DNA of 53,518 nucleotides from Triparma columacea (lineage: Eukaryota > Sar > Bolidophyceae > Parmales > Triparmaceae), in the NCBI GenBank assembly GCA_030267965.1, contig BRYA01000342.1:75256-128773 (forward strand), read 5' to 3'. The notes under the pieces were generated by a model. It did not search any database. It saw only the letters and a program-made list of their open reading frames with translations, and had not been told where the DNA came from. The position numbers were made by a program, and so were the translations under genes. This document shows positions 1 through 53,518 of this stretch, piece by piece (the first letter of the stretch is position 1; each line of letters opens with the position of its first letter).

Positions 1-3000
1 TCCATTGCCCGACGCGGAGGCCGAGGGCCGGAGTCGTTGAAAAGAGCACTGGTCAGCTTGAACTCCGGTTTGAAATCTTGCGTAAATTTAGAGTTTCCGA
101 GCGCTGGAGAGTACACCGAGTCCCCGCCGGACTTGGGTGGTGAAGTCAGATTGATCGAGGCAGAGCTGGGGGTAGAAATGTTCATTACAGGGATCCTACT
201 TTCGCTCTTCCTTTCACCCTCAATTTCGCAGATGCCGTCTTCGCTGTCGTCGATGTGGACGACGTCCCCGCTCGCTCCGCCAACAGTTTTGCTAATGACG
301 GCAGCCAAATCTCTCTCCTTGACATCGCCCATTATGACAGCGTCTTCGTCCAAGCACACAACACACACTCCTTCTCTGAGCTGCTTCCTTATCAAATGGT
401 CTAGCGTGCTGCTGCTCCCGAGTCCCCCCATAGCCATCTTAGCGACGCCACTGTCGGTGCCATCCTTGCTGGTAAGCAAGCCAATTAAGTATCCGCCGGG
501 TGCTTCCAGTGCCCCGAGGAGAGCCTCGGGAAGACGCGGAACGTAGCAGCACTGCCATTCCAACGGGAAAAGGAGCGCACGAAATATTTCTGCAACCTCT
601 GCGAGAACAGCGCCGCAAGAGGAGAGAAGAAGCACCCTGCCTTCCCTCAAAAGCACCGTGAAGACACGGAGAATATTTGGGATGGAAAGGGTACGGAATA
701 TGGAGATAAAGTCGAGATCCATAAGAGGGGGTGCCAGGGCTGCGGAAGTAGGAGGAGGGAGGACAATAGGCTCAAGAGTTGAGGCGCGGACAGGGATGCC
801 CTGGGCTTGAGGTATGAGGAGCATGTCCAAATGCAAATGGAAAGGCTCGCCGGAGACCACCGGTCTCGGCACGTGCTGCAAAAATGTTGTAATATGCCTC
901 TCGAGGGGGACAGGCGAGGTGGGAGAGAGGGATATCTGGTAGAGCTGAGAAAGGAAGGTTGAGAAGGCGCGGAAGAGAGGATGGCGAGAAAGTATCACCA
1001 GAACGAACGGTTTGTAGAGGCGGTGTATCTCTTTGCCGGAGTCTTTGTTTGTCTTTTCAGGGGTCGAGTTTGACTCGGAGCTGCCCTTGCTGGTGGACGA
1101 TCGACGCAGGCTCTTGTTCGGGCTGAACCAATTCCTCCAGCTGGGAGAAGTGACATCATGTGGTTAGCTTTCAAGTTTTCACTTCCTACCTTCCTTATTT
1201 CAGTCGTTCCGTCAAAAACTTCATCTCACCTCTCCCCCTTGAATTCCTTCTTGAAGACTCCTATCTCATCACCCGCGGCATCGCCAGTGAAACGGAAGAA
1301 CAAGTGCTCCCCGTCCTCAAAGACGTGCTCGTTGGTAACATGGGCAATAAATCCGGCATTGATGACAGCGTTCAACTTCTCGATAGCGGCCACTCTGTCC
1401 CCCTTGCAAAAGACCTTTGCAACATGCGTGATGGCTTCGACGCCAAGGAAGCACATGGGGTAGGTTTTCAGATGGTAGGTGCGGTCTTTGACGACTATTT
1501 CGTCCTTGAGGCTTCGCGCTATCAGCGCTAGAGACCTTAGTAGCCCTTGAGATATGGAAGATAGGCTAGGAGCCCGCAGAGGCATCTCGGATCCATCATC
1601 AGAGTCCGTGTCGCAGGAGCCCCAGACGCCGTCGAACTTTCTCATGAGCTCCCTTCCTACCGCCTCGTCTAGACGTTCGTGGAAAAGTAGCCCCGAGGCG
1701 TAGGACGACGATCCGTCGATCCCTGTAAACGTAAAGTGGAAGATGGAAGGTATCGGAGCATTTCTCCCTTTCTTATGAAGCAACCTGGCCCCTCCGGCAG
1801 GGAAACAGAAGCTAGGAAGCTCGGCGGCGGGCAGATCAAAAGCAGGGACGAACCCGCTACCCTTCTTTGGAGCAAAGTCCAGCGTTTTGGCTTCAAAAAG
1901 CTGCAAGTGCGCGGAGCGAAGAGAGATGCGTTAGTTTCGTAAATTGCGTATAGATTCCTTGTCTTTCCTTTCGCCATAACATGTCCTCGAGTTTGCCCCC
2001 TTTGATTTTGGCCAATTCTCACCTGATCGCAAAGACCAAGGGGGGGCGACATCTTCTTTCCAAGGCGAACGGTATTGCCCCCTCCCACAGCTGATGCGTT
2101 GATGTCACGAGGACAAAGCTCGAAGGAGGGGGGCGGGCGCTCGTTATCTACGCAGACACAAATGTCCAAGAGGGCAGGAGGGACGTGAAACTTGATATTG
2201 AAATCTTCTTCTTCGGCGAAAGGCGTATAAGGGACAGCACTGGAGGACGATGAGTGGCGGGATTTGACCCGCGACACTTTGACGGCCAGATAGAAGGAGG
2301 ACGAGTTGGGCCCGAGGGCACCAAAGGGGCGATCGTGGTTGAGGTCGGCTGGTTTCCCGGATATTGAGGTTTCTATTAGTTTCCAGCCTGTAGACTGCAC
2401 TGCTTGCGGAGTATTTGGCGTCTGGTTGATAGGAGTGGAGGGGGGGAGATTAAGGGGCACCTGGGGACTCCCCCCCTCATTGGTTGCGGGGAAAGACCCC
2501 TTCCGGACTATGGATAGGTCAGAAATATGTGGGTAGTGCTCTTGGTCCTGTGGTGGGTGAAGTTAGCGGCGAGGAGTGAATCGAGGTTTGTCAGGGTGAC
2601 TCGGGAGGCTGGTGTGCAAGCTGGCCCCAAACTCACCTCCAGCGGCAAGTTCCTCCGCCTCCTTACTGCCAAAAACATTGGGCCTTGGCCCACCTTCAAG
2701 CACCCGGCATTCAAGTCTGCCAGCCCTCCACCAGGTGTGAACTCTGTGGTGATTGTAGAGCGCGTTGAGTAAATGATGAACTACTCTGGACATCTGATTT
2801 CCCGACTCACAAGGCATACCCCAAGACTCACCAACTTTATCGTAACCCAAAGGAACCACTTCCTTACTGGTAAGTACGATGGCCACGTCGACAATAGCGT
2901 CGAGCCACATCTCCCGGAGGTTCGCAGGACTACTTTCACTCTCATTCATGGCTTGGACAGATGCCATTCCCAGGGTTGCGAACCATTCTGCGGTGCGAGA

Positions 3001-3054
3001 ATGAGAGAAAGTGGGGTCCTCAGGGTTTGTAGTGCCCGAGTATTGCGGGGGCAT
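1..3054 (-). CDS. MABP-DENN protein with a DEP domain (3' end missing)
   Basis: Probable Rab guanine-nucleotide exchange factor or related membrane-trafficking regulator. Five exons were read by splicing: 3054-2832, 2743-2637, 2547-2023, 1900-1230 and 1140 to the window edge; phases agree (0, 0, 2). About 888 residues are visible with no stop, so the C-terminus lies outside. Exons 1-3 carry two MABP-like segments, each with an A-D-L-N motif and a following hydrophobic strand (residues about 47-110 and 155-285). Residues about 300-370 are uDENN-like (a PSFCFP motif, then IFHFTFTGIDG). Residues about 398-485 form a DEP domain. Residues about 570-730 are a good cDENN match (IPNILRVFTVLLREGRVLLL, then the LFPLEWQCCYVPRLPEALL segment). 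The DEP domain lies between the two DENN parts. The start at 3054 is the first ATG of the first exon and lies 151 bp from the divergent HAD gene. Family assignment is from motif recognition only. Confidence 0.85.
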
Positions 3055-3205
3055 GAATTCTACCCTTGTATCTCCTTTGTGTGAGTTGCTGGTGGATTCT
3101 TTATGTTTATTGGGTGGAATCCGGTTTCAGCAAAACCGGATGGGATCATTTCTATCCAGTTCTAGGATTTATTTGCCCTGTTCTCTTAGAGAGGCAACGC
3201 CAAGC

Positions 3206-3934
3206 ATGGGGGGGTTTGTCTCAGGAAATGGTAAAGTTGACGCCGTATTGTGGGATCTCGATGGCACACTCATAGACACGTCTTCGTCATCCCTGCTCTC
3301 GCTCGTTGAAATTCTCGAGGAGTTTGGGGTCTCACTTGACCTGGCTCAGATCACACCAATCATTGAGCAGCAGAGCCACACTGGCGAGAAGAAGGACAAG
3401 GGAAAATGGGCCTCGACGGTGTTAGAAATGACGGGGCTAAAAAAGCTGACAGCTGAGGAACTGTTGAAGAGGTGGGATGAGAAAATGGTTCAAAAGAGAG
3501 CGTCGATAAAGGCGTTGCCAGGAGCAATCGAGGTTGTGAAGCACTTGAAGGAGTGCAAGATTCCGCAAGCGATTGTGACGATGTCGAACGCAAGGTCGGT
3601 TGCGGTCAAGCGTAAGCAGAATGAGGAACTGTTTGGCATGATGGATCTTATCCTTACCTCGGATGATAAAAGGATCAAGAATAGAAAACCACACCCCGAC
3701 TGTTACCTCCTCGCCTCGGAACTTCTCAATGTGAAATCGACACGGTGTGTTGTAGTCGAGGATTCACCAGAGGGGATGCGGGCGGGGAAAAGTGCTGGGT
3801 GCAAGGTCGTGGCGGTACCAGCTGCTTGGACTAAAAATATGGGGAGGAAATTGACGACGGACTTCCTCATAACAACCCTTAGAGACTTTCCCTTTCGCAA
3901 ACTGGGCCTGCCCAAGATGCGCTCTATTAAATAA
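3206..3934 (+). CDS. HAD-superfamily phosphatase, pseudouridine-5'-phosphatase (PUDP/GS1)-like
   Basis: Single-exon gene of 242 residues. All four HAD motifs are visible: motif I WDLDGTLID (nucleophile Asp plus Asp+2) near residue 15; motif II VTMSNA; motif III Lys in NRKPHPD; motif IV VVEDSPEGMRAGKSAG. The helical cap between motifs I and II and the IP-x-A-I-V-T-M-S signature resemble GS1/PUDP-type nucleotide phosphatases; the C-terminal RKLGLP recalls plant FMN hydrolases. Either substrate class is possible, so the substrate is not settled. I chose the ATG at 3206 because the domain begins 12 residues later. In-frame ATGs at 3140 and 3011 also exist and would add 22 or 65 low-complexity residues; the latter overlaps the divergent DENN gene. 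It is likely cytosolic if the short form is used. Confidence 0.85.
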   Translation: MGGFVSGNGKVDAVLWDLDGTLIDTSSSSLLSLVEILEEFGVSLDLAQITPIIEQQSHTGEKKDKGKWASTVLEMTGLKKLTAEELLKRWDEKMVQKRASIKALPGAIEVVKHLKECKIPQAIVTMSNARSVAVKRKQNEELFGMMDLILTSDDKRIKNRKPHPDCYLLASELLNVKSTRCVVVEDSPEGMRAGKSAGCKVVAVPAAWTKNMGRKLTTDFLITTLRDFPFRKLGLPKMRSIK

Positions 3935-3956
3935 CTATTTTTGTTTTGCATATACA

Positions 3957-6900
3957 TCACTCGTCCATTCTTATGAACTGGTCGAAGCGACTGATGCAAA
4001 TCTCCTCTGCTTCCCGTTGGGCATTTTTAACGGCAACTTCACCCCCGTGACTCAAAAGCGCAGACTGAAGAGTTTCTTTCTCGAGCTGTTGCTGGGCGAG
4101 CAACGCAAGCAAATCCTCATGCTCCACCTCGAGCTCCTCGTACATGGCACGAAGTCCTTCCACCTCTTCCATCAATTCGGCCTCCTCTCCACCCCAGACT
4201 CCCACATTGCGTTCCTCTCGCAGCTTGACCTTCTCCATCCTTAGTAGGCCCTCCTTCTCCCTGTCCTCAACTTGCTGCAACCTCATCTCAGCAATCCTGC
4301 ATCTCTCGGTCAAAATCACAGTGCTCCTTTCCGTCTCTTCAAAGTTTGCAGATATCCTCTGCGTGAGATGGCCATTCTCAGTCCGAAGTGCCTCGTTGTC
4401 GTTCCTTAGTTTCTCGCAATCCATGCGTAGCTGTCCCAGTGCCTCGAACTCTCCTTCCATTCCTTTATCTCTCCCTTCCTTGACAATCTCGAGAGTAGTC
4501 TTGAGCTCACCAATCTCACCAAGAAGCTGCGCAATACGATTCTCGGCATCTCTCTTTCCTTCCTTCAACGCTATAAATTCAGCTTCACGTCGACCAGCGG
4601 CGATGCCTGTGGCTTCCCGCAGTTTGCGCTCAAAACCAGTAGCAGTCTTTCTTGCACTTGCCAAGAGTTGAGCCTTCTCATACCGCAACCTCTCGATCTC
4701 CTTCTCCCCGACAGCTTCGTCCGTCGTTAGAGCCTGATTGAGGATAGAAACCTCGGTTTCTCTGTCTTCTGCTAACCGCCGGAGCTCATCACACTCTTTC
4801 TCTAGTCTTTGAACATCCTTCCTCATGCCTCTCATTTCATTCACATGTGTGTTAAGTAGCGTTTCCCTTTCTGATTCGAGCGACCCAATTCTAGCCTTGA
4901 ATGAGACTAGTGCTTCGTTGTGTCTATCCTTAACCCGATCGATGGTCTCCTTCATGAAGGAGCCATCGGCCCTCAGTGATTCCACCTCCCTCTCCAACAT
5001 CCCGATTTTGAGCCTAGCTGACGCGAGCTGCTCCTCACAGAGACGGTTAAACTTCTTGGATTCTTCGAGCTCGAGCTGACTTGATGCAAAGTTGCTTTTC
5101 GTGCTTTCCAGCTCCCTGCGCGTCATGGTTCTCACTCGTTCCTCTTCCTCTTGACGAGCCATGAGAACCTTCTCTTGAACACCAGAAACGTTAGACTTAG
5201 CGAGGAATTCGAGGTCAGATTTCAGGGAATGCACTTCCTGCTCCGCAACCTTCTTTGCGCGAACATGCTCGGCGATTACATCGTCCATCTGGACGCGAAG
5301 AGACTTTGTCTCGTTGACGGTATCTTTTAGGTTTATGTTTTCAACCGTGATATTGTCAATAGTTGTCTCGAGAGAAGTAACCTTCGATGTCAACTTGGCC
5401 TTCTCAGCAAAAGCCTCTTCCAGCCTTATGTTCGCTTCAGCCATCCAATTATCTGATTTCATCGCGGCCTCCTTCAAACTAGCTATTTCCATGTTAAGGG
5501 CAGCAACGTCTCCTGATACATCTCCCTTCGTACTGAGATCCTCTTGCATCTTCGACATGTTCACGGTCGCCTCGGCCATCCAAGCATCAGCAGCCTTAGC
5601 ATTCTCAGTAAGAGATGCGATCTCGCTTGTCAAGGCAAGCTTATCAGCCTCCACAGCAGCTATCTTCTTTGTGAGTTCGGCCTTCTCCTTGCTCAAAGCA
5701 GCAACTTCCTCTGATACATCTCCCTTAGTACTGAGCTCCTCCTGCATCTTCGCCATGTTCACGGTCGCCTCAGCCATCCAAGCATCAGCAGCCTTAGCAT
5801 TCTCAGTAAGAGATGCGATCTCGCTTGTCAAGGCAAGCTTATCAGCCTCTACAGCTTCCTCTGATACATCTCCCTTAGTACTGAGCTCCTCCTGCATCTT
5901 CGACATGTTCACGTTCGCCTCGGCCATCCAAGCATCAGCAGCCTTGGCGTTCTCAGTAAGAGATGCGATCTCGCTTGTCAAGGCAAGCTTATCAGCCTCT
6001 ACTGAAGCTATCTTCGTTGCGAGTTCGGCCTTCTCCTTACTCAATGCAGCAACTTCCTCTGATACATCTCCCTTAGTACTGAGCTCCTCCTGCATCTTCG
6101 CCATGTTCACGTTCGCCTCAGCCATCCAAGCATCAGCAGCCTTGGCATTCTCAGTAAGAGATGCGATCTCGCTTGTCAAGGCAAGCTTATCAGCCTCTAC
6201 AGATGCTATCTTCGTTGTGAGTTCGGCCTTCTCCTTGCTCAATGCAGCAACTTCCTCTGATACATCTCCCTTAGTACTGAGCTCCTCTTGCATCTTCGCC
6301 ATGTTCACGTTCGCCTCGGCCATCCAAGCATCAGCAGCTTGGGCCGTCTTTATCATCTCTTCTCTTTCTCTTTCGAACCTTGCATTTTTCTCCTGAATTT
6401 CGACGGCTGTGCTTTCTGTCAGCCTCAATTTCTCTTCCAAGTCATCAATCACTCTGCGTAAGCTCTTGCTATCCTCTCCATTTAGGGTTGGAGAGGGAGA
6501 GGAGAGGTCAATGCTATCAAAGTGCTCGTGTTGAGAAGTAGGAGTTGAAATATTCGTAGATGGGTCACTAAGCTTTTCGTTAAGTTCCAAATTCTGACTT
6601 GTGAGCGCATTTATCTCGTCCTGGAGGGATGTCATTGTGATACTCGTCTCTTCTTTCTCCCTTTGGAGAGTTTCAATTGTACCAGTACTTTCGTTCATGT
6701 TGGCAAGAAGCTTTCTGTTTTCATCTGCGAGGTTCTTGAGATTCTTCTGTGCAGCAGTCATCCACTCGTCTGCTGACTTAGAGTTGGACACGAGTTTCGC
6801 TACCTTGACGTCAGCTTCCTCCTTCTCCTTGCGCAGAGATTCTAGTTCCATACTAAAAGACTCCTCCCCGCTTCCCTTGGCAAGGAGAGCTTCTTCGAGC

Positions 6901-9900
6901 CTCTTGTTCTCCTCCCCGAGGCTCTCGAGATTCTTCTGTGCGGCAGTCATCCACTCGTTTGCTGACTTCGAATTAGCTTTGAGCTCGGCAATCTGTTCTC
7001 CCTCTTCTGTCTGCATCTTGGCAACTAATTCTACGAAGTCTTCTTTCTCTTTTCTCAAATGAGCGATTTCGTCAAGCAGAGCCTTGTCGTTTATTCTCCC
7101 TTCGGCTTGGTTGGACCCACCAGAAAGGAGTCGCTCGTTGTCAGAAGTGAGCTGCTCGATTTGATCATTTGCAGCTTTCATCCTGGCGTCCGTTGACCTC
7201 GCATTGTCCTTCAGGCGATTGAATTCTATTCTCTCGTTCTCCGATAGAGTAGGCTCGCTCATCCCGAACCCATTTCTTACCCCTCCTCCTCCCTGGCTAA
7301 CAATGTCTTCCAACTCGATGTTCCTGGCGCCTAACTCTTCCATTTTCTCGTGTGCCATTTTCATCCATTTGTCCCCGTCCCTTAACTTCTCCTTCAGTTT
7401 TTCGATCTCCCCTTTTGAGTCCTCCGAACTGGTGACTGAAGTGGAAAGTTTGGCGTTGCGCAATTCGACCTCGAGGGCTTGGTACATTTTGTTCAGCCCG
7501 TCGATCTCGCCCTCTTTCGTAGAAAGGAGAGTGTTCAGATCTTGCACTTGCGTTGTCAGGGTCTCTTCGGCTCGCTTCAACCGAGCCTCCTCTTCTATGT
7601 TAGTGACGTTATCGCCCCCCACCACAACATTCAACTTTGTGCGAAGGCTTGAGTTGACCGCCTCGGCATCTGCCTTCAACTTAATGGTTCCCTCAAGATC
7701 CTTCTTCAACTCTTCGATCTCCTTCACCTGCTGTTGGATTAGTACATTCAAAGGGCTTTCTTCCTCGACGTTGGAAGATCCACTTGTTACCTCTTTAACA
7801 ATTCGTCTTCGAATTGTATCTGCAATGTCGAAGAACCACGTTCGCGTAAGCTGGGAGTCCAGCGAGGAAGAGGAGGATGTTGCATGTGTTTTTCTCGCCG
7901 CCTCTAGCGTGTTGGTGAAGTTAGAAATTCCAATTTTGGACTGAATAAGCTCCAAAATTGTTTGTCTTGTCCAACCAGCGTGTTCATCTTCTCCAAAATG
8001 CTCCAAGCACATCCCGAACAGGAGGATCACAAGTCCATTCTGCTGCACGTTGTCTGACTTGAGCAGCTTGAGAAGTGCAATCGAATCAGGTAAAGAGAGG
8101 AAAGAGTGAACGGCTGTGGGGCAACCCGAGCACCATTCGCACAGGAGGGTGAGAAGCGCAAGCGAAGTTTCGCCACTTTCGGGCGAAGAGGTTGAGGAAG
8201 AGAGATGTGTCACCAGTGTCTGCAGAAGCGAGGGAGGGATGCGTAGAAGAATTTCCTTCGCAGCCTCGCCTCCGCAATTTAAGAGGGCAAAGAGAGACTT
8301 TGAGGCACCGATGACGTTAATAGAGAAAGATGAGGAGGAAGAGGAGGAGGAGGCTGCATGGGTGTAAAGCGATTGAGAAAGATCCGCGATAATCTGCTTC
8401 ACAATAGGCTGCGTGATTTCGACTTCCATGCCGTCATCGTCCATCGGAGGCGGTGGGGGCGCGAGGGCGTGCATGATAAACGTCGATGATGTGTTGGGAG
8501 TCAACAGACAGCGGAGGGTGGTCACAGCCGAGGTGGAGGAGGAAGAGGGTGATATGGCAATGTTGAGAAGGGGGGTCGTTACGGTCGCCGCGATTTCGTC
8601 CTTGACGAGCTCAGGTGCCCCGTTGCATATGAAGGAGAGGACGTCGAGCGCGAGGTTTTGAATTTCGGGGGGTGGGGTGGGATCGTAGGATGAAGGGGAT
8701 TTGGGCGGGGTGAAGATTGCCAGTTTGTAAAGATTGTTGGCGAGAGGGGGGATGGAAACGAGGAACTGCTGGCGCTCAGACTTCGACTCGGAAGGGGCGT
8801 CTACGATAGACAACTTGATAGTCTGGAGTGAGAGAGAAATTATTTTCTCCTCGGACGGCTTGAGGGATGCACGAGGGATCTTTTCCGGGGCGGCGGTGCT
8901 GTTGTTCTGTCCCAGAAGGGCGGCTATGTGCGCATCATCGTCGTCTGTCATCCCTGGTCCGTCGACGGTCCGGTATACCCAGGCTGAGGCATTCGTAATG
9001 TCGAGAAGGGTGGGGAGGACGGCCATGGCAATCTTTGATTGGTAGAGGAGGGTCACCCCGTCATCCCGGGCAAGAAAATTAATGAGCTTGAGGGCATCTT
9101 GCACAACGATCGATCCACCGGTCAGCCCACTTTCGTGCTGCGCGGAGAACAAGAAGGAGCGAAGCGGAGGGAGGTTGCGTTAGTTTTTTTATTGCCGAAC
9201 TTCGCTTTTTGTCCATTCTCACCTCGATTATGGAAAAAAGGCGATCAAAGCCCTCCGAGAATGCCACCAGCTTGCGCACTACCTCTGATTTCTCCACCAT
9301 ACCAGTGAGGAGCAAAAGTACCTCGTTCCTGACAGACTCGTCGCAAATTGACTCGTCGGAAGTCAGAAGGTCTACGAGCCTGTTCAATCCCGATGGCGTC
9401 TCAATGACGGCCTGCTCGAAAACCTGGGACTTCAATTTGAAAAGGATGGTCAGAAATTGGACGCACAGTGTCCTGGAGGGGGGACGAAGTGTTGTGTTAG
9501 TGCTAATTGAATTGTCTTTAAACTCTTTTGCCCTTTCTCACCTTGCCACAACGTCCTGCACAACATTCTCCTTGTCATACATCATGTCCAGAAGAGATGC
9601 GACGATGCCCCTGTCCTGGTCCACTGCGTCACGAGTCAAGCGGAACGACAGGATCGAATCGGCAAGCTGCGAGGGGAATGAGGGGAGGGGTTAGTTTTAA
9701 GAAGAGAGATCATGCGGCAACATGCAGCAATGAAAGCTGTGAATCTCACCTTCGTCCTCGTGTGAACAGAGGTGGAGGGGGACGTGAGGAGCAAAATGAA
9801 GAGCTGGCAGATCTCGCTACTGCCCTCCAGGACAGCTGTGTCGTTCCTCGTTTTACAATTTGTGATCAGAGAGAGAGCATTGTCCATAAAATCGTACAGA

Positions 9901-10154
9901 CCGACTAAATTCGACGCTTCCGACAACAAAGCGGTGTCCTCCTGTGGTTTGGGAAGCAGAGTGGTGGTGTAAAGGTCGCATGGTATTAGTCATGGTTAGA
10001 TTCTAGGAGAGTTTTCGTTTGTCGATCGGCGCTATGATGTCCATAATCTCACCATTTGGGCAAAAAGATCGCAAAATGACGAGATTGCGGCACGTGCATC
10101 GCTGGAATCTGTTGCTGTTGTTAGCCGGTTGGCAAGGAGCCCGGGAGATTCCAT
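3957..10154 (-). CDS. USO1: USO1/p115-type vesicle tethering factor with expanded coiled-coil tail
   Basis: Golgi/ER vesicle tether. Five exons: 10154-10053, 9941-9750, 9666-9542, 9472-9223 and 9137-3957, giving about 1,949 residues with consistent phases. Residues 1 to about 650 form an armadillo-like globular head; the exon 4/5 junction restores the conserved block LTGGSIVVQDALKLINFLAR, matching the p115 head signature GGIVVEDCLxLLxNLL. From about residue 680 to the end the protein is almost continuous heptad coiled coil rich in E, K and L. Animal p115 is about 960 residues and yeast Uso1 about 1,790, so the tail is long, partly because of an internal 66-residue tandem repeat (separate entry). 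The short first exon begins at the only ATG before the head. The gene lies tail-to-tail with the HAD gene (22 bp between stops). Long ORFs on the plus strand here are shadows of the repeats. Confidence 0.88.
5515..6340 (-). repeat. 198-bp tandem coding repeat in the USO1-like tail
   Basis: The marker gatacatctccc recurs at 5515, 5713, 5863, 6061 and 6259, so spacings are 198, 150, 198 and 198 bp. Each full unit encodes 66 residues with the cores AADAWMAEANVNM, QEELSTKGDVSEE and EADKLALTSEIASLTEN. One unit lacks 48 bp (16 residues, the AALSKEKAEL block), so the frame and nearly the heptad register are kept. Copies are close to identical at the DNA level, which implies recent expansion or conversion. 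Confidence 0.95.
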
Positions 10155-10263
10155 GGGCTGGGTGTTTTGAGCAAAACACACTTTTTGTCTTCCAAAAGGA
10201 GCAAAAGTTTAAAGTTCGGAGGGGGGTTTGATAATGGGGTGAAAGAGGCTTCCGTTCTTTGTT

Positions 10264-13200
10264 TTAAACACTTGCTGTATTAGCGGCATATAGAGCACGG
10301 GCTTTCTTCAATTCCTGCGATTCCTCCTCTTTCACCCCATCGTTCGTCACTATCCCTGTCTTGCTAGTGGTTTCGTGACTTGGCTTCACAACTTGCTTTA
10401 CGTCACGACCTGACGTCTCAAGACGATCCGCCGTCTGCTTGACCATGAAAGCGAGAAGCTTGGCTGTGACCGCTGGTATCTTTTCCCTCCGCTCCAAGAG
10501 TTTCTGTCCCAAGTTCTGCGCCAGCCCCCTCGCCTCTTCGTCGCTGAGCTCAGCGAAAATCGGGCCACCAATCTCTTGAGCGAGCTCCAGGATCTTCCTA
10601 GACGCTTCGATCACCTGCTCGTCTTTGGAGTCAACATTGGCGATGGCTGACTTTTGCCAGATCCCGAGAGGGTCAATAGCCAGCCCCAGGAGAGAGCGCT
10701 CGCCTCCAAGCGCGAGGCCACTGCGCTTGCGGAGGCTCATGAACCCGCGCCTTGTCGTTGCCCCGATAACCTTTGCCAGTTGCTCCAAGATTAAGTTGTT
10801 GATGGGGGTGTCATTGGCAAGGACGATATCCAGCACCTACGACGAGCAGGTGGTAGCGTTGGTGGTGGGTAAGATTATTGTCGTGTACTGCTGTGGTATT
10901 CGGGGTCATTATTATTTGTCCATGCTCACCTGCTCCACTTGATCCTCGATGATCTGCACTCTGGACGCCGTGAGCTCATTAGATGCGGACGCAGTGAACT
11001 CGCCAAACCCTGACGCAAGCTGTTCAACCCTATCGATCGATACGATGCGATCGTCAGCGTTCTTCTGGTCTCCAAACACAAAAGAGTCGAGTGCGCCAGA
11101 CATTCGCTGTGACGAGAGGGAAGAGAGAGGGGGGGTGTCATGAGATAGTGCTGGATGTGTCAATCATTTGAATTCATATGGTCCAAGCGTGCCTTCATCC
11201 ATTCGCAAAGTCCATCCATTCTCACCTCACTCCTGTCTGCTATTAAGCGTTGCGAAATGTAGGGAAGGCACGCATTGATAACGCTGTAGTTGTCGTCGTT
11301 TGTGAGGCCGATGCCCTCCAACACAGAGAAGGCCTTCCCGATGTAGAAGAAATAGGGGGGAATTTGGAAAATGCTCCCTTCGCCCGTCTTCGTCAGACCG
11401 CGGATATCGTTCACGACGCTGTTGACGTCGATTCTGTTCGCGCCCCCGCCAAGGCTCCACTGCCCATAAATATCAGCGAGAGTCTCAACAATCTTGGCCT
11501 CCTTCATTTTCTCCACCATCGAGGGAGGAACGAACCCGAGCAAGACGAGGTCCTGGGGTACCTCCGCATAGTCTCCCGAAGTAAGGTGGGCAACGTGCTC
11601 GATCATGGTGATCTGAATGTCCGCATCCAGGCTTGACACGAGGCCCCAGTCGAGAATGCAGAGCTTGCCGTCGGGAGTGCGGAGGAGGTTGCCTGGATGT
11701 GGATCGCAGTGAAGGACGCCCAACTGTGACGACGAGCGAAACAAGTGTAGCAACAGGAACGAGATGGGGGGGAATATTGTGTTAATAGTGGATGACAAAA
11801 TTTGCGTCGTCGCCAACTTGCTTTGAATCGTTCTCATTCTCACCTCCAACATCATGCTCAGATAAGTGTTCATGGCAACCGAGCATAGAGTCGCGATGTC
11901 ATCCTTGGTGCTCTTGTCTAGCCTTTCCCCGTCGATCCACGTTGTGGTGAGTATATTCCTCGTGGAGTACTTATCGATTGGGTCAGGGGCGAAAACGACA
12001 TCAGAAAGGGTGGTGGTTTTGATGGCCACGTTGAAGGCCTTTGCGTTATCTGATTCCTTAATGTAGTCGAGCTCGTCGACGAAGCCGACTCCCCAGTTGT
12101 CGACGGTGCCGACGAGGTCGGTATTCAAGTTGAAGATGACCCTGAGGGGGGCCGAGATCTGGCGGACGAGGTGCATGTCGAGGGCGATCTTCTCGACGGA
12201 TCGAGGACGCTGGATCTTCACAGCGACGTCCTCGCCGGTCTCCCTCAAGGTGGCCTTGTAAACTTGCCCAAGGGAAGCAGACGCGATTGGCTCGGGAGTG
12301 ATCTTGGAGAAGATTTCGTCAACAGGTTTGCGGAACTCCTCCTCCATGATGGCGAAGGCTTCCTTGGAAGAGAAAGGAGGCACCGCGTCTTGTAGCTGGG
12401 TCAATCCAAGCACGTATTGAGGCGAGAGGAGGTCGGATCTGATGGAGAGTGACTGCCCGACCTTGATGAAGGTGGGGCCTAAAGTGGTTAACAGGTCGGC
12501 GAGCTCCTCGCCCCTCTGCCGCCCAAGCTTCTCCTCCTCCTCCCCACCCTTGGGACCGAACAACTTATCCAGGACGAAGGTGTTGAAGACGAACCCCGTG
12601 GACAGCCCCGTGATCTCGAGGACGCGGACGAGCTGCGTTAGCTTCCTTGTCCTGAAGTACTGCGAGGCAGTCTTGGCATTGTAAGTGTTGGCAGGGTAGG
12701 GGGTTGACAGGGGGGGAGGGGAGAGGACGGAGGTTATTAGGTTGAAGGTTAGGAAGATACCAACGACGAACTGCTGGACGGGGTTGAGGTGGGGAAGGGT
12801 GGACAAGAGGGTAGAGTACATGTCTTGCAAAAGTGGGAGATCAATGTTCCCAGATCTGGGAGTGGAGGGCGAGGAGGGGGGGAGGGGTTTGAGTTGGGGT
12901 TGGCGTCGAGAAGTGGAGGGAGGAAAGAGAAATTCGACGTCGAGAAGTGGAGGGAGGAAAGAGAAATTCGTTCCGTTCCACTGCTATTCTTCTTCTTACT
13001 CACTTTGCGGCGTCAAGGAGAGTGGCTCCGACTTCTGCAGACTTGGAAACAAAATTTTGGAGAGGTACGATGAGGCCTGGGGGCAATTGGTGAGGAAGCT
13101 GTATATTTGGAAGCTCAGGAAGCTCGGGAAGCTCAGGGATCCCAGCTGGAAGCTTGAAATCTGGAAGTTTGAAATCCGTCGGTAGTTTCACATCCGTTGG

Positions 13201-13368
13201 GAGCTTGGACCTGAATTCGTCGAGCAAAACTGCAGGGTCAGACAGCTTCTCTGGCAGAGCATTCAGCCTCCTCCTCGACGTGAACTTGCATATTGTTCGG
13301 GGAGCAAAGGATAAGACGTCAGGGGTGATGAGGAGGGCAATGAAGATGATGATAGAGAGGGATTTCAT
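10264..13368 (-). CDS. Plastid-targeted ABC1K/UbiB-family atypical kinase
   Basis: Five exons (13368-13004, 12855-11844, 11723-11226, 11106-10930, 10836-10264) give 874 residues with consistent phases. The N-terminus MKSLSIIIFIALLITPDVLS followed by FAPRT is a signal peptide with an S-F-A-P motif, the bipartite plastid pre-sequence of algae with complex red plastids. UbiB hallmarks are present: KxGQ (KVGQSLSIRSD, about residue 252), the Ala-rich loop PIASASLGQVYKA, the lysine of VAVKIQRP, the ExD motif (DELDYIKESDNA), the catalytic HCDPHPGN and the metal-binding DWG (ILDWGLV). Known plastid ABC1K proteins regulate prenyl-quinone and tocopherol metabolism in plastoglobules; that role is inferred here. 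After exon 1 there is a Pro/Leu-rich linker of repeated KLP and ELP, and the C-terminal 190 residues are not a recognised domain. It is divergent from the METTL gene across 390 bp. Confidence 0.9.
12905..12972. repeat. 34-bp direct tandem duplication in ABC1K intron 1
   Basis: Two adjacent copies of a 34-bp unit beginning gtcgagaagtggagg start at 12905 and 12939. They lie wholly in the intron at 13003-12856, which is otherwise purine-rich on the plus strand. Confidence 0.9.
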
Positions 13369-13758
13369 CTGCCACTTCGGCTGAGTCGAGGGGTGACTGG
13401 TTGGGGGAAAAGGGATATTGGAGGTAATGGAGGTAATAAGAGGGGGGAATAGGAAATTGAAGATGACGTTAGAGTGGTTCAGTATGTAATCTGCTTAAAA
13501 GTGTCGTAAGGAGCCTATAAAGTATGAATAGAACAGAATGAAAAAAAGGACAAACTTTGCTCTGTCTTTACTCTGTCTTTACTCCGTCTTGAGGCTTTTA
13601 AACGACTATTTTTGCTCATTTCGTTGCTGTTATAGACAGGGTTATTGTCTTAAAGCCATTCATTTCTTGTATACCAACTTAGATACGTGTATAACCTCTT
13701 GCACAAAATCGTTCCGAGGGCTTACCTTGGGCTTACCTTGGGCTTACCTCGGTATATC
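13369..13758. promoter_or_regulatory. Shared upstream region of the ABC1K and METTL genes
   Basis: Non-coding spacer between divergent starts. It is AT-richer than its flanks and ends with three near-perfect copies of the 11-mer gggcttacctt at about 13720-13752, just before the methyltransferase ATG. No TATA box or other element is confidently identified. Confidence 0.5.
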
Positions 13759-14479
13759 ATGTCAGAACTGACCCTAAATGAAGATTGGACTGCTGGTATT
13801 GGGGGGGGGCTTTGGAGCACTGGTGTGGCTATGGCAAAGTACTTCGAGAGGCCTGAGGTTGTAGAGAGGCTGAGGGGGAAGAGGTGCCTTGAACTTGGGA
13901 GTGGGAACGGGTTCCTGGGGGCAGTCCTGGCTTCAACAGTTGATGACTGCACAGTCACTGTGACGGACACAGAGGTGAGTAACCGCTGCGTAGTTTGTGA
14001 AGACGTCCTCGCGAGTGGCCCCCTCCTTCCCCTGCGTTCTCCAGTAACTAACACTCCTCTCAACACCCCTTACCACATCCTCCACACTATACCCCATGTA
14101 GGAGCACCTGGAGCTGATGAGAAGGACAGTGGAGGAAAACAAGAAGTTCATCGTGAATTGTGATGAAAGGGTCAAGGTTGAGAAGCTAATGTGGGGGGAG
14201 GAGGGGGAGGGAGGGGGGGAGAAGTACGACTTCGTGTTTGGGACGGACGTGGCCTACAGGGATTACCTGCACACGCCCTTGATCGACGCCCTGACGGCGC
14301 ACATGGGGAAGGGCTCGACTTCACTCATCGGCATTTGTATGCACGACACCACGGTGAAGTTCTTCGAGCAGCTGGAGGCCAGGGGGTTCGTGTACGAGAG
14401 GTTAAGGGATTGCATGATAGATGAGAAGTTCAGGGGCACAATTTTTGGGTTGTTCGCGATAGAGAAGAAATCAAGTTAG
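13759..14479 (+). CDS. METTL16-family-type (Methyltransf_16) protein methyltransferase
   Basis: Two exons, 13759-13974 and 14102-14479, joined in phase 0, encode 197 residues. Motif I is CLELGSGNGFLGAVLA, the SAM-binding glycine loop; an acidic post-I segment VTVTDTE falls exactly at the splice junction; the motif IV region reads YDFVFGTDVAYRD, typical of the lysine methyltransferase group that contains METTL20/21/22-like enzymes. The pre-motif tryptophan GGGLWSTGVAMAKYF is also typical of the group. Substrate unknown, probably a protein lysine. The start is the ATG at 13759; upstream in-frame codons run through the 11-mer repeat and look non-coding. It is cytosolic by default, since no pre-sequence is visible. 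Confidence 0.82.
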
Positions 14480-14671
14480 TTGATGCTGAATTCAAATCTT
14501 TGTTGCTACTGTGAATTACTTGGTGTCCAATAGCTTCTGCTCAAGAATGTTGTGAGGTAGTGAAGAGGGTTGAATCAAAATGCAGGACCAAGTCCAAAAT
14601 GGGGACAGTTCAGTTCTAAAAAAAAGTCCTTCACGCCTTTTCCCCCATCTGGGCTCAAAGATCTAAAAATC

Positions 14672-15870
14672 ATGCTTGCTTCCAGAGTTGCGAGAATTGC
14701 CAAGAATAGGGCCTTCAGCTCCCTCAGTGTACCAGGTGAGGAGTCTGTTCGCTTTTATTGTTGTCTTAATCCAATTCTAACCCGAGTTTTCACCTGACTT
14801 CACATCTGCTGTCGTGATGCCTCAATTTGATTTCTCCCCACCTGGACTCCTTCTTCACTCGTGACACCCTAACGACTTCGCAGTTCCTAAGTTTGACACC
14901 GTCGCTTGCGTTGGGTTGGGTCTCATGGGTCACGGAATTGCCCAGTCCGCCGCCCAGTCTGGGTTTAATGTCATTGCCTATGAGGAGGAGGACCGCTTCC
15001 TGGAGAGCGGGCGCAGCCGCATCGAGGGGAGCCTCGGCAAGATGCTGAAGAGGGAGAAAATCACTAAGGACAAGTACGATGAGATCATGAGCAGGATCAC
15101 CTACACCACCAAGGTGGAGGATCTGAGTACCAGCGACCTCGTCGTGGAGGCCGTCATAGAGAACATGGATCTCAAGAAGAAGGTAGGTGGGAGGGGGAGG
15201 AGGGAGGGGGCAGCATAGCAGAAGTACGACAGCACAATTTACCACTACATAACCAACCCCCCCCCCTTTCAACCAATACCAGATTTACACAGACCTTGGA
15301 CAAGTATGCAAAGAGGACGCCATCTTCGCCTCCAACACGTCGTCCCTCTCTATCACTGAGATGGGTGACGTCTCAGGCCGCCCCGACCGCTTCGTCGGAG
15401 TCCACTTCTTCAACCCCGTCCAGATGATGAAACTTGTGGAGGTCATCAAGACGGACCACACCCACCCCGAGGTCTTTGACGCCGCCAAGAACTGGGTTGG
15501 GGACATCAACAAGATCGCAGTGTCCTGCACCGACACCCCCGGGTTCATCGTCAACCGCCTCCTCGTGCCCTTCCTCACCCAGGCCCTCCTCATGGTCGAC
15601 AGGGGGGACGCGAGCATCAAAGACATTGACATCTCCATGCAGCTTGGAGCCGGCCACCCCATGGGACCCCTCCACCTTGCAGACTACATCGGCCTTGACA
15701 CCATCAACAACATTATCACTGGCTGGGTCGAAAAGTTCCCTGATGAACCTGCGTTTGTCACCCCCAAGTGCCTCACCGAAAAGATTGAGGCTGGAGAACT
15801 CGGAAGGAAGACCGGAAAGGGATTCTACTACTGGGGGGAGGGAGACAAGAGAGGCGACCCTGTAGAGTAG
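14672..15870 (+). CDS. HADH: 3-hydroxyacyl-CoA dehydrogenase, mitochondrial
   Basis: NAD-dependent oxidation of 3-hydroxyacyl-CoA in fatty-acid beta-oxidation. Three exons (14672-14735, 14884-15182, 15283-15870) give 316 residues, the usual family size. Exon 1 encodes MLASRVARIAKNRAFSSLSV, an Arg/Ser-rich amphipathic pre-sequence typical of mitochondrial import. The Rossmann GxGxxG appears as VGLGLMGHGIAQSAA. The signatures NTSSLSITEM, the catalytic-His block RFVGVHFFNPVQMMKLVEV and DTPGFIVNRLLVPFL are intact, and the C-terminal domain contains HPMGPLHLADYIGLD and ends with the KTGKGFYYW motif. Only the single dehydrogenase domain is present, with no hydratase fusion. Intron 2 contains a run of ten C. 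Confidence 0.96.
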
Positions 15871-16598
15871 AGTTGTAAGGGCGGAATTAAACTGCAGAAG
15901 ACAAATAACAAGAGAAAATAGAAGGAAAATCGCTCAAATAAAACATCACACAACAACTTTAGATTAAGGAAAGTGGGTGGTATGTAGCGTGGTATAAGGA
16001 TTGTGTTAATGCGCTCGACAGGCGCGTAAAAGGGCGTGTAAAAGGGCGTAACAAGGGCGGTGTGTCAGGCGGAAAAAAATGAGTTTTTTATAGATTCATT
16101 TTCATTTATTTTTGAATCACCAGGTAGTGTATCTATGATGCAATATATCAATGTATATCTTGAAGACAAGAAAAATGTATTTGAAATATGTAGTATTTTT
16201 TATTATATCTAATTTATAATTTCATATTCAATGATTTATGTCAAGTCTATTCATATCACTAAAATACTTTTGATATAAATTTTGTCAAATATTACTCATT
16301 GCGAAATCTGGTTCGGACGTGGTGTCAAAAACTTATAAATCAATTTTCGCTTTACAATAATATATACCAAATGTTTAATATACTAGATAATTGTATACAT
16401 TGTAAGTGCGATACTTCAAACTTACTTTAACGTCACCAAATTTTTTCACTCTTCTTATTCACTCATTCCACTGGTTCTATAGCCTTAAATTCCACCTTGA
16501 CAAGATATATAGGATATTTGGAAAGATATTCTACCTGCACTAGAAAACTGACTTACATCACTAACTACCATCTCTGAATTGGGGACTGTGATTGGGCG
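15871..16598. other. AT-rich intergenic region, no gene seen
   Basis: About 730 bp between the dehydrogenase stop and the next start. From about 16075 it is strongly AT-rich with many short A/T runs, unlike the GC-rich genes on both sides. No ORF, tRNA cloverleaf or repeat was recognised. A short degenerate triplication of a gggcgtaa-like unit lies at about 16025-16058. Confidence 0.6.
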
Positions 16599-17697
16599 AT
16601 GTCGCATGCCTGGTTCCTTCTGTCCTCCCTGCTGGTTCTCACCCGGCCTAGTTCAGGGTTCATTGCTTTTGCGCGTCTTCGACCACACGAGTCTACCCTT
16701 TTTTCCGCGTATGATACAGTAGATACAATATTTAACCCCGATGATGTGGAGACTAGGAATGCTGCATCGAGAACTAGCGGATATTGGCGGTACGTACAAA
16801 AAGGAAAAGAGCCTCCTTTGGAGTTCACTTACGGGGAGTTCCCAATCTCTTCCTTTGAGCGAGTAATTAAATCTGCCATCACCCACCACCCTTCTCCTTC
16901 ACCCACGACTTTCTTTGACTTGGGGTCTGGGGCTGGAAGGCTCGTCGTTGCAGCGTCCCTTCTCTTTCCCTCTCTGACTTCTTGCACGGGGGTTGAGATC
17001 CTCCCGTCGCTCCATGAATTTGCGTCATCGATCCTTTCCTCCAACCCGAATCCTTCCGTGTCTCTAATTTGCGGTTCCTGGACAGACCCCTACCTTTACC
17101 TCGGTGATGCTGATATAATCTTCTGTTATTCCTCCTGCCTCCCCCCGGAGCATAGATATGATTTAAAGGCATCTCTGCTGAGGCAACTGAAGCCCGGGAC
17201 AGTTGTAGTAACGACGGAATACAGTCTATCAGGCACTGTTAATGGCTACGAGATGGAAGAGGTGGAAAGTTTTGATGTCGATAACGACCTTGTTGGTGGA
17301 ATTTCGACAGTGTACATACAGCGGGTAGTCACATCTGGCTGGTTTGAAGGGATGAAGGAGAAGATTGATGCTGAGCGTCCTTCTTCTGATGCTCTTGCTG
17401 CGATGAAGGTCGTAAGGGAGATTGAGGACGAAGGTAAGATGAGACGAGGAGTAAATAGACGAGCTATTATTTCGATGAGTAAACACCGCACCCGCTTACT
17501 GAGACGAGGAGTAAATAGACGAGCTATTATTTCGATGCGTAAACACCGCACCCGCTTACTGCTAAACGTCCTTTGCTCGTCGCTTCTCCCCTCGCCCAGA
17601 GGAGTGCTCCAATTCGGCCTTCATTTTCAAGACGATGTGGGAGAACAACTGTAAGATGTTGAACGTCCCCCCTCGAATCTGGAATGAATCGGATTAA
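16599..17697 (+). CDS. SAM-dependent methyltransferase (DOT1-like fold) with N-terminal signal
   Basis: Two exons, 16599-17433 and 17600-17697, joined in phase 1, give 310 residues. The N-terminus MSHAWFLLSSLLVLTRPSSG followed by FIAF is a signal peptide ending in a Phe, like a bipartite plastid pre-sequence, so secretory or plastid targeting is likely. The catalytic core has motif I FFDLGSGAGRLVVAASLLFP, the post-I acid in CTGVEILPSLHEFA, and DADIIFCYSSCLPPEHRYDL in the motif IV position; this spacing resembles the DOT1-like class I fold, although a histone substrate is unlikely with this targeting. I inferred the intron because reading through it gives a repeated Arg-rich peptide from a 60-bp duplication, whereas splicing at GTAAG and CGCCCAG gives an ordinary C-terminus ending in IWNESD. 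Substrate not identified. Confidence 0.72.
17441..17560. repeat. 60-bp tandem duplication inside an intron
   Basis: Two copies of a 60-bp unit starting gagacgaggagtaaatagac, at 17441 and 17501, differ at one position. The 166-nt intron (17434-17599) would be about 106 nt without the second copy. Confidence 0.95.
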
Positions 17698-17760
17698 TAA
17701 CGATTCTATATATTTGTTTTTGTTAGCACAACAACAGCTTTTACCCTCCTCCTCCCCACT

Positions 17761-19533
17761 TCATTCCCCATCCTCGTTCTCTTCTCCATCCCATACATCC
17801 CCAATCATCCCCCTTCTTCGCACCCCCTTCCTCGTCACCATCTTTCCGACCCCCCTATCCACCTTGCCCCCCCCCCCAATCTCGATAATCCCGTCGACCC
17901 TCAACAGCACCCCCATGAGCTCAACAAATTGAGCAATTAGCGTGACTGTGAATTGCAGTGGTTGAAGTTCCCCCTCACCCCTTCCAAGCCCCTCTCCCCT
18001 CCCTCCCAGGACACCCCTCACCCCGTGAATCGCCCTTCCTACGCTCAACAGTCCTTCCTTCACGGCATCCAAGCAGTCGATCTTGACGCTCAAACTAACA
18101 CCAACCTTCCCTACTGTCCCTCCGTCCCCCCCCTCGCGCAACTTACAAGCCAGTCTCTCCACCACTCCTGCCCCGACGAGTTCTGCCCACCCCATGCCCC
18201 TTACAACCTCCCCCTTCCCCCTACCCTCCAACGCAAACTCAACCAGCTTCACGCACCTTGATACCGCTGCCACAATCTGCTTCAGTTTCCCCGCCGAGTA
18301 GCACCTTAGCACGAGCTGCCGGAATCTCCCCGTGCCAGCCACAGTTGCCCTCCTGCTCCCCCCCCCACCCTCCCCTCTCCCTTTTGCCCCCAGCCCTGTT
18401 ATCCAACACAACCTCTCCCCTCCAACCCTCCTCTCCACCCTGAACCTCTCGTAGTCCCCCACGCAGCCTTCCAGCCCCCCGGCTCCACCCCCCTCCCCGG
18501 CAAACTCCACTCCTCCCACCCTGCAAATCATTTCCAACTCGTACTCCTCCACCATGTGAGCGTACGAGATACCAGCCCGCAACAAGGCGTTCTTAAATGC
18601 CCCGTTAACGTTAAAGCTACAACAAACGAGGTCCACTTGGTGTCGCATGAGATTTTCCACAATCTTGTTAGCAATCTTTATATCATGGAAGACAATCTCA
18701 TCGAACATCTTCTCTGAGGTCGGCGTCTCCAACGTGATATCGTTAGCCGTCGAATCAAACGGCGAGTTGCACATTACGCAAAGTTTCCCCCCCGCTTCAC
18801 CTCCGTCCTCTGCCCCTTCCCTCCCAACGACAACACCCCTGCGTATCACGACCTCCCCCTCCTCAAGCACCCTGCTCTCATCCACCCTCCCCCCCGGTAT
18901 TTCCACGACGCTGCACTGGAACCTTTCAATCTCTCCGACCTCACAATCGTTAGCCTTAAACCAGTTCACCAGAACTTCCACAATGTGTTCGTTCTCACTC
19001 TTCCCGAACACGCAGCACAGCGACTGCTTAACGACGACCCTAATGAATGCCTCATCATCAAGTACTTCCATACCACCCTTCAAGCCCACTCTCAGCTCTT
19101 TACCGATTTCCTTCGCCAGTTCCCTCATGAACTTGCTAGTTTCTGCAGCCTTCCCATTAGACGATGACGAGGAGAGGGAGGACAGGAAGTTCCAAACATA
19201 ATGAACGAATCTACACGAAAGGGACAAGTTTTCGGAGTGAGAATACGATGCGATCAAACGACCCACGATTACATCCCCCCAACCCTCACCCCCTCACCTG
19301 TTACTCCCGTCCATGCTGATCAACGAGTTGCCCTCCCCTCCCAACAAACCCACTCCCACTCTCCTCTTTCCCCTCCCTCCTTCCCACGATCTCCTCAAAA
19401 CGTCCCAAAAGGAGCTCGATAAGATGACTGTATTGCTATCATCCGTCGCAATGATTGTTGATTTCGCAAAAGGGCCGAGAGAAGATGCAGCCAAGGGCAT
19501 CAATGGACCCACATCCTTCATGACAGCCTCCAT
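17761..19533 (-). CDS. Divergent group II chaperonin-like protein (TCP-1/BBS-MKKS type)
   Basis: Two exons, 19533-19298 and 19210-17761, joined in phase 2, give about 561 residues, close to the usual 530-570 of TCP-1/Cpn60 proteins. The N-terminus contains a recognisable equatorial segment, VMKDVGPLMPLAASSLGPFA, aligning with the chaperonin SSLGPKGMDK region. The middle has an intermediate/apical-like region: KLCVMCNSPFDS at the place of the vALLNCPLE strand, and then VDLVCCSFNVNGAFKNALLR like the apical helix that precedes a dxxArxxL motif. The canonical ATP motifs GDGTT and GDG are absent or unrecognisable, as in the centrosomal BBS6/10/12 chaperonins. The C-terminal third is Gly-rich. A role in ciliary chaperonin complexes is an inference; fold assignment is moderate. 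The start may lie further upstream in an unseen small exon. Confidence 0.55.
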
Positions 19534-19683
19534 CGAAGCTTTTCTCCTCCGGGACCTGGATTATGCTGAGCGATTTCACGATGATAAAGCCAATTCTCGT
19601 TGATCTCTCTTTGCATACCCTTGTGACCATTTCTGCTCTCCCCCACCCTTTTATTTCTTTTTGCAACAGAAACAAAATCACGA

Positions 19684-20366
19684 ATGCCCCCCCCCCCCCC
19701 GCCCACTTTGTCTTCTTCATCATCACAACCCCGCCATAAGCAATGTAGATGGGTTCCGGATGGAGAGTCACAAAGCTGTCAAATCGAGACCTGCAAAGTT
19801 CAGTTCTCTCTAACTTCAAATTGGCGACACCACTGCCGTAAATGCGGAGCATTGGTATGCCAGAATTGCTCATCCGGTACTGGACTTCTGCTCGCGCACC
19901 TCAACAAGCGGGGCGATCTCGTTCATGGACTGGTGGAGAGAAGGGTATGTGATCCTTGCCATACCGAGCTCAACAATGAGGTGTACGAGAGCCAAGATTT
20001 CATCGCGGCGATGAAGGAGAGGGGAGCAGTGATAAGAATGTTCGGTTGCTCGTCAAAGTTCGGAAAAAATGGTTTCTTCAAGAAACATGGCAACAAGGTA
20101 ACGATAAGTTCCTCGCTCCTTATCCTTCGCCCCTGCCCGCCTTACACCTCCCCCCCCCCCCACCACAGAATGGTTACACCTTCTACAGTCCCGTCCTTGA
20201 GCCCGATGACGCCAACTCTATCTTCCACATTGGTAAGGAGTGGTGGCACGGCTCCCACTCAGGCGCCTCGACCCCGCATGTAGGGCAGAACGGCCACGTA
20301 GCAAGCAATGATGTCAAGCCACCCACCGAGGGGTGGAGCCACGGGGGATCGCTGGAATGGATATAA
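19684..20366 (+). CDS. FYVE-type zinc finger protein
   Basis: Two exons, 19684-20097 and 20169-20366, joined in phase 0, give 203 residues. After a Pro/Ser-rich start the protein has a FYVE domain at residues about 20-95: an entry W (RWVPD), a C-x4-C pair, the basic HHC core NWRHHCRKCGALVCQNCS, and the last pair VCDPC. FYVE domains bind phosphatidylinositol 3-phosphate on endosomes through this R/K-HHC-R segment. The C-terminal 100 residues have no recognised domain but contain two Trp/Gly/His-rich segments. The first codons lie in a run of fourteen C, a likely site of assembly error, so the start is less certain than the domain. It is divergent from the chaperonin-like gene across 150 bp. 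Confidence 0.82.
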
Positions 20367-20423
20367 GTAATTACTCAGCCATCACAGTAGCTAGATTAAA
20401 AAATATAGGAAAGTGTCCATTAA

Positions 20424-22277
20424 TTAGCAACCCCAAACCTCGCTCAAATGCCCCTTGGAATCCGTGACCTCCTTGAACTTCCTCGCCGCTCTCTTCTTGT
20501 TCCCCTTATACTTGTCGGGGTGGTATTTACGGACGAGCTTCTTAAACTGCTTCTTCACCCAAGAGCACTTGATCTCCTTGCTATGTTCCTCCAGGTTGAC
20601 AGGCAGCTGTAGGATTTTGACATGGTCCCTCTCCGGGGGCTTGCCGTCCGGGAATCCCCTATGCTCGTTGTAGAAGTGGTCCTTCTTCCCACCGTTCCAG
20701 TCCTCTTGCTGCCTCATAGCCTGCTGGAGTTTCATGTGGAGCTCCCTCTTCTCCTCAGCACCGTCGGGCACGAGGTCGAACGCTGACCTATAGTCACTGA
20801 CGGCCTCATCATAGTCCATGTCCTGAATGAGCGCGTCGCCCCTGGTGAGGTACGCCTCCTTCTTTATTGAGTCGGAAACGGGCACGCTCTCGTCCTCCCG
20901 GGCCGCGACGGCCTTGTCGCAGTGCGTGAGGGCCTCCTCAGCCTTGTCCATGTTTGCGAGAATAGTGCAGAGCTTGAGCTGGATCTTGCTCCTAAAGAGC
21001 GGCGAGTCAACGTCCAATCCTCGCATCGCAGACAGGCACTCATCGATAAAGCCGCTCGCAGCCTTGTTATATCCCTTCTGTATCTGCTCCTCCGCATTCT
21101 TCAGGTGCTTGATGACCTTTTTCAGCCCCCTGTACTGCTTCCTGCACTGCTCTTGGTCGGGGTCGAACTTTAGAACAGTTTGGTAGAACTTCAAGGCCTT
21201 GTCAGAGTGCCCAAGCTGCATTGCGGCATTCGCACCAAGGGTGACAGCCAGCATCCTGGGCGACCCAGCTTCCCATTTTTCGTAGCTGGCGGTCTTCTGG
21301 ATGAGGGTCCCCGCTGATTGGAGGGCACCGCCGTAGTTTCCCTTTATCTCGTGGCAACGGGCCTCGATGAGGAGCACCGTCTCCCCCTTCAAATTACCAG
21401 GGATCTTTTTCAGCACCGCTATCGTGCCTTCGTAGTCCCCCCCCACGAACGGCGCCACTACCTGCTCGATCCCCACCCCGTTCATCGTCACCGGATTTCC
21501 ATCCTCCCCGATCTCGACCTCCTTGTTGACCTTAAGCCCCTCGATGAAGGTCGTCCAGTCCTTCTCATAAGCCTCCTTCCTTAGCCTAGCCTCCTCCATG
21601 GCCTCCTCCTCCTCAGCCCTCCTTTTCTCCATCTTCGCCTCCTCCTCCGCCTCCCTACTCTCCCTCTCTCTCTGCCTCTTGATGTTATCGAACGTCCTTA
21701 TCAAGCTTTGCTTGCATTTCTCAACAAAGTCAACCTCAATCCCCCTTTTCGCAAGCGCCCTCAGCAAGTCCGCCCCCGCCAGGTCGTGAGCGTCCGCCTT
21801 CCTGTTCTCCTCCGCGCGTTTCCAGAGCTTCCCGGCAGAGCAGGCCTTTTTCCCGCACTTTGTGAGCTCTAAGGGAGGGACGTAGTCGGAAGGGAGTTCA
21901 GACATGAGCCTCTGGTGAATATCTACTATAGAGTCCGCATGATAGAACTGAGACAAGGTGAAATGGGATGGGGATAAATTAGTGCGGTACATCGGATAAT
22001 GCCAAGTGGCAATTATGTATGCTATCTGGGAACACATTACAACGAAAATACCCACCTCCATCTCTTCAGCGAATCTAAAAGCCCCAATAGCCGCATCTTC
22101 ATTAGGGTATACGTAAGCAACTGAGCTTTGCTGAACCTCGGAAGGAGGATTCATGCCCGAGGGTGTGATGTCAACCTCCAGTGAGGCAATCGGTTGAGAT
22201 TCGTTAGTCGAGGGCGCCTCCTCTGTAGACGACAGGCCTACAGACAAGGTGACGAGGAGCGTGATCAATCTGATCAT
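20424..22277 (-). CDS. DNAJC3/p58IPK-like TPR and J-domain co-chaperone of the ER
   Basis: The open frame gives 617 residues, but 22055-21948 (108 nt, 36 codons) has a GTGGGT donor and a TTGTCTCAG acceptor and is probably an intron, leaving 581 residues. The N-terminus MIRLITLLVTLSVGLSS is a signal peptide. A charged E/R helix (about residues 150-190) is followed by TPR-like helices (for example ALKFYQTVLKFDPD and DEAVSDYRSAFDLVPDGA). The C-terminus holds a J domain with KQFKKLVRKYHPDKYKGN, including the HPD that activates Hsp70. Signal peptide, then TPRs, then J is the arrangement of DNAJC3, which holds misfolded clients for BiP in the ER lumen. It has no KDEL-like tail, as in that family. 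It is divergent from the transporter gene across 607 bp. Confidence 0.86.
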   Translation of the reverse strand: MIRLITLLVTLSVGLSSTEEAPSTNESQPIASLEVDITPSGMNPPSEVQQSSVAYVYPNEDAAIGAFRFAEEMEVGIFVVMCSQIAYIIATWHYPMYRTNLSPSHFTLSQFYHADSIVDIHQRLMSELPSDYVPPLELTKCGKKACSAGKLWKRAEENRKADAHDLAGADLLRALAKRGIEVDFVEKCKQSLIRTFDNIKRQRERESREAEEEAKMEKRRAEEEEAMEEARLRKEAYEKDWTTFIEGLKVNKEVEIGEDGNPVTMNGVGIEQVVAPFVGGDYEGTIAVLKKIPGNLKGETVLLIEARCHEIKGNYGGALQSAGTLIQKTASYEKWEAGSPRMLAVTLGANAAMQLGHSDKALKFYQTVLKFDPDQEQCRKQYRGLKKVIKHLKNAEEQIQKGYNKAASGFIDECLSAMRGLDVDSPLFRSKIQLKLCTILANMDKAEEALTHCDKAVAAREDESVPVSDSIKKEAYLTRGDALIQDMDYDEAVSDYRSAFDLVPDGAEEKRELHMKLQQAMRQQEDWNGGKKDHFYNEHRGFPDGKPPERDHVKILQLPVNLEEHSKEIKCSWVKKQFKKLVRKYHPDKYKGNKKRAARKFKEVTDSKGHLSEVWGC

Positions 22278-22884
22278 AATTGCTCAGGAATTGCTCTTCC
22301 GCAGAAAATTGAGATTATGATAGGGAGGAAAAGTTCAGAATTGAGATAAATACGGCATCGAAACGAACAATTTTTTGCAGAACTAGATTTTAGTATACGA
22401 TAAATGCGTCAAGCTCCTTTTTGTCACGCAAAGCGGTTTTCCCTTGAGTTTTATTTCTTCCCCCCTTTCTCCGAGCCGAGAGTGACTTGAAATTATTTTG
22501 GAAGGACAAATTTTCTTGAAAACGGCCACAAAACGGACTTTACACCCAATACGATACTACGACGACGAGCCAATATCTACGATCTTAGCCACGAAACATA
22601 CCAAATTAGCACCTTGACGCTAGATTACCTCAAAAACAAAACACTCACTCCCCCCGGTCGTCGGGGTTTCTCTCCTCTTCAATCTTGATCCCCACTAGAC
22701 TTCTCCAGAAGACTATTTCAGTAATCGGACTCCCCTAGTAGGACTTCTTCCCCATCTCGAAGAATTTCCTTTCCTACAGTACTCCCTCTACCTCCCACTA
22801 CACTCCATCTTCCCACTAGAAACAACCTTCTCCCACTTTGACTGTTCTCCCGCTCAAACTACTCCTCAAGCCATCCTTCCGGCC
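22278..22884. promoter_or_regulatory. Shared upstream region of the DNAJC3-like and CRT-like genes
   Basis: About 600 bp between divergent starts. The half next to DNAJC3 is AT-rich, and the half next to the transporter is pyrimidine-rich on the plus strand (repeated CTCC and CCACT), a common feature upstream of genes in this window. Nothing else recognisable. Confidence 0.45.
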
Positions 22885-24417
22885 ATGCCCCGTAAAGAGG
22901 ATGCCGTCCCCCCCCTCCTCCTCGCCGTCTATGTCCTCCTTCAGATATTCTCCGGTGTTGCAAACTCCCTGTCCTACAAGAAGATGCTCAACGCATTCAA
23001 ATCCCAGGACCCCGTGAACCACCCCCACAACTACGAATTCTTCGTGAACGAGATGAACGTCGCCATGTACTTCGTTTTGGCCCTCGTCATCGTCTGGTAC
23101 AAGAGGTACTGCAAGAGGGGGGGTGAGCACTGGCTTGAGAAGCAGACCTTCTACTGCCGCCAGTACACGATGATGGGCTTCCTCGACTCCTTCGCCGGCT
23201 TTCTCTCCTGCGTAGGCGGGGCTTTCGTGGCGGGGGCGGTACAGAGTCTCATCAATCAGGTGAGCATTGGCAAAAAGCCGATGAGGGTAGCGACTTCACT
23301 AAGCGGCGGCAATATATATGCCTTCCGTGGCTAGCTTCGCTCGTCGCACAGTACTAACCCAAGTATGCAACCCTTTTGTGACTCGCTCCGCTCGTCGCCG
23401 TCGCAGACGTGCATCCCCATGACGCTCATCCTCAGCAAGCTCTTCCTGGGCGCAATATACAACAGAAAACAGAACGGCGGGGCCCTCGTCATCGTCATTG
23501 GGGCCATCTTCAGCGTGCTGCCCAGCTTGATAAGGGGGGGGGGCAACGACAGATCCTCCACAACCATGACGGGCGTGGTGGTATTCATCCTCAGCGTGGT
23601 CCCTGGGGCGTTCAGCAACGTCTACAAGGAGTACGCCTTCAAGACTAGCGAGCACTCCGTCGATATTTACTACATGACAGTCTGGGTCACGCTCTTCCAG
23701 GTCCTGACTGGCCTTATTTTCATGCCTGCGCAGAGCCTGCCGGCGCTGGGGGGGATACCAATAGACGAGATGGGGAAGAACATGGTGGACGGGAACAGCT
23801 GCATGTTCGGGTACAATAGCTTGCCGGGGGACGACTGCGAGGGCTCAGGCGCGATCCTTTTGGTTTATGTGGCCATAAACTTCCTCTACAATATCTTCAG
23901 CCTCCTAGTCGTGAAGCACGGCTCTGCCTCCCTCTCTGTGATATCTGCGGCCATCGCTCTGCCCCTGACCAACATGTCCTTCAGCTGGAGGCAGCTGATG
24001 GGCAAGGACTACGAGCCCTTTGACTACTTGAACATCGTCAGCACCTTTGTCGTGCTGTTTGGGTTCATAATTTACAGCAGGGGCGGGGAGGAGGACGATG
24101 ACCTCGCGGACCTTTGGACCCCGATCACCAGGAGGAGGGAGGAGAAGAAGGTCAAGGGTAAAATCCTCGGGCTCGCGAGCGCAGGAGGTTCCACAATGTA
24201 CTTCAGGCCGAGGAGCGACAGCGACCCCACGACTCCAGGGTACACCCCGCTGATGGTCAAGAGAATCAACAATAGCGCGGAGAAGAGGGGCGGAGGGGGG
24301 CAGGGGTTCTTTTACTACGGGAGCAACGGGGAGACAGCACCGCTGATGGTCAGTGGGGGGGTGGGGACGGGTGGGACAAATGCAGAGGCTGAGGACTTCG
24401 AGCCGAGTTCTGTGTGA
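22885..24417 (+). CDS. CRT-like (chloroquine-resistance-transporter-like) drug/metabolite transporter
   Basis: Two exons, 22885-23259 and 23407-24417, joined in phase 0, give 461 residues. About ten hydrophobic segments are visible, as in the drug/metabolite transporter superfamily. The block VVPGAFSNVYKEYAFKT matches the characteristic CRT/CLT motif with SNVYKE, and an N-terminal helix containing GVANSLSYKKML and a C-terminal pair of helices (ASLSVISAAIALPLTNMSF and FVVLFGFIIYS) fit the family. CRT-like proteins move glutathione, peptides or amino acids across plastid or vacuolar membranes; no plastid pre-sequence is visible here, so a vacuolar or other endomembrane site is possible. The last 100 residues form a charged and then Gly-rich cytosolic tail. 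The intron has two AG acceptors following closely similar cgctcgtcgc sequences (23350 and 23406); only the second keeps the frame. Confidence 0.86.
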
Positions 24418-24788
24418 CAGAACGGTATGTGTGATACTGGCGGTGAGAATTCAAAGAAACGCAAGTAAATTATCAAAATGTGATGAGGTGAGGGGGAACT
24501 TTTATTGTATTGAATCGCTTGGTGAATCGAGGAATTGCTCCACTTCCATATTTTATCATATCTCCTTAATATTTGATTAATTCTGTCTATATACCGTTAT
24601 AACCGAGTCTTAAAAACATCTCCATCACAAAACTCCCCCCATAATCCCGCTCAACCCCCCAGTCCTCCCTATTAACCTCACCTTCCCTCTCCATCCACGA
24701 GTGCGGTGGCCTAATTTTCCAATGTCTCGGCTTGTTTTGCACACCACACTGTCTCGGGCGGCTCGTCTTAGGACGTCTAAAGCTCGCT
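24418..24788. other. Intergenic, no gene seen
   Basis: AT-rich near 24470-24600 and then pyrimidine-rich before the next gene. An alternative first ATG for the next gene lies at 24722, in another frame. Confidence 0.4.
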
Positions 24789-25745
24789 ATGATTACGCTA
24801 GCAAGAGTGAGAAGTTTAGAAGTCAGAAAGACATTGATAAAGAGAGCTGGCCCTGGCAGGTGAGATGACATTGGGGAGGGGGAGCTACGTTAAGTAGTAG
24901 TACACCCGAAACATACCCTCAAAACCCTGTCTTACCCCTCCCCCCCTCCCAACGATCCCCGCCCCTCCCTATAGATTCAATGGCTGGGTTACTTAGCAGG
25001 AGTATTGTCTGTCCCTGCAGCGGTCCTGTCAGCAATAATAGAGCAGCCAAAATTCCGCACCTTAATCGCCGGTGACTCCCACGGTCACGGCGGTTTCGCT
25101 TTCGGTCGTACCCTCGTTGACTCTTGGAGGGACTACTACACTGTAGACGAGAATGGTGTTGTGAAGGGTTTCCATAATGAGGACTATGAGACCGACAGGG
25201 GCTTGAGGAGGGAGCAGGAGGAGAGGGAGGAGAAGGAGGTTGAGGTTACGGTTAAGGGTGCGCTCGGGAAGGTGGGCATCGCTAAGTTCAGGTGCGAGGA
25301 TAATGTGGGTAAGAAGGAGGTTATTGAGGGGGCAGGTTTCAAGGAGGGGGATACCATCGAGGCTGTCGAGCTGGTCGACGAGGCCAGGGAGGGAGCCGAG
25401 GAGGGAGGAATCAGCGGGGACGTGGTCGCGTCGTCTTCGGGGCCCCCCGAAATTGGGGGGGGTAGCGAGATGCTTAGGCTAACGGGTAGGACGAGCTCCT
25501 GGTTCGTGGCGGGGGAACAAGGGGTCGTCACAGTCGATACGGATGGGAAGGCGGCACCAGTGCAGCAGAGCAATATTAAGCCAGTGAGCGAGGGGGAAAG
25601 CAGGAGAAGCAGGAGAGCGGCGTTGAAGGAGGAACTCAAAGTGTTGGAGGGACAACTTAACGACCCTTTCAACACTCTTGATATAGATGAACTGCAGGAG
25701 AAGATTCAGGCAAAGAAGAAGGAGATAGGCTGGGGTTTCTGGTGA
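24789..25745 (+). CDS. Conserved-looking hypothetical, probable mitochondrial membrane protein
   Basis: Not recognised. The favoured model has exons 24789-24857 and 24975-25745 (phase 0), 279 residues. The N-terminus MITLARVRSLEVRKTLIKSW is basic and amphipathic like a mitochondrial pre-sequence, followed by one hydrophobic helix (WLGYLAGVLSVPAAVLSAII). Next come a short motif GDSHGHGGFAFGRTLVDSW, an acidic central region, and a C-terminal coiled coil with SRRSRRAALKEELKVLEG. A competing model starts at ATG 24722 (MSRLVLHTTLSRAARLRTSK), ends exon 1 in phase 1 at the same donor and uses the later acceptor at 24998. The first model uses the first AG after the pyrimidine tract, so I prefer it; transcripts would decide. 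Confidence 0.55.
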
Positions 25746-25792
25746 AGGGAAATTGAATAATGCGTTTGAGAGTGTCGGCTTGAGCAACAATA

Positions 25793-26595
25793 TCAGTCTT
25801 TCCCCTTTCTATTAATTTTAGCGAATTTCCCTTGCAAGTGCCAGTAAACCCTCCACGTCGCGATGCCCCCCCACACGGTCCACCCCGTGGCCTTTAGGTC
25901 CCCCCTTGTCCACACGCTCTCGTGGACATCCCCGTCCTCGGATACGTATATTGGGGGTAGGGAGGTTGGCGTTGTTATTATCGGGGATATAATGAAGTTT
26001 AGGAATGAGAAGATTCGGGACAAGTCGAGGTCGAGGAAAAGGGATGAAGCTGAGAAACAGAGGAGCCAGAATATCAACATCCCGGACCACGCGAGCAAAC
26101 CTGGGGAAGGTTCGTTGGCCAGAGCGGCGCGGTTTCTTGACCTCTCATTCTCTAGGTCTGTGTAGTACTCGCAGGTCTCCTCGGTGGAGGCTTGAGTGAA
26201 ATGATCCTTCGCTGTCACGCCATCGTCATCTCCTTTGAAGTTGTGGAGGTCGAGGTCTAGAAAGTTTGTGAAAATGTCTACGAGCGAGGTTAGGGAAGGG
26301 GAGGTGGTGGGGGAGGGAGGTGGTTTGGAGGATATCAGGGAGCAGATGGACTGGAGATAGAGCTCGAGGGCCTCAAGGCGGGAGTTCATCTCGGCGTCAG
26401 TGAGGTAGACTGACTTGGGGGGGAAGATGCTCGCAAAGGTTTTAGTTTCAGAGGAGTCGCACATGGACATAAGGGAGGTGTGAAGGTTCAGGAACTCAGA
26501 GTACCGCCGGAGGACAGTTACATCGAGGGTCAGCTTGGTGGGGGGGGTGGTGGCAGAGAGCGTCTGACAGAGGATTCTGATGTGGTATTGGTATA
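25793..26595 (-). CDS. PX-domain protein with C-terminal membrane segment (5' end unresolved)
   Basis: The reading frame from 26595 down to the stop at 25793 begins with a PX domain: YQYHIRILCQTL as the first strand, then VLRRYSEFLNLHTSL with the RRYSEF phosphoinositide-binding signature, IFPPK, and the closing helix EMNSRLEALELYLQSI. After a Ser/Pro linker and a charged stretch comes a hydrophobic segment (LLAWSGMLIFWLLCFSASSL) and a second, weaker one, suggesting membrane anchoring as in some sorting nexins. No ATG precedes the domain in this frame. A CACAG acceptor lies directly at 26596, so a short upstream exon is expected; an ATG-G followed by a GTGATC donor near 26825 would fit in phase, but this is speculative. 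Probable endosomal lipid-binding protein. Confidence 0.68.
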
Positions 26596-27027
26596 CTGTG
26601 GTAAGTTGCTGGGTTGTTGGTTCTGTTGACGGGGCACTAGGGAGGGAGGGGAGGGGGTAAGGGAGGGAAGGGAGAGTGTGGTGTGCGTATTAGGAGTGCT
26701 ATCGTTGGTGTGTGTTGCGAATTTGGGAGGCGAGTTTGGGAGCGTTCAAAAAGGTGGCGTATGTATTTATTTCTGTGGCAAAAAAATTTCAGTCGATCCC
26801 ATGAACGGTCCGATCACCCATTTAATCCTCCTTATTTACTCATTATAGCCATATTATGTGTATATACGCATACACACACACATATTAATCCTATTTATAC
26901 TCACCTATGAACTATAAGGCATGAAATTGTCGCATTTTCAGACATTTCAAAGCAAATAAAAAAAAGAAAGAAAGTCTGGGGCATAAAATTTAGTTCCGAA
27001 TACCATTGATAGCCGCCGTTGTTTCGT
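26596..27027. other. Intergenic and possible 5' exon/intron of the PX gene
   Basis: Purine-rich near the PX gene, then AT-rich with a short TG/CA and TA microsatellite at about 26856-26884. No complete ORF is supportable. Confidence 0.4.
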
Positions 27028-28161
27028 TCACTTCTTCTTCCCCCTACTATTCTTGCCCTTCTTCCCCTTCTTGCCCTTCTTCCCCGTCGCAACTGCTCCT
27101 TCCGCTACTCCCGCCGCCACTCCCTTCCCTGTCTTGGATCTTTTCTTGACCATTGCCTCACTCTCCCCCCTTTCGTTCAGCGGTCCCGTGCATAGCACCT
27201 TGTGCTCCCTCCAGTGCTTGAGCTGGCACTCCTTCGAGCAGTAGGCGACGTTGCGGCAGGGACACATATGGAGCTTGTCACGTGACTTGGCAGTTAGAGC
27301 CTCGCAAACAAAGCAGCAGAAGGGACGGCCTTGGAGGTAATGTTTCGTGATATTGGTGATTGTAGGATCGCGATGGGAAGGTGGGAAAGAATCGAATTTG
27401 TCTCGAACTACGTCGGAATCGGGCTTTCCGAGATGAAGAAATGTTGTGAAAATCTTTATTGCTACATCTCTACTAACCCTAGGGTGTAATCCTTTGCACG
27501 CTCTGTGGCAGATACAAAACACATTATCCACGTCTTTGGTGGATGGAATAGCACCGCGCGTGAGAAACAGCTTACAAAAGTCGTGTGCTCCAAAACACAA
27601 GGCACTAGTAAGTGGTGAAAGAACAGGTCCATCACCAGAGTGAACCATTATCTTGTTCACATTTGCTCCATGATCGAGAAGTACTATCGCGGGATCAATG
27701 TTTCCCGCAGTAACAGCAGACACCAAAAGGTTGGAAAAGTCTTTCACCCACCCTTCGAATTGTAGGTCCATATTAGGGTCGAGTCCATGTTCTAAGAGCA
27801 ATCCCAAGATTGTTGAATTGTTTGTGATGTTCGTTGATTCACTTGCGGCAACGAACATGGCTTCCTTGTTGTCGAAGCCGGCCTCTAAGGTAAGCTTGAC
27901 CATCTCAACATTATCGTGACCAGAGGCGATAGAGAGGACTGAAGCTATCTTCCATCCCTCATCAACATGCTCTTTGCAAACGCCCAACAAAACCTCAGGA
28001 CCATGTTCCTTGGCACACCCCTTGATGCGATCCCAGTCTTGGACTGAAGCCCAGTGCAAGCACATTCGCTGACCGTCTGTCAAATCGTCATAACTATGTA
28101 CTGCCACATTTGTGGTCTCTGAAGAATTGTGTGCCGATTGTACCTCTGATTGTGATTCCAT
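27028..28161 (-). CDS. Ankyrin-repeat MYND zinc-finger protein, array copy A
   Basis: Single-exon, 377 residues; first of three tandem paralogues. Residues about 60-215 contain ankyrin-like repeats (VEMVKLTLEAGFDNKEAMF, ILGLLLEHGLDPNMDL, AIVLLDHGANVNKIM, FCKLFLTRGAIPST). The MYND finger at about 283-325 has CFVCEAL, MCPCRNVAYCSKECQ and HWREHKVLC, with the C/H pattern intact. The tail is a Lys/Gly-rich run (KKGKKGKKGKNSRGKKK). MYND fingers bind short proline-containing peptides, and ankyrin-MYND families are large in stramenopile algae; the specific role is unknown. The start MESQSEVQS is shared with copy C. About 250 bp of upstream sequence is conserved among all three copies. Confidence 0.88.
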   Translation of the reverse strand: MESQSEVQSAHNSSETTNVAVHSYDDLTDGQRMCLHWASVQDWDRIKGCAKEHGPEVLLGVCKEHVDEGWKIASVLSIASGHDNVEMVKLTLEAGFDNKEAMFVAASESTNITNNSTILGLLLEHGLDPNMDLQFEGWVKDFSNLLVSAVTAGNIDPAIVLLDHGANVNKIMVHSGDGPVLSPLTSALCFGAHDFCKLFLTRGAIPSTKDVDNVFCICHRACKGLHPRVSRDVAIKIFTTFLHLGKPDSDVVRDKFDSFPPSHRDPTITNITKHYLQGRPFCCFVCEALTAKSRDKLHMCPCRNVAYCSKECQLKHWREHKVLCTGPLNERGESEAMVKKRSKTGKGVAAGVAEGAVATGKKGKKGKKGKNSRGKKK

Positions 28162-28444
28162 TTTTGAGCGAACCTGTCAGTTTATAGCGGGAAATTACGA
28201 GGCAAAACTTATCAACAAAGCTTTCAAGCTACTCCACTTAGGCAGAAGTGTCGTGTAGGTGCTAATATTGGAGTCCAACTCTGAGAAAGTTTCTTCTTGG
28301 AATCTTGGAAGCAGGAGGGGACGAAATTAGTTGGAGAAATATGAAATTGTTCATTCTCACGCTAATCGCTAAAAAACAAGCAATTTGATGTACATCGAAT
28401 TCTGCAAATTTGCTTATAGCCGCCGCAGTACTGTATTGTTTCGT

Positions 28445-29638
28445 TCATTTCTTCTTACCCCTACTATTCTTGCCCTTCTTCCCCTTCTTGCCATTCTTCC
28501 CCGTCGCACCTGCTCCTTCCGCTACTCCCGCACCTGCTCCTTCCGCTACTCCCACATCCGCTCCTCCCACATCCGTTCCTCCCCCCTTCATCCCTTTCCC
28601 TGTCTTTGATCTTTTCTTGACCATGGCCTCACTCTCCCCACTTTCGTTCAGCGGTCCCGTGCATAGCACCTTGTGCTTCTTCCAGTGTTTGAGCTGGCAC
28701 TCCCTCGAGCAGTAGGCGACGTTGCGACAGGGACACATATGGAGCTTGTCACGCTCCTTGGCAGTTAGAGCTTCGCAAACAAAGCAGCAGAAGGGACGGC
28801 CTTGAAGGTAATGTTTCGTGATGTTGGTGATTGTAGGATCGTGACAGGAAGGATGGAAAGAATCGAATTTGTCTTGAACTACGTCGGAATCGGGCTTTCC
28901 GAGATGAAGAAATGTTGTGAACATCTTTATTGCGACGTCTCTACTAAACCTAGGGTGTTCTCCTTTGCACGCTCTGAGGCAATGAACAAACACATTATAC
29001 ACGTCATTGGTGGTTGGGATAGCACCGCGCGTGAGAAACAGCCTGCATATGTCGTGTGCTCCACAATGGACAGCAAAAGCAAGTGGTGAAAGAACGTGTC
29101 CACCACCAGGCTTAACAAATGTTTTGTTCACATTTGCTCCATGATCAAGAAGTGCTATGGCCTGATCAATGTGTCCCTTTTCAGCAGCAAGCACCATAAG
29201 GTTTGAGGAAAAGTCTTCCACCCACCCTTCGAAATGTAGGTCCATATCAGGGTCAAGTCCATGTTCTAAGAGCAATCTCAAGATTGTTGAATTGTCACTA
29301 TTCTTCATTGATATCTCTGCGGCAGTGTACATGGCTTCCTTGTTGTCGAAGCCAGCCTCTAAGGTAAGCTTGACCATCTCAACATTATCGTGAAGAGAGG
29401 CGGCGGTGAGGACTGAAGCTACGTTCCATATCCCATCAACATGCTTTTTACAAACGCCTAACAAAACCTCAGGACCATGTTCCTGGGCATACCCCTTGAT
29501 GCGATCCCAGTCTGGGTCACTAGCCAATTTTAAGCACAACTGCTGACCGTATGTCAAATCGTCCAAACTAGATACTGCCACATTTGTGGTCTCTGATGAA
29601 TTGTGTGACGATTGTACCTCTGATTGAGATTCAAACAT
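28445..29638 (-). CDS. Ankyrin-repeat MYND zinc-finger protein, array copy B (altered start)
   Basis: Single exon; 397 residues from the ATG at 29638. The domains match copy A (ankyrin-like repeats, then the MYND finger CFVCEAL through HKKHK-type spacing, and a Lys/Gly tail), with an extra G-A-D-V-G-V-A-E-G low-complexity insertion before the tail. The ATG corresponding to the start of copies A and C is present near 29692 but is out of frame, because this copy carries a 56-bp insertion flanked by a 12-bp direct repeat (gaatctcaatca). The reading frame itself is open upstream to 29845, so initiation could be at 29638, at another ATG near 29662, or further upstream. The encoded body appears intact, so I call it a gene and not a pseudogene. 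Confidence 0.82.
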   Translation of the reverse strand: MFESQSEVQSSHNSSETTNVAVSSLDDLTYGQQLCLKLASDPDWDRIKGYAQEHGPEVLLGVCKKHVDGIWNVASVLTAASLHDNVEMVKLTLEAGFDNKEAMYTAAEISMKNSDNSTILRLLLEHGLDPDMDLHFEGWVEDFSSNLMVLAAEKGHIDQAIALLDHGANVNKTFVKPGGGHVLSPLAFAVHCGAHDICRLFLTRGAIPTTNDVYNVFVHCLRACKGEHPRFSRDVAIKMFTTFLHLGKPDSDVVQDKFDSFHPSCHDPTITNITKHYLQGRPFCCFVCEALTAKERDKLHMCPCRNVAYCSRECQLKHWKKHKVLCTGPLNESGESEAMVKKRSKTGKGMKGGGTDVGGADVGVAEGAGAGVAEGAGATGKNGKKGKKGKNSRGKKK

Positions 29639-29991
29639 ATAATCTAAACCATCTAGCATTCGATCCGATCCGATTCTGATTGAGATTCCATTTTTGAGCG
29701 AACCTATCCCAAGTGTAAGTTTATAGCGGCAAATTACGACGTGAAACTTATCAACAAAGCCTTTCAAGCTACTCCACGTAGGCAGAAGGGTCGTGTGGGT
29801 GCTAATATTGGAGTCCCCTCTGAGAAAGTTTCTTCTTGGAAGCATCCAGCATCCAGCATCCAGCAGGAGGGGGACAAAATTAGTTGGAGAAATATGAAAT
29901 TGCTCACGCTAATCGCTAAAAAATAAGCAATTTGATGTACATAGAATCCTGCAAATTTGCTTATAGCCGCCGCATTACTGTATTGTTTCGT

Positions 29992-31137
29992 TCATTTCTT
30001 CTTACCCCTACTATTCTTGCCCTTCTTGCCATTCTTCCCCGTCGTACCTGCTCCTTCCGCTACTCCCACATCCGCTCCTCCCGCCGCCACTCCCTTCCCT
30101 GTCTTGGATCTTTTCTTGACCATGGCCTCACTCTCCCCCCTTTCGTTCAGCGGTCCCGCGCATTGCACCCTGTGCTCCCTCCAGTGCTTGAGCTGGCACT
30201 CCTTCGAGCAGTAGGCGACGTTGCGACAGGGACACATTAGGAGCTTGTTACGCTCCTTGGCAGTTAGAGCCTCGCAAACAAAGCAGCAGAAGGGACGGCC
30301 TTGAAGGTAATGTTTCGTTATGTTGGTGATTGTAGGATCTCGATAGGAAGGGTACTGTGATGCGAAAGAATCGAATCTGTCTCGAACTACGTCGGAATCG
30401 GGCTTTCCGAGATGAAGAAATGTTACGAACATCTTTATTGCGACATCTCTACTAAGGTTAGGGTGTTCTCCTTTGCACGCATTGAGGCACATAGAAAACA
30501 CATGATGCACGTCGTTGGTGGTTGGAATAGCACCGCGTGTGAGAAACAGCCTGCATAAGTCGTGTGCTCCATAACCGAGAGTAAAAGCAAGTGGTGAAGC
30601 ATTATCTCCATTAGGGTCAACCACTGTCTTGTTCACATTTGCTCCATGATCGAGAAGTGCTATGGCCTGATCAAAATGTCCCGTACCAGTAGCAGCCATC
30701 AACAGGTTGGAACCGTATTCCACCAACCCTTCGAATTGTAGGTCCATATTAGGGTCAAGTCCATGTTCTAAGAGTAATCTCAAGATTGTTGAATTGTCAC
30801 TATTCCTCATTGACATATCTGCCGCTATGCACATGGCTTCCTTATTGTTGAAGCCGGCCTCTAAGGTAAGCTTGACCATCTCAACATTTTGGTATTTTGA
30901 GGCCGCTGTGAGGACTGAAGCTACCGTCCATTTCTCATCAACATCCTCTGTATAAGCGCCTAACAAAACCTCAGGACCATGTTCCTTGGCATATCCCTTG
31001 ATGCGATCCCAGTCTTGCTCAATAGCCCAATCTATGCACAACTCCTGACCGTCTGTCAAATCGTCCAAACTATATACTGTCACATTTGTGGTCTCTGATG
31101 AATTGTGTGACGATTCTACCTCTGATTGTGATTCCAT
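29992..31137 (-). CDS. Ankyrin-repeat MYND zinc-finger protein, array copy C
   Basis: Single exon, 381 residues, starting MESQSEVESSHNSSE as in copy A. Ankyrin-like segments (VEMVKLTLEAGFNNKEAMC, LLLEHGLDPNMDLQFEG, AIALLDHGANVNKTV) precede the MYND finger (CFVCEALTAKERNKLLMCPC, then VAYCSKECQLKHWREHRVQC). A two- to three-residue insertion (ASQYPS) precedes the finger compared with copies A and B, and the Lys/Gly tail is shorter. It is intact. The duplicated unit is about 1.42-1.55 kb and includes promoter-proximal sequence. Confidence 0.88.
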   Translation of the reverse strand: MESQSEVESSHNSSETTNVTVYSLDDLTDGQELCIDWAIEQDWDRIKGYAKEHGPEVLLGAYTEDVDEKWTVASVLTAASKYQNVEMVKLTLEAGFNNKEAMCIAADMSMRNSDNSTILRLLLEHGLDPNMDLQFEGLVEYGSNLLMAATGTGHFDQAIALLDHGANVNKTVVDPNGDNASPLAFTLGYGAHDLCRLFLTRGAIPTTNDVHHVFSMCLNACKGEHPNLSRDVAIKMFVTFLHLGKPDSDVVRDRFDSFASQYPSYRDPTITNITKHYLQGRPFCCFVCEALTAKERNKLLMCPCRNVAYCSKECQLKHWREHRVQCAGPLNERGESEAMVKKRSKTGKGVAAGGADVGVAEGAGTTGKNGKKGKNSRGKKK

Positions 31138-31578
31138 TTGAGCGAACCTGTAAGTTTATAGCGGGAAATTACGACGTGAAAAGTGATCAACAAAGCCTCT
31201 CAAGCTACTCCACTTAGGCAGAGTGTCGTATAGGTGCTAATATTCGAGTCCAACCAAAACTGACTGCCGCCGACCTCCAAAGGCTCTGCTCTGTTTGTTG
31301 TCTAAGATGATGAAGAAGTCGGGGATAAAGTTTGAGTGAATGACTCAATTGACCCCCCAAAAAGGTTAGGGTTGCTGTAACTTGGAAAGGAGGCTTTTTA
31401 GGAGGCTTTTTAGTCCTCTTTTCAGTCCTCTTTTTAGTCCTCTTTTGAGAAGGGAGCATTTGGGCCTCAACCCTTTACACATAAATTACAGCAATTTACA
31501 ATACATCAACATCAACAACTCCTTACACGTGATTATAAGAAGCCAAGGAAGGAGCACTCAGCTGCATCATCTTGCATC
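31138..31578. other. Intergenic; conserved upstream block of copy C and a short CT-rich repeat
   Basis: 31140-31255 resembles the sequences upstream of copies A and B. At 31385-31448 a cttttTAGgagg unit and then a ttttagtcctc-like unit are repeated two and three times. No gene seen. Confidence 0.55.
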
Positions 31579-32640
31579 ATGCTGAGGCTAAGTTATCCTC
31601 CTCGATCTCCTCCATCTCCTTCGTCTCTTCTTCTCATATGTCTACTGCTACAATTGATTTCGTCAAGAACGACAGAAGGATTATTATCTGGCCCAAAATT
31701 CTGTCCTGAAACTATGATCAACACTTGGAAAGGTGCGGGCAAAGCGAGGTGGAAGTTTCATGGGATGCAAGAGCGCACAAGGCACAAGGAGCACAAGCCA
31801 TGCATAAGGAGCGCAAGCCATGCATAAGGAGCGCAAGCCATGCATAAGGAGCGCAAGCCATGCATAAGGAGCGCAAGCCATGCATAAGGAGGGCAAACCT
31901 TGCATAGCGAGGGCGCACAAGCACACATCAACACCATTAATAACCCCCCTACCCCCTCCTCCCCTCCCCCAACCCCCAACCCCCCACCAGGTCTCTACTC
32001 AAATCCCACCCAGACAAACCACACCCACCTGACAGTCTGCATCTCCCCCCCCTTCACCCCCCCACCCCCCTCGACATCCATATGCTGCCTCGCAGTCTAC
32101 TCCTTCGGCGGTCCCAAAAGCTACGAAAAGCCGATAATATTCAGAGTTCGAGCCTACGAGTTTTCCTCGTCAACCTCGAATTTGATGAACATCCTTAACC
32201 TCCCCAAAACGCTCGAAAACTCTATCCGCGCAAATTACAAGTACGACCTATCGAAATTCGCCACCGATGCCTTAAATATCCCATTCCACAAATACCAGCT
32301 AATTCCCAATTGCACAGTAACTTTCAACACCTCCCCCCAACCAGAGTCCCGTTTCTCCTTCCTTCCACCTTCCATATTAAACCGCGATCCCTCATACCGC
32401 AGCGGCGCGAAAACCTACCACGGTTCCCTCCCCGAGGACGGTGTTCTAGTAACGTCGCAGTACTCTAGCCTAAACTCCACCATCCGTGTGTTTGACGAGA
32501 TAAGTATTACGGGTGACGAGGTTTACATTAACGACAGGGGAGAGAACGAGGAGGGCACGGAGATTGTATACGGGAAGGAGGTATGGGATGGATGCGGTCC
32601 GTACGTGTGTGTACGAACTGACATTGAGGAGAAGGGATAA
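31579..32640 (+). CDS. Predicted secreted protein, family unknown
   Basis: Two exons, 31579-31732 and 31991-32640, joined in phase 1, give 267 residues. The N-terminus has an unusually Pro/Ser-rich lead and then SLLLICLLLQLISS, a hydrophobic signal sequence. The mature part is polar with several Cys, N-glycosylation sequons (for example TVTFNTS and LNSTI) and segments such as IFRVRAYEFSSSTSNLMNIL and DEISITGDEVYINDRG. No domain recognised. I placed the intron from 31733 to 31990 because the 20-bp minisatellite there would otherwise be translated and the first frame stops at 31827; the GTGCGG donor is weaker than others in the window, so the junction is moderate. Confidence 0.6.
31781..31920. 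repeat. 20-bp intronic minisatellite
   Basis: The unit tgcataaggagcgcaagcca is repeated perfectly at 31801, 31821, 31841 and 31861, with degenerate copies at 31781, 31881 and 31901. All lie in the intron of the secreted-protein gene. Confidence 0.95.
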
Positions 32641-32708
32641 CCATAACCCGAACGTAATCCGAAACGGAGAATTTCTTCATATAATCGAACACATTTATTC
32701 GCCCCCAA

Positions 32709-35700
32709 CTACGCACCCCCCCGCTTCCTCAGCTCAGTTGGATCTAAGCTGACCGCATCGACGGTGCCCCCAAACGTCCTGTTCCCTAGTTCCTGGAATG
32801 TCTTCTTTCCAGTGTTGAACCTGTAGAACTCCTTCAGAACCTTGCTCTTTGCCTCCAGTACCCTCGGCCCCCAACCCTCGACCTTCTTCGCCCTTGTCCC
32901 GTCAGGGGAGCTGACGTAGAGTCCCCTGTACGCCAGATTAGTCGCCCCCTTGCTAAGCAGTATGACCATCCTCCCCCCTCCCCCCCCCGCCTCTCCCTTG
33001 GCCAGCTCAACAGCCTGCAGCGCCCTCCCCCTCTCCGCCGTAACGTGAGCCCCCGCTAGGCAGACCATCGATATCGCGTTACGCACGCTCTTAGAGTTGC
33101 CCCCGCAAACCATGGACGCGCCGGTCAAGGCCGTCGACGAGGGACCCTGCCTCCACCTCCCCCCCCCAACTCCCCTGCCCTTGTTCTTTATCTTATCGTC
33201 CGTCTGCCTTGGGGGTTCCCATTTAGTCGGCGAGTTATCTCCTCCCAGAACCCTGTCCTCGACCCTCCTCTTCCTCTCCTCCTCCTCCCTCATCTTCCTC
33301 TCCCTGAACTTGCTGAACATCTCCCCCCTCTTCCCCTTCCCCCCCTTAGCACCTCCGAAGCCAGGGCTCATCTCCATAACCAGCCCTCCTCCTTTAAATC
33401 CGCGATGACTTCCAGCACTAGGCGATCCAACCACAGGGGTCGGTACCCTTGGAGGTTCAACCATCTTTATGACCCCGCCCCTGAAAGTTGACCCCGGTAG
33501 CTGCGCCTGGAGTTCCATCATTCTAGAGCTTCCCGCAGTCGAAGACGGGGCCATCACATCCAAGCCCAGATTAGTGCTCACAAAGTTATCTAACGTGAGG
33601 CATGCGGGGTCGAAGTCTTCCTCATCATCCTCTGGGAAAAGAGGCGCCCTCTCCTTCCCCATCTCCTTCTCCTTCAAGGCCTTCTCGGCCCTCTCCCGAG
33701 CCTTCTCCCTGCTCTGCCTAACATTGCTAGTCTGCACGGGAGGTTGCGGCGGTAAAAGAACGTCGAATCCTCCTCCCCTCCCTCCTTTCGTGACTCCTTC
33801 CATAGTCAACCCCGCGGCCTTCGCCTCGGCCTCTGTCGCCCCCTTCCCGAAGACAGCGTTGAAAGCTTGCCTCCTTTCCTCCATCGCCCTCTTTTCTCTC
33901 TCCCCCCTGGCATCTCTCTCCTCCTTCCTCATTCCCCTCCTGAGGACCTTGGCCTCCTTCTCCTGAGCAGTCTTGGCCTCAGGGGAGAACAGCGTGTTGT
34001 CCATGGTATCGTTCATGGTATCATCCATAGTCATAGACTTATCAACGCTCTGGCGCGCCCTCCCTCCCCTAATGATACCCTCCTTCCAACCCCTCTCGTC
34101 CATACTCAGCCCGAGCGCCTTTCCAACTCCCCCGCCTCTCTTTGCCTGGTTCATCACCGCCTTAACCTTCTCCTCGATCGTCCTGACCTTTGTCGTGACC
34201 CCCCCGTCCTCCATCTTCACAATACCCCTCCTAGGAGGACTGGGAAGATTGAGGGCCTCGGAAACACTCTCATTAAGAGCGTCTGGGAACCTCACATTCT
34301 TAATTGTCAGGTCAAGACCGGTAACCTTCACTGCGAAACCCTCGGATTGGTCTCCCCCCCACTCCTCCAAGTCCCGTGTTGCAGCCGCCATGTCGAGTGA
34401 GCTTCTTTTGAAGTCAAAGTTTGGGATGCTTCCCATGACATCTTCCAGTGCGTTGGTTGGAGGAGGCGTGGGTGGAGGAGGTGGGATGGCGGCATCCTCC
34501 CTTGAAGCCCGTAAAGACGAGGGCAGGGTAGACCTAAGCGACCCTCCTGAAGCCGTCACTGATTTCTCCTGAGACATTCTCATCATTCCGTCTGCCATCT
34601 CTCTCTCAAGGGCCTGCTGGATGAGGAAACCACCCTCTCCATCCTCGTCAGAGTCGCCTTCTTCTTCTTCTTCTTCCTCCTCCTCCTCTTCATTTTCGTA
34701 CTGGAAGTCGTGGTCCTGGATAGGCGGAGAGGGCAAGGACTGAGTAACGTTTCTGACCCCAGTGAGCTCCTTTGCGACAGTAACAACGGCAGAAGTAACC
34801 CCGCTTAGCTGGGAGCGGAGGTCCTGCATCTCAGCCTTGAGTGCCTCGATATCAGAATCAGACACGTCCACCTTGGGTGCTGATTCAACAGCCTGCTTCG
34901 CAACCTTGTACTCTGCCATGGCGGAAGCCTTTGAGGGTGAGTACGAGTCCCTCGTCGGTGAAACTCGGGACGGAAGAGCGGCAGTAGGCGACGCGGGAGC
35001 GGTTATGAACGTTTGAAGAGGCTCGTATTCTTCTTCCTCGTCCTCCTCCTCGAACGTCACCTCTGCATCAGCATTCATCTCAACGACATCTCTGGCAACT
35101 TTATACTCCGCCATCATGGAAGCCTTAGTCGGGGAGTAGGCCTCGCGAAAAGGGGAGTCAGCACCTGACGCTCGCAACTCCCCCTCTTGCTGCGACTGCC
35201 TCTCTGCAGCCTTGGTTTCGACCATGTGCTTCGCCATCATGTAATCAGCCATCGCAGAGGACTTGTTCGGCGTGTAGGAGTCCCTCACGTCGTTGTTTCC
35301 GCCGATGACATAATCGAAGGAGGGAACTGGGGCCTCCACAGGAGGGTCTATGTCAATAGAAACGTCAGCGTTGAACTGTGTCTGCTGATTGTCCAGCTGC
35401 TTCGTAAAGTTGCGGAAGTCCGCCAGACTTTTGGCCATCGGTGAAGCGGGGGTTTCGACGGTGTGAGCGGGGGCCTCCTTCTTTATGGCCTGCTGCTTGA
35501 GCAGCTCGTACGCCCTGAGGCCGTACATGTCGAGGGGGTCGTTCATGCTCTTGAGCAACTTTCCCTCGGTCGAGAGGAGGGACTCCGAGAGCAGCGGCTG
35601 CATGGCTCTCCTTGCCTTCGTGGGGGACTGGACGGGTGAAGTGTCAACGACCGTGGGTAAGTTGGCAACAGCAGATGACCGGGAGGGAGAGCGGATGCTA

Positions 35701-37171
35701 TTCCCAAGTGCGGAAAGCTCGTTGAGGGAAGAGTTTAGGGGGTCGTGGGCAACGGATCCGGTCAGAACATTGGAAGAGAAGGAAGCGTAGGACTCTTCGT
35801 TATTCGGGGGTTGATAGATGGAAGGATTGTATGAGTTTGAGGGGGAAGTGGTAGCGGTGGGATCTGTCTCAAGCTGCGTCAGCCAATTCAAGGTTGGAGC
35901 TGGGGCGGGGTCGAGATCTGGATCTGGGGCGGGGTCGAGATCTGGATCTGGGGCGGGGTCGAGATCTGAATCTGGGGCGGGGTCGAGATCTGGATCTGGG
36001 GCTGTGGCGGGGGCGGAAACGGGGGTGCCAAAGTTGACGACGTTCTCATCATTTTCCTTTTCCTCTTCGTCGGCACTCTCGACCGACTCAAACTTCTTCT
36101 TCAGCTGCTCAATCTCTGCCCTCTTCCTCGCAATCTGCTCAGCCTTGTCCCTTTTCCTCATGCCTTCGAGCTGCTCAGTCAGGTAAGAGAGTTGCGACGG
36201 TTCCAGAACATCTGGGGTGACAACGACCACCGCCGTGACAACGGAGGAGCCAGACACTTCCGAGTTGTTGGTAGAGTAGGAGGTTGAAGTCGTGGGAGCA
36301 TTCACAGAGTTTCCGTTCCCGATGCCTCCCCTCGTGAAACAGGCTGTGTGTGATGGCGATAGCGCCGGGCCAGGTTGGTTAGAAAGGTTGTCGAGTTAGA
36401 ATTAGAGGTAAGGGTAAAGAGACAAGAGTCAATTCTCACCTAGCATGTGGAGCTGGAGGCCCCTCATGGAGAGGAAGGACGTGGATGATCCAACGGACGG
36501 GTCGTAGAGGGTGCAGGTAGCGACGTCCGAGTCGCACTGGGGGTGGAAATGGACGGCTATAGAGACATCAGAGGAGGCGGACGAGAAGACTACAGAGAAG
36601 GAAAGGGTTGGATCGTTTGAAGTCGAGGTTATGATGGATCGGAAACTGAGCGATGGGGCGACGAGCGAAGCGAGTCGCGGAAGGGGTATGGGGTAAGGTA
36701 TGGGAAGGAAATTCGCTCAGGTAAACACTCCATAAATTCTTCCTTTGTTGTGTCTTCGCTCGGGTCGGCTTAAGAAAATGCTTCATGTGTTGTGTTCATC
36801 GCAGATAACTTTAATGCCGCCTAGAGCTCTCTCTTCCAAAGAGCAAAACATTCCCCCCACCGAAAGGCTCACCTTGTCAGTTGCCGAAGGAGGAAGGTGT
36901 CGTCGTTCATTGTATTTAGAGGCGGAGTTATCCGGATTGTCCGACCAACCTGAGCTATTGAATTGGCAAATGGAGTCGCAGATGTTAAAGGGAGACGACT
37001 TATTTTGATTGCCTTTGTCGGAGCCGAGGGGGAGGACATGGAGGAAGAGGTGAAGGAGAGAAGTTGCGCCGCTATAGTCTTCACGGGAGGGAGGGATTGA
37101 GGGTTAGTTGGCTGCTGCTGGTGCTGCGCGCAGCTGCACAGAGCTGCATAATTCGGGAGGGAGGCCAACAT
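32709..37171 (-). CDS. CAMSAP/Patronin-type CKK-domain microtubule-associated protein
   Basis: Three exons (37171-36873, 36645-36440, 36343-32709) give about 1,379 residues with consistent phases (2, 1). The C-terminal 130 residues fit the CKK domain that binds microtubule minus ends: RNAISMVCLAGAHVTAERGR, then VILLSKGATNLAYRGLY, VEGWGPRVLEAK, YRFNTGKKTFQELGNRTFGG and a final VDAVSLD, in the same order as in CAMSAPs. The N-terminal calponin-homology domain of animal CAMSAPs is not apparent. The middle is disordered, with coiled-coil stretches (for example EQIARKRAEIEQLKKKFESV), three copies of a Y-[ST]-P-x-K-[AS]-S-x-M-A-[ED]-Y motif (nt about 35280, 35135 and 34945) and a Pro-Asp repeat. Likely role: minus-end stabilisation in the cytoskeleton or basal bodies. 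The exon 1 frame starts at the ATG at 37171. Confidence 0.85.
35901..36002 (-). repeat. 24-bp tandem coding repeat (P-D-P-D-L-D-P-A)
   Basis: Four copies of a 24-bp unit begin at 35901, 35925, 35949 and 35973. They encode an octapeptide of alternating Pro and Asp in the disordered part of the CKK-domain protein. Confidence 0.95.
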
Positions 37172-37509
37172 GATGGGAGGGTTTAATCAGCCAAATTCAA
37201 TTTTGAGGGAGAAGAAAGGGTGAGGCAGGGTGGGTATGAGGGGGTGGGGGGAAATTGCGACGAAGAGTTAAGAATGGAGTGGTGACGCGATCAGCTTCGA
37301 CGGCGTGTGCCGCACGAATTGATGATAATCGTACTGGCACGGCAACTTTGTGACTAGGGTTGCAAATATATATAAGCGTTCTGTTCTGGGAGCCTCGCTA
37401 ATATCGCGTAAATAGATCGTTTTAGTGTACAGCAGGGTTGCTTTTTGAGGTTATTCCCAAACGTCATCCTTGGATTTGCGATTTCTCTCTCTCTTCCCCC
37501 AATTCCACC
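37172..37509. promoter_or_regulatory. Upstream region of the CKK-domain gene
   Basis: Spacer of about 340 bp between two minus-strand genes. It includes an AT-rich stretch aatatatataagcg at about 37363-37379 that lies just beyond the stop of the plastid-protein gene and could belong to either the promoter or the terminator. Nothing else seen. Confidence 0.35.
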
Positions 37510-38449
37510 TTACTTAGCCTCTGCCTCCTCAGCCTTCTTAGCCGCAGCCTCCTCGGCCTTCTTCTTGGCGGCCTCCTCGGCCTTCTTCTTCTCAGCCTCA
37601 ACCTTGACGGGGTCGGGGTGAAGCTTGTCCCAGGCGGCTGCGATAGGCTTGTCCCCAGCATCGAGGAACTTCGCCAGACCACCCAAGGCCTCGATGAGCT
37701 CCTTCTTTCCGGCGTCGTTAGACTTCCAGTCGTAGGGCTTGGTGTCCGCGAACTTGGCAACCTTGAAGTCGGCAGCCTGCATGGTGAAAGCCTCCATGGT
37801 CTCGGCGCCCTTGGCGAGGTCCATCTCGACAGTGGAGACAGCCTCGGAGAACCAGGGCTCGTCGGCGCCGTCGGCCTTGCCGAAGGAGTTCTCACCGACG
37901 GGAGAGGTACCGGGGACCTTCCAATCAGAGGGGGAGATGGCACCAAACTGACCCTGTCCTCCGCTGTGGGTTTTGGGAGTGGTTGGAGGGTGGGGGGTGG
38001 GAAGGGGTAAGGGCGTCGTAATAAGGGGTAAGGGCGTAATAATAGAGGTAACCCGTCAATGCACACTCAATTCCCTCTTTGATTGCGCTTAGTTTCAGGC
38101 AAATTTTGCAGCCAACCTCATCGACATCAGAGCAAGGTGTTTGATTTGGATGGAATGATAACGATAAGATAGCTAAAACACTTACTCTCCAGCTGAGGCA
38201 GGTACACTGATAGATGATATGATAAATGGTGTGATATTGAGGGTTATAAGGGGTTAGTTTAGATGCAAACTAAGACAGCACGTGGCAACCTATGCAAAAT
38301 GAAGCATCAATTTACTCTTCTTGTACTCACTATCCATTGTTCATACCGCTACCTTCGACAGCTTTCAGAGAGGTACGGGAGCTAAGGGATGGTGATACCA
38401 CCCAAGCGTTCGCCACAGGGACCAGGAGGGAGAGAGCAACAAGCTTCAT
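37510..38449 (-). CDS. Plastid-targeted protein of unknown function with Lys/Ala-rich tail
   Basis: Three exons (38449-38331, a 21-nt micro-exon 38206-38186, 37963-37510) give 197 residues; phases are 2, 2, and skipping the micro-exon also keeps the frame. The N-terminus MKLVALSLLVPVANA is a signal peptide followed by WVVSPSLSSRTSLKA, a Ser/Thr/Arg-rich transit-peptide-like part, consistent with a complex plastid. The mature protein has GQGQFGAISPSDWKVPGTSP, an alpha-helical centre around VEMDLAKGAETMEAFTM, and the last 35 residues are an AEEAAKKKAEE repeat. I do not recognise the family; the size and Trp/Pro motifs recall small lumenal or thylakoid proteins, but that is only an impression. 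It is divergent from pyruvate kinase across 233 bp. Confidence 0.75.
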
Positions 38450-38682
38450 ATTTTTGAGGAAAATCCTCAGCAAATCCTCACATCAACACAAGGGGTCTGG
38501 GGCTGAGTTGTGGATATAGCGCGTTCATTTGCATTCATTTGCATTCATTTGCATCTGTTTGATAACGACAACGACAACTGTGCAATTGATTTAAATTTCG
38601 AATGTGATTTAAAGGCTCAAAATAATAAGTTTACCTGGAAGTTGTGGCTGGCTTATTCTTGTTGAGCCTGTCAAATCCAGAA

Positions 38683-40916
38683 ATGCTTTCCAGACTACTT
38701 AGACGACATGCAATCGCCACAAGGTCATACTTCACTGAGACATCAGGGTCAAAATTCAGCATGACGAAGGTAAGAATAGACCTAGAAACGTCTAGTTAGG
38801 TCAATTTAGGGAGTAGAAGACACACAACTTTCGCACTTCACTTCAGCTGCAAGGTCTGTTTTATCTCCATCCTTATTAAATACAACATATAACTACAAAT
38901 TAAGCCCGCACTAACACTAAAGAAAAGATGACGTGCACGTTAGGCCCATCCTCATCATCCGCATCAGTAATACAGGACCTCTCAGACAACGGTATGTCTG
39001 TGAGCAGGTTAAACTTCTCCCACGTACCTCGCGGAGACTACGCCTACAGCTCAGACATTATCTCAAACGTCCGAGGCTGCGAGGGGATGCACTGCCGCGT
39101 CCTACAGAGAGGCTACAACATGACTGCGGTCCTCCTAGACACAAAGGGACCAGAGATCCGCACAGGCGTTGTCGAGGGATACGTGAGCGGGGAGAAGAAC
39201 CTCTACGTTGAGCTGGAGGACGGGAAGGAGGTCCTCGTAACTACCGATGAGAGGATGAGGGAAAAGGTAACGTCCTCGACCCTCTACCTTGACTACAAGC
39301 AGATCGGGAGCACAGTCACACCGGGAGACGTCCTCCTGCTAGACGACGGCCTGATCGGGCTAGAAGTCACGGCGGTGAGCGACGGCAAGACGGGGGACGA
39401 CGGAGAGGAATACTGTGAGGTCAACTGTATCGTTAAGAATGGGGGGGCCCTCGGCAGCGTTAAGGTAAGTAGTAGAGTGGGATGGCTGTTGCCCTCGTCC
39501 CCGTCCCCGTCCCCGTCCCCGTCCCCGTCCCCGTCTCCATCCTTGTCCTCTTTACCTTATATATCCGCACGATTGGTCTCTCCTCCTCCTCTTTTGACCC
39601 AAAAAAATCTAACGTCCTTTACTCCATCATAACGGTGCAGGGAGTGAACATCCCAAACACCACCCTCCAGCTCCCCTCCATGACAGAGAAGGACAAGGAA
39701 GACATCCTCTGGGGTATCCGTTCCAACGAAATAGACATCGTCGCGGCCTCCTTCGTTCGAAAGGCCAGCGACGTCCGGACCGTCAAGGCCTACCTTGAGC
39801 GTTGCATATCAAGAGCGAAGGCGGACGGAGACCTGAAGGACGGAGACGACGTTGTCAGACCGGCGATCATATCGAAGATCGAGAACAAGGAAGGAGTGGA
39901 CAACTTCGAGGAGATCCTTGCAGAGTCGGACGGGATCATGGTTGCGAGGGGAGGTGAGAAGGAAAATATTCCTGGAGTGATTACGAAGTGGGATATGGCC
40001 AACAATGATGCAGCAACTTGGGAAAGAGCGGATTTGTTCATCGCATAACTCATCGCCTCGGTCATCGCATTGCCCATCGCCTCGCCTCTCGCCTCACAGA
40101 CTTGGGGGTGGAGATCCCCTTTGCAGATTTGCTAATCCTCCAGAAGAAGATGGTCAGGCTTTGCAACCTTGCCGGCAAGCCAGTCATCGTGGCCACGCAG
40201 ATGCTTGACAGTATGCAGAGGAACCCTCGTCCCACTCGGGCCGAGGTAACAGACGTCGGAAATGCGGTCCTCGACGGGGCTGACTGCGTCATGCTATCCG
40301 GAGAGTCAGCCAACGGCAACTATCCAGTCGTCGCAGCCAAGACTATGCAGACCATCGTGGCCATGGCTGACGACGCCCTAGACAGTAGGAGGGGATACTC
40401 CAACATCGGACAGGTGAGAAGGGGCAAACAGCGTACCTTAACACAACAGTTTCAACCCACTGATACTCATTACTCTCCAAACTACACTTATCGCAGAGGA
40501 GGGCCGAGATGTACGATGCCATCAGCAAGAATGCCTCGACTCTCGAGAGTATATGCTCTGCAGCCGTCCAAATGGCGTCCCAGACCGACGCGGACATTAT
40601 CATCGCAATCTCCAGAAAAGGAAGCACAGTGAAGTCCCTCGCAAAGTTCCGCCCTAACGTCCCAATCATGGCGTTCGTCCCGACGCCATCCATCGGGCGC
40701 AGGCTCATCCTCCACCGCGGAGTTTACCCCATCGTCATGAGCGCGACGGCCACAGACGATGAGCACGAGAGGGTCGTTGAGGCCGTCAGGACAGCCAAGG
40801 AGATCGGTTGGCTCAAACCCAACCACAGGGTCGTCGTGGTCGACGCGGAACTGTGGGGGCTGGAAAGCACAAAGGTCAAAACAAAGGCAAACTGCATCAA
40901 GATCTTCACGGTTTAA
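38683..40916 (+). CDS. PK: Pyruvate kinase with mitochondrial pre-sequence
   Basis: Converts phosphoenolpyruvate and ADP to pyruvate and ATP. Five exons: 38683-38769, 38928-39464, 39641-39953, 40100-40413, 40497-40916; phases 0, 0, 1, 0; 556 residues. Exon 1 encodes [19 protein letters not shown], a classic mitochondrial pre-sequence, and ends in T-K, which joins exon 2 to rebuild the conserved TK-x-x-CTLGP start of the barrel. Other signatures are [17 protein letters not shown], the active-site [32 protein letters not shown] (exon 3/4 junction), [23 protein letters not shown] and [18 protein letters not shown]. The C-terminal effector domain is present. Reading exon 2 alone from its ATG would miss the targeting peptide. 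Intron 2 has a gtcccc hexamer repeat. Confidence 0.92.
39494..39537 (+). repeat. Hexanucleotide gtcccc repeat in pyruvate kinase intron
   Basis: About seven consecutive copies of the hexamer cccgtc form part of the pyrimidine-rich middle of intron 2. Confidence 0.95.
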
Positions 40917-41860
40917 AGTCGGCTCCTCTAGTTCTGTGGCATTTTATGGATCAATTGCAGGGGTACGAGAAGGCACGGCGAGTGTGGTTCGAAAATTGAG
41001 ACGTTACCTAAACAACAAAACCCATAACAAAGTTGTTTTGATTTTTATCGTTTTTCCACCTCCTTCCTTCAAACCCGCCTAAACCTTTGGGAAATTCTGG
41101 GGGCCGGGACGTGTAGGTAGGGTTACACAGTATCCGCCTACCCGGTTTTAGGATTCTGGGTAAGTATTTAAGGAATTCGAAAAGAAGTTGGCTAGGAAGG
41201 TTCCTACCTTAGCTCTAAATCTGTTGTGTGGATTTTCTAAATAACTGTACCTAAAGAACGACTACCACGATCTTCAGGAGCACTTACGCAAATTGTGGGT
41301 GAACTACGTCCATAAGTAGAAATACACACCCGCAAGGTCGTTGTTACTTTTTGAAACCCTTGAAGAACTGGGGCGAAAGCGAGTGTTTGGCAGGTAGGTT
41401 ACAGGGGAGGATCAACGAAAGAATATAGGCACCGGTGGGGTGGAGCAGTCGTAAAAGTGGCAAATGCCACCCACCACTCGCAGGTGAAGCGGATATCGCC
41501 TGTGCTGCAAAGGTAAGACAGTCGGAATCAAACAAGCTGCCCGGGGAGGGCAGGATTTGGAAGGGAGCTTGCGTGATGAGAGACAGCAGAGAGAAGGCGA
41601 GGATCGAGAATCGATGTGTTGGAGGAGCGAAGCTAGTGCTTGCAGCAACGCGAGTTGCTGAAAGGGCTGCGTTTGGAGATTGGGAAGTGGATTGGACGTC
41701 TTTGCTTGCAGAGACATAGTTTGGGTCGTCACAAAGATACGAGTGTGGGCTGGTTAACGTCAATCTACTACTCCTGTACTAACCCCTTCTTCTTCCGTCT
41801 TTTTGTTCTTCATCGCTTAGATCCTCCCCCATTCTTCGCTTCTCTCATAACCCTTGCAGC
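40917..41860. other. Intergenic region with one uncertain minus-strand ORF
   Basis: An ORF on the minus strand at 41763-41344 could encode 139 residues with a hydrophobic stretch (FSILAFSLLSLITQ) and ends in FFKGFKK. A plus-strand ORF of similar length overlaps it, so coding status is unclear. Its 3' end is duplicated at 42162-42285. A pyrimidine tract and CAG just before the plus-strand ATG at 41861 look like a splice acceptor, so the next gene may have a 5' UTR exon in this region. Confidence 0.35.
41335..41455. repeat. Dispersed duplicate, copy 1 (about 120 bp)
   Basis: Shares gtcgttgttactttttgaaa, aggatcaacgaaagaatata and ggggtggag in the same order and spacing with 42162-42285, at roughly 80% identity by eye. 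On the minus strand both copies end ...TTCAAGGGTTTCAAAAAGTAA, a terminal exon-like sequence preceded by a CAG. Confidence 0.85.
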
Positions 41861-44800
41861 ATGAAGACCGGGGTTGACCTCGAGGCCCAGGAGAAGCCGC
41901 CGTCAACGAGTCCGGAGGGACCTCAACGTGTTGCCGTAAAAATTCTCACCCCCTTCTCCCCCCCCCGATCGCTCCATCTCAGCAGATCTTGGCGACGGTA
42001 ACAACGACAAGAAGCAGACCAAGGTGAGGGAGCAGCACCGCGAGAAGCGTGTGACACGAGCAGTTTTATGTTCATCGATTGTTCTTCTGGTCTTGGGGGT
42101 GCTAACGTCTTCATTGCCATACGAACTCACCCCCCCTTCCCCTCCCTCCCCCTCCTCCTTTGTTAGGTCGTCGTTACTTTTTGAAACCCTTGAAGGACTG
42201 GGGCTGCAAGGACGTGTGCTGAGCAGGTAGGTCGCAGGAGAGGATCAACGGAAGAATATAGGCGCTAGAGGGGTGGAGGAGACGTAGATGGACAGAAAGT
42301 GGGAAGAAAAAGACCCTGAGAAGAGGCGGCAGCGATGGAACCTGTTTTGTGTGGGTGTGTTGGATTCTCGGAAGGGGCCTAAAAGCCGGCTTGAGTGATC
42401 GAGGGCGACATCTATCTCAAACATGGGACGATACCGGCAGTATTCTCACTCTCACCAAACGTACCCATGCCCCCACAGATTCTAAATCCCGCGAGAGTTG
42501 CGCTCACAGCACATGGACACGGAAAACGATTCCCGAGGAGGGAGAGAAGACCGTGTGAGGGAGTCTCATACACTTCAGGTTGACGCTTCGATGTCCGATA
42601 ACTGCAATTCAGTACACGATCTAGGCCATGAGAGGCAAGTTACTCCGTCTTTGGCAATTGAAAGACCTCGTGGGGACGCTGCTGGGCAAGGTGAGAGAGT
42701 CGTGTCAGGGGTTTGTAGGGGTGGAAACCCTTGATATTCTTAAGGGAAAAAGGACGACATGTCGGATCGCGCGTGAAAATCCTTTTCATTTTGACTAATA
42801 AACACCATTATCGCCATTACCGCAGACTCTGAAAATGGACATGAGGACGCTGAACAAGGTGAGTTGTGCGTTCAGCGCCAGAAGATAGAAAGGACAATTT
42901 AATACTTTAGGAGAGAGCAGAAGAGTCGCGGGAGGACGCGTCGATGCTTTGTATTTGTTTCTCACTTTTGCAATGTGTTGTGTTGTCCCCTTCGCAGTCT
43001 CTAAATCTAAAAGCTCTCATGAGGACGCTGGACAAGAGCAAGGTAAGTGCGATTCAGGGAGTAGCATGGGGGGAGACCCTTGTAGTTTTTCTCACCGCCT
43101 GCGTGCGGAACGCGCGGAGCTGTTCGCGGAGGGCCTGGCCCACGGCGTCGAGCTCGACGGGCGGCGGCCGCGGCGCATGCGTGTGCGCGCCGGTCTGCGG
43201 CGACTGCATGGGACGCTTCTGCGGCGACTGCATGGGACGCTTCTGCGGCGACCGCATGGGACGCTTCTGCGGCGACCGCATGGGACGCTTCTGCGGCGAC
43301 CGCATGGGTTCCGTCTCCGGCGACCGCGTGGGATGCTTGATATGCTACACAGAAACGAGGAGCACTCGTTGAAATCTTTTCATTTTGACCAACAACCACC
43401 ATATCGCCATTACCGCAGACTCTGAAAATGGTCATGAGGACGCTGGACGAGGTGAGTTGTGCGTTGAGAGCCGGAAGAGAGAAGGGACAATTTAATACTC
43501 TAGGAGAGAGCGGGAGAGTCGCGGGAGGGCGTGTTGAAACTTTGTATTTTTGCTCACCGCCTGCGTGCGGAACGTGTGGAGCCGTTCGCGAAGGGCCTGG
43601 CCCTCGGCCTCGAGCTCGATGGGCGGCAGCTGCGGCGCATGCGCGCGCGCGCCGGTCTACGGTGACCGCATGGGATCCATCTCCAGCGACCGCGTGGGTT
43701 CCGTCTGCGGCGACCGCATGGGGCGCTTCTGCGGCGACCGCATGGGATCCATCTCCAGCGACCGTATGGGTTCCGTCTGCGGCGACCGCATGGGGCGCTT
43801 CAACAGCTTCTGCGGCGACCGCATGGGTTCCGTCTCCGGCGACCGTGTGGTGCGCTTGATATGCTACACAGAAACGAGGAGCACGCATTGATATCTTTCT
43901 TCATGTTAACTAACAAACACCATAATCGCCATTACCGCAGACTCTAAAAACGGCCATGAGGACGCTGAACGAGGTGAGTTGTGCGTTCAGCGCCAGAAGA
44001 GAGAAAGGACATTTTGATACTCTAGGAGAGAGTGGAGAGTCGCGGGAGGACGCGTTGACACTTTTGTAGTTTTTTCTCACTTTCTTTTGCAAAATTGTTG
44101 TCCTCTTCACAGTCTCTAAATCTAAAAGCTCTCACGAGGATGCTGGAGGAGACCGAGGTAAGTTCGATTCAGGGGGCTGAAGGGGCGGAGATCCTTGATA
44201 TGCTACACAGAAACGAGGAGCACTCGTTGATATCTCTTCATGATAACTAACAATTGCCATAATCGCCATTACCGCAGACTCTGAAAATGGTCACGAGGAC
44301 GGCGGAAGAGGTGAGTTGTGCGTTGAGAGGCGGAAAAGAAAAACGAATTTTAATACTCTAGGGGAGAGCGGGAGAGTCGCAGGAGGGAGCGTTGAAACTT
44401 TGTAGTTTTTTCTCACCGCCTGCGTGCGGAATGTGCGGAGCTGTTCGCGGATGGCCTGGCCGTCGGCGTTGAGCTTGGCGGGCTGTGGCCGCAGCGCAAG
44501 CGCCCGCGTTCCGGTCTGCGGCGACCTCATGGGAACCGTCTCCGGCGATCACGTGGGTTCCGTCTGCAGCGACCGCATGGGGCGCTTCTGCGGCGACCCC
44601 ATGGGTTCCGTCTCTGGCAACCGCGTGGGGAGCTTGATATGCTACATGGAATCGAGGAGCAAGCGTGGAAATCTTTTTCATTTTGACTAACAATTGCCAT
44701 AATCGCCATTACCACAGACTCTGAAATTGGTCACGAGGACGCCGGAAGAGGTGAGTTGTGAGTTGAGAGCCAAAAGACAGAGAGGACAATTTAATACTCT

Positions 44801-47800
44801 AGGAGAGAGCGGGAGATTCGCGGGAGGACGCATTGAAGCTTTGTAATTTTTTCTCACTTTAACCCTTCACCAAAAATTACAACCCTCCAAAACCTCAGAA
44901 ATTTCTGGCCATCCTCATTTTCAACCTGGATTTGAAATTTTCAACGCCGAAATTTCCCACGATCCCTCAAACAGTGGAATAGCAGGCGAGAACAATCTAA
45001 GCGATATACCGCCTGCTGTCGGGTGCGCGATTCCTGGCCAAACGCCAGTTGACCTTGCGACTGTCAGCCACGCCACTGCCGCTCAGTCCATGACATTAGA
45101 TCCTGACAACACCATTAGGAATGAAGATCCCCCGCAGTCCCTTTCTAGCCCCGATCACGCTTCTTCCACTACGCAAAGACAAGTTGATATCGATTACACA
45201 GCACTTGGACCCAAGCAAGGCAAACTTGTGAAGCTTCTTGAGGAGAGAGGAGCAGTTGAAGGCCTCATCGACACTTCCACCGGCGACGATGTGAAAGCTT
45301 TAGGGCTTGCTGGTGTTTTCCACGACGAGCGCGACAAGATCATCGACTTTCTCCTCACCGATTGTGAGCAGGGCAAGTTCCGAAGGAAGACCCTCCAGGA
45401 GTATGACGAAAAGGAAGGAGTCATTCACAGACTCGTCTACTGGCAGCACTACGACAGGGGGAATAAGTTTGTTGAATTTCTGCTCGACGTCAGGGTCGTT
45501 GATCCCGATGAATCAACGAGCACTACGGAGTTGGCACCCCTTGATGAGGACGATCTTTCTGATGAGGCAACTGCGATGCTTGTCGAGATTCTAGCCTCAA
45601 GAAATACCAAGACTGTCAAACGAGGTGTCATTAAGGGCAAGCTCAGCTTCACTGACTTTGAGTTTGGACAAACTGCAGTCACCATGGTGGGAACTCTCAA
45701 GGCAGAGGAGAGGGTAACAGAGATGAAATCAGAAGTTGTCGTTCGCACAAACAAAAGCTCAAAGAGTGCGCGCCCTACTTTCAAGAGTGCGCGCCCTACT
45801 TTCAAGAGTGTGCGCCCTACTTTCAAGAGTGCGCGTCCTACTTTCAAGAGTGTGATATCCACGACATCTAGTGTTGAAGGCAGGAACATTGGCAGGACCA
45901 AGAAGGGAGACATCAAGGCTGCGTATGCAGCAGTAAAGGGTATTGTGGAGGAGGTTGAGAAGAAGTTCAGACAGCCTGGTGTCATTGATGAGAGGAGGAA
46001 AAGACACTTTGTGGAGGAGATCATGCCGAGGGCACCGCCTCTGACAATAGAGGAGGAGGCAATGTTGGAGAGGGTTGGGAGGCTAGAGAAGGAACTTCAC
46101 ACAAAGGGGAAAAGAGTCAAGGGGACACTGAAGGAGGGCATGGACAAGTTCCGGTGGAGAAAGGGAGACAATGTGTGGGGAGCCTTTGGGGTCACTGTGG
46201 ACAAGTCAGCAAAGGGTGTATTGACAGAGCAATTTCTGCTTGACACATATAAGCGGTCAGAGGAGCACTTCAAAAATAATGGGAACTTACCAAGGGTGAT
46301 CAGGAATGGCGTCGGCGAAACTAGAAGCTTGCATCAACATGTTGGTTTGAAGCTCCCTGCCATCACNNNCCTCAGTAAGGAAGGATTTGTGCTAGCAGAG
46401 TCTACAGGTGTCTACTTCTTCAATGAGATTGCTCCAAATGTCTGTAGGGTGACACGTATTCAGACAGTTGATCTGCATTTCCAAGGCCTTCAAAAGACAC
46501 TGATGGACAATACTATTGACTACCTTACAAGGAGACAGCTACTTCAGGCCAACAGGTTGCACGAGAAATTTAGGAGGAATGGGAAGATGGTTGATGCTGA
46601 GGTCAGGGGGGCCTTGGTGGAGAGGATGAGAGAGGGGGTCAAGCTGGAGAAGGACCAGGAGAAGGTCTTCAAGGACCTGGGTGAACTCTTTGATGGGGAG
46701 GAAGGAGGGTGGAAGCCTCTCAAGTCACCTTATGAAGGAGTGAAGATGGAGATCAAATACAAGCAGCAGGAGAAAGAAAAAAAGACACTCACTTTTGGTA
46801 GAGCTGAGTGTATCACCGACTGCTCAGCCGAGGAAGCAGCCGCTTGGTTCTTTGAGTACTGCAGTAGAGAAAGAATGGCATTGAGCCAAGAGGAAGGGAA
46901 CCCTGCAAGGTTGGAGATAAGGAAATGGAAAGAGGAAAGGACCAATGAGAAGCTTTTTGCTATAATCAAGAAACTCCCATACCCTTTTCACAAACGAGAG
47001 TTTGTGATGAGATATATATGTCAAAAGGGACGCCAAGATGACACCATGTATGTAGGATTTGTCCCAGCTAAAGATCAGGTGGACTATGGAAGAAACCTTG
47101 GAAAGCTTGTGCGAGCAACAACAAGTGGCATTCTCACTGCCAAGAATATTGAGGACCATAATGGTATTCTTCAGTGTAAACTTACATTGACCCAATTTAT
47201 GGACACAGGGGGGTATATTCCAGTCAAAATTGTCGACAGCTCTACTCCACGAGTACTAAGTACGATAGCAGTGCTCAGGGACTCCTTCAAGCAGGACGAA
47301 GAGGTTGATAAAGCTGCACGAGCCTCTCTTGCCAACATCATCAAGAATGAGCATCAAGATTATACTGATGAGGAGAAGGATGCAATCAGGAAGGGGAAGG
47401 AGTTCTATGAGAAGTGCAAGGTGGAGGAAAACTTTGATGAACTGACGAGTCCTGATAAGAGGGTCAAGATGAAGCTAGTTCATGTTGTTGATAAGAGGGT
47501 CAAGATGAAGCTAGTTCATGTTGATGGGGAAAGCAGTGGGACTTGTTTTGCCACTACTGTGGTAGATGCTAGTGTGGAGGAGTGTGCTGCACACGAGTAC
47601 AATTTAGACTCAAGATCATTCCGTAAAACTTCAAAGAAGCGAGGGATCACTGAGTACCACATCAAAAAAACCAATGCCCATACCTTCTATTTCATCACAA
47701 CAAGGGACCTTGGTCTCCCTGGTTTTTCTCCACGTGATGGGAGGAGTAAAATTATCTGGTTCAAGCAAGATGACGGCAAAGTCATCATTGATGTTGCAGA

Positions 47801-50800
47801 CACAGAGGAGGTTCATGAATACTTTCCAGTGAAAGCTGGCAATGTTTTACTGAAGGCACACACAGTATGGGTGTTTGAGCCACTTGACCCTATTGGAGGT
47901 GTGCCACAAACATCAGTGACTTTTACATCAAAAGTAGACCTTGGTGGTGTATTCTTCTCTTCCGTCATGAACAAGATTACGCCTAGGTTTCTTGCAAAAG
48001 CCTCAGACTTGAGGAAGAAGTTTGACAAGAGCAAAGAGATTGACGCCTTCAAGAGGCAGCAGATCATTGCAAAGTTTAAGGAGATTGCAATTGAGGGGGC
48101 ATCAGGGATTGAAAGTCACTTAGACGAGATTGAAGGAGCTCAAGAGATCAGTAGTGGGTTGTCTGGAACGACAATGATTAAGGCAGAGAAGGGGATGGGA
48201 TGGGGAAAGACTTCAATAACTGTGAGAGCATCCCACAAGGAAGTTGCAGCATTCTTCTGGGGCCTTCATATTGGAGTTGACTCCCAGCTCAAACTTCACA
48301 GAGTCAACAACAGGACAATTATAATCACTGTTGAACACAAAGGGCAATTTACTGCTGCTAGGTTTGGTGAGATAAACCAGAATAAGACGGATGTTGAAGT
48401 GATGACCAGACATAAGGCTGCAAGCAAAAAGAGTGTAATCAAACACCTGAGCATGGCAACTGATGCTGCTTACTACTTTGATAATCTAATCAAGAGCACT
48501 GAAGCAGGGGAACAGGATGGGAGGAGATTTGGAGAGCAGCTGATGGAGAGAGCAAAGAAAAGGAAAGTTGGGGACAGTAAAGTAGAGGTCGTGAGGGACT
48601 TTATTGCTGCCAATATGGCACTAAAAGAGATTTCAGAGCAGCATGGTTTCATGAGAACTATGCTCTATGCTGTGGTCATGAACAAATTTAAAAGAAGAGC
48701 AACAAATGAGGGAGAAGATAACAGTGAGGAGGAAGCCAGAGGCTGGGAGATTGGGAGTACAATGACTGCAGTCATGTTGACCACAGCAACTGCTGCTCAT
48801 GCTGTAGATGAGTGGGCCCATCAATTCACTGAAGTGCAGGAGGTTATGAATAAACAAGCGTGGTTAAGGCCCATGCTTGAGGAGATTGTTAAGAAACTAT
48901 TTATGAAGTCTACCTTAGGCTTGAAGGCAAGGGTCACTGTTGGTGCTGCCACAAGCATGCTTGATTTGGTGACCGATGTGTATGTGACGAACATGTTTTG
49001 GAGAAATAAGAAGTATGGGTACTTTAATGCTTCTCTGGCAAGTTTGGTAGTGTCAATTGGGCTTCAGATGTTTTGTGTTTGGGGGCAGAATAGGAAGTTG
49101 GGGATAATGAGGGTGTTGCGGGAGTGGATTCCAATCTTGCTTGGGTACAAGCCTGCTGTTGATGCATACAGGGTAGCAACTGGATCAAAGCAAGAGATTG
49201 GGGCTGCACTTGACCCAATGATGGAGATGACAATTATCAAAGGGTATGAGATGTTTGCTGAGGCAATCCCTGGAGTCATCATCCAACTTATGGCTATAGT
49301 AACAAGTGACAAAGATGGTGGAACTTCAGCATGGCTTTCAGTTGCAGTGTCAGCAATTACAACAGGCTTTGCCTCTGCAACAATAAGTTATGACTGGGAC
49401 ACAGACCCTCGTAAGAGAGAAAAGGCACCTGACTTCTATGGGTATGTACCAGCAAAAGCAAGCAAGAGAACAGTAGTGTTTGTGTCAATGATGCTGTTCA
49501 CTGCAGGAATGCTTCTAATAAGGTGTACAACAATAGTTCTTCTTGGGTTGATGGGAAGTAGTTGGGCCTTTCTCTATATTGGTATTGACCTTGGTTTGTA
49601 CATTTTGGTCAAGATATTGAGGGGAGACTTTTGGTACTGGGTGCCAGCAGGGGGTAAGACAGAGATGGTGAATAGTATTCTATTCAGAGTGTTAGTAAAG
49701 ATCATTGTAGACTTTACTTCAATGGTGCACTTAAGACATCCAAACGAAGCTGGGGGAGCCTATTGGTTGTTTGGTCTTTTGTTGACAATGGTAAGTCTAC
49801 CAGTGACAATATTTATATATTTATTTTCTCCTTATGTAGATGACAACCCAATTGATATTGCATCATTTATAGTGAAGTATATCATACCAATAACTACTAT
49901 ATGTATTGCTGTTTTCTTTTTTAACATTGAGAGGAAATACTTGCACACCTTCTGGAGTACACAGAGGTCAAAAGATATGTCAATGGCATATTTCCTAGAA
50001 GGGAAAAATGATGCAATAAGATTTTCAGTCTTTAAAAGGTCAAAACATCATTGGGTCTCAATTGAAGGAGAAATTAAGGAATGGGTTGGCTTAAACTGGG
50101 CTAAATGGGAAGAGGACAAGCCAGAGTGGTTTACTGATGTCATGAAGGCTAAAGTACCTGTAGACTTTCTTCCATCAGATGGAGATGCAAGAAGGAGAGA
50201 GAGTGTTAGGAGAGCAAGTGTTGATGCTGAAGCTGAGGGTGGTCTAGCAGGTGCTTTGAGAGCAAATATGAGGAGAGCAAGTGTTGGCATGGACAACAGA
50301 GGCGATCTAATTGCTTCACATGCTGTTAATGATACTACACAAGACTATGCAGGTTTAGATCCTAAACAAATAGGAAAGTTGTTGGGTGAGCAACTGTTGG
50401 TTGCATTAAGTTTTAGGACCAAAGGAATGACAAAGGAGGGGGCAGTGAGGTTATTTATAGGGTCAAACTATGTTCTCAGACAGGCTGCAGAGAAGTACGC
50501 CTTTGTCACACCAGTGCTTGGCGCTGTTGTCAAGAACAAGCTGTGCAAGTTGAGGAAGGTAGAGGGTAAGGCTGTAGAGCTGGGAGAGAAGGAAGGAAGG
50601 GAGATCGGAGAGTCTCTAGCAAGGAGCTTGGCAATTAATACTCAGCCAGTTGCCGCAGTTGATGCCTTCATCTTGAATTTCCCCGCTCTACAGGAGTTTG
50701 ATGAGGAGTATGAATGGTTCAGACCTATGCTTGAGACGATTAGCTACAGGCTTTTGGAGGAAGTTCCTTGGGGGTTGAAGGCGAGAGTGACTGTTGGGGC

Positions 50801-52214
50801 CATCACTAGTATGGCAGATTTGCTGACTGATGTGTATGTGACGTACATGTTTTGGGATGATAAGAAGTATGGGTACTTTAAGGCTTCTTTGGCATGTTTA
50901 ACAGTATCAATTGGGATACAAATGTTTACTGTTTGGGCACAGAACAGAAACTTGGGGATGTTGAGGGTGATGAGGGAATGGTTTCCTATTTTGATTGGGT
51001 TTAAGCCTGCAGTTGATGCTTACAGGGTAGCAACAGGTGGAAAGCAAGAGGCTGGAAAAGCAATAGATGCTCTGACAGAGATGAATCTCATGAAAGGGAT
51101 TGAGATGTTTTCTGAAGCCATACCTGGAGTGATTATCCAACTCATGGCTATTGCAATGAATGATGGAAAGGTTGCAGATGCAGCTTGGGTCTCACTTTCA
51201 GTCTCAGCATTGACAACAGGCTTTGCATCTGCAACTATAAGTTATGACTTTGACACTAACCCAGTGAAGAGAGAGCAAGTGCCTGACTTTTATGGTTATG
51301 TGCCTTCAAATCCTACAAAAAGGTCTATCATATTTGTTACAATGATGTTCTTTAGTGCAGGTATGCTTGTGATAAGGTGCATGACAATGGTTGTGTTAGG
51401 ACTTCTTGGTGGTAGATGGGTCTCTCTCTATATTTGTGCTGATATGCTTCTGTACTTGTTTGTGAAGGTCATAAGAGGAGACTTTTGGTCTTGGATGCCT
51501 CTTGGTGGCAATGCAGAAGTTGTGAATAGTATTGTCAACAGAGTGTTGGTAAAAGTTGTGACAGACTTTACATCAATTGTGCAATTGAGGCATCCTAATG
51601 AGGTTGGAGGGTTGTATTGGATGTTTGGATTTGTATTGACAATGGGAAGTCTTCCAGTAGCTATAATCCTAGCTGAAAGGGGAGATGTTGCAGACGAGGT
51701 GCTTAGATTTGCATGGAAAGTAGTTGGAATATTTACACCATGTGTAGTTGTGTTGTTTGCTGTATTTTTCTTTTGCATTGAGAAAAAATACTGGGGCACC
51801 TTCTACAGCTTGCAAAGGGGTAAGGACTTAACGGTGAAGAATTTCAGAGAGGGTTCAGATGCTGGTAAAGCAAGTTACACTTTTCATATTTCTAAGCATC
51901 ATTGGAAGGCAAATGAAGAGGAAGTCAAAGCTTGGGTTGAGGCAAATTGGGATAGATGGGTGGACGAGAAGCCAGAGTGGTTTGATCAAGCAACAAGAGC
52001 TAGTGTGCCAGTTGAATACATTCCAAAAACTGGTGATGCTAGAAGGAGAGAGAGTGTGAAGAGAGCAAGTGTTGCTGCTGAAGCTGAGGGTGGGCTAGTA
52101 GGTGCATTGAGAACAAGTATTAGGAGAGCAAGTGTTGGAGGCGCTGATGGTGGGGATATTATAGGGGTTGGGGGTGGGAATACTGAAGTAAGCAGTGTAG
52201 TGCCGCTAAGATGA
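41861..52214 (+). CDS. Giant multi-START-like protein with two XK-related-like membrane modules and a 5' mini-exon array
   Basis: Eleven exons were inferred: 41861-41927, 41986-42023, 42510-42690, seven mini-exons (42826-42858, 42998-43042, 43419-43451, 43941-43973, 44113-44157, 44278-44310, 44718-44750) and 44899-52214, totalling about 2,618 residues with phases adding up. Exons 1-3 are the least certain: donor 1 is GTGTTG and acceptor 3 has alternatives. Downstream of the mini-exons come a K-S-A-R-P-T-F repeat, then two or three START/Bet-v1-like lipid-binding regions (nt about 46740-47320, 47440-48060, partial 48150-48480), then two copies of a membrane module of about eight helices (nt 48905-49950 and 50765-51810). 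Features such as DLVTDVYVTNMFW and FAEAIPGVIIQLMAI resemble XK-related scramblase-type proteins; this match is moderate. Possible role: lipid sensing or transfer at a membrane. The long exon is AT-richer than neighbouring genes. Two codons are obscured by N bases. Confidence 0.75.
42162..42285. repeat. Dispersed duplicate, copy 2, inside intron 2 of the giant gene
   Basis: Second copy of the block at 41335. It retains the minus-strand F-K-G-F-K-K-stop end but the frame further in is interrupted, suggesting a relic. Confidence 0.8.
43096..43344. repeat. GC-rich minisatellite block 1 in a mini-exon intron
   Basis: Begins gcgtgcggaacgcgcgg and contains five repeats of a ctgcggcgaccgcatgggac-like 21- to 24-bp unit. 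Flanked by ctcac on the left and cttgatatgctacacag on the right, as in the other two blocks. Confidence 0.9.
43557..43863. repeat. GC-rich minisatellite block 2
   Basis: Homologous to block 1 with more units and two unit types (tctgcggcgaccgcatgg and atctccagcgaccg). In the frame that is open in block 1 on the minus strand it has a stop and a one-base shift. Confidence 0.9.
44417..44641. repeat. GC-rich minisatellite block 3
   Basis: Homologous to blocks 1 and 2, shorter and more diverged; also carries a stop in the minus-strand frame that is open in block 1. Confidence 0.9.
45762..45845 (+). repeat. 21-bp tandem coding repeat (K-S-A-R-P-T-F)
   Basis: Four copies of the 21-bp unit start at 45762, 45783, 45804 and 45825. 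They encode a basic heptapeptide in the N-terminal third of the giant protein. Confidence 0.97.
46367..46369. other. Run of three N in the assembly
   Basis: Three undetermined bases inside the long exon of the giant gene. The frame is kept, leaving two unknown residues; the true gap length may differ. Confidence 1.
47454..47525 (+). repeat. 36-bp tandem coding duplication at the start of the second START-like region
   Basis: Two copies of a 36-bp unit, encoding D-K-R-V-K-M-K-L-V-H-V plus V or D, start at 47454 and 47490. The second copy continues into the domain. Confidence 0.97.
48497..52214 (+). repeat. Internal duplication of the membrane module (about 1.85 kb, diverged)
   Basis: Module 1 (about 48497-50310) and module 2 (about 50353-52190) align along their length: FGEQL/LGEQL with a following helical pre-region, GLKARVTVGA, DVYVT-MFW, KPAVDAYRVATG, MF-EAIPGVIIQLMAI, TTGFASATISYD, PDFYGYVP, RGDFW-W, LRHPNE-GG, and a tail with R-R-R-E-S-V-[RK]-R-A-S-V and R-R-A-S-V-G. 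Perhaps two-thirds of residues are identical by eye. Confidence 0.92.
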
Positions 52215-52318
52215 AGATGGGTAGAAATAAAGGGGCAGAAGCATTTTTAGGATAAAATGGTTTGATTTGGTATAGTTGTTATTATTGTGTGATTTAGTGG
52301 TACATTAAGTACTGAGGG

Positions 52319-52632
52319 AGTGTTATATTGGTTTGTGAGTATTTAGGAAGTGTAGTAGATGTATTGTGAGAGTGTTAAAGTGGTTTGTGAGTATAATGGA
52401 AGTATAGTAGATATGTATGAAATGTTGGAGAGTTTTGGAAGTGTTATAGTGGTTTGTGAGTATAAAGGAAGTGTAGTAGATGTGTATGAAATTTTGGAGA
52501 GTTTTGGAAGTGTTATAGTGATTTGTGAGTGTTGTGGTAGTGTTATAAATATGTATGAAGATTTGAAGAGTTGTGGAAGTGTTATAGTGTTTTGTGGGTA
52601 TAATGGAAATGTAGTGGATGTCTATGGGGATA
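52319..52632 (+). repeat. 69-bp degenerate tandem repeat
   Basis: About four units with the core gtgttatagtggtttgtgag and gtgtagtagatgtgtatgaa, spaced 69 bp. An open frame (52359-52706) follows the period (23 residues, G-S-V-I-V-V-C-E-Y) but looks like a by-product of the repeat. Confidence 0.85.
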
Positions 52633-52675
52633 AATTAAAGGAAGGAGAGTGTGGTTGTAGAAAGGAGTTATGGGT

Positions 52676-52985
52676 TGAGAGAAGAAGAGAGGAGGGTATA
52701 AGGTGAAATAATGTGTGTAAGTGTAGGAGATGTGTATGTAGATGAATTAAATGAGGGTGAGTGTAGATTTAGAGAGGAGTGAGAGAAGTTAAGGAGAGAG
52801 AGTAGAAGAGAGAAGGGTATAAGGTGGAATGATGTGTATAAGTGTAGAAGATGTGTATGAAGATAAATAAAAGGAGGTTGAGTGTAGTTGTGAAGAGGAG
52901 TGAAAGGAATGAAAGAGGAGAGTAGAAGAGAGGAGGGTATGAGGTGATATGGTGTGTGTGTGTGTGTGTGTTTGTAAGTGTGTTT
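52676..52985 (+). repeat. About 125-bp degenerate tandem repeat
   Basis: Three diverged units, each with gagtagaagagagNagggtat, then atgtgtNtaagtgtag and gtgtatgNagat. The third ends in a (gt)n microsatellite at about 52952-52971. Confidence 0.8.
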
Positions 52986-53009
52986 GAAGGTGTGTATGTT
53001 TTCATCTGG

Positions 53010-53470
53010 TAGTGAAAAGGTGTGTAGTGAGTAAAGGGTGTGTAGAGAGTAAAGGGTGTGTAGTGAGTAAAGGGTGTGTAGTGAGTAAAGGGTGTGTGGT
53101 GAGTAAAGGGTGTGTAGAAAGTAAAGGGTGTGTAGTGAGTAAAGGGTGTGTGGTGAGTAAAGGGTGTATAGTGAGTAAAGTAAAGTAAAGTAAAGGGTGT
53201 GTAGTGAGTAAAGGGTGTGTAGTGAGTAAAGGGTGTGTAGTGAGTAAAGGGTGTGTGATAAGTAAAGGGTGTGTAGAGAGTAAAGGGTGTGTAGTGAGTA
53301 AAGGGTGTGTGGTGAATAAAGGGTGTGTAGAGAGTAAAGGGTGTGTAGAGAGTAAAGGGTGTGTAGTGAGTAAAGGGTGTGTAGTGAGTAAAGGGTGTGT
53401 GGTGAGTAAAGGGTGTGTAGTGAGTAAAGGGTGTGTAGTGAGTGAGTAAAGGGTGTGTAGTGAGTAAAGG
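53010..53470 (+). repeat. 18-bp satellite
   Basis: About 25 copies of an 18-bp unit, gtgtgtagtgagtaaagg, with point variants (gtgtgtggtgagtaaagg, gtgtgtagagagtaaagg) and one insertion of agtaa units near 53180. The open frames through it are periodic and not gene-like. Confidence 0.97.
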
Positions 53471-53518
53471 GTGTAAAGGGTGTAAAGGGTGTAAAGGGTG
53501 TAAAGGGTGTAAAGGGTG
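53471..53518 (+). repeat. 9-bp repeat at the window end
   Basis: About five copies of gtgtaaagg, apparently derived from the 18-bp satellite, run off the end of the window. Confidence 0.97.

Follow-up and report, generated by a model that had tools for sequence, protein, structure and literature searches.

Triparma is a tiny silica-scaled marine alga of the Parmales (Bolidophyceae). The T. columacea DNA analysed here, hereafter called the window, comprises 53,518 nucleotides and constitutes the final 53.5 kb (75256-128773 of 128773) of its contig, in a genome of 37.85 Mb and 789 contigs. Towards the end of this contig lies a gene in which seven very short exons are placed between a first exon and an exceptionally long last exon. 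Its features are the following:

42513..42690, plus strand: first exon, type 1 (MDTENDSRGG...RGDAAGQ), ending after codon base 1
42826..42858, plus strand: mini-exon 1, 33 nt, DSENGHEDAEQ
42998..43042, plus strand: mini-exon 2, 45 nt, VSKSKSSHEDAGQEQ
43043..43418, plus strand: 376-nt long intron carrying a GC-rich block and, at 43194-43338, a 24-bp minisatellite
43419..43451, plus strand: mini-exon 3, 33 nt, DSENGHEDAGR
43452..43940, plus strand: 489-nt long intron carrying a GC-rich block and, at 43655-43850, a 24-bp minisatellite
43941..43973, plus strand: mini-exon 4, 33 nt, DSKNGHEDAER
44113..44157, plus strand: mini-exon 5, 45 nt, VSKSKSSHEDAGGDR
44278..44310, plus strand: mini-exon 6, 33 nt, DSENGHEDGGR
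44311..44717, plus strand: 407-nt long intron carrying a GC-rich block and, at 44508-44635, a 24-bp minisatellite
44718..44750, plus strand: mini-exon 7, 33 nt, DSEIGHEDAGR
44899..52214, plus strand: last exon, type A, predicted giant START-like/XK-related protein (EISGHPH...), 7.3-kb open frame
52371..53518, plus strand: subtelomeric tandem repeats of 69-, 121-, 18- and finally 9-bp AAAGGGTGT units, base 53518 being the contig end

The first exon begins with an ATG at 42513, preceded by an in-frame TAA ten codons upstream, and its donor follows position 42690; its 3' end resembles that of a mini-exon. When the first exon, the seven mini-exons and the last exon, which contains one short N run near 46367, were spliced in silico, a single frame of 2582 aa plus a stop was obtained, with phase 1 at every junction. 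The array accounts for 85 aa of this model, and symmetric micro-exons therefore do not make up most of the coding sequence. The preliminary description of the array was borne out in its order of units (33-45-33-33-45-33-33 nt) and their coordinates, in the CAG acceptors, GTGAGT/GTAAGT donors and common phase 1-1 frame of all seven units, and in the EISGH opening of the final exon at 44899. The similar introns of the two 33-45 pairs (units 1-2 and 4-5), given there as 140 nt, are each exactly 139 nt long.

Several other features accompany the gene. Two direct repeats about 830 bp apart (41335-41453 and 42165-42286) lie upstream of the first exon, and the segment at 41850-42120 matches another locus, L020, at 92%. 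The last exon contains a 21-bp coding tandem repeat (4.3 copies, 45762-45852) that reads SARPTFK and varies in copy number in relatives such as P0029. Far from the array, a 1740-aa open frame on the minus strand (3957-9179) includes tandem repeats with periods of 150, 198 and 348 bp at 5513-6342. Antisense coding within the array was also considered, as a 297-aa minus-strand frame at 43007-43900 scored 30.6 against a cut-off of 30.9 for Gp5_trimer_C. It was taken as a by-product of the 24-bp minisatellites, whose period corresponds to eight codons, so that frames stay open and an 8-residue repeat is mimicked.

The mini-exons of the window have many counterparts in the genome. Allowing at most three mismatches, the 33-nt unit pattern gave 251 genome matches and the 45-nt pattern 151, compared with none for the backwards control of either, and the unit patterns thus exceed chance. 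Exon length was then left free (20-50 nt for the first type, 30-60 nt for the second) in patterns that fixed only intron bases. Genome-wide, the first-type pattern yielded 232 matches, with an exon of 33 nt in 100 of 100 among the matches listed, while the second-type pattern yielded 52, of which 51 enclosed 45 nt and one 39 nt.

Individual arrays were compared in 23 loci (the window, L003, L004, L006 and L010-L028). Nineteen of these (L010-L028) were picked for carrying the pattern, so that the presence of arrays in them is uninformative on array frequency. Overlapping loci (L001, L002, L005, L007 and L008), the window tail (L009), pieces of 200-301 bases (L029-L068) and L069 were excluded from the counts. 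The free-length patterns found 88 exons in the 23 loci, 61 of 33 nt and 25 of 45 nt, the remainder being one of 36 nt, which is a shifted acceptor match, and one of 178 nt, which is a first exon. A similarity-based scan recovered 114 units (84 of 33 nt, 27 of 45 nt and three of 39 nt), as well as first-exon pieces, and all of these unit lengths are multiples of three. The acceptor is CAG in 113 units and TAG in one, the donor is GTGAGT in 85 and GTAAGT in 29, and the last exonic base is a G in all 114. Array size ranges from 0 units (L022) to 11, counts that are lower bounds in L003, L004, L006 and L017, which reach the ends of the analysed DNA, and that may be wrong in places, given what the available text of the genome paper describes as a short-read Platanus assembly (PMC10328945). 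The suggestion made from the window, of symmetric mini-exons in one coding frame that are duplicated together with their introns and differ in number from one copy of the gene to another, is thus supported, the 23 loci spanning 0 to 11 units.

The coding nature of the units was evaluated in several ways. None of the 111 units of 33 or 45 nt contains an in-frame stop, which is weak evidence alone because one other frame is equally open. For the 33-nt units, pN/pS in the coding frame was 0.48, the two shifted frames giving 1.19 and 0.95, and for the 45-nt units it was 0.60, the shifted frames giving 1.63 and 0.60. In a column-permutation test the third-position excess had p values of 0.098 and 0.19, and a variant-level selection test on the units was not significant in any setting. 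Purifying selection on single mini-exon codons is thus not claimed, since both tests fall short of significance despite the low in-frame pN/pS.

A deposited automatic gene model, TrCOL_g13771 (P0011), includes the sequence ...ADSENGHEDAGQ-VSKSSHKDARL-EISGHPH..., and its residues 37-929 match contig C161 at 100%. In the genome, it corresponds to two 33-nt units, the first ending at GTGAGT and the next bounded by CAG and GTGAGT, followed by a last exon that is preceded by CAG; the model thus joins unit to unit to last exon at exactly the proposed CAG/GTGAGT sites. Its 5' end is incomplete, as the model begins inside an intron. According to the accessible part of the genome paper, the T. columacea annotation used protein hints only, without RNA-seq (PMC10328945), and P0011 is for this reason a prediction rather than a transcript. 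Joined mini-exon peptides occur in P0011 but in none of the other T. columacea proteins recovered from the databases, and no exact match was obtained when deposited proteins were compared with the studied loci. The hits of two protein searches (15 and 11) included no cDNA-like sequence with joined mini-exons, several of them being unspliced genomic read-throughs. Unspliced relatives of exon 1 (P0031, P0032 and P0034-P0042; one cluster, 10 member sequences) are present in public JGI and ENA sets. That P0011 stands alone in this respect also shows that automatic annotation of parmalean genomes misses most 5' parts of the genes of this family.

It could be argued from these data that the units are a non-coding subtelomeric repeat that merely resembles exons, as the searches returned no cDNA, the codon-level tests fell short of significance and the introns are likewise repeated and conserved. 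Such a repeat would not be expected to preserve exon length among the matches listed, to keep splice sites at 113-114 of 114 units, or to continue one frame from the first exon through the array into a 7-kb frame, and the independent model P0011 uses the same junctions. This reading is considered extremely improbable.

The exons that flank the arrays are also variable, with two first-exon types (1 and 2) and two last-exon types (A and B) in the family. The type-1 first exon was aligned in 12 loci, where it has the same length modulo 3, is always open and always fits phase 1; the ATG is at the window's position in 10 of the 12, and internal indels are only of 3 nt. Genome-wide, 40 copies of it were scored of 81 candidates. 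The type-2 first exon (MADSEKDFTILLKQRDKEIAGLK...) was found in seven loci, phase 1 being a condition of that scan, and in an eighth, L023, which looks broken, as its first exon contains a stop. Genome-wide, this type gave 104 matches, 60 of them at 110 bits or more. Last exon A (EISGHPH...) is present in eight loci, and last exon B, whose beginning is a mini-exon running on into the body (DSENGHEDAVGLVADSNN...), in 11. Both last-exon types form long open frames, and pN/pS is 0.46 for A (8 loci) and 0.42 for B (9 loci). As for their combinations, 1+A and 2+B each occur in eight of the 23 loci and 1+B in two (L019 and L022), and in the remaining five one end is missing from the analysed DNA or untyped. 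Both first-exon types end in ...GD[AV]G[QR], like the 3' end of a mini-exon, which suggests a shared origin of the splice module of first exons and mini-exons. With every junction in phase 1, the frame is preserved however many first exons, mini-exon cassettes and last exons are combined and in whatever order.

Arrays are dispensable for an open frame, as judged from L022, which lacks units, and from related array-free genes. Of the 104 type-2 matches, 27 sit in an open frame of at least 1000 aa, and in these relatives the type-2 first-exon domain is in one frame with the body. Family members on C503, C219, C389 and C342 also match an array-free protein, P0014, along its length, and residues 467-1515 of P0014 match contig C378 at 100%. 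A further irregular locus, L014 (contig C2), is probably a broken recombinant: at oriented bases 5304-5464, in the middle of the array, a last-exon-like fragment precedes one that resembles the 3' part of exon 1, and the downstream frame is short.

The distances to contig ends, on both strands, indicate that the genes run towards these ends. On the minus strand, no match of the type-2 first exon is farther than 14.5 kb from contig base 1. On the plus strand, all 20 contigs checked for length end no more than 11.1 kb downstream of the first exon of the gene. At least four TTAGGG repeats are found at the array-side end of 11 contigs (C2, C29, C52, C34 at its right end, C70 at its right end, C394, C277, C313, C285, C433 and C83). 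The CCCTAA-bearing tip of C201, the contig of locus L022, consists of two telomere repeats and a variant, with the 9-bp ACACCCTTT repeat directly inside them, and this is the repeat that ends the window. Of 20 left contig tips, 5 are telomeric, 1 has the 9-bp repeat, 7 read N and 7 are neither. The plain TTAGGG pattern was more productive than a junction-anchored telomere pattern, which gave 5 sites only. The main text of the genome paper makes no mention of telomeres, chromosomes or introns (PMC10328945). The array of the window is not a single locus but one of many in a large subtelomeric family, whose first and last exons are interchangeable.

One of these contigs, C70, of about 75 kb, carries TTAGGG at both ends (matches at 4-63 on the minus strand and 75420-75461 on the plus strand) and may represent an entire chromosome of very small size. 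Among the telomere matches, the first 100 listed correspond to 16 contig sites, on contigs numbered up to 70 of 789, and extrapolation from them indicates that the genome may consist of many small chromosomes.

The telomeric tips also bear on whether the arrays, and their position at contig ends, were made by a short-read assembler in a repeat family. The Platanus assembly is of the short-read kind, contigs can break in repeats, and seven of the 20 left tips read N. An artefact of this kind is nevertheless very unlikely, because the units differ from one another (70 distinct sequences among the 84 units of 33 nt), the TTAGGG tips at the array's end are genuine on 11 contigs, and C70 has them at both of its ends.

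The relationships among units fit an exchange of blocks between loci, with some local duplication. When units were compared together with 70 nt of flank, the best match was in another locus for 90 of 99 units and in the same locus for nine (8 of 99 under a slightly different treatment), whereas perfect mixing of the pool would give 4.5 same-locus matches. Adjacent units had adjacent best partners in one other locus in 14 of 92 cases; when units were shuffled within loci 2000 times, such cases averaged 4.9 and never exceeded 12. Examples of such blocks are units 6-9 of L010, which match units 2-5 of L012, and units 1-2 of the window, which match units 1-2 of L011. The flanking exons behave similarly, as the nearest locus differs between exon 1 and the last exon in six of the eight type 1+A loci, a comparison whose L025 row is distorted by N runs or bad alignment. 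A correlation nonetheless persists between the distances at exon 1 and those at the last exon (Spearman 0.59, the pairs not being independent), which implies that the exchange is partial. It had been proposed that copy number could change by unequal crossing-over. The change in number is upheld, with a shift of emphasis: exchange between chromosome ends appears at least as important as unequal crossing-over within an array, given that the best relative lies elsewhere for 90 of 99 units.

Unlike the exons, the introns between units drift in length. All three length classes are represented among them (33, 32 and 27 of 92), and the position of an intronic landmark some 41 nt in, found in 78 of 84, is 42 nt in 41 cases, 41 nt in 33 and 40 nt in four. 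The GC-rich block is present in 42 of 44 long introns and in none of 48 short ones, and 40 genome-wide matches of it were scored of 241 candidates. The block was considered as a possible mobile element, but a search of 43000-45000 of the window gave no inverted repeats, and the block is read instead as a variant form of intron that recombination has spread. A viral link is likewise unsupported, with 0 exact matches of the mini-exon core in viral_contigs.

The products of the family are very large and probably lipid-binding membrane proteins. In the giant frame of the window, the XK-related family PF09815 is matched in two stretches at 35.3 bits (Pfam cut-off 24.8). A structure model of residues 600-1150 (46644-48296), with a mean pLDDT of 65.9, has the CERT START domain as its top Foldseek match (E 3.7e-9, TM 0.71 by target length). 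The Pfam START family PF01852 matched seven of 13 aligned family members, 1.3e-5 at best, and left the window's own sequence unmatched; a PDB search by sequence gave 0 hits. Some members of the XK-related (XKR) group have lipid scramblase activity. START domains are among the domains most enriched in Parmales, according to the part of the genome paper available (PMC10328945). The mini-exon peptides have a very different composition, with D, S and E at 43%, H at 7%, leucine at 0.4% and a net charge of about -14 per 100 aa, and they probably provide a hydrophilic, acidic and presumably disordered N-terminal segment.

Taken together, these data make it probable that the window gene belongs to a subtelomeric family with the plan [first exon]-[0 to 11 mini-exons]-[giant START-like/XK-related last exon], in which the mini-exons encode an acidic segment and the arrays are reshuffled between chromosome ends. 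In the mechanism proposed, all mini-exons would normally be spliced in and would form an acidic segment between the first-exon head and the START/XK body. Arrays would grow, shrink and swap at chromosome ends by homologous (ectopic) recombination or gene conversion, for which the near-identical introns would serve as substrate. This would yield a set of proteins with a common body and an N-terminal segment that differs in length and sequence.

The inclusion of all mini-exons has been weighed against their use as an isoform generator, in which they would be skipped alternatively to give many N-terminal isoforms per gene, as in schistosome micro-exon genes (MEGs) or Dscam. All the units are of phase 1-1, so that any subset keeps the frame, and small symmetric exons are reported to be skipped in MEGs in the accessible portions of two studies (PMC4350168, PMC4015677). 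Nevertheless, donors of the form GTRAGT in 114 of 114 units leave no visibly weak class of unit, the variety is already present between loci, and neither protein search recovered a spliced cDNA. Full inclusion seems most likely from the uniformly strong splice sites and the kept frame, and a role in isoform production is considered unlikely.

A more serious alternative concerns the meaning of the variation. The exons may be real and spliced, with the length and order of the array selectively neutral and the segment a tolerated spacer. Arrays of 0 to 11 units among loci with open last exons, weak codon-level constraint and the existence of array-free relatives would all be expected of such a by-product. 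What it explains less well is that essentially every copy seen retains its exon length, its splice sites and an open frame despite drifting introns, and that the same two unit classes recur everywhere. Neutrality is accordingly regarded as quite possible, if somewhat short of an even chance. A more far-reaching version of the reshuffled family, in which modules reassort at many chromosome ends, strain-specific N-terminal repertoires are carried on giant lipid-binding membrane proteins and exon skipping adds isoforms, is tentative and rather doubtful as a whole.

If true, the probable reading, that of subtelomeric genes whose arrays are exchanged between chromosome ends, would mean that exon shuffling has been caught in the act in a lineage sister to diatoms, where short symmetric exons would travel as cassettes, introns included, among many chromosome ends. 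Ordinary data would suffice to test how quickly exon arrays turn over from strain to strain and whether a family of this kind owes its spread to equal intron phase.

No description of such mini-exon arrays in Parmales was found in the papers searched, and subtelomeres are mentioned in none of those listed. The comparison with known systems draws on other organisms. The VSG genes of trypanosomes are a subtelomeric variant gene family. The Triparma genes resemble them as a multicopy family at chromosome ends diversified by recombination; unlike the VSG host, T. columacea is a free-living alga. In Dscam, one exon is chosen per cluster. Dscam-type clusters, which are mentioned in PMC4015677, share with the Triparma arrays the clustering of duplicated exons. 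However, there is no sign of mutual exclusion in Triparma, where including all units keeps one frame.

Schistosome MEGs, as presented in the available sections of two papers (PMC4350168, PMC4015677), are similar in having many very short symmetric exons in one frame, so that skipping keeps the frame. MEGs encode small proteins, most of them secreted, and transcripts document the skipping. In contrast, the Triparma array forms the N-terminal portion of a much larger protein (about 2,600 aa), its units are mutually homologous, and it is known from genome sequence alone.

The closest precedent found is that of the Tetrahymena LRR genes, which, in the portion of the study available, have tandem arrays of exons of exactly 90 bp that encode LRR units, with phase 2 introns and the involvement of a LINE-like element (PMC6564038). 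The youngest of these array genes are concentrated in subtelomeric and pericentromeric regions, with recombination proposed as the motor (PMC6564038). The Triparma lineage differs in being an alga sister to diatoms, and no retroelement was seen in it in a check that covered the GC-rich intron block. As far as the Tetrahymena account goes, both systems display tandem short symmetric exons of fixed length, a single intron phase, many genes and a subtelomeric bias. The Triparma units are nevertheless distinct in their lengths of 33, 39 or 45 nt, their phase 1, their acidic character and their lack of LRRs, and also in being located between interchangeable first exons and a giant last exon.
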